From the NCBI RefSeq assembly GCF_000702445.1, contig NZ_JNIF01000004.1, positions 1,054,001-1,118,000 of the forward strand: 64,000 nt of DNA. The letters are read 5' to 3'. Shown one piece after another: positions 1 to 64,000 of the stretch (position 1 is its first letter; each line of letters starts with the position of its first letter). A model generated the notes under the pieces. That model was not told where the DNA came from, made no database searches, and saw only the letters and a program-made list of their open reading frames with translations. The translations under genes were made by a program, and so were the position numbers. This DNA comes from Bryobacter aggregatus MPL3. GTDB taxonomy: Bacteria > Acidobacteriota > Terriglobia > Bryobacterales > Bryobacteraceae.

Positions 1-243
1 CGGCCCCCGAAATCCCTGCTTCACGAGATTCGGGAGATTTCCAGAATGGTCAATATGCGCGTGCGACAGCACAACCTGATCGACCGCGCTTGCAGAAAAG
101 GGGAAGCAACAGTTGCGGTCTCGTGCCTCGCTACGCCTCCCCTGGAAGAGTCCGCAATCTAAAAGAAGCCGTTTTCCCGCATGCTGGATCTCATGCATTG
201 AACCGGTTACCGTACGTGTGGCGCCCCAAAAATGTATTTCCAT
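1..243 (-). CDS. Metallo-beta-lactamase fold hydrolase, N-terminal 81 residues (cut by window edge)
   Basis: The reverse strand reads open from an ATG at 243 down to base 1, with an in-frame TAG just upstream of that ATG, so this is a true gene start. The opening residues [15 protein letters not shown] resemble the N-terminus of RNA-processing-type metallo-beta-lactamases (the CPSF/Ysh1-like branch). HAHIDH at residues 61-66 is the zinc-binding HxHxDH signature. The rest of the protein, including any beta-CASP domain, lies outside the window. By family it would be a cytoplasmic metal-dependent hydrolase or exonuclease. It diverges from the peptidase at 269 with only 25 bases between the two starts, so their promoters must overlap. 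Family call is firm; RNA specificity is inferred. Confidence 0.85.
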
Positions 244-268
244 GCTTAGTGCAAACTATATGTTATCG

Positions 269-2431
269 ATGACCCTTCGACGCACTCTCTTTCTCAGTCT
301 GCTTGTCAGTCTTTCGCTCCTCGCACAGAAGAAGCCGATCACTTTAGACACGCTCAAACAACGTCCCACAGCTACCGCGCTCTTCGCTCCCATCTGGGCG
401 CCCAACGGCTCTGAGTTTGCTTACCTGCGCAATGGGGGCTTGCATCTCTACGATTGCCGTACCAAACAGAGCCGGCCTCTCTTTGCGCGGCTCAGCGACC
501 TCACGGCGATGGCCGTAAAGGACTCTCGCCCCGAAGGAGCCTTTGGTTGGCAGAACCGTCGCGTCACCGAACAGCACGTCCAGTGGGCCCCTGACAGCAG
601 CGCGCTGCTCATCGCCGAAGGTGGGGATCTGTTCTGGATTACTGCGAAAGACGGAACCGTAAAGCAACTGACCAAGACGGAAGCTGTCGAGGCCGATGCG
701 AAGCTCAGCCCCAATGGCAAGCGCGTCAGCTACCGCATCGAGAATGACTTGTACTTCCAGGACATTGCCTCTGGGAAAGTCACCCGGCTCACCCGGGACG
801 GCAGTGAAACCCTGCTCAACGGCAAGCTGAATTGGGTATATCCGGAGGAGCTCGACCTCAATACGGCTTATTGGTGGAGTCCCGATAGCGCCCGCATTGC
901 CTATCTCCAGTTCGATATCTCGAAAGAGATGATCTACCCGCAGGCCGACCTGCTGAAGATTCCAGCGGTGGCCGAACCCCAACGCTACCCGCAAGCAGGC
1001 ACGCCCAATGCAGACGTCCGCCTGGGTGTGGTGGATCTCGAAACGGTGAAATCCCGCTGGATGGATCTTGGAGAAACACGCGACCATCTCCTCGCTCGTG
1101 TCGACTGGCTCAATCCTTCTGAAGTCAGCGTGCAACGCATGTCGCGTGTCCAGGACAAGCTCGAGTTCCTCGCTGCAAATTGGGAAACACGCCAGGTGCG
1201 TAAAGCTTTCGGCGAGACCGACCCGTACTGGATCAACGTCAATTCGATGACCCGGCTGAACCCGGAGCGAAAAGAGATTCTCTGGGCAAGCGAGAAGTCC
1301 GGCACCCGCCACCTCTATCTGCTTGGCTATGAGGGCAAGGAGCTTGGACAACTGACCAAAGGCGATTGGGAAGTCACCAGCGTTGCCGGAGTCAACTGGG
1401 AGAAGAAACTTGTCTACTACACGTCCACCGAAGTCAGTCCTCTCGAACGCCATCTCTATGTCATTGGCTTCGACGGCAAGAACAAGCGCAAGCTGACCAC
1501 CGAGCCAGGCACGCACATCATCTCGATGAGTCCGGCTGCCGGCTTCTACACCGACACCTATTCCTCGATTACCGTCCCAACTCGCCAGACGCTGCACGCG
1601 AGCGACGGCTCCAATCTTGAAGAGTTAAAACCAAGCGATCGCACCTCCATCGACGAATACGACATCCTGCCCACTGAGTTCCTCCACTTCAAAACCAAGG
1701 ATGGAGCGACGCTCGACGCACGCCTGATCAAGCCGAAGAACTTTGATCCCCGGAAAAAGTATCCGGCCATCGTGATGGTTTACGGCGGCCCACACGCCCA
1801 GAGCGTTCGCAACGCCTGGACCACAGCAGCCAACCTTGACCAGGTCCTCGCACACAAAGGCTTCGTCATCTGGCAGGTGGACAATCGTGGCAGCGCCGGC
1901 CGCGGCCATCTCTGGGAAGCAAAGCTCTATCGCAAGTTTGGAGAGATTGAAGTACAGGACCAGAAGGCTGGAATCGAGTATCTGGTGGGCCTGGGCTTTG
2001 TCGATTCCGCACGCGTTGGCATGTCCGGCTGGAGCTACGGCGGCTACATGACGCTGAACACCATGCTGAGCGAGCCCAAACTGATCAAGGCTGGAATCAG
2101 CGGTGCACCCGTCACCAACTGGCTGCTCTATGACACCATCTATACAGAACGTTATCTCGGCACCCCGCAAGAGAACGAGAAGGGCTATCGCGAATCTTCA
2201 CCTGTCCACAAGGCAAAGAATCTCGAAGGCAAACTCCTGCTTGTCCACAACATCGGCGATGATAATGTTCTGTTCCAAAACATGCTACAGATGACCGATG
2301 CCCTCGAACGGGCCGACAAGCAATTTGACCTCCTGATCTATCCCCAGAAAAGCCACGGCGTCACCGGCCCGGCCCGCTTCCATTTGAACGAAGCGATGGT
2401 ACAGTTCTTTGAACGAAACTTACTCCACTAG
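269..2431 (+). CDS. Secreted prolyl oligopeptidase, DPP-IV-like (S9B)
   Basis: Exported serine peptidase of about 720 residues, the usual length for the family. The frame is open further upstream, but the start is placed at 269 because MTLRRTLFLSLLVSLSLLA is a signal peptide. An ATG at 260 is also possible. An N-terminal beta-propeller region carries WVYPEELDLNTAYWWSPD, matching the DPP-IV propeller segment that supplies the glutamates binding the substrate N-terminus. The C-terminal alpha/beta hydrolase has GWSYGGY with nucleophile Ser589, Asp664/665 in GDDNV and His696 in KSHGV. It should remove X-Pro or similar dipeptides from peptides outside the cytoplasm. The following gene starts inside its last codons. 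Confidence 0.93.
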   Translation: MTLRRTLFLSLLVSLSLLAQKKPITLDTLKQRPTATALFAPIWAPNGSEFAYLRNGGLHLYDCRTKQSRPLFARLSDLTAMAVKDSRPEGAFGWQNRRVTEQHVQWAPDSSALLIAEGGDLFWITAKDGTVKQLTKTEAVEADAKLSPNGKRVSYRIENDLYFQDIASGKVTRLTRDGSETLLNGKLNWVYPEELDLNTAYWWSPDSARIAYLQFDISKEMIYPQADLLKIPAVAEPQRYPQAGTPNADVRLGVVDLETVKSRWMDLGETRDHLLARVDWLNPSEVSVQRMSRVQDKLEFLAANWETRQVRKAFGETDPYWINVNSMTRLNPERKEILWASEKSGTRHLYLLGYEGKELGQLTKGDWEVTSVAGVNWEKKLVYYTSTEVSPLERHLYVIGFDGKNKRKLTTEPGTHIISMSPAAGFYTDTYSSITVPTRQTLHASDGSNLEELKPSDRTSIDEYDILPTEFLHFKTKDGATLDARLIKPKNFDPRKKYPAIVMVYGGPHAQSVRNAWTTAANLDQVLAHKGFVIWQVDNRGSAGRGHLWEAKLYRKFGEIEVQDQKAGIEYLVGLGFVDSARVGMSGWSYGGYMTLNTMLSEPKLIKAGISGAPVTNWLLYDTIYTERYLGTPQENEKGYRESSPVHKAKNLEGKLLLVHNIGDDNVLFQNMLQMTDALERADKQFDLLIYPQKSHGVTGPARFHLNEAMVQFFERNLLH

Positions 2432-3743
2432 ACAGCGAATTGTGATTCTCCTATGCTGGACGATCGCAGTTCTTTTCTATTTCAAAACCAAAGCTCCGGT
2501 CAGCATGCAGGCGAACTGGACCCATGACGACCTCATGAACTGCTACCGGGCCTTCGAGAACTCGTGGTCCACTACGCTCCGGGACATCGTCACCTTCTGG
2601 AAGCCCAGCAACCAATTCAGACCTCTCGGCCAGGTTCTCTACAAGATCGGATTCCAGTATTCCGACCTGAACATCTGGCCGTGGCGGCTGGTGGTTAGCA
2701 GCATCCTCATCCTCAACGCGTTCCTCCTCGGCCACCTGGCAACGAAGCTCAGCGGAAGCCTCGCCTTTGGCCTCACAGCCACTGCCATTGCCAGCTATCA
2801 CTACAATTGGCCCTTCCTTTACCTGAACACCGGCACGATCTACGAGATCCTCGCTTTCACCTTCGTCTATGCGGGACTGGCCTGTTTTGTCGAGTTTCGT
2901 GACAAGCCATGGGTCTTGCCTGCAACAGCCCTCCTCTACATCCTTGGTCTCAACGCGAAGGAGAGTGTGGTCGTGCTACCGGTCTTCCTCGTGCTCTATG
3001 ACTTCCTCTGGCACCGCCGCATCGATTGGAAGGTCTTCGCGCTCTTCGGCGGGATCACATTGGCCTTCATCTTCGGCCGGGTCTACGGGCTGAATGGCAT
3101 CTCGTCCATCGGTTTGTACAAGCCGGACTACAAGCTCTCGGTCTACCTGGAACGCTTCCGCGGCTACTTGAGTGGATTGATCCTGTGGGAGGCACTGCCG
3201 CTCTGGGCCGCGCCCCTGGTCGCCGCCACGCCCTTCCTGCTGCGAACCCGAATGTCGACCTTCGCCGCATTGGTTTTCCCGATCGGCATCCTGCCCCTCG
3301 CCTTCGTCCCCGACCGCGGTCTCGAAGGCGTCTACATTGCTTGCGCCGGTCTCGCGCTGAGCCTGCCTTGTCTGCTCCTCCTCATCCCCAAGGAAAAACT
3401 AAGGCTCTTGTGTGCCGCACTTCTCTTTGCGGCGATGTTCCTCTGGGTACCAGCGAAGTCTGACCTCAGTGGAGCCGATGTCGAGTACGGCAACATCACC
3501 AACTTCTACCGGGAACTCAAAGTCGCCGCGCCCACACTGCCGCCTGGAAGCCAGATTCGCTTTCTCCGCGAACCTTTCCTCGCTCACGAACACTGGGCCA
3601 GCACCTTTGCTTCGAGGCTGCTCTATCGTGATCCGTCACTGGAGATTGTCTGTCTCACCAATCCGAACCTGAAGGACAAACCCACCGGCAACGACTACGC
3701 GGTCTTTGAGTGGAGCGAGAATCGCATGCTCCGCATCAAGTAG
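2409..3743 (+). CDS. Polytopic membrane protein, GT-C glycosyltransferase-like
   Basis: A membrane protein of about 444 residues with a hydrophobic N-terminal helix, a soluble loop containing THDD (residues 38-41), and then roughly nine to ten membrane segments. An early acidic pair in the first external loop and a later AKESVVVLPVFL segment recall GT-C lipid-linked sugar transferases, but no family can be assigned with certainty. The start is a TTG at 2409 inside the end of the peptidase gene. A GTG at 2442 is an equally plausible start, and neither has a clear ribosome binding site. The overlap suggests co-transcription with the peptidase. It ends base to base against the convergent DUF1501 gene, with no terminator between. 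Confidence 0.7.
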   Translation: MNETYSTRQRIVILLCWTIAVLFYFKTKAPVSMQANWTHDDLMNCYRAFENSWSTTLRDIVTFWKPSNQFRPLGQVLYKIGFQYSDLNIWPWRLVVSSILILNAFLLGHLATKLSGSLAFGLTATAIASYHYNWPFLYLNTGTIYEILAFTFVYAGLACFVEFRDKPWVLPATALLYILGLNAKESVVVLPVFLVLYDFLWHRRIDWKVFALFGGITLAFIFGRVYGLNGISSIGLYKPDYKLSVYLERFRGYLSGLILWEALPLWAAPLVAATPFLLRTRMSTFAALVFPIGILPLAFVPDRGLEGVYIACAGLALSLPCLLLLIPKEKLRLLCAALLFAAMFLWVPAKSDLSGADVEYGNITNFYRELKVAAPTLPPGSQIRFLREPFLAHEHWASTFASRLLYRDPSLEIVCLTNPNLKDKPTGNDYAVFEWSENRMLRIK

Positions 3744-5129
3744 CTAAGTAAAGACTTCTTTGATCGCCGTTCCACCGAAATCGGTAAGCTTCTCGTGGCG
3801 CCCGTTGTGCAGATACCAGAGCCGGTTCTGGTCCATGCCGAGCAACTCGAGAATCGTCGCGTGGAAGTCCCTCATGTGATAGCGTTGGCCCACGCCACGC
3901 AGGCCGAACTCATCGGTCTCCCCGATGATGCGACCGCCTTTGACGCCGCCGCCCGCGAACCACATCGTGTATCCATGCGGATTGTGGTCGCGGCCATTGC
4001 CACTTTCTGAAGTCGGCAAGCGGCCAAACTCACTGCCCCAGATGACGAGCGTCGTATCGAGAAGTCCGCGCTGCTTCAAGTCCTGCAGCAATGCGGCCAC
4101 TGGTTGATCGGTGAGGCCGCACATCTTCTCATGATTCGCCTTCAGATGACTATGGGCATCCCACTGCATACTGACCGGGCCACCGCCGGAATAAAGTTGG
4201 ACAAAACGAACCCCGCGTTCCACCATCCGCCGGGCCAGCAGACAGCGCATGCCAAAGTCGACGGTGCGCTTCTGGTCAATGCCATACATCTTGCGAATAT
4301 GCTCTGGCTCCTTTGAGATGTCCACTGCCTCAGGGGCACTGGTTTGCATCTTGAAGGCGAGTTCATAACTCGCGATACGCGCCGCCATCTCCTGGTCTTG
4401 CGGCGTGGCATCCATTGCGTTCATCTGTTGCAGCAAATCCAGCGTCCGGCGTTGCTTCTCCGGCGTCACTCCAGCAGGTGGCTTCAGATTCAAGATGGGG
4501 CTTGCGCCGCTACGTAACAGGGTGCCTTGATGAACAGCCGGCAGAAAACCGGAGCCCCAGCAGGGCGTCCCTCCCTCGGGTGTGCCTTCCGGCTGTGGCA
4601 TCACCACATAGGCCGGCAGATTGTCTGTTTCACTTCCCAGCCCATAGGTCACCCAGGAGCCCATGCTCGGCCAGCCCATCAGAATCCGCCCGGTATGCAC
4701 CTGATACATGGCAGGCGCATGCACCACGCTCTCGGTGTAGAAGCTGCGGACAAAGCAGATGTCATCAACGCACTGGGCAAGATGCGGATACAACGAAGAT
4801 ACTGGAATCCCCGACTGGCCATAACGCTGAAACTCCCACGGCGAGGCCAGCAATGGATTCGAACCATCGGTAAACTGTCCACCTACCTTGCCAAAACTAG
4901 CTGGCAAAGGCTGTCCTTCATATTTCTTGAGCGATGGTTTTGGATCGAAGGTATCCATGCTGGAGGGAGCGCCCACCATGAACAGAAAGATGACGCTCTT
5001 CGCCTTCGGCGCAAAATGCGGGGGCTTGGCCGCAAAGGCTTGACGCTGTAGCAGCCATTCCGCGGCAACAGCTCCAAAGCCATTCGCCGAGGCACGCAGG
5101 ATATTTCTACGGGAGATAGAGAAAGTCAT
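3744..5129 (-). CDS. DUF1501 family protein, Tat-exported
   Basis: A 461-residue protein of the DUF1501 family, which has a sulfatase/phosphatase-like fold of unknown substrate. The N-terminus holds SRRNILRAS followed by a hydrophobic stretch ending AFAA, a twin-arginine type signal. Family features include [18 protein letters not shown] near residue 50 and [10 protein letters not shown] with [14 protein letters not shown] in the C-terminal third. It overlaps the end of the DUF1549/DUF1553 gene by 23 bases. That is the standard pairing in Planctomycetes and Acidobacteria, where the two are thought to act together at the cell surface. No enzymatic activity has been established for the family. 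Confidence 0.93.
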
Positions 5130-7371
5130 TACGATTCAACATGGCCAAGGCGAAATCCTCAACCGTTCCCCCTTTCTGAAAGAAGTTTTGAGCCTGTTGC
5201 CGCTCTGCGGCCGTTGCTTCCCGGAAGAGCGCAATCCGATAAGCTTGTCCCACCGGATCGCCTTTGATCCGCACGGCAAAGGCCTTTGCCTGTTCCTGGA
5301 TGAAGTCGCTGTTCATCATCGAAAGGCTCTGCAAAGCATGAGTGGACGTCGATCGTTCCGGACAACTCGACATCGCGTCCGGCTGGTCGAAGTTCGTCAT
5401 CATGGGCAAGCGGACGGTGCGTTTATTTAGGACATAGATCGAACGGCGATCCATCTCCGTCTTGTCCTTGGGCAAGGGCCAAAGGTTGTCCGGCTCGCCT
5501 TCGGTAAAGATCAGGTCATAGACTTCCGGCTCAATCGGAGTCTTCACTGGCTTGCCATACATCTTCAGATTCAGCTTGCCGCTGGTGGCGAGAATCGAGT
5601 CGCGCAGCATGTCGGAATCCATCCGGCGGCGTTGCTCGGCCTGTTGCTGGTAGACGGCACTGGTCAGGATCAGTCGATCGATGTGTTTCACGCTCCAGCC
5701 ACTCGCAATGAATTCGGTGGCGAGCCAGTCGAGAAGCTTCAGGTTCGTTGGACGGGCTCCCAGAGCCCCGAAATCATTCGGCGTTGCGACAATTCCCTTC
5801 CCCATGCGGAACTGCCAAATCCGATTCACCATCACCCGCGCCGTGAGCGGATGATCGGGAGAAGCCAGCCAATTGGCGAGTGCAGCCCGGCGTCCGTGTG
5901 GGTCTGGGGATAGATTGCCAAGGTCTTTCGCCAGCACCAGCGGCAGCCCAGCCTCAACGGTCTGCAACTTGAACTTAGGGTCCCCCACCTTCAGGACATG
6001 CGTGGGCAAGGCCGCGTCCACGGTGAAAGCTGCATAAGCTTGGGGCGCCGCCGCTGGCTCATCGTAAGCAAGCTCATGCATCCGCTTGCGCAAGCTTGCC
6101 CGTTTTGCCTTTAAGGCAGGAGGAATCAGCGCAACCACTTCATCCCAGGTTGGCGTCAGTTGTTTCTCGGCATCTTTACGGAGGCGCTTCTGTTCGTCAT
6201 TGAGCTGGCCCGGATCGAGATTGAGCACCGCTTGGAACTGTGGCTCTAAAGTCTTCTTCTTGTCTCGCTTGAACTGCTCGCGATAAGGCTTCTCGATCGC
6301 AGCCAGCTCATCCAGAATCGGCTTCAGGCGTGCCTGATGGCGTGCGAGGAGCCGATCCACGGCCAGCATCGTATCGCCATCTGCCAGTTGCACTTGGCGG
6401 AACTGCGTGGAGGCCAGCACCGCCTGCAGACGGTAGTAATCGGTCTGCAGGATCGGGTCGAATTTGTGATTATGGCAGCGGGCACACCCTACGGTCATGC
6501 CCAGAAAGGCAGAGGAGATGCCGTGGGTCATCTCGATCAGGTCTTCTTGCCGGTTCTGTTCTTCGTCCTGGTTGCCGCCCACGACATGCCGTGGCCCGGC
6601 ACGTAGAAATCCGGTTGCAATCAGAGGATCGGCCTCGCCGGGATACAGCTCATCCCCCGCGAGTTGCTCGCGCAGAAAATCGCGATAAGGCTTGTCTGCA
6701 TTGAAAGCGCGAATCACATAGTCGCGATAGCGCCAGGACTGTTCGCGTTCGACATCCAACTCATAACCATTCGTATCGGCATAGCGCACGACATCGAGCC
6801 ACTTCGACGCCCATCGTTCGCCATAGCGCGGAGTCGCCATCAACCGGTCGAGGATCTGTTCGTAAGGGCCGTCGATTTGTGGCGGCAACCCTGTTAAGTC
6901 CAGGCTCAACCGGCGGAGGAGCGCACGCCGTTCCAGCTTCGGACGCTTGGCCGCTTCAAGAAAATCGATGGGATGCACACCGGCCGGGATCTCACTACGC
7001 ACCGGTTTCTGGAATGCCCAATAACTGCGCCGCTTGGCAACGAGCGCTTCTTCCTTTAGGTCCGCGCCCTGCAGCACCATCGCGAGCAGCAAGATGCAGC
7101 CGAAGCGTTTGAGATCAATGCGAGTGCCGTGCACGACAACTCCTTCTGCTTCGAGGCGCTGTACTTGTTCTACTCCACCCGCACCCCGTAAAAGGATCTT
7201 ACCTCCCTTGCCCACCACCCGCTGCCAAGGGAGCGTCGGATCGAAAGTTTTCAGCGACCAGGCCACCTGGCGGGAGGCTCGCGGGAAGCCTGCCGCCACG
7301 GCCACTTGCCCATAAGTTGCCACTTTCCCTTTCGGAATCTTCTTCACAAAACGGCGGATTTCGTCAAACAC
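5107..7371 (-). CDS. In-frame run-on of an alkyltransferase-like (ATL) domain and a DUF1549/DUF1553 protein
   Basis: One uninterrupted frame of 754 codons from a GTG at 7371 joins two unrelated proteins. Residues 1-91 match the DNA-repair alkyltransferase-like family: [18 protein letters not shown] and PWQRVV at 48-53. Trp49 replaces the reactive Cys of the PCHR motif, so it would bind but not repair O6-alkylguanine. There is no ATL stop codon. Residues 92-103 are hydrophobic like a signal peptide, then come DUF1549 (about 135-330, with [12 protein letters not shown]) and DUF1553 (about 470-750). The N-terminal cytochrome-like domain common in this family is missing. A good internal start at 7134 would yield the 675-residue exported protein alone. 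The TAG of the upstream cyclotransferase gene overlaps this start by one base. Confidence 0.85.
7132..7145 (-). promoter_or_regulatory. Internal Shine-Dalgarno and GTG start for the DUF1549/DUF1553 protein
   Basis: On the reverse strand AAGGAG (7145-7140) is followed after 5 bases by GTG (7134-7132), in the same frame as the alkyltransferase-like ORF (codon 80). Starting there gives [11 protein letters not shown] followed by the hydrophobic run [12 protein letters not shown], a credible signal peptide, and then the DUF1549 domain. The binding site is better than that of most genes here, so I infer that the exported protein is translated independently from it. Confidence 0.6.
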
Positions 7372-8114
7372 TAGCGTCCCTTCACCAACTCAATTTGGAA
7401 AATCTTCGGCCACAGTTTGCCGGTGACGAAAAGACGTTTGCCCACCGCATCCCAGGCGATGCCGTTCAGAACGTCGGTGCCATTGGTGTCTTTTAAGATT
7501 CCAGTGAGATCAATAATGCCGGTGATCTGTCCGTCTTTCGGAGAGATGCGGAGGATGAAATCGGTCTGCCAGACATTCGCCCAGATCTCACCATCGATGT
7601 ATTCCAGTTCGTTGATCTGATCGATCGGCCGACCGGCGTTCTTCACCGTGATGCGGCGTATCTCCTGGAGCGTCTTGGGATCGAGGATCCGGATATTCGC
7701 AGACCCATCGCTCATATAGATCTGCTTGCCGTCGTTTGCCAAGCCCCAACCTTCTCCGGAATACTTGAACTTGCCAATTTGCTTCAGCGTCTTGCGGTTG
7801 TAGATGAAGCCCTCTTCGTTCTTCCAGGTGAGTTCGAGAATCCGGTCATCGATCACGGTGATGCCTTCGCCGAAGTATTGTCCCGGGACATCCACTTTCT
7901 GGAGGACTTCGCCCGTGCTCGGGTTGACCCGCCGGACACTCGATCGATTGTTCAGTCCGGTGCCCTCATAAAAGATTCCATCTTTGAATTCCAGGCCTTG
8001 TGTGAAGGCATTCCGGTCATGGGGAAAACTGTTTATCACCTTGTAGCTGTAGCGAACAGGAGCTTGGGGACTGACGAACTGTGCGATCGTCAGAAGCAGC
8101 AGAAAAAGAGGCAT
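7371..8114 (-). CDS. Secreted glutaminyl-peptide cyclotransferase
   Basis: A protein of about 247 residues in the glutamine cyclotransferase family (PF05096, beta-propeller plant/bacterial type), which converts N-terminal Gln of peptides to pyroglutamate. Diagnostic segments are FPHDRNAFTQGLEF near the N-terminus, FGEGIT, and INELEYIDGEIWANVWQTD. The start is set at 8114, giving MPLFLLLLTIAQFVSP as signal peptide. An ATG at 8159 would run into the divergent gene at 8142. Only 27 bases separate the two divergent starts. The stop overlaps the next start (TAGTG), so translation is probably coupled. Confidence 0.93.
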   Translation of the reverse strand: MPLFLLLLTIAQFVSPQAPVRYSYKVINSFPHDRNAFTQGLEFKDGIFYEGTGLNNRSSVRRVNPSTGEVLQKVDVPGQYFGEGITVIDDRILELTWKNEEGFIYNRKTLKQIGKFKYSGEGWGLANDGKQIYMSDGSANIRILDPKTLQEIRRITVKNAGRPIDQINELEYIDGEIWANVWQTDFILRISPKDGQITGIIDLTGILKDTNGTDVLNGIAWDAVGKRLFVTGKLWPKIFQIELVKGR

Positions 8115-8141
8115 CACATCCTTAGCGTAGACTAGTCGGAG

Positions 8142-8609
8142 ATGACCGACGGGCTCCATGCCACTGAGACTTACGTCCTCGAAACATTACAGAAAATCAG
8201 CTCTTCTCCTCCGATCGCCGGTGCCGAGTCGTTGCGGAATTTACTGAGCTATTTAGTTCGCCAATCGACCGAACATCCGGGAGAGCCGATCCGCGAAGCA
8301 GCCATTGCCGCCGCAGTTTTTAACAAGGCTGAGAATTTCGACCCAAGACAGGATTCCACCGTGCGCGTGCAGACCTCCCGCTTGCGCGCCAAGCTAGTGG
8401 AGTACTACCAGGGGGAAGGGGCAAATGACGCCTGGATTCTTGAAATTCCCAAGGGTAGCTATGCCATCTCGCTGAAGGCCCGGGAATTGCCGGAACCGGA
8501 ACCGCTCCCGGTCCTCCCGCCCCAACCACTGTCGCCCTGGCTCTATGCGCTCGGAGGCTTTGTGGCCGGCGTATGGATCACTTGGCTTGCTTTGACGAAG
8601 ATGTCCTGA
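8142..8609 (+). CDS. Membrane-anchored winged-helix DNA-binding protein
   Basis: A 155-residue protein. Residues about 10-105 resemble the winged-helix N-terminal domain found on many acidobacterial regulators (conserved stretch around REAAIAAAVFNK, DSTVRVQTSRLRAKL and IPKGSYA). In larger relatives this precedes a membrane helix and a periplasmic TPR or TolB-like sensor. Here the protein stops after a Pro-rich linker and one membrane helix (about residues 130-150), so it lacks any sensor domain. It may work with another protein or be a shortened regulator. Its last 67 bases overlap the convergent glycosylase gene in the opposite strand. Confidence 0.75.
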   Translation: MTDGLHATETYVLETLQKISSSPPIAGAESLRNLLSYLVRQSTEHPGEPIREAAIAAAVFNKAENFDPRQDSTVRVQTSRLRAKLVEYYQGEGANDAWILEIPKGSYAISLKARELPEPEPLPVLPPQPLSPWLYALGGFVAGVWITWLALTKMS

Positions 8610-9226
8610 AACATGGGCATGGTCAGCCGCCCTGTCTGTGTATTCTGCTGGCTGGGGTGATAGGAGCAGAGCACGGTTGGCGTGAGGTCGTGCACCAGAC
8701 CGTGGCCAAAGGCGAGACGCTTGCTTGCAATGGCGCGCGTGTAGGAATCAAGCGCGATCTGCCCCAAACACAACACGGCACGAATGTTTTTGAGCGCCGC
8801 CATTTCTTCGATCAAGAAATGCCGGCATCTCGCGAGTTCTTCCGGGAGCGGTTTATTGTCTGGCGGGGCACAACGGCCCGATGCCGCGAGATAGGCGTCG
8901 ATCAGTTCCAGGCCATCGTTGCGATGCTTGCCTTCCGGCTGCGAGGCAAAGCCGGTCTCATACATGGCGCGGAAGAGGAAGTCGCCACTGCGGTCGCCGG
9001 TGAACATCCGGCCTGTGCGATTCGCCCCATGCGCGGCCGGCGCGAGACCAACAATCAGCAGCCTCGCATTCGGATCGCCAAAGCCGGGCACTGGTTTGCC
9101 CCAATACTCCTCGTCCCGATAAGCGCGCCGTTTCACCCGGGCGACTTCCTGGCAATACTCGATCAGCCGCGGACAGGCGGTGCAGGCCACGACACGTTCG
9201 GCGATTTTTTGCAGCTCTCTACTCAC
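8543..9226 (-). CDS. Type 5 uracil-DNA glycosylase (UdgB-like)
   Basis: A 227-residue base-excision repair enzyme. GLAPAAHGANRTGRMFTGD is the type 5 form of motif 1, where the usual active-site acid or Asn is replaced. HPSQQN near residue 190 is motif 2. C15 and C18 (CTACP) plus two later cysteines (in ARCRH and VLCLG) are the expected 4Fe-4S ligands. It should remove uracil, hypoxanthine and related deaminated bases. The GTG start overlaps the end of the sigma factor gene by 8 bases, making it the distal gene of the DGPF-sigma-glycosylase run. The C-terminal 20 residues are coded opposite the winged-helix gene. Confidence 0.92.
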   Translation of the reverse strand: MSRELQKIAERVVACTACPRLIEYCQEVARVKRRAYRDEEYWGKPVPGFGDPNARLLIVGLAPAAHGANRTGRMFTGDRSGDFLFRAMYETGFASQPEGKHRNDGLELIDAYLAASGRCAPPDNKPLPEELARCRHFLIEEMAALKNIRAVLCLGQIALDSYTRAIASKRLAFGHGLVHDLTPTVLCSYHPSQQNTQTGRLTMPMFQDIFVKASQVIHTPATKPPSA

Positions 9227-10400
9227 TACTCCTCATCATCCTCGATAAGTACTCGCGCTCTGCCCGGTTTTGCGTGAGACGGATGGCTCGCTCCAAGGCA
9301 ACGCGCGATTCGGCTTGGCGGCCGAGGCGTTGCAGTGCTTGTGCTTTTGCCGCGTAATAAGGGTAATACTCTTCCAAGCCCACAATGGCTTGGATCAACC
9401 CGATCGCCATCTGCCAGCTTCCGGCATAGCCGCAGGCCACTGCGTGGTTCAGGCGAACGACGGGGCTTGCATCAAAACGGAGCAGTTCGACATAGAGACT
9501 TGCGATCTGCAGCCAGTCGGTCTGGGCGGCTGTCGCTGCCTCGGAATGGAGCGCGGCGATCGCAGCCTGCACCTGGTAGGGGCCTAACGACTTCCGGCGG
9601 AGCGCCGTTTCCACCAGCCTGGTCCCCTGCTCGATCTCCGTCCGCTTCCAAAGACTCCGGTCCTGTAGCTCGAGTGTGACGAGAGATCCATCTGGCTTCG
9701 TCCTTGCATCACGTCTCGAATGGCTCAAAATCAGGAGCGCCAACAGACCTTCCACCTCGGCCCGTTGCGGCAGCCAGGAATTCAGCAGAGTGGCAAGCCG
9801 AATCGCCTCCGTACATAGTTCAACGCGCAGCAGCGCATCACCGGCACGGGCCACATGCCCTTCGTTGAAGATCAGGTAGATGACGCCCAGAACGCTATCG
9901 ACACGCTCCGGCAGTTCTTGGTTGGTTGGAATGCGATAGGGCACGCCCGCTTCGGCGATCTTGCGCTTGGCTCGCACCAGTCGCTGGGCCATCGTCGGCT
10001 CGGGCACCAGAAAAGCGCGGGCAATCTCCACTGTCTCAAGACCACCCAGAGTGCGAAGCGTGAGTGCGATTTGCGCCTCGGGCGACAGCACCGGGTGGCA
10101 GCACAAAAAGATCAGACGCAGGACATCGTCGGGCAACTCTTCGTCTGCTTGCGTGTCGACAATGAGCGCGCGGAGTTCGCGGCGCCTTGCGTCGACGCGT
10201 CGTCGATCGATCAGACTATTCTTGGCGACGGTGAGCAACCAGGCTCCCGGATTCTGCGGAACGCTATCCCGCGGCCATTTGGTGACAGCGTCCTGCAAAG
10301 CTTCTTCGGCATCCTCAAAGTTGCGCGCCATGCGGATGAGCGTGGCGAGAATTCGTCCACGCTCTTCCACATAGACAGCTTCGAGAATGCCCGAGCTCAC
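9219..10400 (-). CDS. ECF RNA polymerase sigma factor with C-terminal extension (ECF42-like)
   Basis: A 393-residue ECF sigma factor. The first 165 residues hold sigma region 2 (FEDAEEALQDAVTKWP, NPGAWLLTVAKNSLIDRRR) and sigma 4 (ALTLRTLGGLETVEIARAFLV). The remaining 220 residues form a helical, TPR-like extension starting with the conserved VDSVLGVIYLIFNEGH. This architecture next to a DGPF protein is the hallmark of the ECF42 group. There the extension is needed for activity and no anti-sigma factor is present, consistent with none being seen here. The GTG start overlaps the DGPF stop (GTGA). Target genes cannot be read from this window. Confidence 0.92.
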   Translation of the reverse strand: MSSGILEAVYVEERGRILATLIRMARNFEDAEEALQDAVTKWPRDSVPQNPGAWLLTVAKNSLIDRRRVDARRRELRALIVDTQADEELPDDVLRLIFLCCHPVLSPEAQIALTLRTLGGLETVEIARAFLVPEPTMAQRLVRAKRKIAEAGVPYRIPTNQELPERVDSVLGVIYLIFNEGHVARAGDALLRVELCTEAIRLATLLNSWLPQRAEVEGLLALLILSHSRRDARTKPDGSLVTLELQDRSLWKRTEIEQGTRLVETALRRKSLGPYQVQAAIAALHSEAATAAQTDWLQIASLYVELLRFDASPVVRLNHAVACGYAGSWQMAIGLIQAIVGLEEYYPYYAAKAQALQRLGRQAESRVALERAIRLTQNRAEREYLSRMMRSSE

Positions 10401-10762
10401 TCGCCTCCGATTTCCATCACCGGACGGACTTCGAGCGCCACCCGATTCCAGGTGTGCAGGCGGCAGATCTCATCAGCAATCGCAGTCGCTTCCTCGATGT
10501 CTTTCACCTGAACGATGTAATAGCCGGCCAGTTGTTCCTTGGTCTCGGCATAAGGGCCGTCTGTACTGACGCGCTTACTGTTCTCCACCCGCACCGTGGT
10601 AGCCGTCATCGAGGGCTGGAGTGCATCTCCCGCCACTAGACGGCCGGAGGCTCGCAGTTCCTCGGTGAACTTCATATAAGAAGCAAAGAGTGCGTGTTGT
10701 TGTTCCTCGGAACTGGTCGCATAGGCGGCCTGATCTTCATAAATGAGAAGCATGTACTTCAT
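10397..10762 (-). CDS. YCII/DGPF-domain protein, partner of the ECF sigma factor
   Basis: A small cytoplasmic protein of about 121 residues in the YCII-related family, with the DGPY variant of the DGPF motif (TDGPYAETKEQLAGYYIV). The start is placed at 10762 (MKYMLLIYED), the normal N-terminus of the family. The frame is open 10 codons further upstream. An AGGAGG lies about 14 bases before this ATG, longer than ideal. DGPF proteins are regularly encoded beside ECF42 sigma factors, but their biochemical role is not settled. The TGA overlaps the sigma factor's GTG by four bases. Confidence 0.9.
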   Translation of the reverse strand: MKYMLLIYEDQAAYATSSEEQQHALFASYMKFTEELRASGRLVAGDALQPSMTATTVRVENSKRVSTDGPYAETKEQLAGYYIVQVKDIEEATAIADEICRLHTWNRVALEVRPVMEIGGE

Positions 10763-10834
10763 AGGGATGTGAATTCCCTCCTTTGCTAGCAACGACGAGT
10801 GAGTATACGCAGTCTCGACAGCGAGGAGAAAAAA

Positions 10835-11527
10835 TTATCGAGTGCGAATCCGAATCTCGCCAATCCCGCCTTGAACATCGAGACGGATCTTAACCTTCGC
10901 GTTCTGGAACTCGGAGTTCTCATAAGCGCCATTCCTGCGTTCGAGTCCTTGGACATCGATACTGCCGATGCCACCTCGCGCTTCTGCTCGAATGCCCACT
11001 TCGCGCGGCAGGATCACTTCACACTCGCCGATACCGCCGCGGATCTTCACGTCGTAATCCCGCTTCGGGATGCCAAGAAAATCGGCGCTTACTTTGCCTG
11101 CGCCGATCGAGAGAGAGACGTTTCGCAGATCGAGAGAACCCAGACGCAACTTGGCCTCGCCAGCGCCCATGTTCACGAAAAGGTCGGTAGAGAGGTTGTT
11201 CGGAAGACTCAGTTCCCAGCGATTCTCGCCAGTCAGGCTGTCTGACTTGCGTTGGTCGATCACCAGGCGGGCTCGAAAGCTGGTGTTGTCAAACTTAAAG
11301 TTAGGCACTGGATCTTCCGCACCGGTATGGAAGACAGCCGCGACCTCATCTTTCCCGCCACCTTCGATGCTGAGCTCGCCCGCCGCCATATCGATCTCGG
11401 CGCGGAGCATCTCAGCCTTTGTCGCGCTCGCCTTTTTCTCTGTGGTCACCACAGCACCAGATTGGGCATGCCGCTTTTCACAAGACAGCAAGAGGACCGC
11501 GATGAGCAGGGCGCAGATTGTTTTCAT
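10835..11527 (-). CDS. Predicted lipoprotein with a DUF4097/toastrack-like beta domain
   Basis: A 230-residue envelope protein. The N-terminus MKTICALLIAVLLLSC ends in a lipobox, with Cys16 as the lipidation site. The mature part is repetitive and glycine-rich, with strands such as INMAAGELSI-like, VNMGAGEAKLRLG, LSIGAGKVSADF and RGGIGECEVILP. This recalls the right-handed beta architecture of DUF4097 or LiaF/toastrack proteins. Function is unknown; related domains occur in envelope stress systems. The ATG overlaps the TGA of the fucosidase gene by four bases, so the two are one operon, fucosidase first. Confidence 0.75.
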   Translation of the reverse strand: MKTICALLIAVLLLSCEKRHAQSGAVVTTEKKASATKAEMLRAEIDMAAGELSIEGGGKDEVAAVFHTGAEDPVPNFKFDNTSFRARLVIDQRKSDSLTGENRWELSLPNNLSTDLFVNMGAGEAKLRLGSLDLRNVSLSIGAGKVSADFLGIPKRDYDVKIRGGIGECEVILPREVGIRAEARGGIGSIDVQGLERRNGAYENSEFQNAKVKIRLDVQGGIGEIRIRTR

Positions 11528-13260
11528 ATCACCGGCACCAGTAGAACACGTTCCAAGGTGACACCGTCCAGCCCCTGTGTGCCTGCACTTTTCACTTGGA
11601 GGCTATGGGCTCCTTTGGCAAGATGAAGCACGCCAAGACGTTGGGCGTGGAAGACCCATTCGCCGCCGGTCTCCACAATCTTGCCGTTGACACTGGTGCC
11701 GCCTACGCTCACTACATAATCCTTATCCTTACCGGTCCGGGTTGCGCCGTAACTCACTTCGACACGATAGGCCCCAGCTTTGGGGATTTCAAAGTTCCAA
11801 GTGGGAATGTCATCGGGACGGGTCCAGTTGGTGAGAAAAACGTGACCGAGCGCGTTCTCTTTCTTTGCCCGCTGTTCAAAGCGGGTCTCGATCTCGCTTG
11901 CTGCAACGCCCAGGCTGAGATTGCCTTGGACATCCGGGCGGATGAGGAAGGGCTCGACGAGCGGAGGGCTGTCCAGGCGGAGCGCGACAACGCTCACCCG
12001 ATCGTCGGGCGCCAGCTTGGGAACTCCGATCAGAATATCCGCTCCATCGCGACGCCAACTGAGTGGAGTCTTCTTCGGGTCTGCCAAGAGATAGGCGGAG
12101 TGGACAAGATTCTTCAAGCCGGGAACGCGTAATTGACCATCTTCGGGCCAGGCAAAAACCTGGAGGTAGAGGTTTGCATCCTTTTGTGTGGCGCGCCCAA
12201 AAAAGGGAAGGCGGGAGAAGGGGCTGGCCTTGGTGCCATAGATGGATTCTCCGTTGACCTGCAGCCAATCGCCCATCGCTTCGAGGCGAGTGACAAACTC
12301 CTGCTGGATGCTACCGTCGGGCTTCGGCCCGATATTGAGCAGGAGGTTGCCGCCTTTGCTGACAACTTCGACCAACATACGGATGAGGTCGCGCTCGGTT
12401 TTGAAGTTCGTCTCGTACTTGTTGTAGCCCCAGCTATCCATGTTCACCGTGACGCAACTCTCCCAGAGCGCATCTTTGCCATCAGGCGACTTGATCCCGG
12501 TAGCGGGCACGAACTGTTCAGGCGTTCCGAAGTCGGCACGGCTTCCGGGTTTGCGCTCATACAGGCGGTCGTTGATGAGCGTGTTCGGTTGCAGCATGCG
12601 GATGTAGCTGTAGATCTCGTCATCGCGTTTCAGATTCGCCAAGGTGTGCTCCCATTCGCCGTCAAACCAGAGGACGGCGACATCGCCATAGCCGGTGAGG
12701 AGTTCGCGGAGTTGGGCCTTCATGTAGTCGACATAGGCATTGTTGTCGCCGCCTGCATTGGGGTCTTTCGATTCCCAGGCGCGGCGTGGACGGTAGGCGG
12801 GGTGATGCCAGTCCATGATCGAGTGGTAGAAGCCAAGACGGAGGTTATGCCTGGGAGCGGCCTTGGCCAGATCCTTGAGCGGATCGCCGGGATAGGGAGT
12901 GATTTCAATATCGTAGTCGCTTACCTTCGAGCGCCAAATGCCGAAACCGTCATGGTGCTTTGAGGTGATGACAACGTATTTTGCCCCTGCCCGTTCAAAG
13001 AGGCTGGTCCACTGGTCGGCATTGAAACGAACGGGGTTGAACTGGCGGGCGTAGACGTCATAGTCCGCCTGCGGAATCTGGAAACGGTGGCGTGCCCATT
13101 CATGACGGCCAATGACAGAGTAGGCGCCCCAATGGACGAAGATCCCAAACTTTGCGTCTTGGAACCATTGCAAACGCGCCTGGTCGTCAAGGGGCGGCTG
13201 CGAAGGTTGCGCCAGGAGAAGACCTGCGAGCGCGAATAGACCAACAATTGGTTTCATCAT
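11524..13260 (-). CDS. Secreted alpha-L-fucosidase, GH29
   Basis: A 578-residue exported glycosidase with signal peptide PIVGLFALAGLLLA near the N-terminus. GH29 landmarks are FGIFVHWGAYSV (residues 38-49), SKHHDGFGIW (100-109) and LWFDGEW, with the catalytic nucleophile Asp200. A C-terminal beta-sandwich (from about 480) ending GLDGVTLERVLL is probably a carbohydrate-binding module. It would release L-fucose from plant or microbial glycans outside the cytoplasm. Two adjacent ATGs occur (13260 and 13257); GGAG upstream fits either. The divergent GH88 gene at 13302 suggests a shared glycan-use function. Confidence 0.95.
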   Translation of the reverse strand: MMKPIVGLFALAGLLLAQPSQPPLDDQARLQWFQDAKFGIFVHWGAYSVIGRHEWARHRFQIPQADYDVYARQFNPVRFNADQWTSLFERAGAKYVVITSKHHDGFGIWRSKVSDYDIEITPYPGDPLKDLAKAAPRHNLRLGFYHSIMDWHHPAYRPRRAWESKDPNAGGDNNAYVDYMKAQLRELLTGYGDVAVLWFDGEWEHTLANLKRDDEIYSYIRMLQPNTLINDRLYERKPGSRADFGTPEQFVPATGIKSPDGKDALWESCVTVNMDSWGYNKYETNFKTERDLIRMLVEVVSKGGNLLLNIGPKPDGSIQQEFVTRLEAMGDWLQVNGESIYGTKASPFSRLPFFGRATQKDANLYLQVFAWPEDGQLRVPGLKNLVHSAYLLADPKKTPLSWRRDGADILIGVPKLAPDDRVSVVALRLDSPPLVEPFLIRPDVQGNLSLGVAASEIETRFEQRAKKENALGHVFLTNWTRPDDIPTWNFEIPKAGAYRVEVSYGATRTGKDKDYVVSVGGTSVNGKIVETGGEWVFHAQRLGVLHLAKGAHSLQVKSAGTQGLDGVTLERVLLVPVI

Positions 13261-13301
13261 AGGACTCCGGAAAGGGCTCCGTCGTCTATTCTATAAAGTT
13301 C

Positions 13302-14639
13302 ATGGTCAAAGTTGATCCGGCAATTACAGCTGCCTCCCTTCTCCCCTCAATTGAACGCATGTGGCAGGTATCTGCCGCAAAGATTGCGAGCCTCGATGCG
13401 GACTGGGAGCCCGCAAAGGGTTCGCCCGTATTCACCATCGAAGGTAAGTACACCTCTCGTGGTTGGACGGAATGGACCCAGGGCTTCCAGTTTGGAGCGT
13501 CGATTCTGCAATTCGATGCGACGGGAGATCCAGAGTTTCTCGAATCGGGCCGCAAGCATACGCTCGACTTGATGGCTCCTCATGTGACCCATATCGGAGT
13601 TCATGATCACGGCTTCAACAATGTCAGCACCTATGGGAATCTGTTGCGGTTGATGGTGGAAGGCCGGACAGCCTACAACGAGTGGGAGAAGAACTTCTAC
13701 GAGTTCGCGCTCAAGGCGTCTGGTGCGGTGCAGGCGGCACGCTGGTCCACGATCGCCGGCGGCGGGGGATACATCTATTCCTTTAATGGGCCACACTCTT
13801 TGTTTGTCGATACGATCCGCTCGCTGCGCGCCTTATCCGTCGGGCATCGGCTGGGCCATGTGCTGACCGCCGAAAACGACAAGCGCATCTCACTCCTGGA
13901 CCGCTTGATCGAACACGCTGAAGCGACCGCGAAGTACAGCGTCTACTATGGCGAAGGCCGCGACACCTGGGACCTGCGAGGACGGACGGTCCATGAGAGC
14001 ATCTTCAATCGCAATGACGGCAACTTCCGATGCCCGAGTTCGCAACAGGGCTATTCGCCGTTTACCACCTGGACTCGTGGTCTGGCTTGGGCGATGTGCG
14101 GGTTTGCAGAACAACTGGAGTTTTTCGAGACCTTGACCGAGACAGGACTTGAAGGCGCGAAGGCAACGATGCTGCGAGCCGCCCGGGCAACCTGCGACTT
14201 CTATCTGGAACAGACGCCGACTTGCGGAGTTCCTTACTGGGATACCGGTGCGCCGAACCTGCATCGTTTGGGCGACTATCTGGATCGTCCGGCGGAGCCG
14301 TTTAATGACTGGGAACCGGTGGATTCCTCGGCAGCGGCCATCGGGGCACAGGGCTTGATCCGGCTGGGTGTGCATTTGAAGGAGTCGAATTATGTAAATG
14401 CCGGTCTGAATATTCTGCGGACTTTGCTCGACGAGCCCTATCTCTCCACCGATGCCACGCACCAGGGTTTGCTTTTGCACTCGGTGTATCACCGTCCGAA
14501 CAATTGGGATCATGTTCCGGCGGGCCGTAAAGTGCCTTGCGGCGAGAGCTGCATGTGGGGCGACTATCATCTGCGGGAGCTTGCCCTTCTGGTGGAACGG
14601 ATGGCCAAGGGCAAGCCATACCTGAAGTTCTGGGCTTGA
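13302..14639 (+). CDS. Glycoside hydrolase family 88, unsaturated uronyl hydrolase
   Basis: A 445-residue (alpha/alpha)6-barrel enzyme that hydrolyses the unsaturated uronic acid left by polysaccharide lyases through a hydration mechanism. Family segments are VHDHGFNN (about 104), the tract RGRTVHESIFNRNDGNFRCP, the acid-containing WEPVDSSAAAIGAQGL (about 333) and the end MWGDYHLRELALLVE. No signal peptide is apparent, so it probably acts in the cytoplasm on imported oligosaccharides. It diverges from the GH29 gene by 41 bases. The family name is secure; whether the substrate is a chondroitin-, heparin- or plant/bacterial uronide is not readable. Confidence 0.93.
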   Translation: MVKVDPAITAASLLPSIERMWQVSAAKIASLDADWEPAKGSPVFTIEGKYTSRGWTEWTQGFQFGASILQFDATGDPEFLESGRKHTLDLMAPHVTHIGVHDHGFNNVSTYGNLLRLMVEGRTAYNEWEKNFYEFALKASGAVQAARWSTIAGGGGYIYSFNGPHSLFVDTIRSLRALSVGHRLGHVLTAENDKRISLLDRLIEHAEATAKYSVYYGEGRDTWDLRGRTVHESIFNRNDGNFRCPSSQQGYSPFTTWTRGLAWAMCGFAEQLEFFETLTETGLEGAKATMLRAARATCDFYLEQTPTCGVPYWDTGAPNLHRLGDYLDRPAEPFNDWEPVDSSAAAIGAQGLIRLGVHLKESNYVNAGLNILRTLLDEPYLSTDATHQGLLLHSVYHRPNNWDHVPAGRKVPCGESCMWGDYHLRELALLVERMAKGKPYLKFWA

Positions 14640-14654
14640 TTTATGTCTTCGGTA

Positions 14655-14689
14655 CGACAGGGGTGGCCCACTCCAGGCCGCCCCTGTCG
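14655..14689. terminator. Strong hairpin downstream of the GH88 gene
   Basis: CGACAGGGGTGGCC (14655-14668) pairs with GGCCGCCCCTGTCG (14676-14689) across a 7-base loop, with a single T-G wobble. It starts 15 bases after the GH88 stop and fits transcription termination by position. There is no T-run directly after it on either strand, so it may be a U-less terminator or an RNA end stabiliser. Confidence 0.45.
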
Positions 14690-14775
14690 CAATAGCAGGA
14701 ACAGTTTTTCATTGATTTTCTTTTTCCGTGATCGGTTCTGGGGCCGGTTCGCGCATTCTCTTTTGAGAACGCAAT

Positions 14776-15024
14776 ATGACACGAAGAATGATTCCCTTTA
14801 CCATCGCTTCCGCGCTGGTGGCCGAAACACAGAACGGTGACCCCATCCTGAATGTACTGCGCAGCAGCATGGAGACCAAGAAAGGCGTCACCCTCTATCT
14901 GCACGGGCAAACGATCGGCTTGCTGGTGACTGCCATTGGAGAGCACTTCATTGAAGGCCGAAACCAACAGGCTTCCAAAATTGTCGTGAGAATCGCGAGT
15001 ATTGACGCGGCCGCGCTTTCTTAG
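14776..15024 (+). CDS. Small protein of unknown function (82 residues)
   Basis: I do not recognise a family. The predicted 82-residue soluble protein has a central TLYLHGQTIGLLVTAIGEHF segment and ends ASKIVVRIASIDAAALS. It has alternating beta and alpha character, with no signal peptide, membrane segment or cysteine. The ATG at 14776 has only a weak GAGAA upstream. An opposing frame of 108 codons (14641-14967) overlaps it but looks like a shadow: its sequence is compositionally odd. Its stop overlaps the convergent methyltransferase stop by four bases. The gene sits at the edge of the tailoring cluster; membership in it is unproven. Confidence 0.5.
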   Translation: MTRRMIPFTIASALVAETQNGDPILNVLRSSMETKKGVTLYLHGQTIGLLVTAIGEHFIEGRNQQASKIVVRIASIDAAALS

Positions 15025-16028
15025 GCCAATTGACTGAGAATGAGTGCTTCCGGCGTGTCCTGCAAGGGGACGAGAGCGCTGGAGGCGAAGCCCGCTTCTG
15101 CAAACATGCGCTCGAACTCGGAGAAGGTGTAGGCGTCCCCCGCCGGAGTGGATGCCAGCATGACGAGTGAGAAGGTGGCCGAAGCGGGCGGCGAGATTCG
15201 ATCCTCATTGGGCACAAACTCGAGAGTCAGCACCTGGCCACCCGGCTTGAGAACTGCTTTGATGCGCTGGAGCAGCCGTACATTCGTTTCAAAATCGAAG
15301 TGGTGCAGAAGGTTCGTCAGCAATACGACGTCGTAGGGCCCGGCGAGATCCACGGTAAAGACGTCGCCTGCGATCGTGCGAACCCTGTCTGCCAGTCCCC
15401 AGCGCGCAGCATTTGCGCGAGTGATCTGCAGGACATTCTCCCAGTCCAGCGCCGTGATCCGGGCTTGCGGATTGCGCTGCGCAATGGCAAACCCGAAAAG
15501 ACCGTGAGAGGCCGCAACGTCGAGCACCTCAATGGCATCCTGTCTGCTCCCCGTCACCGCCTGCGCAATCTGCTGCGCCGCCGGCCCCATCATCGCTTCC
15601 ATACTCGTTGCGAAGTCGATCCAACCTTCATACTCGGTTACAGTACTACCTTGGTTGTCCGCTACTCCACCTTTACGCACCGCTTCCGTTAGACTAGAGA
15701 ACTGTTGCTGGATGTTCTTGCCGCCAAGAAAGGTAGTCATCGCGCCCAGATAGGCCGGAGACTTCCGATCCAGGAAGAGAGCGGCTTCGGGTGCAAGGGA
15801 GTAGTTCAGCCCCTCCTTCGAAAGCAAACCCAGTACACAGAGGAAATCGGCCAGGATGCGGATGCCACGCTCTGAAGCCTGGCATCGTTCTGCAATCTTT
15901 CCAGCGGTGGAGTTCCCTTCTCCAATTGCGCTGAAGAGTTCCAGCTCGATCGCTGCTTTCAGCGCTGCACTTTGCTGGAAGGCCGACATGATTCCGAAGA
16001 TACGGACAGGATTAATTTGCGCTGACAT
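15021..16028 (-). CDS. SAM-dependent O-methyltransferase, family 2 type
   Basis: A protein of about 335 residues. The N-terminal helical dimerisation domain (QQSAALKAAIELELFSAIG, then a winged-helix-like AGKIAERCQASERGIRILADFL) is followed by a class I methyltransferase domain. The latter has IEVLDVAASHGLFGFAIA (SAM-binding glycine loop, modified), ITALDWEN, a DVVLLTNLLHHFD block and LKPGGQVLTLEF. This arrangement is typical of small-molecule O-methyltransferases in secondary metabolism and quinone or carotenoid tailoring. The start at 16028 (MSAQINPV) is chosen because the longer frame (to 16163) runs into the divergent ligase gene. Substrate unknown. Confidence 0.88.
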   Translation of the reverse strand: MSAQINPVRIFGIMSAFQQSAALKAAIELELFSAIGEGNSTAGKIAERCQASERGIRILADFLCVLGLLSKEGLNYSLAPEAALFLDRKSPAYLGAMTTFLGGKNIQQQFSSLTEAVRKGGVADNQGSTVTEYEGWIDFATSMEAMMGPAAQQIAQAVTGSRQDAIEVLDVAASHGLFGFAIAQRNPQARITALDWENVLQITRANAARWGLADRVRTIAGDVFTVDLAGPYDVVLLTNLLHHFDFETNVRLLQRIKAVLKPGGQVLTLEFVPNEDRISPPASATFSLVMLASTPAGDAYTFSEFERMFAEAGFASSALVPLQDTPEALILSQLA

Positions 16029-16073
16029 GACTGACGAGTATATCGAAACTGGCGTCCACGGCGGCTGTGGTTG

Positions 16074-17303
16074 ATGATCAGAAATGGAATTCAAACGATA
16101 TGCGGCATTCGTAACGCACTCGCTTCCAGCTATTGGCCTCGAGAACGCTTTCCGGTCCACCAACTTCGCCTGTTACAGCGTCTGTTGGAAGGCGCCTATG
16201 CCCAGGTACCTTTTTATCGGCAACACTTTGACCAACATGGTTTTCATCCGAAACAACTGAAAAGTCTTGCCGATCTGGCGCGGGTGCCGATGCTGCAAAA
16301 GCAACAGATCCGCGAGACGCCCCCGCGCGAGATGATTGCCAGCGGGATTGCGCTGGAGCATTGCAATATGGTCTCCACTTCAGGATCTTCCGGTATCCCA
16401 TTACGGATTCTGCTGGACCAGGCGGGGCAACGGGCGCAACGCGTGGCGGCCTGGCGGATCTTGTTCGAGCATGGATTCAGTTGGACCGACCGGACGATGG
16501 AGATTCGCATGACCAAAGGAACCATTCACCCTGTCCAGCGATTGGGGATTGCTCCGAAGACGTGGCTCTCGATTCTTGATGATCCGCAGGACTGGGTGAG
16601 AACTCTTCTGGCCGAACGGCCGGCCTTTCTAGTCGCCTCGGCAGGCACACTCCGCACGCTGGCTACCGTTTGCCCTCCCCTGCGTGTGCCGCCCCGTGTT
16701 GTTATCTCCGATGGCGAGACGCTGTATCCGGCCGATCGAGCATTGATCCAACGCCGTCTCGGAGTCAATCCGATTGATGTTTATGGCCTGGTGGAATTGT
16801 CGGACTTTGCCTGGGAATGCGAAGCGCATGTTGGCTTTCATATCAGCGCCGACAGTCACATCGTAGAGGTGATCGAGGGAGAGATTGTCGTGACCGATCT
16901 CAACCAGACCGGAATGCCGATGATCCGGTACCGGACAGGAGATCTTGGAGAATGGAAGCCACAATCCTTCCACTCCTCGTGCGTCTGTGGACGGACCAAT
17001 CCGGTGTTGCAAGTCATCCATGGCCGGGCGATGGATTCCGTGCACTTGCCTTCAGGACGAACGCTGCATTGGGAATTTTTCCACGAAGTGCTGGGACGTT
17101 ATACGCGCTTGCGGCAATGGCGAGTGATCCAACAACCGGACCAATCGCTCATTGTGCAATTGGCGACGGAGATGTCGGAATTGCCCCACATCGAAGAGGC
17201 GATCTCTGCAAATCTGCCAGAGCGTGTCGCCTTTGAATGTGAAGCAATGGAGCGGATTCCAATCCGGATCGGCGAGAAATTCAGAGCCGTCATTCGGCAT
17301 TAA
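16074..17303 (+). CDS. PaaK/CapK-like adenylate-forming enzyme
   Basis: About 409 residues, belonging to the phenylacetate-CoA ligase-like branch of the ANL superfamily. Motifs are STSGSSGIPLRI (ATP loop, about 105), VVISDGETLYPADR, IDVYGLVELSDFAWEC (A5-like) and YRTGDLG (A7-like), with a short C-terminal lobe. CapK-like members occur in polysaccharide and secondary-metabolite loci and probably activate a carboxylic acid as an acyl-adenylate. C269 and the CVCGR motif near 310 suggest a metal site as in PaaK relatives. A TTG at 16071 precedes the ATG; neither has a strong ribosome site. The next gene begins 21 bases downstream. Confidence 0.88.
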   Translation: MIRNGIQTICGIRNALASSYWPRERFPVHQLRLLQRLLEGAYAQVPFYRQHFDQHGFHPKQLKSLADLARVPMLQKQQIRETPPREMIASGIALEHCNMVSTSGSSGIPLRILLDQAGQRAQRVAAWRILFEHGFSWTDRTMEIRMTKGTIHPVQRLGIAPKTWLSILDDPQDWVRTLLAERPAFLVASAGTLRTLATVCPPLRVPPRVVISDGETLYPADRALIQRRLGVNPIDVYGLVELSDFAWECEAHVGFHISADSHIVEVIEGEIVVTDLNQTGMPMIRYRTGDLGEWKPQSFHSSCVCGRTNPVLQVIHGRAMDSVHLPSGRTLHWEFFHEVLGRYTRLRQWRVIQQPDQSLIVQLATEMSELPHIEEAISANLPERVAFECEAMERIPIRIGEKFRAVIRH

Positions 17304-17324
17304 CGAGCGTTAAGCTGAAGGGAG

Positions 17325-17939
17325 ATGCCAAGCAGTTTTCAGCGGCTCGCCGAGCACGTGCGTGATTTTGGTCTTCATGGTTTGCACCTGCGCGTGTTGG
17401 CTGGCCTCTCGGTCTATCGCGAGATGCCCATCTTCGAGTTCGATTTCGAGAAAGAACTGCAAGTGCCCACCTCCAGAATCCCTGTGCAGATTTCAATGGT
17501 GCAGGTCGAGGAACTGGAGGACTATTTTGCCTCGGGAGCGGAAGATCCGGGAGAAGCGAGAGAACATGCGAAGGAGCCCGGTGCGGCCTGCTTTGTGGCT
17601 CGGGCGGAGGGGCGGATTGCCGCCCGGCTGTGGGCGACAGATCGGGACTATCGCTTGAGCTATCTTGATCGCGATCTTGTCTTGGGGCAGGATGGAATCT
17701 ATGTGTTTGCCGTGTATACCGTTCCAGAATGCCGTGGCGCCGGAATTTTCGGAGCCTTGCTCGGCACAGTGATGGAACACTACCGGGCGCAGGGCCGGAA
17801 ACGAGCACTGAGCATCATCTTTCGATACAACCAAGCATCGATTCGAGCCTTCAGCAAATTCGGATTTCGACGCCGTTCGGTTTGGGGCTTTTATCAGTGG
17901 GGACCCTGGCGGCGGTATTTCCAGCGGCCGCTTTCTTGA
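17325..17939 (+). CDS. GNAT family N-acetyltransferase
   Basis: A 204-residue protein. The C-terminal half is a GNAT fold: FAVYTVPECRGAGIFGALLGTVMEHYRAQG contains the acetyl-CoA pyrophosphate loop (RGAGIFG) near residue 135. It is followed by NQASIRAFSKFGFRRRSVWGF, the usual beta-bulge and C-terminal strands. The N-terminal 70 residues are less typical and may bind the acceptor. Acceptor unknown. A GGGAG lies directly before the ATG, too close for an ideal ribosome site. Its end overlaps the start region of the following FemAB-like gene. Confidence 0.88.
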   Translation: MPSSFQRLAEHVRDFGLHGLHLRVLAGLSVYREMPIFEFDFEKELQVPTSRIPVQISMVQVEELEDYFASGAEDPGEAREHAKEPGAACFVARAEGRIAARLWATDRDYRLSYLDRDLVLGQDGIYVFAVYTVPECRGAGIFGALLGTVMEHYRAQGRKRALSIIFRYNQASIRAFSKFGFRRRSVWGFYQWGPWRRYFQRPLS

Positions 17940-19060
17940 CGCTCTATGAGCTGGTAAGCCCCTGGGTCCCCCACCGCTGGAGCGGGCGCGTGTGGTCTTG
18001 CTATTTTTCCATCTGCTCGCTGGGGGCACGCTACCGGCTGATTCGATACCGTGCGGCATTGCGAGGCAGTGCGGAGACAGGTTCGATCGTGATCGCAAGC
18101 CGGTCCCTGGGATTTCGGGATCATCTGCTCGGACGGCTCTTTGCGGGAGAGCCGCACGTTGAGGAACTGGGGTCGGTCCGATCCTGGAATCTTCGTCAAC
18201 GCTTAGAGACCTTGAGCCAAGAAGCGGATCTGGTATTTGCACAGACCGGGCGTTTTTCGGGACGGCTCCTATTTGGAGGCCGCTTTCTTTCCATGCCTGC
18301 CTGGGTAGGCCATCGAAGCCCGGTGCCTGGAGACAGGATCGAAGAAAAGCGCCAACTCGAACGCGTTGCGGGCGCGATGCAGACGGTGCGCAAGCAAAAG
18401 CTCGAATTCACCCTCGACTACGACCTAGCGAGCGCGGATGTTTTCTATCACGAATATTACCGGCCCACGATGATCGAACGCCATGGTGCCCATGCGATCT
18501 TAATGCCAGTTCGCCAAGTGAAGCAGATGGTGCAACGAGGAGCTTTGCTTTGGATTACAAGCGAAAATGGCCGTATTGGCGGGGCCGTGATCCAACGCGA
18601 TGGGACGACGCTGATTCTATCCGCCATTGGGACACGGATGGGTTCTCGCCGCAGCGGCGCGATGACAGCTTGCTATTCCTACAGCTTCGCCGTCGCCCGC
18701 GAGTGGGGCTGCCGCCAGGTGGACTTTCGAGGAAGCCGGCCCTCGTTGACCGATGGCTTGCTGCAGTATAAACGCCGCTGGGGATCTGTGCTCTATGACT
18801 CGCCCGATGTTTCATTTGATGAGATCGCCCTGTACTGGTCGCGTCCTTCCGCAACGGTGCACGCCTATTTGGAACAGTATGCGCCGATCGTGCGGGATTG
18901 CGGAAGATTGGTGGGCTGTTCGATTGGAGCGCAGCTTGTTCCCGCCGGCTTGTCCGCTTGCTTGTGGCTCGAGAGCGAAACGTTGCCGGAGAATACGGAA
19001 GAGTTTCTCCAGTTGCTCAAGCAGCGCGATGGCAATGCGCCAGAAGAAAGTAGCCACTGA
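17897..19060 (+). CDS. FemAB-like/BioF2-like GNAT acyltransferase
   Basis: About 387 residues with the double-GNAT layout of FemAB/BioF2-like proteins. The C-terminal half carries YYRPTMIERHGAHAILMP, then WITSENGRIGGAVIQRDGTTLILSAIGTRMG and AREWGCRQVDFRGSRPSLTDGLLQYKRRWG, in which the substrate-side signature of this family is visible. Such proteins transfer aminoacyl or acyl groups and occur in exopolysaccharide and PEP-CTERM-associated loci. The start is uncertain. GTG 17897 has GGGG upstream; TTG 17936 overlaps the GNAT stop as TTGA. The open frame reaches back to 17729 inside the GNAT gene. Its last 44 bases overlap the convergent methyltransferase. Confidence 0.82.
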   Translation: MGTLAAVFPAAAFLTLYELVSPWVPHRWSGRVWSCYFSICSLGARYRLIRYRAALRGSAETGSIVIASRSLGFRDHLLGRLFAGEPHVEELGSVRSWNLRQRLETLSQEADLVFAQTGRFSGRLLFGGRFLSMPAWVGHRSPVPGDRIEEKRQLERVAGAMQTVRKQKLEFTLDYDLASADVFYHEYYRPTMIERHGAHAILMPVRQVKQMVQRGALLWITSENGRIGGAVIQRDGTTLILSAIGTRMGSRRSGAMTACYSYSFAVAREWGCRQVDFRGSRPSLTDGLLQYKRRWGSVLYDSPDVSFDEIALYWSRPSATVHAYLEQYAPIVRDCGRLVGCSIGAQLVPAGLSACLWLESETLPENTEEFLQLLKQRDGNAPEESSH

Positions 19061-19841
19061 GCATGCGGGTTGGCAAGCGGCCCAGCATTTCGAACGGATG
19101 CAGGATGAGCCGGTAGCGGCAGGGAGTAAGCAGTCCACCGGTGTTGCAGAAACGGGACATTGCAACAGCAAGAACGCGCGGTTGGTGAATGACGCTAGTG
19201 AATGTCTTCACTCGCCAGCCGGAGTCTTCGAGTGCGGCACGGAAGGCCTGTGGACCAAGGGTACGGCCATATTCGTAGGGCGCAAGGCCCAGACGGCATA
19301 ATAACTTGTTGGGGAGCAGATTCCGGATCGAGATCAGCGGATTCGCGTCATTGTCGAGGGTAATCAGCAGTTGGCCGCCGGGACGAGTGAGACGGGCCAG
19401 ATCCCGCAGGCTCTGACTGATCTCTTCAACCGAGCGGAAGTGATCGAGCGTGGAGAATGAGGTGACAGCGTCGAAGCTGGCGTCAGCCAGAGGCTGATTC
19501 TGGGCTGCGGACTGGACCCAATTCAACTTTGGATCCTTACAGAGATGGGCCGCTTGCTGCAGTGCTGGAACAGCCAAGTCGCCAATGACCACCTGACCAT
19601 AACGTTCTGTCAGCGCATCGACGATCTCCGTACCGCGAATCTCCTCGAAACAATCTGTCTTGAGAACGCGTTCTCCACCGGAGAGATATTGGCGGACCCA
19701 CGCGGCATAGGTTTCGCGAGAATACCGGAGCCATTCTTCTTGGGGTCCCATGCGAGCCTTATCCGTGAGGTGGTCTTCCCAATACTCTTTTTCACGATGC
19801 TGCACGACGGGGGCAGCATAAGACCCAAAAAAAGAACTCAT
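19017..19841 (-). CDS. Class I SAM-dependent methyltransferase
   Basis: 274 residues with a methyltransferase type 11 core: VLKTDCFEE (motif I, with the usual glycine loop replaced by a DCF sequence), VVIGDLAVPALQQA, SFDAVTSFSTLDHFRSVEE and LARLTRPGGQLLITLDN. A C-terminal 90-residue extension, with QPRVLAVAMSRFCNT and a final hydrophobic stretch, may bind substrate or membrane. Substrate unknown. The modified motif I is a feature to check for reduced SAM binding. It converges on the FemAB-like gene, whose end it overlaps by 44 bases. It is probably the right boundary of the tailoring cluster. Confidence 0.85.
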   Translation of the reverse strand: MSSFFGSYAAPVVQHREKEYWEDHLTDKARMGPQEEWLRYSRETYAAWVRQYLSGGERVLKTDCFEEIRGTEIVDALTERYGQVVIGDLAVPALQQAAHLCKDPKLNWVQSAAQNQPLADASFDAVTSFSTLDHFRSVEEISQSLRDLARLTRPGGQLLITLDNDANPLISIRNLLPNKLLCRLGLAPYEYGRTLGPQAFRAALEDSGWRVKTFTSVIHQPRVLAVAMSRFCNTGGLLTPCRYRLILHPFEMLGRLPTRMLSGYFLLAHCHRAA

Positions 19842-19880
19842 CTAACTTTTTTATACTTCCAGTCCATTGATACCGATAGG

Positions 19881-20252
19881 CTAATTCACTCGCTTTGCGG
19901 TAAATTCTTGCGGAGCCCGGCCACCTTCACGCTTGAACGCAATTTCCTTGCCGCTCACTTTTCCAGTATAGGTCCAGGTAACCGAATTGCCCCCCATCTC
20001 CCGGGTGACTTTGAACGTAATAGTGTCGCCCTCAATTTTGCCGTCCTGGATAGCGGTGTCGCCCCCTTGGCCCCCAATGGTACCGGTGAGCTTATTGCCA
20101 TCGACGTTGAAGGTCATCGGTTGTTCGCGCTTCTGGCCGTCGCGACCGGGAACTTCTGCCACCCATTTGCCCGCAATGTCGGCGGCAGACAGGGTGAAGC
20201 AGAGGGTTCCGAGAAGGAGTACTGCTTGAAAGATCGTTCTACGTTGGATCAT
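19881..20252 (-). CDS. Small secreted beta-barrel-like protein of unknown function
   Basis: 123 residues. The signal peptide is RRTIFQAVLLLGTLCFTLSA, and the mature protein of about 100 residues starts DIAGKWVAEVPGRDGQK. Repeated strand patterns (FNVDGNKLTGTIGG, IQDGKIEGDTITFKV, YTGKVSGKEIAFKREGG) resemble a family of small exported acidobacterial and planctomycete proteins with a lipocalin-like look. No catalytic motif or cysteine pair is visible in the mature part. It stands alone between the methyltransferase and the HD-GYP gene. I see no operon partner and cannot assign a function. Confidence 0.8.
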   Translation of the reverse strand: MIQRRTIFQAVLLLGTLCFTLSAADIAGKWVAEVPGRDGQKREQPMTFNVDGNKLTGTIGGQGGDTAIQDGKIEGDTITFKVTREMGGNSVTWTYTGKVSGKEIAFKREGGRAPQEFTAKRVN

Positions 20253-20285
20253 GCCGAGACTCTATCAAATACGGAGATCGATTGC

Positions 20286-21365
20286 CTAGCCCTGATTGAT
20301 GCCATGCGCCATGGCCCGTAAGCTGCTTGACATGCGGGAGGCGTCGTTGTCATTTTCAATCATGTTGACAAAGAGTGGCACGAGTTCCGGATCGCGCCAA
20401 CCCGTCAAAGCCTCGGTTTCGAGAACCCGGCAGGCATCGCTCGGAGACAGTGCCGCTTTGTAGGGGCGCTCACTGGTTAAGGCATCAAAAACATCGGCGG
20501 TTTGCAGAATCCGGGCCAGGAGAGGAATCTCAGATCCTTTCAACTCGTCCGGGTAGCCCGTGCCATCCCAACGTTCGTGGTGATGACGAATGATGGGGAG
20601 AACCGCTTCCAGGCTCTTCATCGGACGGCAGATCTCTTCGCCCCGTGTGACATGGCTGCGCATGACATTCCACTCCTCGGGGTTGAGGCGGCCTTTCTTA
20701 TTCAGGATGGAGTCCGGAATGCCGATTTTTCCGATGTCGTGCAGATAGCCCCCTCGATGGAGAGCCAAAAGGTCATTGCGGCCGAGGCCGAGGCGAATGC
20801 CCATCTCGACACTGTAATAAGACAGGCGGCGACAATGATCGGAAGTACACTTGTCGCGCTCCTCAACCGCCTGAGCCAGCGTAAACAGGATGCTTTCGAC
20901 CTCATCGAGAGAATCGAGAGCCGCCTTATGGCGCAGCATTGATTGAACGCGCGCCTTGAGAATACTGGGATGAGCTGGTTGCAGGAGATATTCGTCTGCG
21001 CCGCTCGTCAGGCCAGCCACTTCGTGCTCCGCCCCCTGCACACTGGTGAGCATGAGAATGGGAAGAAGCTGTGTCGCACGATTGGCTTTGAGGCGGCGGC
21101 AGAACTCCATTCCATTGAGTTCTGGCAGAAACATGTCACAGATGACCAAGTCCACTCGCTCGCAATCGAGAATGGCAAAGGCTTCGCTGGGTCGCTTCGC
21201 CTCAAGGAAGCGAGACCCGACGCCATTGAGGGTGGCCCGAATGACACGGCGATTGAGTTCTGTGCTGTCCACAAGCAAAATCGTCGGCGGAGTATCGTGA
21301 GCGGTGAAGAGCTCAACGTGTTCACCGATTGCGGCTAGCGGAGCGGCATTTAGGAGACTCGCCAT
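20286..21365 (-). CDS. Receiver-HD-GYP protein, predicted cyclic-di-GMP phosphodiesterase with degenerate receiver
   Basis: 359 residues. Residues 28-145 are a receiver domain with phospho-acceptor Asp77 (CDMFLPELNG). The N-terminal acidic pair is reduced to D33-S34, and the invariant Lys before Pro is Gln129 (YLLQPAH), so normal phosphorylation switching is doubtful. Residues 155-345 are an HD-GYP domain with LHDIGK (HD at 209-210), HHHERWDGTGYP (261-272) and a downstream DVFDALTSERPY. All metal ligands expected for the family appear present, so c-di-GMP hydrolysis is plausible. No partner kinase gene adjoins it. Possibly the receiver acts by dimerisation or partner binding rather than phosphorylation. 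Confidence 0.92.
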   Translation of the reverse strand: MASLLNAAPLAAIGEHVELFTAHDTPPTILLVDSTELNRRVIRATLNGVGSRFLEAKRPSEAFAILDCERVDLVICDMFLPELNGMEFCRRLKANRATQLLPILMLTSVQGAEHEVAGLTSGADEYLLQPAHPSILKARVQSMLRHKAALDSLDEVESILFTLAQAVEERDKCTSDHCRRLSYYSVEMGIRLGLGRNDLLALHRGGYLHDIGKIGIPDSILNKKGRLNPEEWNVMRSHVTRGEEICRPMKSLEAVLPIIRHHHERWDGTGYPDELKGSEIPLLARILQTADVFDALTSERPYKAALSPSDACRVLETEALTGWRDPELVPLFVNMIENDNDASRMSSSLRAMAHGINQG

Positions 21366-21439
21366 TCTATATAAAGAAATCGGTCATTTTGTCAGGAAGC
21401 ATTAGGAGAACCCCATGAGAAAAATACTAGTATCAGAGA

Positions 21440-22030
21440 ATGATGTTGAGGTTGATCCCGATTGTAGTACTCGGCGCGATGCTCGCCCCCGCTGTCACAT
21501 TGACTCCTGGGGAGCGCCAGCGTGCCATGAGTGAATTGCATGCGTCGCGAAAATTGCTGCTGGATGCGATGGCAAATTTGAGCGAAGCGCAAATGAAATG
21601 GAAGCCGGCCGCCGATCGCTGGTCGCTGGCGCAGTTGGCCGATCACCTGGCGTTGACGGAGGACCATATGCTGTCCCTCTACCGCAAAGCGGCCAGCAGC
21701 CCCGCCGATCCTGCGCGGAAGAGCGCGCAAAAAGATGAAGAAGTGCTCGCTTCGGTTCGAGACCGGAAGCAGAAGATGAAGGCGCCCGAAGTGATTGAGC
21801 CCAAAGAAGGCTACGCCAATTCCACCAAGCGGTTAGCCGATTTTAGGACCAAGCGGGACCAGACGATCGCGCTAGTGGAGGCCACCCAGGATCAGGACTT
21901 GCGGCATAAAATTTTGCCGGATTTCGAAATCGATGCCTATCAGGTGTATCTGTTGCTGGCCGCCCATACGGAACGGCATCTGGGACAGATTGCCGAAACC
22001 AAGGCCGCTCCGGGCTTTCCTACTAAATAA
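21440..22030 (+). CDS. Exported DinB-like four-helix protein
   Basis: 196 residues. The N-terminal LIPIVVLGAMLAPAVTL is a signal peptide or membrane anchor. The rest matches the DinB/YfiT-like four-helix bundle: LLDAMANLSEAQMKWKPAADRWSLAQLADHLALTEDHM and the C-terminal LLLAAHTERHLGQI. Histidines at ADHLA, TEDH and HTERH could form the typical metal site. DinB-fold enzymes are usually cytoplasmic thiol or metal-dependent enzymes, so export is unusual. Two ATGs (21440, 21443) with weak ribosome sites are available. A stronger AGGAGA precedes an out-of-frame ATG at 21415. It converges on hppA with an 8-base overlap. Confidence 0.85.
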   Translation: MMLRLIPIVVLGAMLAPAVTLTPGERQRAMSELHASRKLLLDAMANLSEAQMKWKPAADRWSLAQLADHLALTEDHMLSLYRKAASSPADPARKSAQKDEEVLASVRDRKQKMKAPEVIEPKEGYANSTKRLADFRTKRDQTIALVEATQDQDLRHKILPDFEIDAYQVYLLLAAHTERHLGQIAETKAAPGFPTK

Positions 22031-24185
22031 ATAGCGGTGCGGCCACCAGCGTAATGGTGGCCAATAGCTTAATGAGAACGTGAATCGACGGACCAGCGGT
22101 GTCCTTGAAGGGGTCTCCGACCGTATCGCCGACAACGCTGGCCTTGTGCGCATCGGAGCCCTTGCCGCCATAGTGTCCGAGTTCGATGTACTTCTTCGCG
22201 TTATCCCAGGCGCCGCCTCCATTGTTCATGAAGGAGGCCATCAGGATTCCTGTGATCGTTCCCACCATGAGCAGGGCGGCGACGGCACAGGCTCCCATGG
22301 GAGTGCCATCGGCGGCGGGGGGCAATTGCTTGAAGAGCAGCCCGACGACGATGGGGGCAAGGACCGGCAGTGCACCGGGGACAATCATCGCCCGCAATGC
22401 GCCACGAGTGACGATGTCGACACATTGGCGGTAATTGGGCAGGCTGGTGCCGGCGAGGATGCCCGGGTTCTCCTGGAATTGCCGCCGCACTTCCCAGATC
22501 ACGGTTTGCGCCACCCGGCCCACGGCCTGGATCGCCAAAGAGCTGAATACAAAAACAAGCATGGCCCCGAGCAAGGCACCGAGGAAGACAGGAACCTGTC
22601 CGATGTCGACACTGAAGGGAATCTGGTCAAATTCTTTGCCGAGCCGCTTCGCCAGCACCAGTTTTACCTCATCGATGTAGGCACTGAAGAGGAGGAAGGC
22701 GGCGAGCGCGGCGCTGCCGATGGCGTAGCCCTTGGTCAAAGCCTTTGTGGTGTTGCCTGCGGCATCGAGAAGATCGGTCCGATGGCGCACTTCGGGAGCC
22801 TGCTTCGACATTTCGACAATGCCGCCAGCATTGTCGGTAATCGGGCCGAAGGTGTCCATGGCGAGGACATAGGCAGCAGTGGAGAGCACGCCCATGGTGG
22901 CGATGGCGGTGCCATAAAGACCGCTCGACAACAGGGTGACCCCTGGGAGTGCCGCTTGCATCCCCATCCAATACGACGTGAAGATGGCGGCGGTGATCGT
23001 AAGGACCACCAGCCCGGTGCACTCCATTCCGACAGCAAGGCCTGTGATGATGGCGGTAGCCGGGCCCGTCGTGCAGCTTTCGGCAATGAAGCGGACAGGG
23101 CGATGTGTGTGGTCTGTGTAATATTGCGTGAGAAAAACGAAGAGGAAGCTGGTGAGGATGCCGACGACACCCGCTCCGAAGAGCCATAGGTTGCCGCCGA
23201 GGAGTTGGCGAATTGCCAGGTAGAAGCCGCCAATCGCAATCGCACTGGTGACATAGAAGCCACGGTTGAGTGCGCGCATGGGGTCCTCATTGCCCTTGAG
23301 ACGGACAGTGAAAACGCCAACGATGCTGGCGATGAGACCGAGGGCGCAGGTGTAGAGGGGGAACAGGATTCCGGAGAGGCCGAAGACTTTATAGAGCGTG
23401 ACGCCAAGAATCATGGCGCCAATGTTCTCAGCGGCGGTGGATTCGAAGATGTCGGCGCCGCGACCAGCGCAGTCTCCCACATTGTCGCCGACAAGATCCG
23501 CAATGACGGCGGGATTGCGGGGGTCGTCTTCCGGAATTCCGGCTTCCATCTTGCCGACGAGGTCGGCTCCAACGTCGGCAGCCTTGGTATAGATGCCGCC
23601 GCCCAGTTGTGCAAAGAGGGCGACAAAGCTCGCGCCAAAACCGAAGGCAACAATCTGACCGGGTACATCCTGCGGTCTGGTGAGTCCATCGAAAAAGGCA
23701 AAGAGTAAGGTCACGCCGAAGGTGGACAGCGCGGTGACTGCGATGCCGGTGACGGCCCCGCCCCGCAAGGCGATCTGCATCGCTTCGCCGAGGCTGGAGC
23801 GGGCGGCAGCAGCAACGCGGATGTTGGCTCGAATCGAAACCCACATCCCGCTGAAGCCAGCGGCCAGCGAACACATCGCGCCGAAGAGAAAGCTGATGGT
23901 CATGCGGACGGCGAGCTGCGTGTCGCCTTTGCCCACCAGGTAGCTCACATAAATGATGACGGCAAGCAGAATAGAAAGACCGGCGATGGTGACATTCTGC
24001 CGGCTCATGTACGCTTCAGCGCCTTCCTTGATGGCGTCAGAGATCTTTCGCATCTCCGGGGTTCCTGTGTCCTTCGCAAGAACAAATCGCGCAAGGTACA
24101 AGGCAACGATCATGCCAAACGCGCTAATGCCGAGAATCGAGACGAGGATTGATTGGCCGCTAGCAGCACTGAGGTACATATTCAC
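22023..24185 (-). CDS. hppA: Membrane-bound proton-pumping pyrophosphatase, K+-independent type
   Basis: 720 residues with about 16 membrane segments, the normal length. It couples PPi hydrolysis to ion pumping across the membrane. Signature sequences are ADVGADLVGKMEAGIPEDDPRNPAVIAD-type substrate loops (in that region the frame reads DVGADLVGKMEAGI), DLVGDNVGDCAGRGADIFES, and GDTVGDPFKDTAGPSIH near the C-terminus. GNTTKALTKGYAIGS carries Lys and Thr where K+-dependent enzymes have Ala and Gly, the mark of the K+-independent, H+-pumping class. The GTG start at 24185 has GGAAAGG about 11 bases upstream; an ATG at 24179 is the alternative. It stands alone, divergent from the aroF leader. Confidence 0.96.
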   Translation of the reverse strand: MNMYLSAASGQSILVSILGISAFGMIVALYLARFVLAKDTGTPEMRKISDAIKEGAEAYMSRQNVTIAGLSILLAVIIYVSYLVGKGDTQLAVRMTISFLFGAMCSLAAGFSGMWVSIRANIRVAAAARSSLGEAMQIALRGGAVTGIAVTALSTFGVTLLFAFFDGLTRPQDVPGQIVAFGFGASFVALFAQLGGGIYTKAADVGADLVGKMEAGIPEDDPRNPAVIADLVGDNVGDCAGRGADIFESTAAENIGAMILGVTLYKVFGLSGILFPLYTCALGLIASIVGVFTVRLKGNEDPMRALNRGFYVTSAIAIGGFYLAIRQLLGGNLWLFGAGVVGILTSFLFVFLTQYYTDHTHRPVRFIAESCTTGPATAIITGLAVGMECTGLVVLTITAAIFTSYWMGMQAALPGVTLLSSGLYGTAIATMGVLSTAAYVLAMDTFGPITDNAGGIVEMSKQAPEVRHRTDLLDAAGNTTKALTKGYAIGSAALAAFLLFSAYIDEVKLVLAKRLGKEFDQIPFSVDIGQVPVFLGALLGAMLVFVFSSLAIQAVGRVAQTVIWEVRRQFQENPGILAGTSLPNYRQCVDIVTRGALRAMIVPGALPVLAPIVVGLLFKQLPPAADGTPMGACAVAALLMVGTITGILMASFMNNGGGAWDNAKKYIELGHYGGKGSDAHKASVVGDTVGDPFKDTAGPSIHVLIKLLATITLVAAPLFI

Positions 24186-24269
24186 GTGTCAAAAAACCTT
24201 TCCGGAAATCCGAAAGCGTTTCATAGCTTACCTGAAAGCTTGACTAGGGATCAATCCGGAATGGCAAAC

Positions 24270-24298
24270 GTGACAACTAAATTTCTTTGAGTTATCAT
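24270..24298 (+). promoter_or_regulatory. Sigma70-type promoter of the aroF leader
   Basis: GTGACA (24270-24275) and TATCAT (24293-24298) are separated by exactly 17 bases; each matches the consensus hexamer at five of six positions. Transcription would start near 24305, only about four bases before the leader peptide ATG at 24309. The message would then be leaderless or nearly so, which fits the absence of a well-spaced ribosome binding site. Confidence 0.65.
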
Positions 24299-24308
24299 TC
24301 GGGAAGTC

Positions 24309-24392
24309 ATGGCCTTTGCCCACTCCTACCGATTTAGCTATTGGTACTTCGCGTTCAGCGAACGAGTGAGCCCCCGTGTCATGAAACATTAA
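24309..24392 (+). CDS. Aromatic-rich leader peptide of the aroF attenuator
   Basis: A 27-codon reading frame, ATG to TAA, too short for ordinary gene calling. It contains four Phe (3, 9, 14, 16), three Tyr (7, 11, 13) and one Trp (12), with the dense run RFSYWYFAF at residues 8-16. Nearly a third of the codons are aromatic. It ends 25 bases before a terminator hairpin that itself lies just upstream of a DAHP synthase gene. Ribosome stalling when any charged aromatic tRNA is scarce would change leader RNA folding. The same design, a leader peptide upstream of aroF, is reported in Corynebacterium glutamicum (recalled, not checked). Confidence 0.8.
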   Translation: MAFAHSYRFSYWYFAFSERVSPRVMKH

Positions 24393-24426
24393 TTCTAATT
24401 TTGATTTAGACAATACGGCCCACTCG
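24352..24426 (+). promoter_or_regulatory. Antiterminator pairing of the aroF attenuator
   Basis: CGTTC (24352-24356) and GAACG (24360-24364) form a small hairpin within the leader's late codons. CGAGTGAGCC (24363-24372) can instead pair with GGCCCACTCG (24417-24426) at nine of ten positions, occupying the left arm of the terminator. The two folds exclude each other. A ribosome stalled on the aromatic codons (24333-24356) masks the first hairpin and frees 24363-24372 for antitermination. A ribosome reaching the stop region covers it and lets the terminator form. Confidence 0.7.
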
Positions 24427-24448
24427 GAAGCTTCCGGGTGGGCCTTTT
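24417..24448 (+). terminator. Attenuator terminator before aroF
   Basis: GGCCCACTCGGAAG (24417-24430) and CTTCCGGGTGGGCC (24431-24444) are complementary over all 14 positions with one U-G wobble, and TTTT follows at 24445-24448. This is a canonical intrinsic terminator. It sits only about 20 bases before the aroF start, which is expected for an attenuator and not for the end of an upstream gene: hppA is divergent. Confidence 0.88.
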
Positions 24449-24466
24449 GCTATTGAGGAGAGCGTT

Positions 24467-25267
24467 GTGAACTTGTTAGTGAGTCGAGAATGCCAGGCGG
24501 AGGATAGTATCGTCCGGGTTGGTGAGATCGCTTTTGGCGATGGCAGCTTCCCGGTGATCGCCGGTCCCTGCAGCGTCGAAAGCGAAGAGCAGTTGATGGC
24601 CTGTGCCGAGGTGATTGCAGAGAGCGGTGGCGCGTTGTTACGCGGCGGGGCGTTCAAGCCGCGCACTTCGCCTTACGAGTTTCAGGGTCTGGGCGAGGAG
24701 GGATTACGTCTGCTTGTTTTGGCGCGGGAGCGTTTCGGACTTGGGGTGGTGACCGAGGTGATGGCCGAAAGCGAGATCGCAATGGTGGCCTCTTATGCTG
24801 ATCTGCTGCAGGTGGGCGCAAGGAACATGCAGAACTACCCTTTGCTGCGGGCGCTGGGGAAATGCGGCAAGCCGGTGTTGTTGAAGCGGGGTCTTTCAGC
24901 AACGTTGAAGGAATGGATGATGGCGGCGGAGTACATTCTGGCGAATGGCAACCCGGATGTGATTCTTTGCGAACGGGGGATTCGGAGTTTCGATTCGCAT
25001 ACGCGCAACGTGCTTGATATTGCTTCGGTGCCTGCGATGCAGGAGATGACGCACTTACCGGTGGTTGTGGACCCGAGCCATGCGACGGGCCGGCGGAGTC
25101 TGATTGCGCCCCTGGCCAAAGCGTCTCTCGCCGTGGGGGCAGACGGCTTGCTGGTGGAATGCCATCCGAATCCGGATAAAGCCTGGAGCGATGGCGCGCA
25201 GAGTCTCGATCTGAATCAGTTTCGCGACATGATGGCGATGCTGCCGTCGCGTATCCTGAAGTCGTGA
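24467..25267 (+). CDS. aroF: 3-deoxy-7-phosphoheptulonate (DAHP) synthase, type I-beta
   Basis: 266 residues. It condenses phosphoenolpyruvate with erythrose 4-phosphate, the first step of the shikimate pathway. Motifs are [12 protein letters not shown] (27-38), [19 protein letters not shown] (63-81), [24 protein letters not shown] and [11 protein letters not shown], with the KPRTS and DPSHATG active-site residues intact. The N-terminal ferredoxin-like regulatory domain of the Thermotoga enzyme and the chorismate mutase domain of Bacillus enzymes are both absent. Feedback control may therefore be mainly at the attenuator. The GTG start has GAGGAGAG (24455-24462) upstream. Its stop overlaps the next start (GTGA). 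Confidence 0.96.
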
Positions 25268-25902
25268 AACGATGGTTGCCTGCAGCAGCGCTGATTGGGT
25301 TGGGCGCACTGTGGCTTTGGACTCGACAGCATAGTATGACCGTAGCCGATATGGTGCGGCACCTGCCCAGCAACGAAGGAATCGTCCTGGTTGTGGACCG
25401 CGCGGTGATCGCCCAACTGGCGGGCGAAGCAGGAGGGGAGGAGCCGGAGTATCGGGAATTTATCGAGAAGACCGGCTTTGACTTTCGCAAGGATCTGGAT
25501 CGGATCGTCGCGGTGATCGGGGAACCAGCCAGCTACTATGTCGCGAGCGGCCGTTTTGACTGGAAGAAGATTTCCGCTTATGCCGGAAACTGTGTGAAGG
25601 ATGTCTGCGCGATGCCGGCAAGCCAGCCGGAACGGTGGATTTCTTTGACCCGGCTGAGCGGCAATACGATGGCGATTGCCGTATCGCCAGTCCAGTTTGC
25701 GGTGACCTCGATGGAGGTGTCACGCACACCGATAGTCGAGTGGCGGGATACACCCTTGTGGATCCGCGGCAAGGGCAAGTATTTCTCGCGGTGGGGATTG
25801 AGCGGGGAGGAGATGGTGGAAGCACAACTGAAAGGGCGGGCCTTGGAATTGAAGGCAGGCACAGTCAGCAGGACAATTCCGCTCGATAAGGTGTTTGATT
25901 GA
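25264..25902 (+). CDS. Single-pass membrane protein of unknown function in the aroF operon
   Basis: 212 residues. One N-terminal membrane helix or uncleaved signal ([15 protein letters not shown]) is followed by an extracytoplasmic domain of about 185 residues. Recognisable stretches are [20 protein letters not shown] and [15 protein letters not shown]. This pattern of a VDxA-like strand and an FDxxKDLD segment recalls a group of uncharacterised acidobacterial proteins, but I know no function. Two cysteines (CVKDVC) may form a disulfide. It overlaps both neighbours by four bases (GTGA and TTGA), so it should be translated with aroF and the kinase and share the attenuator. Confidence 0.75.
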
Positions 25903-26813
25903 GCCGGGTGTTGGTGGCGGGCAATCTGGTGTTGGATCTGCTTGCCTGGCCCGTAACGGAGTTGCGTTGGGATGGCACGATCTGGGTGGATGAGTTTGCG
26001 CGGAGTGTCGGTGGCAATGGCGCGAATACGTCCTATACGCTCGCGAAGATGGGTGTCGAGGTGATGCTGGCAGGCGCGGTCGGAAAGGATGCCGAAGGTA
26101 CGGAGCTGCTGGGGCTCTTGGAGGACGTGGGCGTGGAGACCAGCGGCGTCAAGCGATTGGCACTGCCAACTCCGACGACACTCGCCATGGTGAAGAAAAC
26201 CGGAGAGCGGGCCTTTGTACACCGGCCTGGGGCGAGCCGCGGGGCGCTCACCAAGGCGCTGCGGATGCCGAAAGCAGAGCATTTCCATGTCGCGAATCCG
26301 TTTGGGGTTCCGGCGTTGCGGACGCTGGCCCCTGAGAATCTGCGTCGTGCGAAGAAGGCGGGGATGACGACCTCTCTCGATGCCGGTTGGGATTCTCGCG
26401 GGGAGTGGGGGAGCGTCGTGCTTCCCTGCCTCGAATGGGTGGATGTCTTGTTCGTCAACGAGGAAGAGGCGATGCTGATCAGTGGCGCAAAGAGTTGGCA
26501 AGCGGCGATTCCGTTGTTGCCAGCCAAGCGGGTGGTGCTCAAGCGTGGCAAGCAAGGGGCCGTGGTGGATGGCGTGGCTGTGCCTGGTTATACCGTTGCC
26601 GCGATGGACTCGACGGGCGCCGGAGACGTCTTTGCCGGAGCCTGGATTGCTGCGTCGCTCCGAGGCCAACCGCCCGTTGCCGCCACCCAGTTTGCGAATG
26701 CGGCTGCGGCGCTCAGTGTGACAAAACTTGGTTCGATTGCAGGGGTGCGGAGCTTCAGGCAGACGGCGCAGTGGATGCAGGCGCAGCATCGATCATCTTT
26801 GCAACCGGCTTGA
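25899..26813 (+). CDS. PfkB/ribokinase family sugar or nucleoside kinase
   Basis: 304 residues. The N-terminal VAGNLVLDLLAWPV and the SVGGNGANTSYTLAKMG glycine motif (about 36-52) bind substrate. DSTGAGDVFAGAW (237-249) holds the catalytic base Asp243 and the anion hole. The length fits the family. The substrate cannot be read from sequence; ribokinase-, fructokinase- or adenosine-kinase-like use are all possible. The TTG start overlaps the preceding stop (TTGA). It is the last gene of the aroF operon, an unexpected place for a sugar kinase. Its final 59 bases overlap the convergent peptide transporter. Confidence 0.9.
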   Translation: MSRVLVAGNLVLDLLAWPVTELRWDGTIWVDEFARSVGGNGANTSYTLAKMGVEVMLAGAVGKDAEGTELLGLLEDVGVETSGVKRLALPTPTTLAMVKKTGERAFVHRPGASRGALTKALRMPKAEHFHVANPFGVPALRTLAPENLRRAKKAGMTTSLDAGWDSRGEWGSVVLPCLEWVDVLFVNEEEAMLISGAKSWQAAIPLLPAKRVVLKRGKQGAVVDGVAVPGYTVAAMDSTGAGDVFAGAWIAASLRGQPPVAATQFANAAAALSVTKLGSIAGVRSFRQTAQWMQAQHRSSLQPA

Positions 26814-28236
26814 TGAAGATCGCGAAGAGCAGCGCGACAATGATGCAAAAGGCGCCGATGGCGCCGAAGAGGTGGGGGAGCGGGAACTTCTCGTAGAAGC
26901 CCGCCATGCGGCCTCCGACATAGTTGCCGGCGGAGATCGAGAGAAAGAAAACACCCATGATGAAACCAGCCATGCGCGCCGGGGCGAGGCGGGTCATGGC
27001 GCTGAGGCCAACTGGAGAGAGGCAGAGTTCGGCGACGGTATGGATCAGGTAAGTTCCGGTGAGCCAGAGGGGCGAAACCTTGTTGCCTCCAACGGAGAGC
27101 TCGGCTCCAGGCACCAGGAATAAATAACCAAGCCCCACCAAGAACAGCGCGATGGTGAATTTTGCCGGGACGCTCGGTTGCCGGGTGCCCATGCGAATCC
27201 AAAGGGCAGCGAAAACGGGGGCGAGCGGGATGAGGAAAGCCGAATTCAGGCTCTGGTACCAGGATGAGGGGAAGGCATAGCCAAAGACCGTATTGTTTGT
27301 GTTCTGCTCGGCAAAGAGATTCAGTGTGCTTCCTGCTTGCTCGAAGCTGGACCAGAAGATCGCCGAGATGAAGAAGAGGATGCAGACGACGGCGAGACGG
27401 CGGCGCTCGTAGGCGTTCGGACTTTCCTTGAACAGCAAGTAGCTCAGTACGACGGCAACGATGAGGAGGAGCAAATAGCCGAACAGATCCGCGAGTGCTT
27501 CTGCCGCGGGCGCCAGAAGAAACAGCAGTGCCGCGGTGGCGATGAGGGCAACAGAGCCGTACTGTAACCATACTTTGCGTTGCTGCTGCTCGAGGATGTC
27601 CGATGGTGGGACGGGGACAAAGACGCGGCGTGGCAGGTACTTCGAGCCGAGAATGAACTGGATGATGCCAATAGCCATGAAGACGGCAGCGACAGCGAAG
27701 CCGTAGTGCCAATTGACGCGTTGTGCGAGGTACCCAACGATCAGCGGGGCGATGAGCGCACCGACGTTGATGCCCATATAGAAGATGGAAAAGGCAGAAT
27801 CGCGACGGATATCGTTCTGTTCATAGAGCGTGCCGACGATGGTCGAAACATTGGGCTTGAGGAAGCCGGTTCCAAAGATGATGGCCGCGAGCCCGATATA
27901 GAAAACCTCGATGCCAGGAAAGAACATCAGCGCGTTGCCGCTGGCGATGAGCAGGCCCCCGAGGATGACCGCGTTGCGCAGCCCCAGAAACTTGTCAGCG
28001 AGCCAACCGCCGGGCAGCGACAACAGATAGTTCATCGAAGCATAGAGGCTGTAGATCGCGGTCGCCTTGCCGATGCCAAAGCCAAGGCCGCCAGTAGCAG
28101 GGTCGGCCATCATGTAGAGGATTAGGATGGCGCGCAGGCCGTAATAGCTGAAGCGCTCCCACATCTCGGTAAAGAACAGGGTGGAGAGGCCACGAGGGTG
28201 GCCAAAGAAGGCCGTATCAGAATTTGCGGTTGCCAA
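26755..28236 (-). CDS. Proton-dependent oligopeptide transporter (POT/PTR2)
   Basis: About 493 residues with 12-14 membrane segments. POT signatures are FTEMWERFSYYGLRAILILYM (the ExxERFxYY motif in helix 1), FGTGFLKPNVSTIVG and FSIFYMGINVGALIAPLIVGYLAQ. It would import di- and tripeptides with protons. Upstream codons up to 28314 are open but contain no family sequence, so a TTG at 28236 (MATANSDTAFFGHPRG) is preferred. It lies five bases after the DUF7009 stop, the distal gene of the mqnA-mqnC operon. Peptides released by the secreted peptidases encoded in this window are plausible substrates. Confidence 0.92.
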   Translation of the reverse strand: MATANSDTAFFGHPRGLSTLFFTEMWERFSYYGLRAILILYMMADPATGGLGFGIGKATAIYSLYASMNYLLSLPGGWLADKFLGLRNAVILGGLLIASGNALMFFPGIEVFYIGLAAIIFGTGFLKPNVSTIVGTLYEQNDIRRDSAFSIFYMGINVGALIAPLIVGYLAQRVNWHYGFAVAAVFMAIGIIQFILGSKYLPRRVFVPVPPSDILEQQQRKVWLQYGSVALIATAALLFLLAPAAEALADLFGYLLLLIVAVVLSYLLFKESPNAYERRRLAVVCILFFISAIFWSSFEQAGSTLNLFAEQNTNNTVFGYAFPSSWYQSLNSAFLIPLAPVFAALWIRMGTRQPSVPAKFTIALFLVGLGYLFLVPGAELSVGGNKVSPLWLTGTYLIHTVAELCLSPVGLSAMTRLAPARMAGFIMGVFFLSISAGNYVGGRMAGFYEKFPLPHLFGAIGAFCIIVALLFAIFIKPVAKMIDAAPASTAPSA

Positions 28237-28241
28237 GCTAC

Positions 28242-28592
28242 TTAGCTTAACCCCACCGGGTTCGGATAAGTATCGGAGTCGTCCTCGCCGCTCCGCGGCG
28301 TGGTGCAAGCCCAATCTTTCTCGATGAGGATTGAGACGCCACCGCTGGTCGCGGAGCGGCCCACCTCCTCACTGGCAGCCCAGGTGGCGGCCCAAGCGTG
28401 AGGAACCTCGATGGTCAGTGTCGATTGCTCGAAGCTGGCGCGGAGTTCGTCCGTTGCCGTGGGGGCGAGTTGGAAGTGGAAGGGCGTAGGGGTGGACAGC
28501 GTTTCGACAATGGCTTGGCCTGTGGATAGCTGTTCCACCTCGGCTCTGACCAGCCGGAGACGAATGGTGTTGGCGCGGAGTCTGAGCTTCAT
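28242..28592 (-). CDS. DUF7009-like small protein
   Basis: 116 residues starting MKLRLRANTIRLRLVRAEVEQL, a strongly patterned N-terminus that I associate with the DUF7009 family. It also has a GVSILIEKDWACTTPR segment and an acidic end EDDSDTYPNPVG. No catalytic motif is known. The start at 28592 is chosen because codons further upstream (to 28721) lie within the mqnC 3' end and carry no family sequence. It is four bases from the mqnC stop and five from the transporter start. Such proteins recur beside menaquinone genes only as far as I can see here, so I infer nothing about a role in the pathway. Confidence 0.8.
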   Translation of the reverse strand: MKLRLRANTIRLRLVRAEVEQLSTGQAIVETLSTPTPFHFQLAPTATDELRASFEQSTLTIEVPHAWAATWAASEEVGRSATSGGVSILIEKDWACTTPRSGEDDSDTYPNPVGLS

Positions 28593-28596
28593 GGCT

Positions 28597-29631
28597 TTAG
28601 TTGAGGTAGTAGGTGCGATAAAGAGTGTCGCGCTGCTTCGGAATGAACCCGGCATCACGGATGAGATGACGCAGGTCTTCTTCCGTCGCATGGAAGCGGG
28701 CCCCCGCCTGGGAGACGACATTCTCTTCGATCATGATGCTGCCGACATCATTGCCCCCAAAGCGCAAGCCCATCTGGCAGACCTTCAAGCCAGGAGTGAC
28801 CCAACTGGTTTGGATGTTCGTAATGTTGTCGAGAAAGACCCGGCTGATGGCGAGCATCTTGAGGAACTCGACGGCCGTGACTTCTTCTTTGACAAAGCGG
28901 CCGAGCGAGGTGCCTTCGCGCTGGAAGCTCCAGGGGATGAAGGCGGTGAAGCCGCCCGTCTCTTCCTGTAGATTGCGAATGACCTCAAGGTGGTTGAGGC
29001 GATGCTCGAAAGTTTCGCCGGTGCCATACATCATCGTTGCGGTAGTCTTGAGGCCGAGCTGGTGCGCCGTGCGATGGACGTCCACCCATTCTTCGACATT
29101 GCACTTGAGCCGGGCAATGCGGTGGCGGACTTCGTCATCAAGGATTTCAGCCCCAGCGCCGGGGATGGACTGCAGACCGGAATCGCGGAGACGGGCGATG
29201 GTGTCGCGGACGCTGATGCCGGAGATCTGCGCGATATTCAGAATCTCGGGGGCACTGAGGAAGTGGAGCCAGATCTTGTCGCCAAACTTCAGTTTGATAT
29301 CGCGGCAGAGTGCTTCATACCAATCGATCTTCAGTTCGGAATGGAGGCCGCCCTGCATCAGGACGCCGGTCCCGCCGAGATCGATGGTTTCCTGGATCTT
29401 GCGGTAGATGTCTTCGCGGGTGAGGATATAACCCTCCGGCGAGTTCATCGGGCGGTAGAAGTTGCAGAAGGTACAGTACTCGGTGCAGAAGTTTGTGTAA
29501 TTGATGTTGCGATCAATGATGTAGCTGGCGATGTTGTCGGGGTGGAAACGCTGCCGGACTTGATCGGCTTCCATGCCGAGGCCGATGAGGTCATCGGAGA
29601 GAAAGGCTTCGGTAGCCTGCTGGCGTGTCAT
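28597..29631 (-). CDS. mqnC: Cyclic dehypoxanthinyl futalosine synthase, radical SAM
   Basis: 344 residues. It catalyses the radical cyclisation of dehypoxanthine futalosine in the futalosine route to menaquinone. The radical SAM cluster motif is CTEYCTFC (Cys49, Cys53, Cys56). Family features include SPEGYILTREDI, MQGGLHSEL, SIPGAGAEILDD and TTATMMYGTGET. Length is normal. The ATG overlaps the mqnA stop by four bases (ATGA). Together with mqnA it shows that this organism makes menaquinone through futalosine and not through the classical Men pathway; mqnB and mqnD are not in the window. Confidence 0.96.
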   Translation of the reverse strand: MTRQQATEAFLSDDLIGLGMEADQVRQRFHPDNIASYIIDRNINYTNFCTEYCTFCNFYRPMNSPEGYILTREDIYRKIQETIDLGGTGVLMQGGLHSELKIDWYEALCRDIKLKFGDKIWLHFLSAPEILNIAQISGISVRDTIARLRDSGLQSIPGAGAEILDDEVRHRIARLKCNVEEWVDVHRTAHQLGLKTTATMMYGTGETFEHRLNHLEVIRNLQEETGGFTAFIPWSFQREGTSLGRFVKEEVTAVEFLKMLAISRVFLDNITNIQTSWVTPGLKVCQMGLRFGGNDVGSIMIEENVVSQAGARFHATEEDLRHLIRDAGFIPKQRDTLYRTYYLN

Positions 29632-30389
29632 GCGAGTTGTTTTCCTTCCATGCGCATCGCTTCTTCAATGTAGAGCTTCATGCCGCGTTTGTAGTCGTCG
29701 ACGATCTCAAACTGGATCAGACTGTTCAGGTATTCGTAGGCGAGGCCGGGCCACAGACTGCGCTCCGCGGCTTCTGCAAGGACGATTTCGTTGAGCCGGG
29801 TCTTACCGTAGTCATAGCTGGCCTGGAGGAGAGCGGCGAGTTCCGGGTTCTGTTTCGGGCCGGCCCAAATCGCAAAGACCATGGGGAGGCCGGTGAGCTT
29901 CAGCCACTCTTCGCCCAGATCGAGCACGTGGAGGCCGCTGCTGGCAGGATCGATGCGGAGTGCAGGATCGCCGATGATCAGCGCGGCGTCGGCGCGTCCG
30001 AGCATTGCGGGAAGATCGGGAACCATTGTGAGGGTGTTGGGTTCCAACTGGTAACCCCGTTCGAGAACGATGCGCGCCAGCATCACAGACGATCGCGAGG
30101 AACTGTCGAGGGCGAGCGTGCGGATGTCTCGAATGGGGACCTTCGAAAGCAACAGGATGCTGCGGACAGGGCCGCGGCAGGCGATGCCGAGACTGCCGAT
30201 TTGCGCAAGGTGGAGCCGGGCGGCTTCGACAACAGGAACCAGGCCAGCATCCACTTCGCGCGAGGCAAGGCGGCGGGCGCAAACGCTCGGGAGATCGAAA
30301 TCCACTTGGGCCAGTCCTTGCTGGGGGCCGTTCAGAAATCCCCAGACGAGGGGACGGGTATTCAGGTAGCTGACTGCGGAGAGATGCAT
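29628..30389 (-). CDS. mqnA: Chorismate dehydratase
   Basis: 253 residues of the periplasmic-binding-protein fold. MqnA dehydrates chorismate to 3-enolpyruvylbenzoate, the entry step of the futalosine pathway. Family segments are SAVSYLNTRPLVWGF at the N-terminus, CARRLASREVDAGLVPVVEA, LALDSSSRSSVMLARIVL and AALIIGDPALR. It has no signal peptide, as expected for a cytoplasmic enzyme. The shared substrate chorismate links it functionally to the nearby aroF operon, which is transcribed separately. It is the first gene of its operon and diverges from the secreted paralogue array by about 80 bases. Confidence 0.95.
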   Translation of the reverse strand: MHLSAVSYLNTRPLVWGFLNGPQQGLAQVDFDLPSVCARRLASREVDAGLVPVVEAARLHLAQIGSLGIACRGPVRSILLLSKVPIRDIRTLALDSSSRSSVMLARIVLERGYQLEPNTLTMVPDLPAMLGRADAALIIGDPALRIDPASSGLHVLDLGEEWLKLTGLPMVFAIWAGPKQNPELAALLQASYDYGKTRLNEIVLAEAAERSLWPGLAYEYLNSLIQFEIVDDYKRGMKLYIEEAMRMEGKQLA

Positions 30390-30468
30390 CTCTATCTACT
30401 AGGATGCGAAACTTATGAGCGTTTTGGAGAATCGGAAACGCGGAAAGCCCGCGCGCGTCCGAGGAAAC

Positions 30469-31275
30469 ATGCGAAGTCTCGTATTTTTACTTGCCGCGTT
30501 CAGTTCGGCCGCCTCGGCCGATCTCCGTTACCAGATGCGTTGTGAGGTATTGCAACTGGGCGAGGTGACCAAAGAAGACCCCGCTTTGCAGAAGGTGCTG
30601 GATGAGTGCCAAGGCGAGGTACTCACCAATGGGAAGTACTATTTGTTCCAGACCAAGTCGGCGATCGTGCGAACGGACTTGCAGACGCAAGAGACGATCT
30701 ACATCGATCCGAAGACAAAGTCCTGGAGTAAAGGGGTGGAAGCGGCGAGCGAAACTGCACTCGGCCGGCAACTTCAGGATTTGAAGGATCGTGGAATGAA
30801 GCTGAATGTGGAGACGAAAGCGATTCCAACCAGCAGGAAGATCGAAGGATACACGGCCAAAGGAACGGCAATTCGGTTTCAGATCGAGATGCCGATGGAA
30901 GGAGTTCGCAATCCTCAGGGTGAGCCGGTGATCATCGGAACAACCACGAATATGGAGATCTGGGCAAGCAATCCGATCGCGGGATTGGCCGCCGGAGAGG
31001 GCACAAAGTCGCCGCTGGAGATGCAGATCGCACCGTTGCTGAACGGATTGCCGGATCATGGAGCGGCTGTCCGGAAGGCGATCCCGCCAGGGAGTCTTTG
31101 CCTCGAGATGAAGATTCAGACCAAGATCACCGGGATGGACCAGTTATTGCCGCCAGGAATCGATGCAGCGCCACCTGCCGGAATGAATATGATTGTGAAA
31201 GCGACGCAGATTACGAGCGGACCGCTGCCGGCGAAGCTGTTTGAGATTCCGGCGGGATACAAAGAAGTCGAGTAA
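30469..31275 (+). CDS. Secreted protein of unknown function, member 1 of a tandem paralogue set
   Basis: About 268 residues. The signal peptide is RSLVFLLAAFSSAASA; GAGG upstream and this signal set the start at 30469 although the frame is open from 30415. The mature protein begins DLRYQMRCEVLQLG and ends LFEIPAGYKEVE. This plan (signal, D-R-Y start, central KTKSWSKG and GYTAKGTAIRF strands, and a final FxxPxGYxE motif) is shared with the two genes that follow, so they look like diverged duplicates. It resembles DUF4412-like exported proteins. No catalytic residues are evident. It ends just before the ribosome site of the relic frame. Confidence 0.75.
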   Translation: MRSLVFLLAAFSSAASADLRYQMRCEVLQLGEVTKEDPALQKVLDECQGEVLTNGKYYLFQTKSAIVRTDLQTQETIYIDPKTKSWSKGVEAASETALGRQLQDLKDRGMKLNVETKAIPTSRKIEGYTAKGTAIRFQIEMPMEGVRNPQGEPVIIGTTTNMEIWASNPIAGLAAGEGTKSPLEMQIAPLLNGLPDHGAAVRKAIPPGSLCLEMKIQTKITGMDQLLPPGIDAAPPAGMNMIVKATQITSGPLPAKLFEIPAGYKEVE

Positions 31276-31283
31276 GGAGTGGA

Positions 31284-31370
31284 ATGAGAAAAATTTTAAT
31301 TGGGTGTATGGTGAGTCTGCGGCAGGCCGCCCCGTTCGAACTCCCTTCGGGTGATACAGAAGTCAAATAG
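31284..31370 (+). pseudogene. Collapsed paralogue: signal-peptide start joined to the family C-terminal motif
   Basis: A 28-codon frame with its own AAGGAG (31274-31279) four bases before the ATG. It opens MRKILIGCMVSL, like the signal peptides of the neighbours, and ends APFELPSGDTEVK. The latter aligns with the family tail LFEIPAGYKEVE of the preceding gene (F, E, P, G, E and V identical). Everything between is missing, so this looks like an internal deletion of a fourth paralogue. The stop touches the next ATG (TAGATG), and that next gene has no ribosome site of its own. The relic may therefore survive as a translational coupler. Confidence 0.6.
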
Positions 31371-32036
31371 ATGTTGCAACGCTGTATCGCCGGTCTCCTT
31401 TGCATTGCGACGACACTCTCCGCCGACGCACGCTATCAGCTTGCCTATCAAGTGAAGGCGAATCTGCTGGTGCAGTTGGGGGCCCGGGTGGCGGGCTTGA
31501 GCAAGCTGAACAGCAGCGGCGAGACGGTATTGCTCAAAGGCGCGAAGATCCTCGTCAAAGGCGACACCAGTACTCTCATCGTCGACTATGCAACGTCGAA
31601 TGTAGTGATCCTCGATCACACGGACAAGACTTTTGAACGCGTGAAAATCGAAGAGATGAGGCAGCGGATTGCCGCCGATTTCCCGACCGCACTTGTCGAT
31701 GGATTGAAAAAGCTGTTTGGCGGCGACGGCTCCTCATCAACGAGCGTCGAGCGCGTGGGGGATGGCAGCGCCATGCCGAGCCTGGCCCGCTTTCGCGCCA
31801 AGTACGGGCTCGGCTATCTGCTGCCCGCCATGGAAACACTCACGCCACTGGCGCCTGGGATCGAAAAAGGGCTGCAATCCATTCGCGGCCAAAACAACCT
31901 GCCGCTTTCGCTGCGAATTTCAATGGGCGCAAAAGTAATGGATGCCACTGTGCAGATCCAGGATTATCAGGAATCTGCCGTCCAGGAACATGAGTTTGCG
32001 GTACCGCCTGGCTACCAAGAAATTAAAGCTCAGTGA
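31371..32036 (+). CDS. Secreted protein of unknown function, member 2 of the paralogue set
   Basis: 221 residues. The signal peptide is QRCIAGLLCIATTLSA, and the mature part begins DARYQLAYQVKANLL and ends HEFAVPPGYQEIKAQ, matching the first and third members in plan. A central VDYATSNVVILDHTDKTFERVKIEEMRQRI segment resembles the IDFDKQLFTNLNHKDRQYW segment of member 3, so the fold is probably shared. Length differs by loss of loops rather than of the core. No enzyme motif is visible. The ATG follows the stop of the 28-codon relic without a gap, and no Shine-Dalgarno precedes it. Confidence 0.75.
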   Translation: MLQRCIAGLLCIATTLSADARYQLAYQVKANLLVQLGARVAGLSKLNSSGETVLLKGAKILVKGDTSTLIVDYATSNVVILDHTDKTFERVKIEEMRQRIAADFPTALVDGLKKLFGGDGSSSTSVERVGDGSAMPSLARFRAKYGLGYLLPAMETLTPLAPGIEKGLQSIRGQNNLPLSLRISMGAKVMDATVQIQDYQESAVQEHEFAVPPGYQEIKAQ

Positions 32037-32116
32037 AGATGAGCCAATTTTAGGATCAAGTTCCGCTACTGTAAGGGAGAGCAGCGAACTGCTCTAGATG
32101 AAGTGGAGGTAACCCG

Positions 32117-33280
32117 ATGAAAAAAGCTGTCATGTTCCTAACCCTGCCCGCGCTGCTGATGGCAGACTTCCGGTACGAGAGCACAACCCGTATTACCAAA
32201 GGAATGGCGAGCAAGCTGACTTTTGGGAAGAAGCAGGAACCCGTCAAGACAACGCATTACTACAAGGGTGGCCGCATTGCGACGGTGAGCACAGACAGCA
32301 CAACGATCATCGATTTTGACAAGCAGCTCTTCACCAATCTCAATCACAAGGATCGGCAATACTGGCAATTGACCTTCGACGAGATGCGCCAACGCATGGC
32401 CGAGGCGCAGGAAGAAGTGAAGAACAACACGAAGGACCAGGATGCCCAGTTGGATATCCGCTTTGATGTGAAGGCGACCGGAGTGCAAAAAGAAGTGGGT
32501 GGCTATCCGGCCAAGGAAGTGCTCTTTACCATTGAGATTGGTGCGACCGATGGAAAGAATTCGGGCACAGCACTCCTCATGAAGAACGATAGCTGGCACA
32601 GCGAAGCGGTGACTGGCTACGGCGAATACAAAGCGTTTCTGGCTCGTCTGTCGGACAAACGCAGTTTCTTAAGCCTCGGGCAGATGCAGTCGGCAATGGC
32701 CGGACAGCGTGGCATGGCCGAAGGCATGCGGAAGATGACAGAGGAGATGCAAAAGACTCCCGGCATTCCCGTGCTGACGATTTCCCGTGTGACAATGCCA
32801 GGTGTCCAGATGCCCAGTCTTTCCAGCGCGAATGGCGGCAACACGGACGGAAACGGTGGAACGAATGGAAATGCACCCACTGCCGGCGACGCCGTGAAGC
32901 AGGCTGGCGGACAGGCAGCCGGGAATGCGGCAGGACGCGCACTGGGTGGTTCCATGGGCGGCATGCTGGGTGGTGCACTCGGGGGCAAGATGGGTGGCTT
33001 TGGCGGCTTCGGCAAGAAGAAGACCGATGCGGCCGCACAGGCGGAAGCGGACGCTAAGGCGAAGGCCGATGCCGACGCAGCCGCTCAGGCAGAACAAGCG
33101 CGGAAGACTGCGACGGAAGCCGCAGCGGCGAGCAAGAGTCCGGACGGCATGTTGATGATGGAATCGGTAACCGACGCGAGCAATTTCTCGACGGCTGCAA
33201 TCGAGGAGAGCATTTTCCAGGTGCCGGCCGGCTACGCCAAGATGGATTCTGACTTTGGCGGCAAGCGGAAGAAGAAGTAA
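32117..33280 (+). CDS. Secreted protein with Gly-rich and Ala-rich segments, member 3 of the paralogue set
   Basis: 387 residues. The signal peptide is KKAVMFLTLPALLMA, with GGAGGT six bases before the ATG. The first 225 residues correspond to the paralogue core (DFRYESTTRITKG, DSTTIIDFDKQLFTNLNHKD, GYPAKEVLFTIEIG). Then come an NG/TG-rich stretch (about 237-262), a GG/GGM-repeat hydrophobic segment (about 275-305) resembling glycine-zipper sequences, a charged Ala/Lys/Asp helix (about 306-345) and the family tail IFQVPAGYAKMDS. The inserted zipper and helix are absent from the other members. Envelope association is plausible. It is the last gene before a strong terminator. Confidence 0.78.
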   Translation: MKKAVMFLTLPALLMADFRYESTTRITKGMASKLTFGKKQEPVKTTHYYKGGRIATVSTDSTTIIDFDKQLFTNLNHKDRQYWQLTFDEMRQRMAEAQEEVKNNTKDQDAQLDIRFDVKATGVQKEVGGYPAKEVLFTIEIGATDGKNSGTALLMKNDSWHSEAVTGYGEYKAFLARLSDKRSFLSLGQMQSAMAGQRGMAEGMRKMTEEMQKTPGIPVLTISRVTMPGVQMPSLSSANGGNTDGNGGTNGNAPTAGDAVKQAGGQAAGNAAGRALGGSMGGMLGGALGGKMGGFGGFGKKKTDAAAQAEADAKAKADADAAAQAEQARKTATEAAAASKSPDGMLMMESVTDASNFSTAAIEESIFQVPAGYAKMDSDFGGKRKKK

Positions 33281-33309
33281 TTCCTCTACAGAAACCCGAC
33301 CTCATTTTC

Positions 33310-33349
33310 GTCCCGCTCCTGCTTCGGCCTGAGCGGGACTTTTGCTTTT
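33310..33349 (+). terminator. Intrinsic terminator of the secreted paralogue operon
   Basis: GTCCCGCTC (33310-33318) and GAGCGGGAC (33331-33339) form a perfect 9-base stem with a 12-base loop, followed by TTTTGCTTTT (33340-33349). It begins 30 bases after the stop of the third paralogue and lies just before the end of the convergent ankyrin gene. Confidence 0.9.
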
Positions 33350-33354
33350 GTACC

Positions 33355-34647
33355 CTATTGAACTTTTTGCAACGCAGCAACCGTTTCGGGCGATGGCTTG
33401 AAGTTGCCGAAGCGGTAGCCTTCTGCAATGCGCATGGGAGTCCAACCCTGCTTGTTTGGTTGGTTCCAGATCTCTCGCTTCGCGCCCTTTGAGGCCAGGT
33501 ATAGGACGGCAGCGGGGTAATTCTTATAGGCCGCGCCGTGCATGGCCGTTTCGCCATTCTTGTCCACTGCGTTGATGTCAGCCCCGTGTTCGAGCGCAAC
33601 GGCCAGGGCCTCGACGACTTCTGTTTCGGTGCCTGCATCTTCGCCAGGCGAACGAGTGCCGAGTCCGGCCGCCGCGTGGAGCGGCGTAGAGCCATCGGCG
33701 TTGGGGATCTTGGGATCCGCGCCGAGTTGCACCAAAGCACGCATCAGCTCCGCATCCGCGGCGCGGGCGGCGATGAAGTAAGGCGTTGCGCCAAGAGTGT
33801 TAATTCCGGTCAGTCCGACTGCAATGCGCCGGGTCATGCGGGCGTCGAGATTCGCGCCACTCTCCTTGAGTTTCTTGACAAGCTCGAGGCTGGTCATCAG
33901 ACCAGAACCGAAGGGCGCAGGATTGTTGTCGCCGACCCCAGGCTTTCGCACGTCGGAAATGGCGTGGAGAGCGGTCCAGCCGGACGCATCTCCGTTGGGG
34001 TTCGCTCCGCGATCGAGAAGATCCGCCGCCAGTTGGAAATGCGCGTTGATCACCGCCAGCAGCAATGCACTGGTTCCCGCACGAGGGCCCAGTGATTTCT
34101 TCGTGACGCCGGGGGCGAGTTCGATGCTTTCGTTCGGGTCTGCTCCGAGCTTGAGCAGCGTGAAGACAGCCTGGGAGTGGCCTTCCCGCACGGCGAAGAG
34201 CAACGGAGTGAAGCCCGAACTGACGCGGGCATGGAGGTCCGCTCCAGCTGCGACCAGGACTTCGATCACCTTCGCGTGGCCTTCTGCGGCGGCCCACATG
34301 AGCGCGGTCTGACTGCGACGCGCTTCTTTGCCATCCACTTTGGCGCCGTGCGCGAGCAGGAGTTGCACCACTTCCAGATTGCCGGTACGGGAGGCGGTCA
34401 TCAGTGCCGTTTCGCCACCAGGGAGTGTGGTTTCCGGATCGGCGCCCGCTTGCAGCAAAAGCCGGACCATGGCGGCGTTGCCGTTTTCACAAGCCAACGA
34501 GAGCGGCGTAACACCGTAGCGATTCGCTTCCTGGACGCTCGCGCCCGCACGGATCATCCGCTGTGCGACATCGAGTTTGTCGGCATGTACGGCTTCCGGA
34601 AGCGTGTCCGCAGCCAGGAGGGTGGCGATGAGAATGGCTTGGTGCAT
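33355..34647 (-). CDS. Ankyrin-repeat protein, probably exported
   Basis: 430 residues with about nine ankyrin repeats beginning near residue 25. Clear units include YGVTPLSLACENGNAAMVRLLLQAGADP, ETALMTASRTGNLEVVQLLLAHGA, TALMWAAAEGHAKVIEVLVAAGAD, GSTPLHAAAGLG and GETAMHGAAYKN. A short N-terminal hydrophobic stretch (AILIATLLAA) could be a signal peptide. Ankyrin repeats mediate protein binding. Its start overlaps the stop of the DUF1552 gene by one base (TGATG). It is therefore the third gene of a DUF1592-DUF1552-ankyrin operon and may bind one of those products. Confidence 0.9.
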   Translation of the reverse strand: MHQAILIATLLAADTLPEAVHADKLDVAQRMIRAGASVQEANRYGVTPLSLACENGNAAMVRLLLQAGADPETTLPGGETALMTASRTGNLEVVQLLLAHGAKVDGKEARRSQTALMWAAAEGHAKVIEVLVAAGADLHARVSSGFTPLLFAVREGHSQAVFTLLKLGADPNESIELAPGVTKKSLGPRAGTSALLLAVINAHFQLAADLLDRGANPNGDASGWTALHAISDVRKPGVGDNNPAPFGSGLMTSLELVKKLKESGANLDARMTRRIAVGLTGINTLGATPYFIAARAADAELMRALVQLGADPKIPNADGSTPLHAAAGLGTRSPGEDAGTETEVVEALAVALEHGADINAVDKNGETAMHGAAYKNYPAAVLYLASKGAKREIWNQPNKQGWTPMRIAEGYRFGNFKPSPETVAALQKVQ

Positions 34648-35978
34648 CAGACGCTGAGGGGCTCGCCGAGTTCTTTAATTTTGCCGTTGCTATCGGCGAA
34701 ACGATCGATCTTGACGCCAACCCGATTGAGCAATGTGAGGTGCAGGTTGGCAAGCGGAGTGGGCTTCTCGTAGGTGATGTGACGGCCCCCTTTGCCACCA
34801 GCCACAATGATCGGCAGATTGACATGATCGTGGATGTCCGCATTGCCCATCCCGCTGCCATACAGATAGGTGGTGTGGTCGAGGAGGCTGCCGTCGCCAT
34901 CGGGAGTTGCTTTCAGGCGTTCGAGGAAGTAGGCGAATAGCGAGACGTGGAAGGCGTTGATCTTTGCGCATTTTGCGAGCTTTTCAAGATCGCCACCGTT
35001 GTGCGTGAGGGGATGGTGCGCCTCAGAAACACCGACTTCCGGGTAGGTACGAGTCGAGGTTTCACGCGCCAGTTGGAAGGTGAAGACGCGGGTGACGTCG
35101 CCTTGCATCGCGAGCACTTGCAGGTCGAACATCAGCTTCGCGTGATCGGAGTAGGCAGCAGGAACGCCAACCGGACGGTCCAGGTCTTTCAGATTGGAAT
35201 GCTCTGTTTTTGCCTCGGCGATCTGGATGCGGCGCTCGACCTCACGCACGCTGTCGAGATATTGGCTGACCTTCGTACGATCACTGGCGCCGAGCTTGCG
35301 CTGGAGACGGGAGATGTCCTCACGCATGTAGTCCAGAAGACTGGCCTGCTTGCGCATCTCGGCGAGCCGCTCCGTTGCGGTTCCTCCGTCGCCGAAGAGA
35401 CGCTCGAAGGCGACGCGAGGATGTGCGTCGGCAGGAAGAGGCGTGGTGGGGGAAGACCAGGAGAGGTTGTTCTGATAGACGCAGGCATAGCCGTTGTCGC
35501 ATTGTCCGACCGTAGTAAGCAGATCCATCGCCAACTCCAGCGAGGGCAGCCGCGTGGCCTGGCCAACACTCTGCGCTGCAATCTGATCGGCCGTAGTGGC
35601 GAGTTCGTAATCGCTACTCTCGGTCCACTTCGAGGTAGCCGCGCTGAGGAAGGCAGCGTTTGAAGTAGCGTGAGTCCCAGGGTAGGCGTTCTTGAGTTCG
35701 AGGTTGTTCAGGACGGAGATCTGATCGAGTACAGGCGCGAGGGAGCTGAGACTTGGGGACAGCTTGGTGATGCGGCCGTTCTGGCTCTGCGGGGTCCATT
35801 GCGCCATGTACGCGCCCATCGGCATGTAGACATAGCCAAGCCGCTGGACAGGAGCAGCGGCAGTTGCAGCCAGCGCCGTCATGCTAGGCGCCATCGCATC
35901 GAGCAGGGGCAGAGCGAGCAGGCCGCCACCTCCGCGCAGGAAACTTCTTCTGGGAAGCGCCTTCTTGGTGACGATCAT
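34647..35978 (-). CDS. DUF1552 family protein, Tat-exported
   Basis: 443 residues. LPRRSFLRGGGGLLALPLLDAMAP is a twin-arginine signal. The body matches DUF1552: LGYVYMPMGAYMAQWTP, a central LDYMREDISRLQRKLGASDRTKVSQYLDSVREVERRI helix pair, and YGSGMGNADIHDHVNLPIIVAGG near the end. The family shares the alkaline-phosphatase-like look of DUF1501 but has no proven activity. GGAG lies well placed before the ATG. It overlaps the DUF1592 gene by four bases and the ankyrin gene by one. It is the same functional pairing as at 47523-52005, in the same gene order. Confidence 0.93.
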   Translation of the reverse strand: MIVTKKALPRRSFLRGGGGLLALPLLDAMAPSMTALAATAAAPVQRLGYVYMPMGAYMAQWTPQSQNGRITKLSPSLSSLAPVLDQISVLNNLELKNAYPGTHATSNAAFLSAATSKWTESSDYELATTADQIAAQSVGQATRLPSLELAMDLLTTVGQCDNGYACVYQNNLSWSSPTTPLPADAHPRVAFERLFGDGGTATERLAEMRKQASLLDYMREDISRLQRKLGASDRTKVSQYLDSVREVERRIQIAEAKTEHSNLKDLDRPVGVPAAYSDHAKLMFDLQVLAMQGDVTRVFTFQLARETSTRTYPEVGVSEAHHPLTHNGGDLEKLAKCAKINAFHVSLFAYFLERLKATPDGDGSLLDHTTYLYGSGMGNADIHDHVNLPIIVAGGKGGRHITYEKPTPLANLHLTLLNRVGVKIDRFADSNGKIKELGEPLSV

Positions 35979-38263
35979 TTGGATCTCCTCATTTGAAATG
36001 GCTGACTGCTAACTACCCCAAGAATAAACGAGGAGAAGCGATAGTCGTCAGTGCTTGCTTTGCGCGTGATGGCACGGACGGCAGGCTCGTCGTAGAATTC
36101 CACTCCGCGCCCGAGAGCGAAGGTGAGTAGTTTTTCGGTAAAGGTGGAAGCCAGGAGTTCGGGACGCTGGAGCAAGGCCTTCTGCAAGTCAGCGACGCTT
36201 TGGAACTTGGTCCCATCAGGCAGCGCCCCGGCGGTGTCGATAGGAAGCGAGTCTTCCCGCTCGCGCCAGCGGCCTACGGCGTCGTAGTTTTCAAAAACGA
36301 AGCCAATAGGATCCATCAGTTGATGGCAACCGGCACAGGCCGGGTTGGCGCGGTGCTCGGCAAGACGTTCGCGCATCGAGAGGTTCTTGCCGATCGCTGC
36401 CTTGTCCTTCAAGGCGGGGATATTGGGCGGCGGAGGTGGGGGCGGAATGCCTAGGAGATTGTCGAGCACCCACTTGCCACGGATGACCGGTGAGGTGCGT
36501 GTCGGATAGGAAGTGACAAGCAGCAGGCTCCCTTGGCGCAAGAGGCCGCCGCGCTTGCTATCCGCATCGAGTTGAACTCGGCGGAAGCGGCTGCCATAGA
36601 TGTTTGGAATCCCGTAATGCTTCGCCAGACGTTCATTGAGAAAGGTGTAGTCCGCACGGAGAAGATCGAGAATACTGCGGTCGTCGCGCAAGATGCTTTC
36701 CACGAAAAGCTCCGTCTCCTTCCGGAAGGACTGGCGCAGATTGTCATCGAAATCGGCGAAAAGGCGCATATCCGGAAGTGTCGAGGAGATGTTACGGAGA
36801 TAGAGCCACTGCGAGGCAAAGTGATTGACGAGGGCGCGGGAACGCGGGTCGCGCATCATGCGGCGGACCTGCTTGTCGAGCACCGCGGCGTTGTGAAGAG
36901 TCTTGGACTCGGCAGCAGCAAGAAGCTCTTCATCGGGGATGCTACTCCAGAGGAAGAAAGAGAGCCGCGAGGCGAGTTCCAGATCGCTGACCCGGTAAGC
37001 GGCGCCAGCGGCGAGCTTGTCTGGATCACGCTCAACGCGAAAGAGGAATTCCGGGCTAACAAGAATCGCACGCAGGCCCATTTCAATGCCTTCCTCGAAA
37101 GGCGCTGTTGCGCGAGCCGCGGTGTAGAACTTCATCGGAGCGCGGAGGTCGCTCGCGTCCACCGGACGGCGATACGCACGGCGTGCGAGATTGCTGAAGA
37201 TGCGTTCGGCACATTTGTTGTCCTGGGTGGTACAGACAAAGATCTTGCGGCGGCTTGGTGTGTCGCCGGGGCCTCTTGCTTCATAAGGGCCATTGACGCT
37301 GACGGAATAGACGGCTGGTTGGACACGCGGGTGGCGGTCCATATTGAAGTGCGCCGGATACGGCTGGCGTTCAGTTTCGAGAAGAGCGGTGGGCTTCTTG
37401 ACGAAGGCGGCGGCGATCTGGTGCGGACCCGCCTTGACTGCGGTGCGGAGCTTCAGATGGAGATCGACGGCGTGGTGGTCTTCGCCGGACTTGGGCGGCT
37501 TGACGGTGAACCGCTGCACGCGTTCGCCATCGATCAGGATCTCTACTTCGTGTGCTTCAGTGAGACCTTCGACGTGCTCGTTGCGGTCTCGGGCGAGACG
37601 GAGGACGATCTCGTAATCGGCGTCGAGCGGGAAGGTATAGCGCAGCGAGGTGCCGCCACGAGTGCCGAGCGGAAGCGCGTCGAAGTGGTCCTCCTGCGTG
37701 AGGTCAGGCGGCAGGGTGAAGGTGTCGCCATTCGGGGCCTTGATTGGCGCGCCGATGGCAAGGCGGCTGATCTTCCGCGCAGCGTTCAGGTAGCGCTCGA
37801 GCAGTGTCGGAGAAAGATCGCCGACGGTGATGTTGTCGAACCCGTGGCTCGCTTCGTCTGCCGGCAACAGCGGAGTGACGTCGACATCGATCGCGAGAAG
37901 ATCGCGAATCGCATTCTGATATTCGTTGCGGTTCAGACGGCGGAAAGTGTCCGTGCGGCCAGGGTTGGGATTTGCAAGAGCAGCCTTGTCTACAGAGGCT
38001 TCAAGAGCAGTGACGAGACTTTGATAGGTCGCTTCGTCGGGACGAGGAAGGCCGGGCGGCGGCATCTGGCGAGCCCGCAGGCGGCGGATGATTTTCTCGG
38101 CGGCGGCGCTGTCCTGATGGAAGTCCACCGCGGCAATGGAAAGGCCGGCCGTCTTCAACTTTTCGTTGTGACAGCCGGCGCAATAGCGATCGAGAATCGG
38201 TTCAGCGTTGGCGAGACTCGTGAGGAAGAGGGCGAGGAGACGGAGTCTCATTGCCCGCATCAT
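35975..38263 (-). CDS. DUF1592-type multidomain cytochrome-like protein
   Basis: 762 residues, exported (RLRLLALFLTSLANA). CAGCH at 28-32 is a heme c site in the N-terminal Planctomycete-type cytochrome domain. The DUF1587, DUF1595, DUF1592, DUF1588 and DUF1585 modules follow in the usual order; landmarks are RRLNRNEYQNAIRDLL, a central RRAYRRPVDASDL, LASRLSFFLWSSIPDEELL, LNERLAKHYG and a second heme site NPACAGCHQLMDPIGF. The family is thought to act in electron transfer at the cell surface with DUF1552 partners, but the substrate is unknown. The start may be 38263 or the ATG at 38251, both in frame. First gene of the operon. Confidence 0.93.
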   Translation of the reverse strand: MMRAMRLRLLALFLTSLANAEPILDRYCAGCHNEKLKTAGLSIAAVDFHQDSAAAEKIIRRLRARQMPPPGLPRPDEATYQSLVTALEASVDKAALANPNPGRTDTFRRLNRNEYQNAIRDLLAIDVDVTPLLPADEASHGFDNITVGDLSPTLLERYLNAARKISRLAIGAPIKAPNGDTFTLPPDLTQEDHFDALPLGTRGGTSLRYTFPLDADYEIVLRLARDRNEHVEGLTEAHEVEILIDGERVQRFTVKPPKSGEDHHAVDLHLKLRTAVKAGPHQIAAAFVKKPTALLETERQPYPAHFNMDRHPRVQPAVYSVSVNGPYEARGPGDTPSRRKIFVCTTQDNKCAERIFSNLARRAYRRPVDASDLRAPMKFYTAARATAPFEEGIEMGLRAILVSPEFLFRVERDPDKLAAGAAYRVSDLELASRLSFFLWSSIPDEELLAAAESKTLHNAAVLDKQVRRMMRDPRSRALVNHFASQWLYLRNISSTLPDMRLFADFDDNLRQSFRKETELFVESILRDDRSILDLLRADYTFLNERLAKHYGIPNIYGSRFRRVQLDADSKRGGLLRQGSLLLVTSYPTRTSPVIRGKWVLDNLLGIPPPPPPPNIPALKDKAAIGKNLSMRERLAEHRANPACAGCHQLMDPIGFVFENYDAVGRWREREDSLPIDTAGALPDGTKFQSVADLQKALLQRPELLASTFTEKLLTFALGRGVEFYDEPAVRAITRKASTDDYRFSSFILGVVSSQPFQMRRSK

Positions 38264-38273
38264 ATCGCGTTGT

Positions 38274-39911
38274 CTAGTGGTAGATGCCTGGAGCTTCGTG
38301 ACCCAGCGCTTCTACGTACTCGGTGTAGGAGCCAGGATAGACGCGGGGATTGCGTTCGAGGCCGGTTTCACCGCCCAATTCGAGCACCCGGGTGCCAAGA
38401 CCTTGCAGGAAACTCCGGTCGTGGGAGACGAAGATCATCGTGCCTTCGAAATCCTTCAGCGACGAGACCAGCATCTCTTTGGTCGCGAGATCGAGATGGT
38501 TTGTGGGCTCGTCCAGCACGAGAAAATTCGGCGGATGAAAGAGCATGCGGGCCATGGCCAGCCGCGACTTCTCACCACCTGAGAGCGAGCGAATCTTCTT
38601 GTCAACATCTTCGCCCGAGAACTGGAAGGCACCTGCCAGAGAGCGCAAAGAGCCGACGCTGTCCTTGGGGAAATCGTTCTGGAGCTGTTCGGTGATTGTG
38701 GCGTCACCATCCATGGTGTCGAGCGACTGCTGCGCAAAGTAGCCCATATTCAAGCTGGCGCCGAGACGGACTTGTCCGCTATCCGGCTGCGTCGCCCCTG
38801 CAATCATCTTGAGCAGTGTGCTCTTGCCTGCCCCGTTGCGGCCCATCACGGCCCAGCGTTCGCCACGGCGGATGGTGAGGTTGAAACCGTTGTAGATGAC
38901 GCGGGAGCCATAAGCCTTATGTAGGTCTGTCATCTCGGCGACGATGTCGCCCGAGCGCGGCGGAATGCGGAAGTCGAAACTGACGATCTGGCGTTTCTTC
39001 GGTAGCTCGATCTTCTCGATCTTGTCGAGCGCCTTGACGCGGCTCTGTACTTGAGCGGCCTTGGCGGCGTGAGTCTTGAAGCGTTCGATGAAGCGTTGCT
39101 CTTTGGCGAGCATGGCTTGCTGGCGGGCAAAGGCGGCCTGCTGGTTCGATTCGCGAATGGCGCGTTCGCGTTCGTAGAAGTCGTAGTCGCCGGAGTAGAG
39201 CGTGATTTCACCGGCATCGATTTCGGCGATCTTCGACACGATGCGGTTCATGAACTGCCGGTCGTGCGAGGTCATGAGCAAGGCGCCCTCGAAGGCCTTG
39301 AGAAAACCTTCCAGCCAGATGATGGACTCGATATCGAGATGGTTCGTCGGCTCGTCCATGAGGAGGACGTCGGGCTTGCCGAGAAGTACGCGGGCCAGAG
39401 CGACACGCATCTTCCAACCGCCCGAGAGAGCGCCGACGTCACCGTCGATCTGCTCTTCGCTAAAGCCGAGGCCCTGGAGAACTTCGCGCGCCTGCGACTC
39501 AACCGTATAGCCGCCGAGATGCTCGTATTCTTCCTGCACTTCGCCGAAGCGTTCAAGGATCTTATCGAGGTTATCGGCCTGCTCCGGGTCGCCCATTGCA
39601 TTCTGGATTGCTTCGAGCTCATGGTGTAGATCGCCGACGCGGCCGCTGCCGGCAATCGCTTCATCGAGCACCGTACGGCCGCTCATTTCTTCGACGTCCT
39701 GGCGGAAGTAGCCCACCGTGACCTTCTTCGGAACGGAAACATCGCCGTCGTCGGCCGTTTCCTCACCGACGATCATGCGGAAGAGGGTGGTCTTGCCTGC
39801 CCCATTCGGGCCGATCAGACCGATTTTTTCACTGGGATTGAGTTGGAAGTTAGCGTCAACGAATATGAGCTGCTTGCCGTACTGCTTTTGGATATTAGAA
39901 AAGGAAATCAT
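38274..39911 (-). CDS. ABC-F family ATPase (translation factor type)
   Basis: 545 residues, soluble, with two ATP-binding cassettes. The first has IGPNGAGKTTLF and LSGGWKMRVALARVLLGKPDVLLMDEPTNHLD; the second has MGRNGAGKSTLL and LSGGEKSRLAMARMLFHPPNFLVLDEPTNHLD. An inter-domain linker of charged helices (about residues 235-310) is present, and there are no membrane segments. ABC-F proteins act on the ribosome rather than transporting solutes; this one is nearest the YbiT/YdiF-like group by eye, without known antibiotic-resistance specificity. The ATG at 39911 follows a TTG that is less likely the start. It lies four bases behind the DUF362 gene. Confidence 0.93.
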   Translation of the reverse strand: MISFSNIQKQYGKQLIFVDANFQLNPSEKIGLIGPNGAGKTTLFRMIVGEETADDGDVSVPKKVTVGYFRQDVEEMSGRTVLDEAIAGSGRVGDLHHELEAIQNAMGDPEQADNLDKILERFGEVQEEYEHLGGYTVESQAREVLQGLGFSEEQIDGDVGALSGGWKMRVALARVLLGKPDVLLMDEPTNHLDIESIIWLEGFLKAFEGALLMTSHDRQFMNRIVSKIAEIDAGEITLYSGDYDFYERERAIRESNQQAAFARQQAMLAKEQRFIERFKTHAAKAAQVQSRVKALDKIEKIELPKKRQIVSFDFRIPPRSGDIVAEMTDLHKAYGSRVIYNGFNLTIRRGERWAVMGRNGAGKSTLLKMIAGATQPDSGQVRLGASLNMGYFAQQSLDTMDGDATITEQLQNDFPKDSVGSLRSLAGAFQFSGEDVDKKIRSLSGGEKSRLAMARMLFHPPNFLVLDEPTNHLDLATKEMLVSSLKDFEGTMIFVSHDRSFLQGLGTRVLELGGETGLERNPRVYPGSYTEYVEALGHEAPGIYH

Positions 39912-39915
39912 CAAA

Positions 39916-41175
39916 TCAAACGCGAACTTTGTCGTAATCGAAGCGGTCGTTCACCAAGTGATACTTGGGTTCGCCGACTTTCTGGAGGTAATAAGTGTCG
40001 AGAGGAGTGCGGGTAAGCTGGCTCAGCTTCCGTGGCACAGGGTTGCCATTGACCCATTCGAAGATCTCGATCTCCCATGGGTTGAAGGTGGACATGAGTC
40101 CACGCTCCTTGGCGATGCGGAAAAGATTGACGTTGCCGGGCTCGTGGCCGCCGAGGTACATGCCAATCAGGTCCAGATTCAGACGGTCTTTCCCAAACAT
40201 CACGAGGTTGGTCATGTAGTCTGTCCCGACGCCGAAGCCGTCGCCAGAGCGGCCATAGATGCCTTCGATGATGTTGAGACCGGGCGTGAGGGTCTGGTAG
40301 TTGTCACAGGTTTTGTGGGCCCAGATCTCCTGATGCACGGGGCTGAGGTCGGCGGGGCTATCGTAGCGGGCGTAGCCGAGTTTCTTGTGATTGTCGAAGT
40401 AGCGATTCACGCGGGCTTCGACGTCAGCGTGGATGTCGGGCTTCATGAAAGCCGGCACACCGGTGACCATGCTCCAGCCGGGGCAGAAGCGAACGAAGGG
40501 CTTCACCACAAGACCCTGCAGGTTCTTGGTGGAAAGCGTCATGCACATGCCGTGCGACTTCCACTTGGCAATATTCAGCAGCCAGGTATTCGGTTCATTG
40601 ACCGGGGCGTAGTGAGGAATCCGGGAGTAGACGACGGGATCGTGCACCTTGGTCCAGGTCATCTCGTAGCCGTCGCGGAAATTGCGCTCGCGGCGATCGG
40701 GCTCATTCATGTCGATGCCGTGGCGTTCGTTGATGTCGATGAGTCCGCGGTAGTTCCAGGTGTGGAAGCCGTTTGCTTCGAGGAAGGACATCTTCTTGAC
40801 GCCCAACTCCTTAAGGCCCATCACGATGCCTTCGTAGAACTGCGCGTCGGTGCCGGTGCCGAGGTTTTCGACATCGGGGCGCTGGTTGCGGACGCTGGTG
40901 AAATTCGGCTTGAGAATGACGCGGTGGGAGACCGGAATTCCCTTCAGGTCGACAGGCATCAGTACGTCGCGGGCAAAGCTGAGGCCTTCCGCGCGCTTTG
41001 CCTCTTCATCCGTCTTGGTGGCGACATTCGTCTTCTTGATGAAGACCGCCTTCGGGTGTGCCTCCACAAAAGGATGCACGGTGAATTGAGACTTCGGGAT
41101 GCGTGCTCCCTGCAAAGCGATGGGGGCAAATGCACCTGCGCTCATGCTCAGGACTTGGCGGCGTGACAGTTCCAT
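39916..41175 (-). CDS. DUF362-like protein with Tat-type signal
   Basis: 419 residues. SRRQVLSMSAGAFAPIALQ is a twin-arginine-type signal, with GGAG before the ATG. The body contains HRVILKPNFTSVRNQRPDVENLGTGTDAQFYEGIVMGLKELG and a WLLNIAKWKSHGMCMTLSTKNLQGLV block that resembles DUF362 proteins, some of which bind iron-sulfur clusters. Here no CxxCxxCxxxC cluster motif is visible. It may therefore be a structural relative with a lost redox site. Neighbours are an uncharacterised gene upstream and the ABC-F gene downstream. Function unknown. Confidence 0.82.
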   Translation of the reverse strand: MELSRRQVLSMSAGAFAPIALQGARIPKSQFTVHPFVEAHPKAVFIKKTNVATKTDEEAKRAEGLSFARDVLMPVDLKGIPVSHRVILKPNFTSVRNQRPDVENLGTGTDAQFYEGIVMGLKELGVKKMSFLEANGFHTWNYRGLIDINERHGIDMNEPDRRERNFRDGYEMTWTKVHDPVVYSRIPHYAPVNEPNTWLLNIAKWKSHGMCMTLSTKNLQGLVVKPFVRFCPGWSMVTGVPAFMKPDIHADVEARVNRYFDNHKKLGYARYDSPADLSPVHQEIWAHKTCDNYQTLTPGLNIIEGIYGRSGDGFGVGTDYMTNLVMFGKDRLNLDLIGMYLGGHEPGNVNLFRIAKERGLMSTFNPWEIEIFEWVNGNPVPRKLSQLTRTPLDTYYLQKVGEPKYHLVNDRFDYDKVRV

Positions 41176-41198
41176 GGGAGGCTCCTTGCGAAATCGGG

Positions 41199-42401
41199 TT
41201 AATTTGAGAATCGCACAACCGCGAGGCGCTCAATGGGGGGCACAAAGACTTCGGAACTGGCACCACGGGGAGCCACCTTCAGTGGCTTGGGATCTTTGCC
41301 CGGAGCATGGAGCGTCGCCTTTGCATAACGGCCCTGGATGTGGGCCTGAATTTCTTCCTGCGTCGGCGATCCGTAGTTGACGATGTGGAGGATGGCTTCG
41401 TTGGGATGTTCTCCCATCGTGGCCAGAGGAATGGCGGAGTTTGCATTCCAGAGCCGCGTGGCGCGGCGCTTATGCGTCACGATGTCGATCACGTCCAGGG
41501 CAAACTCACTGGGATCGACAATGCGCTTGCGGTAAGCAACAATCGTACCGGCGCCATAAGAATAGAAGACCCGATCGATTTCTTCGCGAATCAGTTTCGC
41601 GCCGCCCGGGGGGACGCTATCGATGACAACGGCTGCGCCTGCTTCTGCATGGGCGTACACAGCAGGAGGCACCTGCCGGAGGCTCGCCGCAACCAGAGCG
41701 AGGATCTTTTTGTCCGGAGCCGGCACCCGCGCGATGCTCTTCAGTGACGGGCTGGCGCCCCGGCGATGGAGCAGATTGGCGATCTCCCTGGTGGGCGCGC
41801 CTTCTTCGACAATCGCTGTGATCTCGGGCAGCGCGGGCCGGCCCAGAAGAGACGCATTCGCCTGGAGCCACGCAGCCGTGCGGCCAAGTCCGGCCCAGGC
41901 GGCTTGTGCTTTTGCATCGCCATTGAGGAGTTTTTCTTTGAAGCGAGGCGGGAGATCGACGACGAAATTGCCACCGGCGATGCGGGTTTCGATCAGCCCC
42001 AGCGCAGCAGTGTCATACGGAATCTCGACATCCGGCCGAACACCGGCTTTCTCGTTTGCTTCGTAGGCCAGCACCGGCGTCTTCGCGGGATCGAGCGCAC
42101 GGTGGTAGGCCACCAGGTAAGAGTTCGCATCCACCCAGGGTTCCCTGCTGGCGCTAACCACTTCAATGTCGCGGACCCGGTTCGCACTCTGCCGGACGCC
42201 GGGCCAAAGACCCGCGCCAATGAGTCCTGTCTCTTCACTGGAATGCAGGAGAGGCAGCTTTGCCGCAGCCGCCGCTTCCACAAAAGCAGCGCTCGCTTCT
42301 GCAACAAGAAGCGCCTCTACACCAGCGGTCTGGAAGAGAGGAAGCAGAGCCGGAGCCGGATTCGTCCAACGAACCACAAACTGCGTCGCGGAAATTGGCA
42401 T
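41199..42401 (-). CDS. Conserved-looking protein of unknown function
   Basis: About 400 residues, probably cytoplasmic. I do not recognise the family. Segments that look structured are SATQFVVRWTNPAPALLPLFQTAGVEALLV at the N-terminus, PVLAYEANEKAGVRPDVEIPYDTAALGLIETRIAGGNFVVDLPP, AGAAVVIDSVPPGG and HPNEAILHIVNYGSPTQEEIQAHIQG. Repeated alpha/beta units and the AGAAVVID strand suggest a TIM-barrel-like or amidotransferase-like N-terminal part with a beta-rich C-terminus. The start at 42401 is chosen over the open codons to 42464 because it avoids the divergent gene at 42422. It lies 23 bases upstream of the DUF362 gene. Confidence 0.7.
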   Translation of the reverse strand: MPISATQFVVRWTNPAPALLPLFQTAGVEALLVAEASAAFVEAAAAAKLPLLHSSEETGLIGAGLWPGVRQSANRVRDIEVVSASREPWVDANSYLVAYHRALDPAKTPVLAYEANEKAGVRPDVEIPYDTAALGLIETRIAGGNFVVDLPPRFKEKLLNGDAKAQAAWAGLGRTAAWLQANASLLGRPALPEITAIVEEGAPTREIANLLHRRGASPSLKSIARVPAPDKKILALVAASLRQVPPAVYAHAEAGAAVVIDSVPPGGAKLIREEIDRVFYSYGAGTIVAYRKRIVDPSEFALDVIDIVTHKRRATRLWNANSAIPLATMGEHPNEAILHIVNYGSPTQEEIQAHIQGRYAKATLHAPGKDPKPLKVAPRGASSEVFVPPIERLAVVRFSN

Positions 42402-42421
42402 ACCCCAGTTTAGGTCGAGGC

Positions 42422-44950
42422 ATGGTGAAATGGCAGAGACCCTTGCCAACAGAACAAGACACAAAATCTGAGGATGCCATCTGGCGCTATGTGCCAGATC
42501 CGGCCTATTGGGATGAGTTGCAGGCCTCGGATGGGGCGATCCGTCCCCATTGGCAGCACTTTACGCAAGCCTTGCGGGAGATGGGGCGTAAAGAGTTCGA
42601 ACGTCGTTGGCTGACGGCACAACAGATGGTGCGCAATCACTCCATCACCTACAACGTGTATGGAGACGCACAGGGTACAGAACGATTGTGGCCGCTCGAC
42701 CCGATTCCACTCATCATTCCCGATGCGGAATGGACGCAGTTGGAGCAGGCGATCGCCCAACGTGCCACCCTGCTCAATCAGATCCTGAATGATTGCTATG
42801 GCCCGCAACGCTTGCTGCACGAGCAGAAGTTGCCGCCCGAACTGGTCTTTGCCAATCCGAACTTCCTGCGCCCTTGCCACGGAATTCCTGTGCCGGGAGA
42901 CATTCGCCTCCATTTTTATGCCGTGGACCTGGCGCGTTCCGCTGATGGCCTCTGGTGGGTGATTGCGGACCGGACACAGGTGCCCTCCGGCGCTGGTTAT
43001 GCGCTGGAGAATCGTCTGGCTGCCGGGCGTACGCTGTCGAATCTCTTCAGCCAGCACTCGGTACGCCCACTCACGAACTTCTTTGCCGCACAGCGGCATG
43101 GCTTGTTTTCACTGGCCGGCGGCAATCGCCGCATGGTGCTGCTGACGCCCGGTCCGTATAACGAAACCTATTTCGAACATTCCTATCTGGCAAAGACCTT
43201 CTCGATCCCGCTGGTGGAAGGTCCGGACCTTACGGTGCGCGATCAGCGAGTTTATCTAAAAACACTGGAAGGTCTGGAGCAAGTGGACCTGATCTTCCGG
43301 AGGCAGGACGACGACTACTGCGACCCGCTTGAGTTGCGTGGCGACTCCTTGCTGGGCGTGCCGGGACTGCTCGGCGCGGTGCGCGCTGGCAATGTCGTGA
43401 TCGCAAACGCGCTCGGCAGCGGACTGATTGAAACGCCGGCACACCGTGCCTTTCTGCCGGGACTTTGCCGTAAGCTGCTCGGAGAAGAGCTGCGGCTCCC
43501 GTCCGTCGCCACCTGGTGGTGCGGCCAACCCTATGAGCGGCGCTTTGTCCTCGAGCACCTGCACGAACTCATCATCAAGCCAACCTTCCCTGGCTTCGGA
43601 CGAAATCCAATCTTCGGCGATCGGCTGAGCGCAGCAGAGCGGGCAGAACTGGCTCGCAAGATCGAGTTGCGTCCTGAGAACTACATCGCGCAAGAGCTCG
43701 TGTCACTCTCCACCGCACCGGTGTGGACCGAGGATGGCCTGAGCTCACGGCATATTATGATGCGCGCTTATGCGACCTGGGACGGAGAGCGCTATGCTGT
43801 GATGCCCGGAGGCATGACCCGCGTGTCAAACTCCACTACCTCTTTGATCGTATCGATGCAGCACGGGGGCGGGAGCAAGGACACCTGGGTGTTGGGGCGT
43901 CCGGAACCCTCGCAGTTTGCTCGCATTGCATTTGATCCGGAAGAGAGTGTACAGCCCCACATTAGCGGCGATCTGCCAAGCCGGGTGGCAGACAATCTGT
44001 TCTGGCTCGGCCGTTATACGGAGCGTGTCGAAGCGTTAATTCGTCTGCTCCGCAGCGTATTGCCTGCCCTGGCCGGCGAAGAGGAAATTTCGCACGATAT
44101 CTCACTCGATGCCACCGTGCGATTGTTGGTTGGGTATCAGTATTTGCCCAAGTCCGTACTCACCGCGCCCATCGGCGAACAATTGCATCAGCTCGAAGCG
44201 ATGCTGACAGGGATGATCTATGACCTGGCCGGGATGTCGAGCCTGGGATGGAATCTCAAGCAAATTCGCCGCTCGGCCTGGCCGCTCAAGGAACGGCTTT
44301 CGAGCGATACCTGGCGCGTGCTGCAACAACTGGAATCGGAAGCAAGCCGGCCCTCCAATCCCTTTGTGCAGAAGCGGCCCGCTTCATTACAAATCCACCT
44401 CGATCAAGCGATTACCTCGCTGTCGGCCTTTGCCGGCCTACTCTCGGACTCAACCACCCGTGGTCATGGCTGGCGGTTTCTTGAGATCGGACGGCGGCTG
44501 GAGCGTGCGCTGCAAATGATCGAATTGCTCCGGCATGGCATGACTCTTGGCAGTTCCTCGCGATCGAGCCTCGATCTGGTGCTGCAGACTGCCGACAGCT
44601 CCATCACCTATCGCTCACGTTACCTGACCGCCCTTCGCCCCAACTATGTTCTCGACCTCCTGCTGATTGACGAAACCAACCCACATGCGATCGGCTTCCA
44701 ATTGGCCAGTCTGGTGGAGCTGACCCAACGGCTTCCGCGCCAGGAAGCAGGCGACCGGCTCAGTGCGGAACGCCGCCTGGCTCTGAAGGCTCAGACCGCA
44801 GTGCGGCTGGCAAACACACAGGACTTTCTACAGATGCCCGTGCTCGCACAGTTTCTCGATACGCTGCGGCGGGATCTCTTTGATCTCTCCGAAGCACTGA
44901 CCGGCCGCTACCTGACGCATATCATGCCTTCACGGCTCACTCCGGTATAA
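42422..44950 (+). CDS. Circularly permuted ATP-grasp and alpha-E domain fusion
   Basis: About 842 residues. Residues 1-480 are a circularly permuted ATP-grasp type 2 domain (DUF404/DUF407): HSITYNVYGDAQGTERLWPLDPIPLII, LWWVIADRTQVPSGAGYALENRL, a VDLIFRRQDDDYCDPLELRGDS block and the IIKPTFPGFGRNPIFG ATP-binding loop. Residues about 520-840 are alpha-E (DUF403): SRVADNLFWLGRYTERVEALIRLLRSVL and HGWRFLEIGRRLERALQMIE. In many bacteria these are two genes; here they are one polypeptide. Comparative analyses (recalled) predict such proteins form peptide or amide bonds with a transglutaminase partner. The transglutaminase starts four bases after it. No chemistry has been shown. Confidence 0.92.
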   Translation: MVKWQRPLPTEQDTKSEDAIWRYVPDPAYWDELQASDGAIRPHWQHFTQALREMGRKEFERRWLTAQQMVRNHSITYNVYGDAQGTERLWPLDPIPLIIPDAEWTQLEQAIAQRATLLNQILNDCYGPQRLLHEQKLPPELVFANPNFLRPCHGIPVPGDIRLHFYAVDLARSADGLWWVIADRTQVPSGAGYALENRLAAGRTLSNLFSQHSVRPLTNFFAAQRHGLFSLAGGNRRMVLLTPGPYNETYFEHSYLAKTFSIPLVEGPDLTVRDQRVYLKTLEGLEQVDLIFRRQDDDYCDPLELRGDSLLGVPGLLGAVRAGNVVIANALGSGLIETPAHRAFLPGLCRKLLGEELRLPSVATWWCGQPYERRFVLEHLHELIIKPTFPGFGRNPIFGDRLSAAERAELARKIELRPENYIAQELVSLSTAPVWTEDGLSSRHIMMRAYATWDGERYAVMPGGMTRVSNSTTSLIVSMQHGGGSKDTWVLGRPEPSQFARIAFDPEESVQPHISGDLPSRVADNLFWLGRYTERVEALIRLLRSVLPALAGEEEISHDISLDATVRLLVGYQYLPKSVLTAPIGEQLHQLEAMLTGMIYDLAGMSSLGWNLKQIRRSAWPLKERLSSDTWRVLQQLESEASRPSNPFVQKRPASLQIHLDQAITSLSAFAGLLSDSTTRGHGWRFLEIGRRLERALQMIELLRHGMTLGSSSRSSLDLVLQTADSSITYRSRYLTALRPNYVLDLLLIDETNPHAIGFQLASLVELTQRLPRQEAGDRLSAERRLALKAQTAVRLANTQDFLQMPVLAQFLDTLRRDLFDLSEALTGRYLTHIMPSRLTPV

Positions 44951-44954
44951 CGCC

Positions 44955-45773
44955 ATGCTTTATCGCGCCATCCATACCACCAGCTACAGTTACGAAGGTC
45001 CGGTTTCGCATTGCCTGAGCGAAGCGAGACTGACGCCACGCATCCTCCCGAACCAGCAGTTGCGCGACTGGAATCTGACGGTGAGTCCGGCGCCCCGCGC
45101 GATCCTGTCCCGCAAGGACTATTTTGGCAACGACGTCAGCTCCTTTGCGGTCCTCGAGCCGCACAACAAGTTCATCGTGAGCGCAGAGAGCCTGGTGGAG
45201 GTGTTACCGCGGGAATCGACGCTTGGATTCTCGCCGCGTTGGGACGACATGCTGCAAGCGAATGCCTTTATCTGGCCCTCTCCGTATGTGCCCTGGCTCG
45301 AGGATCTGGCCGAGTATGCAAAGCCCGCTCTGCAACAAGGACATTCGCTGGCGTCTTCTGCCGAGGCCTTGATGCGCCAGATCTATCGTGACTTTGCCTA
45401 TGAACCGAAGGCGACCGCAATCGAGACGCCGCTGGCAGAGGTGCTCGAAAAGCGGCAAGGCGTCTGTCAGGATTACGCGCACGTCATGATTGGCGCGCTG
45501 CGAGCTCATCGCATCGCCGCCCGGTATGTGAGCGGCTATCTGCGTGGCGATGCCGAGTTCCAGGGAGCCCAGGCGTCGCATGCCTGGGTGTCAGTTTTTG
45601 TCCCCGAACAAGGTTGGATCGACTTCGACCCCACCAACAATGTTCTGCCAGGGACAGGCCATCTGACCATTGCCTGGGGACGCGACTACGGGGACGTCAC
45701 CCCCGTCAAAGGCATCACAATTGGCGGCGGCGAGCACACGCTCGAGGTGGATGTCCGCGTGACGCCCGCCTGA
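44955..45773 (+). CDS. Transglutaminase-like protein, partner of the ATP-grasp/alpha-E fusion
   Basis: 272 residues, with a bacterial transglutaminase-like N-terminal beta domain (about 1-90) and a transglutaminase-like core. The triad is Cys171 (RQGVCQDYAHVMIGALR), His209 (ASHAWVSV) and Asp224 (IDFDPTNN). It would cleave or ligate amide bonds as a thiol enzyme. No signal peptide is visible. This enzyme is the standard neighbour of DUF404/407 and DUF403 proteins, supporting a common pathway, probably peptide synthesis or tagging. It starts four bases after the fusion gene's stop and almost touches the convergent gene at 45777. Confidence 0.93.
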   Translation: MLYRAIHTTSYSYEGPVSHCLSEARLTPRILPNQQLRDWNLTVSPAPRAILSRKDYFGNDVSSFAVLEPHNKFIVSAESLVEVLPRESTLGFSPRWDDMLQANAFIWPSPYVPWLEDLAEYAKPALQQGHSLASSAEALMRQIYRDFAYEPKATAIETPLAEVLEKRQGVCQDYAHVMIGALRAHRIAARYVSGYLRGDAEFQGAQASHAWVSVFVPEQGWIDFDPTNNVLPGTGHLTIAWGRDYGDVTPVKGITIGGGEHTLEVDVRVTPA

Positions 45774-45776
45774 GGC

Positions 45777-47453
45777 TTAGCGTCCGACGATGATCGTCGC
45801 CGCATTGCTATTGCTACTGCCAACCTTCACCTGCAGCGGATGTTCCCCTGCCGGAAGCTCCGGAATCTGCACATTGATCTGGAAGACCCCGATCAGCCCC
45901 GGAGTGAGTCCGGCAAAGTAAAGCTTTGCGGGAACGCCTCCGATGCTCACCGAGACAGGGGCCTGGGGAATCGAGAGAGGCGCCAGCGGAGCAGACATAC
46001 CAGTTGGAACAGGATTGTCCAACACCCCCTGGCCGGTCAAATAACCCGTGATATAGGTGCCGACCTTCGCCGGATTCGTCGCGCCATTCAGGCTGTAATC
46101 TTCGTTCTGGACAAGGGCGCGGGTGCTATTGGGATTGAGGAAGATTCCTGGCGCGCTGGCCTGGATCGGGATCACCGTCGCCTTCCCTGCAACTCCATTC
46201 GTGGTGACCACCACGGTCGCATTCCCTACCTCAATTTCATAGGGCATCTGCGCGTTGATCTGTCCTTCACTGACGTAGAACAACGGCGCGGCCACTCCGT
46301 TCACCTCAACCTTCACTCCACCCGCTGTGGTGGGAAGCGGGATTCCCGAAGGCGCAACCGTTTCCGTCGCCAGGCGAATTCCATAGATCGAAAACAACGA
46401 ACCCGGGGCTATCTGTGTGGATGGGGCGCTCGCCGAATTCACAATGCCGCCCACCGAGGTGACCGGCTGGTTTGATGTGATCGCCATCGTGACCGGAACC
46501 ACCACCGGCGAATTGGATACGCCGAAAGAGGTGATCACGATCGAGGACGAATAGTTCCCAGCCGCCAGTCCAGCGGGATTGGCGCGAATTTCGATCGTCG
46601 CCGGGGCGGTGGCCGCGCCCGGTGTGACACTCAGCCAGGAGGCGCCCGACAAGGGGGCAACGGTAAAGCCAATCGCTGGAACATTGCTTCCGACAATGAG
46701 CGTTTGGGCAAAAGGCAGCGAGGACGAACTCTCAAAGCTGAACACAACCGGATTCGTCGAAACAATCAGCGTCTGGACCGGACTGACAGTGAGGGTCACT
46801 GTCACCGTCATCGAACCATTGATCGTGCCCGGCGCCGTGACCAGAATCGTGCCGACATAGCTGCCCGCTGCGAGTCCGGTTGGGTTGACGGCAACCTGGA
46901 TGGTCGCTGGTGTGACGCCGCTGCTTGGAGCAACAGAAAGCCAGTTTCCATTGCTGCTGACGACGGCCGTGAAGTCGAGTGGGGAGGAGTTGGTGCCCAC
47001 CACAAGCTGCTGCGGCAGGGGCAAAGCCGTACCAAGACGATGAGAGAAATTCAGCGAAGTCGGTGCAACGCTGAGGGTGTGGCCCACCAGTACGGTGAGA
47101 TTCACTCGAAGGAGTTGCGGGTTATTCAATGCGCCTTGCGCAAAGATCGTAATGAATCCCTCGTAGGTGCCTGGTTCGAGCCTCCCAGGATCGACACTCG
47201 CCGATAAAATTCCAGGAGTGGTTCCAGTATTGGTGCCCAATCGAAGCCAATCCCCGGAACTTGTCGCCGTCGCGCTATAGCTCAGCGGAGTGCCATCACT
47301 CTGAATCTGCACCACCTGGGCGGGAGGGAGACTTCCCCCTCGCTGATAAAAGAAGCTTAATGGCGCGGATTGCACCAGAAGGGAAGCAGCGTTGGCATGA
47401 GCGAAAGGAAAGAGAAAAATTAGAGAAAATAAACCCGGCAGCAGTCTGGACAC
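45777..47453 (-). CDS. Secreted BACON-like repeat protein with Solibacter-type C-terminal domain
   Basis: 558 residues, GTG start, signal peptide FSLIFLFPFAHANA. Three BACON-like beta-sandwich repeats follow (about 25-125, 127-220, 222-320). Each contains a W-L-S/R core such as SGDWLRLG, NGNWLSVAPSSGVTP and ASWLSVTPG, and ends in a strand with VPxTxxxAGxYxGxIxI. From about 330 the chain matches the TIGR03437 domain found in Solibacter: APGSLFSIYGIRLA, GGVKVEVNGVAAPLFYVSEGQINAQMPYE, GQGVLDNPVPTGM and IPELPAGEHPLQVKVG. The domains suggest an extracellular, possibly glycan- or surface-bound protein. It is divergent from the DUF1592 gene with 69 bases between. Confidence 0.9.
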   Translation of the reverse strand: MSRLLPGLFSLIFLFPFAHANAASLLVQSAPLSFFYQRGGSLPPAQVVQIQSDGTPLSYSATATSSGDWLRLGTNTGTTPGILSASVDPGRLEPGTYEGFITIFAQGALNNPQLLRVNLTVLVGHTLSVAPTSLNFSHRLGTALPLPQQLVVGTNSSPLDFTAVVSSNGNWLSVAPSSGVTPATIQVAVNPTGLAAGSYVGTILVTAPGTINGSMTVTVTLTVSPVQTLIVSTNPVVFSFESSSSLPFAQTLIVGSNVPAIGFTVAPLSGASWLSVTPGAATAPATIEIRANPAGLAAGNYSSSIVITSFGVSNSPVVVPVTMAITSNQPVTSVGGIVNSASAPSTQIAPGSLFSIYGIRLATETVAPSGIPLPTTAGGVKVEVNGVAAPLFYVSEGQINAQMPYEIEVGNATVVVTTNGVAGKATVIPIQASAPGIFLNPNSTRALVQNEDYSLNGATNPAKVGTYITGYLTGQGVLDNPVPTGMSAPLAPLSIPQAPVSVSIGGVPAKLYFAGLTPGLIGVFQINVQIPELPAGEHPLQVKVGSSNSNAATIIVGR

Positions 47454-47522
47454 TGTCCTACATGATAGACCCCTATATTCTTGCAGTGCAAAGTGATAGA
47501 GTTGGCACCATCAATACTTAGG

Positions 47523-50500
47523 ATGCTTAATCTAAAAAACATCTCTAGGGTTCTCCGGTATAGCTCTCTGTTGCTTCCACTTGCACTCCCAGCTGCAAAT
47601 GAATCCGCCGCCAGTCCCGTTGCACCCCCACTTTTGAAGCAATACTGCACCCAATGCCATGGCAAGGCTTCGATGGGTGGGATCAGCATCGAGAAGATGA
47701 CCACCATTGGAGACCACTTTCAGCAATGGCAGAAAGTGGCGACGGCACTCGAGCAAAAGCAGATGCCGCCGGCCAAGATGCCTCAGCCGAGCGAAGCGGA
47801 CCGAAAGCAGACCGTGGCCTGGATCCGGGCCCGGCTGGACGAGTATGCCACCAAGCACGCCGGTGACCCCGGCCGGGTGACCGTGCGGCGTCTGACCAGT
47901 GCGGAATACGGGTATACGGTCAAAGACCTGACGGGCATGGACGTCAAGGTGGATGGCGATTTCGTCAGCGACTCCGTGGGCGGAGAAGGCTTTACAAATT
48001 TCGGTGATGTCCAGTTCATGCAGGATGCTTATCTGGAGCGCTATCTGCATAGTGCAAAGACTCTCTCAGAACACGCGGTGATCGGGTCCGGACCGCTCGA
48101 CTTCTTTGTTGATCCCGGCAAGAGCGGCTTCGAGATCTCGGCAATCACGCGAATTCAGGAAATTTACGAAAAGAATGGATTTCGCGCCGTCTCCGGCGAG
48201 GGCGGAAAGCCTTACGGTCTCGAACGGGTTTCCAAAGCTGTTTATGCCGCTTGGCGTTACCAGCATCGTCGCGAACTGGGGCAACCACGCGCCACGATTG
48301 CGGAGATTGCGAAAAGCGAAGGAAGTAGCCCACGATTTGTGGAGCACCTGCTGCAGGTCTTGAATCAACCGAATCCGATTTATCCGACTTCGGTCGTGGT
48401 GGCGGAATGGAAGAAGATGCCTGCCGCTCGCGCGGGAGAAAAGGCAGCCCGCGCTGGAAGCGTGCAGGTGCAGCAATCGATCGTGAATTGGGTGCGTTGG
48501 ATCTTTGCCGCCGGAGAAGCGGCAGAAGGTGGGCAAGGCGATGAACGCGCGCTGTCTCTTGATGACGAGACACTTGCCGTCAAGGCCAAGCATCACTTCA
48601 AGTTCGCCTCACGGCTCCGCGCCGGAAAACCGATTCGCGTATTTCTCTCCACCGCTTCGGCAAACCCGTCAGCCAAAGAGAAGCCGACCGTGATCTGGCG
48701 AAATGGCGTGGTGCGTTATCGCAATGAGAAAACTCCGTTTGGAGCCAGCATTCCGGTGCCTGAGGTGACCGAGCGGACGGTGACTGAAGATGGCGTCATT
48801 GCGCTCGATTTCAAGGTGCCGGAAGACGCCACAACGATGGACTTCCAGGTGGATGTCGAACTGCTGCCTTCAGCAAGTGGGGATACGATCGCACGTGCTG
48901 TGTTGTCCGATCGCGAAGAGGCCTCGAAAGGCCGTCCCGTTTCTGTTCTGCTCGGCGACGCCAAGAGCCAGGCCTACCAGACCTGGAAATCGAATGTCCT
49001 CGCCTTTGGCGCCATACTGCCGCAGAACTCACAAGGAGAAGCGACACCGGCGGATAAGGATCCCATTCCAGCTCCCTGGAACAATACCTACAATCAACCG
49101 GAACGCGATCTCTATCATCAGAAGCTCAAGTACTACCGCACAGACAAGTTCCTCTACGAGAAGATTCTCGACGATGCTTCCCGGGTCCGTTTGGACCAGG
49201 CCTGGCATGACCTCTATGTGGCGTATGAGTACCACGACCAGTTCCTGATCTTCCTGGACACCAAGTACAAACTGGGTCTCAAGGGCAAGCCGATGGCAAA
49301 GCTGACGCCGGCTGAAATCGATGCCATGCCGGAAGAAGCCCGCAAGTATGTCGCTCCGCTGAAGAAGGAATATGATGCGGCCTATCGTGCGCAATTGCTG
49401 GCGGAACCGGGGCATCTGGAACAGGTACTCCAGTTTGCAGCCAAAGCGTGGCGGCATCCACTGAGCCCCGCCGAGAGCGCAGGCCTGCGCTCCTTCTACA
49501 AACGGCAACGGGAAGTATTGAAGGCCGATCATGTGAAGGCAACCCGTGCCGTGCTAGCTCGCATTCTGGTGGCGCCCGCGTTCCTCTATCGTGTGGAAGA
49601 GCCGGTACAGTCCGCATCTGCGCAGCCCCTCAACAACTGGGAACTCGCCAGCCGCTTGAGCTACTTCCTCTGGGCTTCCCTGCCCGACGACGAATTGCGC
49701 CGCGCCGCAGCTGCGGGAGAACTGTCCCAGACTGCTGGAATCGAGAAGCAGACTCGCAGGATGTTGGCCGATCCGAAGGCTCGCCGCCTGTCAATCGAGC
49801 TCTTTGGACAATGGCTCGGCTTTTATCGCTTTGATCAATATCGTGGCGTCGATACCGGCCGCTTCCCGGAGTTCACCGAGGAAATCAAGGCTTCGATGTA
49901 CGACGAGTCTGTCTCCTTTTTTGAACACATCATTCGGAAGAACCGGCCGGTACGCGAAGTGATCGATGCAAACTATACCTTCCTGAACCAGGCACTGGCA
50001 AAGCATTATGGCGTGAAAGCGGAGATCGCCTCCCCCGGACCGGTTGTCCAGGTGGATGGCGCCAACGGCTTCCAGCGCGGTGGAGTTCTGCGATTGGGCA
50101 CTGTCTTGACGGTGACCTCCGCACCGCTGCGCACCAGCCCGGTCAAGCGTGGCGATTGGCTGCTGCGCCGCATCCTCGGCACACCAACTCCCCCGCCCCC
50201 GGCCGATGCAGGTTCAATCCCGGCAGACGACAAGGCCTTTGGCGGCATGTCCGTCAAGGAGAGATTAACCGCACACAAGCGCAATGCCACTTGCGCCGGT
50301 TGCCATTCGAGAATCGATCCGTTGGGCTTCCCGCTCGAAAAGTACGATCCGGTAGGCCGGACACGCGAGCTCTACGCGGACGGAAAACCGATCGAAGATA
50401 CAACAGAGATGGCAGACAAGACGGAAGTTGCTGGAGTCGATGGTCTGGTGAAGTATCTCGATACGCAGCGGGACCAGGTGATGCGCACGATGTCGCAAAA

Positions 50501-50708
50501 GATCATCGGCTATGCACTGGGCCGCACAGTGTTGGCCTCCGACGAATTGTTGGTGCGGAAAATGGTGCAGGCGGGCGGTGACGCCAGCTTTGCCCAGTTG
50601 GCAATTGACGTAGTTACCAGTAAGCAATTCCGCTATAAGCGGGAGATGGAAGGAAGCAATGAACCGAATCAAACGAGATCTGTCGCATCAGCCAAAGTCA
50701 CGCCGTAA
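47523..50708 (+). CDS. DUF1592-type multidomain cytochrome-like protein, long form
   Basis: About 1061 residues, exported (signal around [14 protein letters not shown]). The heme site is QYCTQCHG in the N-terminal cytochrome domain. The DUF1587 and later modules follow ([62 protein letters not shown]). Compared with the copy at 35975-38263 it carries an extra 300 residues, about 200-500. These contain a [23 protein letters not shown] segment resembling a helix-turn-helix and a beta region. The insertion is known from larger members of the family. The ATG at 47523 is preferred over an upstream TTG at 47481. DUF1552 starts inside its last codons. Confidence 0.92.
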
Positions 50709-52005
50709 TTTTCTCCGGGGAGCTGGAGTCGCTCTTGCCCTTCCCTGGATGGAATCGCTGCCGGTGTTTGCGGCGGGCCCGAAAGATCGTCCGCCGGTCC
50801 GCTTTGCTTGCATCTATTTTTCCAATGGCGTAGAACCGATCCATTGGTTTGCCAAGGGCGAAGGCTCGTCGATGGAGTTGGGCCCCGCCTTGCAAGCGAT
50901 GATGCCCCATCGCGAAGACATGAACTTCGTACGGGGGCTGTACAACCAGCAGGCATTTGTCTCGACCAGCCCACATCTGGGCCGCATGCCGAATACGCTT
51001 TCGGGCGCCAAGGTCAGTCTGGACCCGGCTGATATTCGGGTTGGAACCACTTTCGATCAGGTGCTGTCGCAGCAGATCGGAAGCCAGACCGCGGTGCCGA
51101 GCCTGGTGTTGGGCATCGAACCGAATGAGCTGCGTCTCGAAGACGGCTTGTCGATGATCTATGGCTCGTGCTTATCCTGGGCAACGAGTACGAAACCGGC
51201 CACGAAGGAAATCTATCCGGCCCGCACCTTTGATCTCCTGGTGGGGGATGGCAGCGGACGGCAGTTGGACCGTAGCATTCTCGATGAGGTACTGCAGGAA
51301 GCACATGGTCTCGAACCGAAGATCAGCCGCAATGACAAACAGAAGTTAGGCGAGTATCTGGAATCGATTCGGGACATCGAGAAACGCATTGAGCGAGCCT
51401 CGAAGGAAGAACGGCTGGAAGGCTGGCGTCCCACGCTGACCAAACCGAATATGCCCCGTCCGGCAGACGGCCTGCCGCAGGATGTTCCGGCGCACATGAA
51501 GTTGATGATGGACCTGACCGTGTTGGCATTCCAGATGGACAAGACGCGTGTCGCCACCTGCATGTTGAACAACGATCTGTCGCAGATGAACTTCAAGTTC
51601 CTCGAAGGGGTCAAGGGCGCCCTGCATCTGGATCTCACTCACAACGGCAAGGCTCCCGCCGCCGAGGCGATGTATCTGAAGACGAATCAGTTCCACATCG
51701 CTCAGTTTGCTTATCTGGTGGACCGGATGAAGAAGATCGACGAAGGCGGCCAATCGCTGCTCGACAGCTCGATGCTGATGCTCTGCTCCAACCTCTTTGA
51801 CGGTGACACTCATAGCGCCGATCAGATGCCGATTCTCCTTGCGGGCAAGGGCGGCGGCTCACTGAAGACTGGCCGCGTACTCGACTATCTCGACAAGGAA
51901 AACGACCAGCGCCGTGCTTGCAGCCTCTACCTCTCGCTGATGGACCGGATGGGCGTCAAGCTCGACAAATTTGGCGATAGCGACAAGCGCCTGACCAACC
52001 TCTAA
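50659..52005 (+). CDS. DUF1552 family protein, Tat-exported (second copy)
   Basis: 448 residues. [23 protein letters not shown] is a twin-arginine signal. The body has [66 protein letters not shown] and [11 protein letters not shown] near the end, all corresponding to DUF1552. It overlaps the preceding gene by 50 bases in another frame, with GGAAG before its own ATG. The two are surely one unit, as in the reverse-strand copy at 34647-38263. Sequence divergence between the copies is considerable, so they are not a recent duplication. Confidence 0.93.
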
Positions 52006-52012
52006 CCCACCT

Positions 52013-52046
52013 CACCGCGGCGCTGGAAGCTTCCGGCGCCGCGGTG
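52013..52046. terminator. Long GC-rich hairpin after the DUF1552 gene
   Basis: CACCGCGGCGC (52013-52023) pairs perfectly with GCGCCGCGGTG (52036-52046), and the loop itself contains GGAAGCTTCC, which extends the helix. It starts 8 bases after the stop. No T-run follows it, so it may terminate inefficiently or stabilise the transcript end. The next gene starts 35 bases further on. Confidence 0.5.
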
Positions 52047-52080
52047 GCATGATACACTTTCGCTTCCCCTCATTCTTCAT

Positions 52081-53241
52081 ATGCGTAAACTCTCGCTCTC
52101 TTTTTCCTTAGCCCTGGCCCTTTCTGCCGCTGACCAGAAGGTCCAATTGCCGGCTCCCTTCGCTACTCCGTCGGCAACGAATCCTCCCAAGTTGATCCCC
52201 CAGCCGGAAGGCCGCAAACTCAACGCTCCGGCCGGTTTTACCGTGGAAGAGTATGCCAGCGGCTTCTCCAAACCGCGCATTTTGCTGGAGGTCGCTCCTG
52301 GCACGGTGCTGGTTTCAGAAAGCACAGCCAAGGGAAGTGTGATCGCACTGACCAACAACGGCAAAGATCACAAGGCGATCCTGACCGATCTCGATCGGCC
52401 CTTTACGCTCGCCGTCTTCAAGGGGTATCTGTATGTCTCTGAAGCCGAATCGATCAAGCGCTATCCCTTCGATGCAAAGAAGCTCAGCGTCGGTCCGGGC
52501 CAAGAGATCATTTCGCTGAAGGGCTATGGCAAGGGCCATTGGACGCGTTCGATTGCCTTCGATGAAAAGGCAAACAAGATTCTGGTTGGCGTGGGTTCCG
52601 GATCGAATGTCGACACCGGCGATCCGAAAGATCGCGCCGCCATCAACTCGTACAATCTGGACGGCAGCGGCCACGAAATCTTTGCAAGCGGCTTGCGCAA
52701 TCCTGTCTCACTCCGCAAGAATCCTGTTACCGGCAAGTTCTGGGTGTCCGTACAGGAACGCGATGGACTGGGCGACGATCTGGTTCCGGACTTTCTCACC
52801 GAAGTGAAGCCCGGCGCTTTCTACGGCTGGCCCTACGCATATATCGGCCAGAATGAAGAGCCGCGCCATAAGGGCGAAGCACCTGAAATGGTGAAGAAGT
52901 CAGTGGAGCCGGATCTGGTGATCGGCGCTCACGTCTCCGCGATGGACTTCCTTTTCTATACCGGCAAGCAGTTCCCGGCAAAGTACAAGAACGGGATCTT
53001 CCTGGCAGAGCGCGGCTCGGGCAATCGCGCCACCCGCGTCGGCTACAAGATCGTATTCTTCCCCTTTCAGAATGGCAAGCCCGCAGGCCCGGCAGAAGAC
53101 TTTGTCAGCGGCTGGATGCTCGACGCGAAAGAGCGCGAGGTCTGGGGACGGCCCGTGGGCTTGGCCCAATTGAGCGACGGAAGCCTTTTGGTGTCCGAAG
53201 ATGGCAACAACAAAATCTGGCGAATCCGTTTCGGAAAATAG
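52081..53241 (+). CDS. Secreted PQQ-type sugar dehydrogenase-like beta-propeller protein
   Basis: 386 residues, signal peptide RKLSLSFSLALALSA. The mature part resembles the glucose/sorbosone dehydrogenase propeller family: FTVEEYASGFSKPRILLEVAPGTVLVSE, HWTRSIAFDEKANKILVGVGSGSN, FASGLRNPVSL, PGAFYGWPYAYIG and QLSDGSLLVSEDGNNKIWRI. Blade motifs GLRNP and FYGWP are typical. PQQ-binding residues cannot be confirmed by eye, so the cofactor is an inference from family. It follows the DUF1592/DUF1552 pair and may act with it at the surface as an electron donor, but no operon link is shown: a hairpin separates them. Confidence 0.85.
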   Translation: MRKLSLSFSLALALSAADQKVQLPAPFATPSATNPPKLIPQPEGRKLNAPAGFTVEEYASGFSKPRILLEVAPGTVLVSESTAKGSVIALTNNGKDHKAILTDLDRPFTLAVFKGYLYVSEAESIKRYPFDAKKLSVGPGQEIISLKGYGKGHWTRSIAFDEKANKILVGVGSGSNVDTGDPKDRAAINSYNLDGSGHEIFASGLRNPVSLRKNPVTGKFWVSVQERDGLGDDLVPDFLTEVKPGAFYGWPYAYIGQNEEPRHKGEAPEMVKKSVEPDLVIGAHVSAMDFLFYTGKQFPAKYKNGIFLAERGSGNRATRVGYKIVFFPFQNGKPAGPAEDFVSGWMLDAKEREVWGRPVGLAQLSDGSLLVSEDGNNKIWRIRFGK

Positions 53242-53243
53242 TT

Positions 53244-53259
53244 GTAAACTATAGTTAAC
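53244..53259. promoter_or_regulatory. Palindromic candidate operator upstream of the NRAMP gene
   Basis: GTAAACTATAGTTAAC is an imperfect 16-base palindrome with the perfect core AACTATAGTT (53247-53256). It ends 15 bases before the NRAMP start at 53275. Its position would block transcription if bound. Metal regulators of the MntR/DtxR or Fur type use AT-rich palindromes near manganese or iron transporters, so such a site is plausible. The specific regulator is not identified. Confidence 0.45.
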
Positions 53260-53274
53260 TCGTAAGAGCTACCT

Positions 53275-55122
53275 ATGATTCAAGGCGACCCCGCCTCCCG
53301 CTCTCTCGCGGAAGTTCATTCCAGTGTTCATGTGCGCCAGATTGGATTCTGGCGCCGCATGCTGGCCTTTTCCGGACCGGCCTACCTCGTCAGCGTTGGC
53401 TACATGGACCCGGGCAACTGGGCCACCGACCTCGAAGGTGGCGCACGCTTCGGCTACCACCTCCTCTGGGTTTTGGTGATGTCCAACCTGATGGCGGTGT
53501 TACTGCAGACCCTTTGCGCCCGCCTGGGAATCGTCCGCGGCCGCGACCTGGCGCAAGCTTGTCGCGAGAGCTATCCGCCCGTCATCAACTACGCGCTTTG
53601 GATTCTCTGCGAATTAGCGATTGCGGCTTGCGATCTGGCGGAAGTCATCGGCGCGGCGATCGCACTGAATCTCCTCTTCCATCTCCCCCTCCTCTACGGC
53701 GTCCTGATCACCAGCTTCGATACTCTGCTGATCCTATGGCTGACTCGCTATGGCATCCGGATCATTGAGAGCGTCGTCCTCGTCCTCATCGCGACGATTG
53801 GCGGATGCTTTGCCATCGAGATCTTCCTTGCGAAGCCAGATATCGGCGAGATGGCCAGTGGCCTGATTCCCCGTCTGAATCGAGACAGCCTCTATGTCGC
53901 CATCGGCATTCTGGGGGCGACCGTGATGCCGCATAACCTGTACCTGCATTCGGCTCTGGTGCAGACACGGCGGATTGGCAAGAGCGTCGAGGAAAAGCGT
54001 GAAGCCTGCCGCTTCAATCTGATCGATAGCACCCTCGCACTGAACCTAGCGCTGCTGGTCAATGCGGGCATCCTCATCCTTTCGGCAAGCACCTTCTTCA
54101 AGCATGGCCAGGAAGTGAAAGAGATTCAGCAGGCCTATCAATTGCTGACGCCCTTGCTCGGCACAGGGATGGCGAGTGTGCTCTTTGCAGTGGCTCTGCT
54201 TTGCGCTGGGCAGTCCTCCACCATCACTGGCACCATGGCCGGCCAGATCGTCATGGAAGGCTTCGTTAACATTCGCATGCAGGCCTGGTTGCGTCGCCTG
54301 GTGACGCGCCTGATTGCAATCATCCCCGCCATCATCACGATCGTAATTGCCGGAGAAGAATCCACCTATCAACTGTTGATCTTCAGTCAGGTGGTGCTGA
54401 GTCTGCAGTTGCCCTTCGCAATCATTCCGCTCATTCATTTCACCTCCGACCAGAAGCGGATGGGCGAGTTTGCCAATGCCCGTTGGGTACAGTTGCTGGC
54501 CTGGGTGACGGCAGCAATTATTGTCGCGCTGAATCTGCAACTGGCCTGGGAAACGCTGGAGGCCTTCGGGGCCTGGGTGTGGCTGCTGGTGCTGCCGATT
54601 CTGGGCTTGCTCCTCTATGTGACCGCTTCGCCTTGGATTCCGAAGCTGGCACAGACACGAGTGACCGGCATCTTGCCGGAGCCCGAGATTCTTGCCTTTG
54701 AGGCGCCCAAGTACGAATTGATCCTGGTGCCGCTCGACCACTCCGATCGCGACCGGTTTGCGCTCGGCCACGCAAGCGCGCTTGCCCGCCAGCATGGAGC
54801 CCGGCTGCTGCTGCTCCATATTGAAGAGGGTGTGACCAGTCAGGTGTATGGGGACTTGAGCGAGACGGCTGAGGTGGAAGAGGGGAGTCATTACCTCACG
54901 CGCATCGTTGGAAAACTGAAGGAGCAAGGCATTGAGGCCGAAGCCTCTGTCGTGCACCGGAAAAGCCCGCGCCAGGCCATCATCGAAGCGGCCCGCGCCG
55001 CTTCGCCATCCCTGATTATCATGGCGGCCCATGGCCATGCGGGCATCAAAGATCTCATCTTTGGCTCTACGATCAATGCGGTGCGTCATGAGGTGGCGGC
55101 GCCGGTCTTGATCGTTCGTTAA
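53275..55122 (+). CDS. NRAMP metal transporter fused to a universal stress protein domain
   Basis: 615 residues. Residues about 25-470 form 11-12 membrane segments of the NRAMP family. DPGNWATD (45-52) and MPHNLYLHS (about 223-231) are the metal-binding motifs of helices 1 and 6, predicting proton-coupled Mn2+ or Fe2+ uptake. After a linker, residues about 475-615 are a UspA-like domain: ILVPLDHSDRDRFALGHASALARQHGARLLLLHI, then IIMAAHGHAGIKDLIFGS, close to the ATP-binding GxxG(9)GS loop, with KDLIFGS where the Gly/Ser signature lies. This NRAMP-USP fusion is known in some phyla and absent from Escherichia coli MntH. Confidence 0.94.
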   Translation: MIQGDPASRSLAEVHSSVHVRQIGFWRRMLAFSGPAYLVSVGYMDPGNWATDLEGGARFGYHLLWVLVMSNLMAVLLQTLCARLGIVRGRDLAQACRESYPPVINYALWILCELAIAACDLAEVIGAAIALNLLFHLPLLYGVLITSFDTLLILWLTRYGIRIIESVVLVLIATIGGCFAIEIFLAKPDIGEMASGLIPRLNRDSLYVAIGILGATVMPHNLYLHSALVQTRRIGKSVEEKREACRFNLIDSTLALNLALLVNAGILILSASTFFKHGQEVKEIQQAYQLLTPLLGTGMASVLFAVALLCAGQSSTITGTMAGQIVMEGFVNIRMQAWLRRLVTRLIAIIPAIITIVIAGEESTYQLLIFSQVVLSLQLPFAIIPLIHFTSDQKRMGEFANARWVQLLAWVTAAIIVALNLQLAWETLEAFGAWVWLLVLPILGLLLYVTASPWIPKLAQTRVTGILPEPEILAFEAPKYELILVPLDHSDRDRFALGHASALARQHGARLLLLHIEEGVTSQVYGDLSETAEVEEGSHYLTRIVGKLKEQGIEAEASVVHRKSPRQAIIEAARAASPSLIIMAAHGHAGIKDLIFGSTINAVRHEVAAPVLIVR

Positions 55123-55700
55123 ACTCCACCCCGGTAGCCACGGCTGAGCCGGGAACGGATCTCGTCAGGGGTATACGGCTGAGGAAGCTTCTGGGCTGGT
55201 TTCTCTTTCGGCGCATGTACGACGCTTATTCCATGGTCCGCCTGGATGCTGCTGAGGAGCTTGGCGATACGCATGGCTTCCTGCTGCTCCCGGCCCATCG
55301 CCATTGTGATCACCAGTGCGAGAGAAGCCATGTCGTCGCCACTCAGGACCTCCATCGCGTTCAAAATCTGACTGCCGATCGTGGGCGTAGGCGGTGCAGC
55401 CGCGTGAGCCGCAATCCGCAGGACTGCGTTGTGCTCGAGAGACTGACGGAACTCAGGACCGTTCGGAGGAGCGGCAGAAGGATGATAGGAACCTTTTGCC
55501 GTGAGGTTGATAAAGTCAGCCAGATAGATTCGTTGGATGTCCTCCCGTCGAGGTGGCATGATGACACCATCAATGTCCGGAAAGCGGCGAAGAAGCAGAT
55601 CCCACACGACATCGCTCTTGGTTAAATCCTCACGGCCATGCGCATGCTCGCGAAACAAATCAAGAACCAGGCGAATGAGCACTTCAGAAGAGATCTTCAC
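55119..55700 (-). CDS. Protein of unknown function, 193 residues
   Basis: I do not recognise a family. The protein starts MKISSEVLIRLVLDLFREHAHGREDLTKSDVVWDLLLRRFPD, with a helical first third, then a linker with AAHAAAPPTPTIG, a helix pair (LNAMEVLSGDDMASLALVITMAMGREQQEAMRIAKLLSSI) and a Pro/Lys-rich tail. No signal peptide or membrane segment is visible. The GTG start overlaps the stop of the ceramidase-like gene by four bases (GTGA), so it is translated with it. The stop overlaps the convergent NRAMP stop. A role in handling the exported hydrolase is possible but unsupported. Confidence 0.7.
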   Translation of the reverse strand: MKISSEVLIRLVLDLFREHAHGREDLTKSDVVWDLLLRRFPDIDGVIMPPRREDIQRIYLADFINLTAKGSYHPSAAPPNGPEFRQSLEHNAVLRIAAHAAAPPTPTIGSQILNAMEVLSGDDMASLALVITMAMGREQQEAMRIAKLLSSIQADHGISVVHAPKEKPAQKLPQPYTPDEIRSRLSRGYRGGV

Positions 55701-57052
55701 TCTTTTGCACCTTCGCTGAGAATGGCCAAGGCCCGTTCTACCAGACGCTCTGCCCAGCCCGGAGCCAGACGCGTGCTGACCACCTCATAGGCGCCTTGCG
55801 CGTATGCCGCTCGGTTCGGCATGTAGCCGAGAGAGGCATTGGATTGGGTGGCGACAATCGTCCAGCGCAACGGCGACTGGGTCTTCAATTGCAAACCCAG
55901 CTCGACAAAAACTTCTCCTGGAAGTCCCACCCAGGCAAGGTCTTTGCCCATGCGGAGAACCTGCACTTCGGCTTGTAGCGGCACACCTTTGCGCTCAGCC
56001 ACTTCCAGAATACGAGCGGCCTTCACCAGATCGAGAAAGGGCGCAGCGGAAGTTTGGCCAAAGGTTGCGGCGGTGGCTCGCGCCTGAGTCTGTTCTGCAG
56101 CAGTTGATTCCCGCAGCGCGAGCGGCACGATTTCGCTGCGAGCGCTGATCCGGTGGTCCTCGACCGGCTCCAGCCTGTCCATGCTCTTGAGTGCCGCGGC
56201 GGCCAGAATGGTGCCAATCCGCGCTGCCTCGCCCGCCCCACTCTGCTTGACCTTGGACTGGACATTGATGTGATTCACGTTGCCGGCGCAACCCATGGTG
56301 AAGAGGGTCATGAAGTTCTTGCCTTTGACAGCGCGCAGAGCTTCGCTGAGCGGATTCGCCAGATCTGCCGAAAACTCCGTGCCGCCGATGGTATCGAGAT
56401 GGATCGCATAGTTCAGATAGGCGGCAATGGGAGTGCCATCAACGCCTTCTATGTAAAGCAGCGGAATTTGTGGATCAACCGCACCAGCCGGACGAACAAT
56501 TTCTGGATTTCCTTTTCCAGGGTTCCAGCCAACGCTTCCATTCTTGAGCCAGTAGCGGCGGTTGAAGGCAATGCTGGCCTCGTTCCCGATGCTGGCGGAG
56601 AGGCGTGCCGGCTGGAGGTGAGCCACAGCATCTGAGATCGCGCCTGCAATGATTCCAGGCAGCCGGGCGGCGTAGTCTTCGGCCATGCGCTTCGGCTCGC
56701 CGCTGAGATTGTAACGATTGAAACCACCGAGCACGATCGGCGAGGTGTGCGTGTGCGTCGCGCTGATCATGACATGGGTGGCCGGAATCCCAGCCTGCCG
56801 GCGTGCCGCACTAGCAATCGATTCCGGAAGATTGGTGAGGTCGCAGGTGACGAGGGCAATCCGGACCCCATCGCTTTCGAGGACAAGAGCCTTTACATGC
56901 AGAGGATCATGCGTTCCGGTCGCAGCCCGATTGTAGTAATAGCCCGCGAGGGGGGCCCCTGCAGGAGGTGTGATGTCTCGTTCAGCGGCGCCGGCACGCA
57001 GCTCTCCCCAGGCCTTCAAAGTGAGGATGCACAACAACCCAATGGTTCGCAT
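55697..57052 (-). CDS. Neutral/alkaline ceramidase-like secreted hydrolase
   Basis: About 451 residues, signal peptide RTIGLLCILTLKAWG; the start at 57052 is chosen over the open codons up to 57160. The body matches neutral/alkaline non-lysosomal ceramidase-like proteins: AERDITPPAGAPLAGYYYNR, DPLHVKALVL, SATHTHTSPIVLGG (metal-binding HxH) and FTMGCAGNVNHINV. The shorter length compared with full ceramidases (no C-terminal immunoglobulin-like domain) is common in environmental relatives whose substrate is unknown. Members act on amide bonds of lipids, so a role against sphingolipid-like substrates is only suggested. It follows the heme-binding protein gene by 19 bases. Confidence 0.88.
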   Translation of the reverse strand: MRTIGLLCILTLKAWGELRAGAAERDITPPAGAPLAGYYYNRAATGTHDPLHVKALVLESDGVRIALVTCDLTNLPESIASAARRQAGIPATHVMISATHTHTSPIVLGGFNRYNLSGEPKRMAEDYAARLPGIIAGAISDAVAHLQPARLSASIGNEASIAFNRRYWLKNGSVGWNPGKGNPEIVRPAGAVDPQIPLLYIEGVDGTPIAAYLNYAIHLDTIGGTEFSADLANPLSEALRAVKGKNFMTLFTMGCAGNVNHINVQSKVKQSGAGEAARIGTILAAAALKSMDRLEPVEDHRISARSEIVPLALRESTAAEQTQARATAATFGQTSAAPFLDLVKAARILEVAERKGVPLQAEVQVLRMGKDLAWVGLPGEVFVELGLQLKTQSPLRWTIVATQSNASLGYMPNRAAYAQGAYEVVSTRLAPGWAERLVERALAILSEGAKE

Positions 57053-57071
57053 CCTACAAACTATATTGTGA

Positions 57072-57575
57072 TTACTGCTGAGATTGTGCCTTACGAGCGG
57101 CGCGGACTTCTGCCATGATGCGCTTGGACTCGCCGATCGCCCAGCTCTTGATCTCAGCACGATCGCTGGCGCTGAGATTCGCGGGCCAATGCAAAATCCG
57201 GTAGGGTTGCGGAGGCATGCGGTTCTGCATCGTGGACGTCGTCATGCTGGCAAGAAAACCGACTTTTTGAGCGGGAGAGTACTTCTCCCAATTCGACATA
57301 TTCAGGAACTTGCGTCCCTTCTCGACATCTTTCTCCACCATCCAGGAGATGGGAGGAAGCCCGGCATACCAAGGGAAAGTCGTCTTGTTGGAATGGCAAT
57401 CCCGACAAGCCCGATCGACGATGTTCTCAATATTTTTGGGAGCGTTGGTACCAGCGAGAAGGGCCGAATTGTCGATGTGAGCATCACGCTGCGCCATCCG
57501 ATGGGCCGAGAAGGTGCTGGCTGCGGCCCAAACCGAGAGGCAAGCGATGCCGCCGAGTATCCACTTTCCAAACAT
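57072..57575 (-). CDS. Heme-binding-domain protein (Haem_bd type), membrane-anchored
   Basis: 167 residues. An N-terminal hydrophobic segment (ILGGIACLSVWAAAS) anchors or exports it. The heme c site CRDCHSN and following TTFPWYAGLPPISWMVEKDVEKGRKFLNMSNW match the Haem_bd domain (PF14376), often found beside secreted hydrolases and quinone-linked systems. The C-terminal half has a helix with a short GESKRIMAEVR tail. It is probably an electron carrier or sensor in the periplasm. It sits 19 bases upstream of the ceramidase-like gene and 19 bases downstream of the acetylesterase-like gene, so the four reverse genes may form one unit. Confidence 0.88.
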   Translation of the reverse strand: MFGKWILGGIACLSVWAAASTFSAHRMAQRDAHIDNSALLAGTNAPKNIENIVDRACRDCHSNKTTFPWYAGLPPISWMVEKDVEKGRKFLNMSNWEKYSPAQKVGFLASMTTSTMQNRMPPQPYRILHWPANLSASDRAEIKSWAIGESKRIMAEVRAARKAQSQQ

Positions 57576-57594
57576 GGGATTAAGCTTATATCAT

Positions 57595-58338
57595 TCAACG
57601 GCCAGACGGAAGCGCCAACCACGCTAAGGCGTAACGTCGGCCGAATTCGCGTAGGCTTGGCGAGTCGAAGTGAATCTCATCGCCTTTGTGCTTGAGTCCC
57701 TGGCTGGAGACAAAGCCGGTATGAGGAATGCTGAGCGGAAGGGTCGCCAGTTGTAGATTAATTTTTTCAGAAAGATTCATTTTCAAAAATTCACCCAATT
57801 GACCGACCAGCACCGGGCAGTCGGGAGTCCCCAGGTCGGCACGGAGTTGTTGGATGAAGGCGGTGAAGCGAACTGCATAAGTAGCAGAGCGAGCTTCGGT
57901 TGAATCGGCTTCGCCTTGATGCCAGAGGATTCCGCGCAGCCGTGCGTTCTTGCCTTCCAGTGCCACTTTCACCCGGGCAACCGCGTTGCGATAGTGTTCG
58001 CTGCCGGGAGTCCACTCTTCGAGCGCGGAACCGCCGAAAGCGGCAGGTACGAGCCCGACTGACCTGACGGCTTTGTATTGAATCAGCGTCGCCGCAAAGC
58101 TGCGTCCCAGCCCAACCCCAATCAGGCTCGGCTTGTCGAAATGAATCGGGTCGATCGCTGGAACCCAGGTCTTCTCCTTGGTCAGTGTGAAGACATGAGG
58201 AATTCGCCTCTTGTCCTGCGCCTCGACAACGCCATGCCCGGCCATGTTCGACTGTCCAATGAGGAGAAAGATGTCCGTTGGCTGCTCGGCGAAAGCATCA
58301 GCAAAAGCAACAGTAACCAAGAGCAAGAGTTTGTACAT
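57595..58338 (-). CDS. Secreted SGNH-type acetylesterase (sialate O-acetylesterase-like)
   Basis: 247 residues, signal peptide YKLLLLVTVAFADAFA. The nucleophile motif is LIGQSNMAG (Ser30) and the catalytic Asp-His segment is IHFDSPSLREFG near the C-terminus. WHQGEAD around residue 140 is the conserved oxyanion-side block of this family (DUF303/SASA). It would remove acetyl groups from sialic acids, hemicellulose or other glycans outside the cytoplasm. Its ATG overlaps the stop of the TIM-barrel gene by one base. It fits with the GH29 and GH88 enzymes of the window as part of a glycan-degrading repertoire. Confidence 0.92.
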   Translation of the reverse strand: MYKLLLLVTVAFADAFAEQPTDIFLLIGQSNMAGHGVVEAQDKRRIPHVFTLTKEKTWVPAIDPIHFDKPSLIGVGLGRSFAATLIQYKAVRSVGLVPAAFGGSALEEWTPGSEHYRNAVARVKVALEGKNARLRGILWHQGEADSTEARSATYAVRFTAFIQQLRADLGTPDCPVLVGQLGEFLKMNLSEKINLQLATLPLSIPHTGFVSSQGLKHKGDEIHFDSPSLREFGRRYALAWLALPSGR

Positions 58339-59096
58339 TATGGTCTCTGCATTTCGCTCCAGAGCGCAGAGTACCAGCGAAGGAAGCGTTCTGGCTCCTT
58401 ACTCTCCGCAGCTTCGGCAAGTGTGTAACGTTCGTATTTGGATTCGCGCAGCAAGCGGAAGAGTTGGCGGAAGGGGTAGGGTCCGGCAAGTTCGTTGATG
58501 TGGACGTTCTTGATCCAGGGACGAAGAAGTCGGAAGGAGGCTTCGATGTTTCCATTGGAGACGTCGGTAGGATTGGAGTTCCAACAGAGACCCACCATCT
58601 CATGGTGCGTCGCTTTCATGATGGCTGCAGCGATGGGAGGATTCTGTGTAACGGGGCCATGGACCTCCAGCCAGATCTCCACTCCCCTGCCCTTTCCGTA
58701 ATCCCCAACTTCCCGGAGGCAGTCCGCAATACGACCGATCGTCGTATTTTCAGGCACCCCCTCAGGCATTCCGTTGGGCCGCACCTTCACACCCCAGGCT
58801 CCGGTGTCATGAGCCAAGTCCACAAAGCGCTTGGCATTCTCCACATTCTCGCGGCGCGTGGCTTCGTTCGGAGATTGGAACTCAGCGGTAGAGCCGAAAC
58901 TGAGCAGCCGGATTTTTGAGGCACTGAACTTGGCCGCAACGGCTTTGCGGGCCTCCGGCGTCAGTGTAGGTTCCACCCCATGTTTATGACCGGTTCGGAG
59001 TTCCACCGCCTCGAAGCGAGCCATTTCGAGGTTCTTGATGATCGTGTCCACGTCCCAATCCTTGAGGACGTTGTAGGTAACGGCACCGAGCTTCAT
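58338..59096 (-). CDS. Sugar phosphate isomerase/epimerase-like TIM-barrel protein
   Basis: 252 residues with the xylose isomerase-like TIM-barrel fold. Segments are MARFEAVELRTGH (first acid), LLSFGSTAEFQS, KRFVDLAHDTGAWGVKVRPNG, VEIWLEVHGPVTQ and WIKNVHINELAG, which place Glu and His metal ligands as expected. No signal peptide. The substrate is not identified; related proteins epimerise or isomerise sugars, inositols or sugar acids. It lies between the acetylesterase and the aminotransferase with overlaps of one and four bases, so coupled expression is expected. A role in a shared catabolic route with the neighbours is inferred. Confidence 0.88.
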   Translation of the reverse strand: MKLGAVTYNVLKDWDVDTIIKNLEMARFEAVELRTGHKHGVEPTLTPEARKAVAAKFSASKIRLLSFGSTAEFQSPNEATRRENVENAKRFVDLAHDTGAWGVKVRPNGMPEGVPENTTIGRIADCLREVGDYGKGRGVEIWLEVHGPVTQNPPIAAAIMKATHHEMVGLCWNSNPTDVSNGNIEASFRLLRPWIKNVHINELAGPYPFRQLFRLLRESKYERYTLAEAAESKEPERFLRWYSALWSEMQRP

Positions 59097-60208
59097 ATGG
59101 AGTTCAAGCTATCACGGACGGCATCGAGAACGGTTTCCATTTCTTCGATTTCGAGATAGAAGTGAGGAGAGAAGCGGACCCAGCCCTGGCGAGGCGCCGA
59201 GAGGATTTTGCGCGTCTTGAGAGCCGCATGCAGACGGGTGGAATCAATGCCGTCCTTACGGAAGCTGAGGATTCCCGATCCGTTCGATTGGCTTCGTTCT
59301 GTGAGCAGCTCACACCCGAGCTTGAGAAGACCGTCGGCAAGATGCTGAGCGAGCGCGTCAACGCGCCGGCTGACTTCGAGAATGCCCCGGTCATTTAAGA
59401 GCTTCATCGAGGCGTGGAGTCCGAATGATCCGGCGACGTTCAGAGTCCCAGGTTCGTAGCGGCCGGCATCGGCGCGAAGGGTCATGTCGCGGCTCGAGTA
59501 GTCGGCCCAGTTCCTTACAGTAGTCCATCCGAATTCTACTGGAAAGACTTGATCCTGAACCTCTTGTTCGATATAGAGAACACCCCAGCCTTCGGGTCCC
59601 AGCAACCATTTGTGGCCATCAGCAGCCAAGGCGTGGATCCCGCATGCTTTTACATCGAGAGGGTAGGCCCCCAGCCCTTGGATTGCATCGACGAAATAAA
59701 AGACATTGTGGCGGTTACAGATCTCGCCAATTGCTTTCAAATCTACCCGGAAACCACTGAGATAATTCACCCAACTGACTGCCAGAAGCCGGGCTCCGCG
59801 GCAAGCCTCCTCAATTTTCTCAAGGGGGTCATAGATACTGAGCCAACGCAGCTTGCAGCCTTTTCGTTCCTCTAATAGCCTCCAGCAGTATTGGTTAGCA
59901 GGGAATTCTTCAAGAAACACTACAACCACATCACCCACTTTCCAGTCGATTCCCATCTGGATCGTGGCGATGCCTTCGCTGGTGTTCTTGACGAGAGCAA
60001 CTTCGCCGGTCTTACAGCCAATCATCCGGCTGAGTTCGGTACGCACACCATCAATGGCAGCCATCCACTCGGGATAGTGGAAGCTTCCCCAGTTCATGGC
60101 ATCGTCCGCATAGTGGCGCATGGCTTCGGCAGCGACGCGAGGCAAGGGCGCGACGGCGGCATGGTTCAGATAAAACAGGTTGGACTTGACCGGAAATTCG
60201 AAACTCAT
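59093..60208 (-). CDS. Class V aminotransferase fold protein (cysteine desulfurase/epimerase-like)
   Basis: About 371 residues, PLP-dependent. FYLNHAAVAPLP begins the fold, VALVKNTSEGIATIQMG is the phosphate-binding region, FYFVDAIQGLGAYPLDV carries the PLP-stacking Asp, and ALAADGHKWLLGPEGWGVLYI holds the Schiff-base lysine (residue 200 from this start). It is shorter than, and lacks the Cys loop of, housekeeping IscS. Substrates may be amino acids or amino sugars; isopenicillin N epimerase-like is a common automated name but unsupported. The ATG at 60208 with GGAAAAG nearby is preferred over a GTG at 60217. It overlaps the TIM-barrel gene by four bases. Confidence 0.9.
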   Translation of the reverse strand: MSFEFPVKSNLFYLNHAAVAPLPRVAAEAMRHYADDAMNWGSFHYPEWMAAIDGVRTELSRMIGCKTGEVALVKNTSEGIATIQMGIDWKVGDVVVVFLEEFPANQYCWRLLEERKGCKLRWLSIYDPLEKIEEACRGARLLAVSWVNYLSGFRVDLKAIGEICNRHNVFYFVDAIQGLGAYPLDVKACGIHALAADGHKWLLGPEGWGVLYIEQEVQDQVFPVEFGWTTVRNWADYSSRDMTLRADAGRYEPGTLNVAGSFGLHASMKLLNDRGILEVSRRVDALAQHLADGLLKLGCELLTERSQSNGSGILSFRKDGIDSTRLHAALKTRKILSAPRQGWVRFSPHFYLEIEEMETVLDAVRDSLNSI

Positions 60209-60275
60209 CTTTTCCACAATACGTTATAAGCTAATAGACAGATAGAAGTCTGTCGGTTGGAGGCACTCCGCCACA

Positions 60276-61328
60276 ATGAAAATTTTGTCCTTTTTTCTGA
60301 TCCTCGGCCTCGCCTTTGGGCAGGACGATACCACAAGCAAAGAGTCCTCCACCAAAGATTCGAAGCCGAAAAAAGAAGAGAAGAAGAAGACCAGCAAAAA
60401 GAACCCGGACGATATCGGCGAGCGTGATGTCGGCAAGGGTGTGAACTGGTATTCGATCGAGAAAGAAATCGCTCTCGGTAAAGGGCTCGCACAGGACATT
60501 GAGCGTTCCGCCAAGATTGTTGACGATCCGGTGATCTCTGAATATGTGAGCCGCCTGGGTCAGAATCTGGTCCGGAACTCGGATGCAAAGGTTCCGTTCA
60601 CGATTAAGGTTGTCGATTCCGAAGAGATCAATGCCTTCGCCCTTCCTGGCGGTTTCTTCTTTGTCAATACCGGGCTGATCCTCGCAGCCGACACAGAAGC
60701 TGAAGTTGCCGGCGTGATGGGACATGAGATTGCTCATATCGCAGCCCGGCATGGCACCCGCGGGGCCACCCGTGGCCAGATCGCGAATCTGGCTACCATT
60801 CCGCTGATCTTCATGGGCGGTTGGGCTGGCTTCGGAATCCGGCAAGCAGCACAGGTCATGATCCCCGCAGGCTTCCTCTACTTCAGCCGCAGCTTTGAGC
60901 GTGAAGCGGACATGCTGGGTTTGCAGTATATGTATAAGGCCGGATACGACCCTGGCGCCTTTGTCGACTTCTTTGAAAAACTGCAGGCCAAAGAGAAGCG
61001 GAAGCCGGGGACGATCTCGAAAATCTTCTCGTCGCATCCTCCCACCGATGACCGCGTGACCACGGCTCAATCCAATATCCAATCGATGCTCAAGGAACGT
61101 CCGGAATACGTGGTGACCACCAGCGAGTTCCAGGATGTGAAGGCACGGCTGCAGTCGATGCATAACCGTCGCAAGCTGGATCCGCAGGATCCGAACCGGC
61201 CGCGTCTGCGCCGCAAGCCTGGCGACGGCACCACGACGGTCGAAGACGAAAATGGGAAGAAGACCAAGACGGATGAGGACGAGCGTCCAACCCTAAAGCG
61301 CCGGCCTTCCGATAAAGACGACAAATAA
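60276..61328 (+). CDS. Secreted M48-family zinc metallopeptidase
   Basis: 350 residues, signal peptide KILSFFLILGLAFG. A highly charged Lys/Asp/Ser-rich linker (18-50) follows, then the M48 core: HEIAH at 150-154 (zinc ligands His150, His154 and catalytic Glu151) and the third ligand in FEREADMLGLQYM. The ALPGGFFFVNTGLI block is typical of the BepA/LoiP-like group that handles outer-membrane proteins. The C-terminal 90 residues contain LRRKPGDG- and LKRRPSDKDDK-like charged tails. A soluble periplasmic protease acting in envelope quality control is likely. GGAGG lies 13 bases before the ATG. Confidence 0.93.
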   Translation: MKILSFFLILGLAFGQDDTTSKESSTKDSKPKKEEKKKTSKKNPDDIGERDVGKGVNWYSIEKEIALGKGLAQDIERSAKIVDDPVISEYVSRLGQNLVRNSDAKVPFTIKVVDSEEINAFALPGGFFFVNTGLILAADTEAEVAGVMGHEIAHIAARHGTRGATRGQIANLATIPLIFMGGWAGFGIRQAAQVMIPAGFLYFSRSFEREADMLGLQYMYKAGYDPGAFVDFFEKLQAKEKRKPGTISKIFSSHPPTDDRVTTAQSNIQSMLKERPEYVVTTSEFQDVKARLQSMHNRRKLDPQDPNRPRLRRKPGDGTTTVEDENGKKTKTDEDERPTLKRRPSDKDDK

Positions 61329-61355
61329 ACAACCGTTCCGTATAGAGTAGAGAGG

Positions 61356-62120
61356 ATGCGCCTAGCCCTGCTTGCCGTCCTCTCTTTTTCTATTTCTGCC
61401 CAGGAGATCAAACCGTTGTTTCCGGCTACAGGTCCCAAGCCAGTTGGGCCTTACTCTCCCGGCATTGCAGTGGGTGAGTTTGTATTTGTGTCCGGGCAAG
61501 GCGTTCTTGATAGTGCGGGCAAGCGGCCCGCCGATACGCGAAGCCAAGCGATCCAGTGCATCAACAATGTTCGGAACATCCTGAAGCTCGGGCATCTCGA
61601 TCTTGCGAACATCTTCTCCTTGCAGATCTATTTGACCGACAAATCGCAGGAAGCGATTGTCGATCAGGTGCTGAAGGACAGCTTCTCAGGCAAGGTGCCC
61701 CCGCATTCCCTGCTCTACGTTCCGAAGCTTCCGGTGGAAACACCGCTCGAGATTACCGCTTACGCACACAAGAACAAACAGAGCGGCGAGCTGGAAGCGC
61801 CCTCTCTCGAGCAGGCGGCGGGCTGTAAGGCGTCCAAACAGTTTGTGCAGTGTGGAGTGGAAGTGGCAGCAGGAGGCGCCGATGTGGAACAACAAACTGC
61901 AGCCGTCCTGGGAGCCCTCGATGCGCGCTTGAAGCTCCATGGCAGTTCTCTGGCGAAGGTGGTGGCAACGAATGTCTACCTGACAGACATCTCGGAATTC
62001 TCAAAAATGAATGCCGCCTATGCCAGTTTCTTTCTCCTGCGCGCGCCCACCCGGACGACCGTACAACCGTTCTCGATTTCTCGCGGGCGCGTGGCCATTA
62101 GCGTTGTCGCCAGCAAATAG
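61356..62120 (+). CDS. Secreted protein with two RidA-like domains
   Basis: 254 residues, signal peptide LALLAVLSFSISA. Residues about 20-145 form one RidA/YjgF-like domain (GPYSPGIAVGEFVFVSGQG; LANIFSLQIYLTD) and residues about 150-254 a second (QCGVEVAAGGADVEQQTAAVLGALDARL; LAKVVATNVYLTDISEFSKMNAAYASFF; RTTVQPFSISRGRVAISVVA). Canonical RidA is a cytoplasmic imine deaminase using an Arg. Here the R-T-T-V segment supplies Arg in the second domain and the first lacks the usual Arg context, so at most one site may work. Export of a RidA-like double domain is unusual. It lies between M48 and hom without clear operon evidence. Confidence 0.85.
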   Translation: MRLALLAVLSFSISAQEIKPLFPATGPKPVGPYSPGIAVGEFVFVSGQGVLDSAGKRPADTRSQAIQCINNVRNILKLGHLDLANIFSLQIYLTDKSQEAIVDQVLKDSFSGKVPPHSLLYVPKLPVETPLEITAYAHKNKQSGELEAPSLEQAAGCKASKQFVQCGVEVAAGGADVEQQTAAVLGALDARLKLHGSSLAKVVATNVYLTDISEFSKMNAAYASFFLLRAPTRTTVQPFSISRGRVAISVVASK

Positions 62121-62142
62121 GCCTGCGTTACCCTAGAGGTTC

Positions 62143-63447
62143 ATGCAACCCGTCCGTATCGGTATCATTGGCTCCGGCAATGTAGGCGCAGGCACCCTCG
62201 AAATCCTTTCGAGCAATGCCGCCGAACTGCAATCGAAGCTTGGTTTTCCGCTTCAAATCACCGCTGTTTCCAGCCAGAACATTCTCAACAAGAAGGTGTC
62301 TCACATTCCCGCCGGCGCGCGCATCACTGCGGACTGGCGCGAAGTGGTCTTTGCCGATGACGTCGATCTTGTTTGCGAGCTCATCGGGGGAACGACAACC
62401 GCACTGGAGATCATTCGTGCGGCGCTGAGCGCGGGCAAGCCCGTGGTGACGGCGAACAAGGAATTGATGGCCCTGCAGGGTTCCGATTTGCAGGCGCTCG
62501 CCACTGCGCACGGCGCCACCATCCACATGGAAGCGTCGGTTGCCGGTGGAATCCCGATTCACTCCGTGTTGCGCGAAGGAATCTCGGCCGATTCGATTGT
62601 CGGCTTCTTCGGCATTCTGAACGGGACTTCGAATTACATCCTGACAGAGATTGAGGCCAAAGGCAGCGCCTTTGAAGCTGTGCTCGCCGATGCGCAAAAG
62701 CTAGGCTATGCAGAGGCGGATCCGACAGCGGATGTGGAAGGCTATGACGCCCGGTCGAAGCTTGCGCTGCTCGCCCAGATCGCATTTGGACAGAAGGTGT
62801 CTCCAACCGATATTCTGTGCGAAGGCATCCGGCGGATTACGCCTTTTGATTTTGAGTATGCCCACACGCTTGGCCATACGATCCGTCTGGTCTGCGCCGC
62901 GCGCAAGACTCCGGCGGGTCTCGCACTGTCAGTACGGCCGACTTTGATTCCGAAGTCGACGATTCTTGCGAGCGTGCTTGGCGCCTATAACGCGATCTGG
63001 GTTCGCGGCGCGGCAGGCCAGGATACCTTCTATTACGGCCGCGGCGCGGGCCCCTTGCCCACCGGCGTCGCCGTGGTCAGCGACATCATGCGGGCCGCTC
63101 GCGATCTCAAGACCCAATCCGTGCAGCGCTGCTCGCCGTTCAGCTTCCTGCAACTGCGGCAGGAAGCGCTCGCCTCGAGCGACGAGTTCACCTCCGGATA
63201 CTATTTACGTTTCCGGGTGCGCGACACCACCGGCATCATTGCCGCGCTGTGCAAGATTCTCGCCGAGAACGGGATCTCGATCGATGCCGTGCTGCAGTTG
63301 CCGTCGGACGACAAATCGAATCTGCCCTTTGTCATTACGGTCGAGCACGCTCGCGAGGCCAATCTCCGGAATGCCTTGAGTGCAATGTCTTCCTTGGACT
63401 TCCTGGTAGAAGAACCGCTGGCCCTTCCCCTCGAAAAGGGTGTTTAA
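62143..63447 (+). CDS. hom: Homoserine dehydrogenase with C-terminal ACT domain
   Basis: 434 residues. It reduces aspartate semialdehyde to homoserine in the threonine/methionine/isoleucine pathway. GIIGSGNVGAGTLEIL is the NAD(P)-binding glycine motif. ELIGGTTTALEIIRAALSAGKPVVTANKELM, MEASVAGGIPI and ILNGTSNYILTEIE are the catalytic-domain blocks. The ACT domain starts near 350 (YYLRFRVRDTTGIIAALCKILAENGISIDAVLQ) and probably binds an amino acid effector. The AGAGG ribosome site lies 2 bases before the ATG. Length is normal. Not fused to aspartokinase here. No thrB or thrC is adjacent. Confidence 0.96.
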   Translation: MQPVRIGIIGSGNVGAGTLEILSSNAAELQSKLGFPLQITAVSSQNILNKKVSHIPAGARITADWREVVFADDVDLVCELIGGTTTALEIIRAALSAGKPVVTANKELMALQGSDLQALATAHGATIHMEASVAGGIPIHSVLREGISADSIVGFFGILNGTSNYILTEIEAKGSAFEAVLADAQKLGYAEADPTADVEGYDARSKLALLAQIAFGQKVSPTDILCEGIRRITPFDFEYAHTLGHTIRLVCAARKTPAGLALSVRPTLIPKSTILASVLGAYNAIWVRGAAGQDTFYYGRGAGPLPTGVAVVSDIMRAARDLKTQSVQRCSPFSFLQLRQEALASSDEFTSGYYLRFRVRDTTGIIAALCKILAENGISIDAVLQLPSDDKSNLPFVITVEHAREANLRNALSAMSSLDFLVEEPLALPLEKGV

Positions 63448-63484
63448 ACAAGGGATCGGTGCGTGCTGGTACCATGATCAAGCA

Positions 63485-64000
63485 ATGTGGAAATCACTTC
63501 CGAACTGGCTTCTTCTCTTTGCACTGGGCGCAGCTCTCTCGCACGGTGCAGTCATCGCTGAAAATACGGTAGGTACCAACCATGCCGAAGTGTATCTGGG
63601 GCAATCCTTTACAACTCCTGCGGATGGCCCCTGGACCAACATTTCGGTCAGCTTTGGGACGCTCAGCGGCCCAGCAACCCCAACCGGAACCCTCTACATC
63701 TTCACCAGTGCCTACACCGGAACACCTCAAGATTTGAGCGGGGCGTCTGCGCTCGCCCAGACCAATACGATCGTCGGATCGGAATGGGTGTTCAGTCCCG
63801 GCTTTACACTGCAGTCCAATCAGCAGTACTTTCTCTTTCTGGACAGCTTAATTGTAGTGGCCGGCTCGCTGGGAAATCCTTATTCCGGCGGGAATGCCTA
63901 TTTTTCAAGCGACGCCCAACTGGCGTTCTCGAGCGGTGGACTGAATGATGCCATCTTTCAAGTCTCGGGAACAAACGAGGCTGTCGTGGTTCCGGAACCA
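63485..64000 (+). CDS. PEP-CTERM protein, truncated by the window end
   Basis: 172 codons are read from ATG 63485 to the last base with no stop. The signal peptide is WLLLFALGAALSHGAV. The mature part is Ser/Thr/Gly-rich with NTVGTNHAEVYLGQSFTTP and repeated beta-like strands, resembling choice-of-anchor domains of PEP-CTERM proteins. The final four visible residues are VPEP, the beginning of the PEP-CTERM sorting signal, so the membrane helix and basic tail lie just outside. The protein should be processed by an exosortase and exported with the exopolysaccharide. Exosortase genes are not in this window. Confidence 0.82.
   Translation, partial: MWKSLPNWLLLFALGAALSHGAVIAENTVGTNHAEVYLGQSFTTPADGPWTNISVSFGTLSGPATPTGTLYIFTSAYTGTPQDLSGASALAQTNTIVGSEWVFSPGFTLQSNQQYFLFLDSLIVVAGSLGNPYSGGNAYFSSDAQLAFSSGGLNDAIFQVSGTNEAVVVPEP

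Follow-up and report, generated by a model that had tools for sequence, protein, structure and literature searches.

A leader region upstream of the DAHP synthase gene

The window (the whole stretch of 64,000 nt from Bryobacter aggregatus MPL3 that was analysed) contains a gene for a type-Ibeta DAHP synthase, here called aroF, and a divergent gene for a membrane pyrophosphatase. The gap between these two genes (24186-24466) holds the leader region, and a Shine-Dalgarno-like GAGGAG (24455-24460) lies ahead of the GTG start of aroF. The features of the locus are listed in Table 1. Since the terminator is aimed at aroF and lies between divergent genes, it serves no upstream gene. A preliminary description had placed a promoter, an aromatic-rich ORF and two mutually exclusive helices here, with DAHP synthase as the target. 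Promoter, ORF and helices are each present in the sequence where they had been placed, and the gene directly downstream of the leader matches TIGR01361.

Table 1. Features of the aroF locus (positions refer to the window)
Feature	Position	Strand	Remarks
Membrane pyrophosphatase gene	22023-24185	minus	Divergent from the DAHP synthase gene
Sigma-70-like promoter	24270-24298	+	-35 GTGACA, 17-nt spacer, -10 TATCAT
Leader peptide ORF	24309-24392	+	27 codons; ATG 24309; TAA stop 24390-24392
Segment 1	24318-24325 (about)	+	Pairs with segment 2 (24364-24371) as the protector (anti-antiterminator) stem; derived from folds
Protector-domain hairpin 1	24327-24346	+	24327-24333 with 24340-24346, over aromatic codons
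Protector-domain hairpin 2	24348-24362	+	24348-24352 with 24358-24362
Segment 2, CGAGTGAGCC	24363-24372	+	Antiterminator 5' arm; the family keeps the core GAGTGG
Segment 3, GGCCCACTCG	24417-24426	+	Pairs with segment 2 in the antiterminator and with segment 4 in the terminator
Intrinsic terminator	24417-24448	+	12-bp hairpin 24417-24444, then TTTT 24445-24448
DAHP synthase gene (aroF)	24467-25267	+	Type Ibeta, 266 aa; TIGR01361 at 380.6 bits (cut-off 267.75)
212-aa gene	25264-25902	+	Function unassigned; overlaps the end of aroF
PfkB/ribokinase-like gene	25899-26813	+	Overlapping; matches under curated cut-offs

The predicted promoter matches 10 of the 12 consensus bases and was the only promoter-like site detected when both strands of 24000-24700 were scanned (0.4 expected from shuffles). 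Its sequence suggests that it is used, and transcription would then be expected to start near 24304-24306. The leader ORF encodes MAFAHSYRFSYWYFAFSERVSPRVMKH (4 F, 3 Y, 1 W) and is near-leaderless, as it begins about 4 nt past this likely start; the -10 box ends 10 nt ahead of the ATG, so that hardly any space is left for a Shine-Dalgarno sequence. Such a start is not odd in Acidobacteria, since leaderless genes averaged 13.3% over three genomes of this group in a 2011 survey, according to excerpts of that paper (PMC3160421). An ORF with at least seven aromatic residues within 10 codons appeared in 2 of 2000 first-order Markov simulations of the same region.

The terminator hairpin contains 9 GC pairs among its 12, and no hairpin of at least 12 pairs, at least 9 of them GC, followed by TTTT, occurred in 2000 first-order Markov simulations. 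A loose scan of 24000-24700 returned two terminator-like sites (expected 0.9 ± 0.9), the second of which is weak and lies on the minus strand. The U tract of the window terminator is short, which counts against an attenuator. As for the two helices of the preliminary description, the positions are right: segments 2 and 3 form 9 of 10 antiterminator pairs, with one A/C mismatch (24369/24420), and compete with the 12 pairs and TTTT of the terminator. Position 24369 is G in the six other leaders of the window's genus. The antiterminator duplex has an energy of -16.2 kcal/mol, a value that 63 of 2000 simulated leaders also reached. On the window sequence, the terminator and the peptide exceed chance; the antiterminator taken on this sequence alone is only weakly significant, and it is the comparison with relatives that settles it.

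Segment 2 sits wholly within the leader ORF of the window. Segment 1, its partner in the protector stem, was overlooked in the preliminary description; the outer two pairs of this stem (at 24318 and 24319) are often broken in the window's genus. All seven pairs of protector hairpin 1 are retained in the seven leaders of the genus, a near invariance that makes them uninformative, while the outer pair of hairpin 2 is TA in three of these leaders, AT in one, GC in one and mismatched in two.

A counterpart of the 212-aa protein follows DAHP synthase in a locus from another genus (L091:2338-3255; 31% identity over 162 aa), so that the 212-aa gene is probably in the same operon as aroF and appears as a conserved operon partner of DAHP synthase. 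The PfkB/ribokinase-like gene is probably on the aroF transcript as well. Pfam gave no matches for the 212-aa protein or this counterpart, and NCBIfam gave none for the window's protein.

Searching the window's genome with a leader RNA model returned five matches at E <= 1, and of the two best, which were read, the window's is the one convincing copy. The other (L195, E 0.006) was rejected as a second leader, since the stretch read shows a plain terminator and no aromatic ORF. The second DAHP synthase of the genome is of the AroFGH type (TIGR00034) and has no dense aromatic stretch upstream; in the 600 nt before this match and the PF00800 (pheA-type) and PF02153 (tyrA-type) matches, the best stretch had 4 aromatic codons in 10, and none was dense. 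Upstream of a chorismate-binding frame (L272) no convincing Trp leader was found. This frame of 791 codons and TrpC are present in the same genome (G000), in which the anthranilate synthase N-terminal domain PF04715 had no hits. An absence of Trp synthesis does not follow from this, since PF00425 and TrpC matches are present; the missing PF04715 hit reflects either a divergent TrpE or a gap.

Conservation and spread of the leader

DAHP synthase is matched at E <= 1e-60 in 146 of the 150 genomes of the window's family, and the best 80 of 200 loci from the DAHP synthase search of relatives were taken. Six other leaders from the window's genus (L001-L006) carry the peptide, the segments and the terminator. 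At E <= 1e-5 the leader RNA model matches in 7 of the 8 genomes of this genus; the eighth, without a leader match at this threshold, is also without a DAHP synthase match at E <= 1e-60 (G129). In one of the six loci (L006:2388 on) the leader is intact, but the DAHP synthase that follows matches only from residue 64, and the frame opened by its start codon meets a stop, which is due either to a broken gene or to an assembly error.

An ORF with at least six aromatic residues in 12 codons was present upstream of 34 of the family's 60 further best DAHP synthase hits, compared to 0 of 20 lower-scoring hits (18 that rank second or third in their genome and 2 low-scoring best hits) and 1 of 600 simulations. 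For at least five aromatics in 12 codons, the corresponding numbers were 46 of 60, 2 of 20 and 29 of 600. Terminator and antiterminator, each by our criteria, were both detected in 42 of the 60 regions upstream of the further best hits, and no terminator was detected in the 20 regions upstream of the lower-scoring hits, one of which is just 109 nt long. Leaders were then chosen by aromatic core, terminator motif and spacing; segment 2 played no part in this choice. Leaders by this definition were found in 62 of 92 distinct relatives, and some of the other 30 are cut by contig ends or lack a detected terminator. Sixty relatives and the window make up alignment A1 of 61 leaders. The start codon is ATG in 60 of them and GTG in one, and 60 have a -10-like hexamer, located 8-10 nt ahead of the start codon in 42.

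Both helices were tested for paired cells and compensatory changes in A1, and kinship among the leaders inflates all shuffle comparisons given here. The antiterminator (11 pairs) is paired in 90.6% of 670 cells, versus 31-47% in slid controls. Its 24 double-change cells, against 10.3 ± 2.6 in shuffles, were reached in 0 of 500 shuffles, although slid versions still gave up to 19; six pairs changed on both sides, a number equalled in 29 of 500 shuffles. For the terminator (9 pairs), 98.7% of 549 cells are paired and 41 double-change cells were counted (14.1 ± 2.9 in shuffles, reached in 0 of 500), while its four pairs changed on both sides were equalled in 62 of 500 shuffles. Covariation of the protector helix 1:2 (8 pairs) is weak: 77.8% of 477 cells are paired (82.7% for the 6 inner pairs), with 15 double-change cells versus 9.4 ± 2.5 (13 of 500 shuffles). 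The protector fold of the seven genus leaders lies beyond shuffles on two of five measures and within them on three. In four leaders (L093, L127, L138, L164) segments 2, 3 and 4 are altered in concert. The terminators are stronger in the window's genus, at -24.3 kcal/mol, than in the other leaders, at -15.5 kcal/mol. Our data demonstrate that antiterminator and terminator covary beyond shuffles on most measures. The aromatic-rich peptide and both helices, which the preliminary description had proposed for this one genome, are conserved in its relatives, and compensatory changes sought across the 61 leaders were found above shuffles, as double-change cells, in both helices. The preliminary description had named a lack of such conservation as its refutation, and its reading withstood this check.

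To what extent the leader is spread was followed with the RNA model. A draw across the class gave matches at E <= 0.01 in 150 of 299 genomes, many of these matches being weak and probably plain terminators; matches below 1e-8 fell into families f1, f5 and f6 among the matches listed. The best 30 model matches brought 12 loci of family f5, of which 11 hold DAHP synthase and the twelfth lies at a contig end. Thus, an RNA model that contains no gene leads back to DAHP synthase in 11 of 12 f5 loci. A draw of 396 genomes from the phylum gave six matches at E <= 1e-7, three from the window's family and three from family f30 of another class; the one f30 locus that was read (L267) shows aromatic stretch, terminator and DAHP synthase in that order. 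By eye, 5 of 30 DAHP synthase loci of family f10 have a convincing leader; weak model matches (E between 1e-6 and 1e-3; many are from f10) were left out of the leader counts. In f10 loci L229-L232 and L234, aromatic-rich frames and terminators of a third type (GCCGCGA...TCGCGGC) precede DAHP synthase.

Of 53 named loci of Verrucomicrobiota (phylum as given in the sequence record), 3 were dropped for too short an upstream region; 21 of the remaining 50 have an aromatic ORF and then a terminator ahead of DAHP synthase. The same pattern was seen in 1 of 500 simulations and in 0 of 9 Myxococcota controls. All 21 leaders contain F, Y and W. The terminator is often GCCGCAGG...CCTGCGGC, and the stems differ in sequence from the window's (e.g., L030, L037, L062, L072); in 6 of 21 leaders the peptide ends in LRLR over bases able to pair with the terminator. 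Single antiterminators are convincing in part, with 13 of 21 having at most 5 of 100 shuffles as good; alignment A3, with 18 of the 21 leaders, was left out of the pair counts.

A putative ribosome-mediated switch and its inputs

The position of the ribosome was modelled with an assumed footprint of -14 to +15 around the P-site. For the window, with RNA up to 24430, 9 antiterminator pairs can still form when the ribosome is stalled at codons 7-14, 5 when it is stalled at Phe16, and none from codon 19 on. Across the 61 leaders, segment 2 stays accessible for 99% of the aromatic codons if a ribosome stalls with that codon in its A site. In trpL, segment 2 is masked by the ribosome once this has reached the stop codon. 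Relative to segment 2, the stop codon of the 54 leaders from outside the genus lies at -12 to +14 nt, and a ribosome at the stop masks at least 3 of the 6 core bases of segment 2 in 42 of these; in the 7 genus leaders, including the window, the stop lies at +26 and none of the 6 bases is masked. In our view such masking is common in classical attenuators, yet does not define them. Behind a ribosome at the stop codon of the window, segment 1 can fold on segment 2 around the two hairpins with -19.7 kcal/mol. The protector hairpin thus seems necessary for termination in the window's genus, since the ribosome at the stop leaves segment 2 uncovered there. A stronger 1:2 pairing as compensation for the shifted stop was considered and discarded, as the duplex energy is -10.4 kcal/mol in the genus and -11.6 kcal/mol in the others. 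When the complete leader of the window was folded, the terminator was favoured wherever the ribosome was placed, so that antitermination has to be kinetic, in keeping with the classical model.

We consider it highly likely that this leader is a transcription attenuator of the classical ribosome-mediated type, which senses charged aromatic tRNAs and controls DAHP synthase and probably the next two genes. Transcription would begin near 24305, and a ribosome would load on ATG 24309, very close to the 5' end. If tRNA charged with Phe, Tyr or Trp is scarce, the ribosome would stall in codons 7-14 with its front edge short of segment 2; the free segment 2 (24363-24372) could then capture the nascent segment 3 (24417-24426), the terminator would be blocked and aroF transcribed. 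With ample aromatic amino acids, the ribosome would pass through segment 2 to the stop at 24390, segment 1 would close on segment 2 behind it, segment 3 would pair with segment 4 and transcription would end at 24445-24448. With zero translation the protector is predicted to be the most stable fold of the whole leader, which would make the default state off. The ORF, the helices with their mutual exclusion, their conservation and the ribosome geometry can be read from the compared sequences; use of the promoter, stalling, termination and the weight of each amino acid are inferred. The aromatic ORFs before 34 of 60 best but 0 of 20 lower-scoring hits, together with the covariation of both helices on most measures, lend support to the attenuator interpretation of the preliminary description. 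On this comparative evidence, the attenuator is very probably real and kept by many relatives.

The codon content suggests that Phe, Tyr and Trp are sensed together. All 61 aligned leaders contain F, 56 contain Y, 57 contain W and 52 have the three together. Of 392 aromatic codons in the leaders, 80 are Trp codons, versus 24 of 441 in the DAHP synthase genes, an enrichment of nearly four times (Fisher p 5e-11, uncorrected for relatedness). Alternatively, a single amino acid, probably Phe or Tyr, may be sensed by the same attenuator, with the other aromatic codons as passengers. This possibility overlaps with the main explanation and differs from it solely in the input. It would agree with the single Trp codon of the window's leader and with C. 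glutamicum aroR, which responds to Phe limitation while Tyr availability is inert, according to the available part of that paper (PMC11802643). Considering the joint occurrence of all three residues in most of these leaders and in every Verrucomicrobiota leader, and the enrichment of Trp, we regard a single input as rather unlikely.

The leaders also over-use certain codons: TTT accounts for 130 of 201 Phe codons (DAHP synthase genes, 83 of 278) and CGA for 54 of 154 Arg codons (DAHP synthase genes, 66 of 586), an excess of about four-fold in odds for either codon. This bias fits slow codons at the control site, and may also be caused by local structure.

Another kind of sensor would be the nascent peptide itself, which, as in TnaC, would arrest the ribosome on a free aromatic ligand, so that the exact peptide would matter more than its codon content. 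A motif S-F/Y-x-F-W or R-F-W does recur across the leaders of the family, and the peptide is almost unchanging inside the window's genus. However, the order and number of aromatic residues vary widely across the family while the aromatic content persists, and the Verrucomicrobiota leaders reach this content with different peptides. Moreover, arrest caused by the ligand would be expected to switch a biosynthetic gene the wrong way, unless coupled otherwise. A peptide sensor is therefore very improbable. Even less credible is a constitutive premature terminator next to a small coding gene by chance, without any switch. The weak significance of the antiterminator in the window (63 of 2000) would be in line with it, but not the antiterminator pairing and compensatory changes in 61 leaders chosen independently of segment 2, nor the absence of the leader upstream of the 20 lower-scoring hits. 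A riboswitch or T-box was rejected, as Rfam gave no match in the window.

Enzyme architecture and comparison with known attenuators

A ferredoxin-like N-terminal domain (PF18152) precedes the catalytic domain in a relative from the family (L091), and is absent from the window's enzyme and from the two genus relatives tested (L001, L005). The distance from the terminator to the matched catalytic start is 22 nt in the window, 26-41 nt in L001-L006 and 233-315 nt in the 54 other leaders of A1; the short distance in the genus fits a loss of the domain there. Domains of the PF18152 type carry aromatic feedback control in other organisms; our text search for a feedback role of the ferredoxin-like domain returned nothing. 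It is possible, though on balance doubtful, that the trivalent attenuator is ancestral to DAHP synthase regulation across much of the Acidobacteriota, and in Verrucomicrobiota with different stems, and that in the window's genus it replaced allosteric feedback, the enzyme there being without the ferredoxin-like domain, and was rebuilt with a self-folding protector that hides segment 2. The locus suggests a natural swap of allosteric control for attenuation. The natural series of leaders, whose stops range between -12 and +26 nt relative to segment 2, makes masking by the ribosome and hiding by a protector hairpin comparable.

Rfam (release 15, gathering score) gave no match in the window and a single tRNA in 14 loci of relatives. 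Our text search of the literature returned no description of this leader in these phyla; Lopatovskaya et al. 2010 could hold predictions for them. As of 2010, almost no predicted attenuator in this phylum had a likely function, according to the excerpted text of PMC2965389, and the present data assign one. They also extend leader-peptide control to Acidobacteriota and Verrucomicrobiota.

The nearest known system is the aroR-aroF leader of C. glutamicum, for which Neshat et al. 2014 is reportedly the primary paper. There, too, a leader peptide with aromatic codons precedes a DAHP synthase gene controlled by transcription attenuation; in the parts of the sources available, the control residues of aroR are Phe-Tyr-Phe, Phe limitation acts and Tyr is inert, and the host belongs to the Actinobacteria (PMC11802643, PMC4046766). 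Unlike aroR, the family described here contains F, Y and W, is near-leaderless and occurs in Acidobacteriota and Verrucomicrobiota, and in the window's genus segment 2 lies within the ORF.

The scheme of segments 1-4 is that of the E. coli trpL and pheL attenuators, whose leaders have ordinary ribosome binding sites. These respond to one amino acid each, in contrast to the three aromatic ones here, and share the logic of control codons in a leader peptide and a signal from charged tRNA, as summarized in the available portion of a review. Aromatic leader peptides have also been proposed in another phylum outside Proteobacteria and Actinobacteria, as trpL was predicted for the trp operons of Chlamydia; in the excerpts of that paper, this leader is a prediction only, is restricted to Trp and the trp operon and is joined with TrpR (PMC3937554). 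The absence of a ribosome binding site is shared with the ilvBNC leader peptide of C. glutamicum, according to a reference cited in the available text of PMC4046766; that leader differs in its branched-chain control and its actinobacterial host. Our data thus apparently reveal an undescribed family of a well-known kind of switch. Several amino acids are sensed at once also by the ilvGMEDA leader of E. coli, which differs in that these are branched-chain amino acids and no DAHP synthase is controlled. New are the family, the phyla in which it occurs and its three-aromatic composition, while the mechanism itself is classical.
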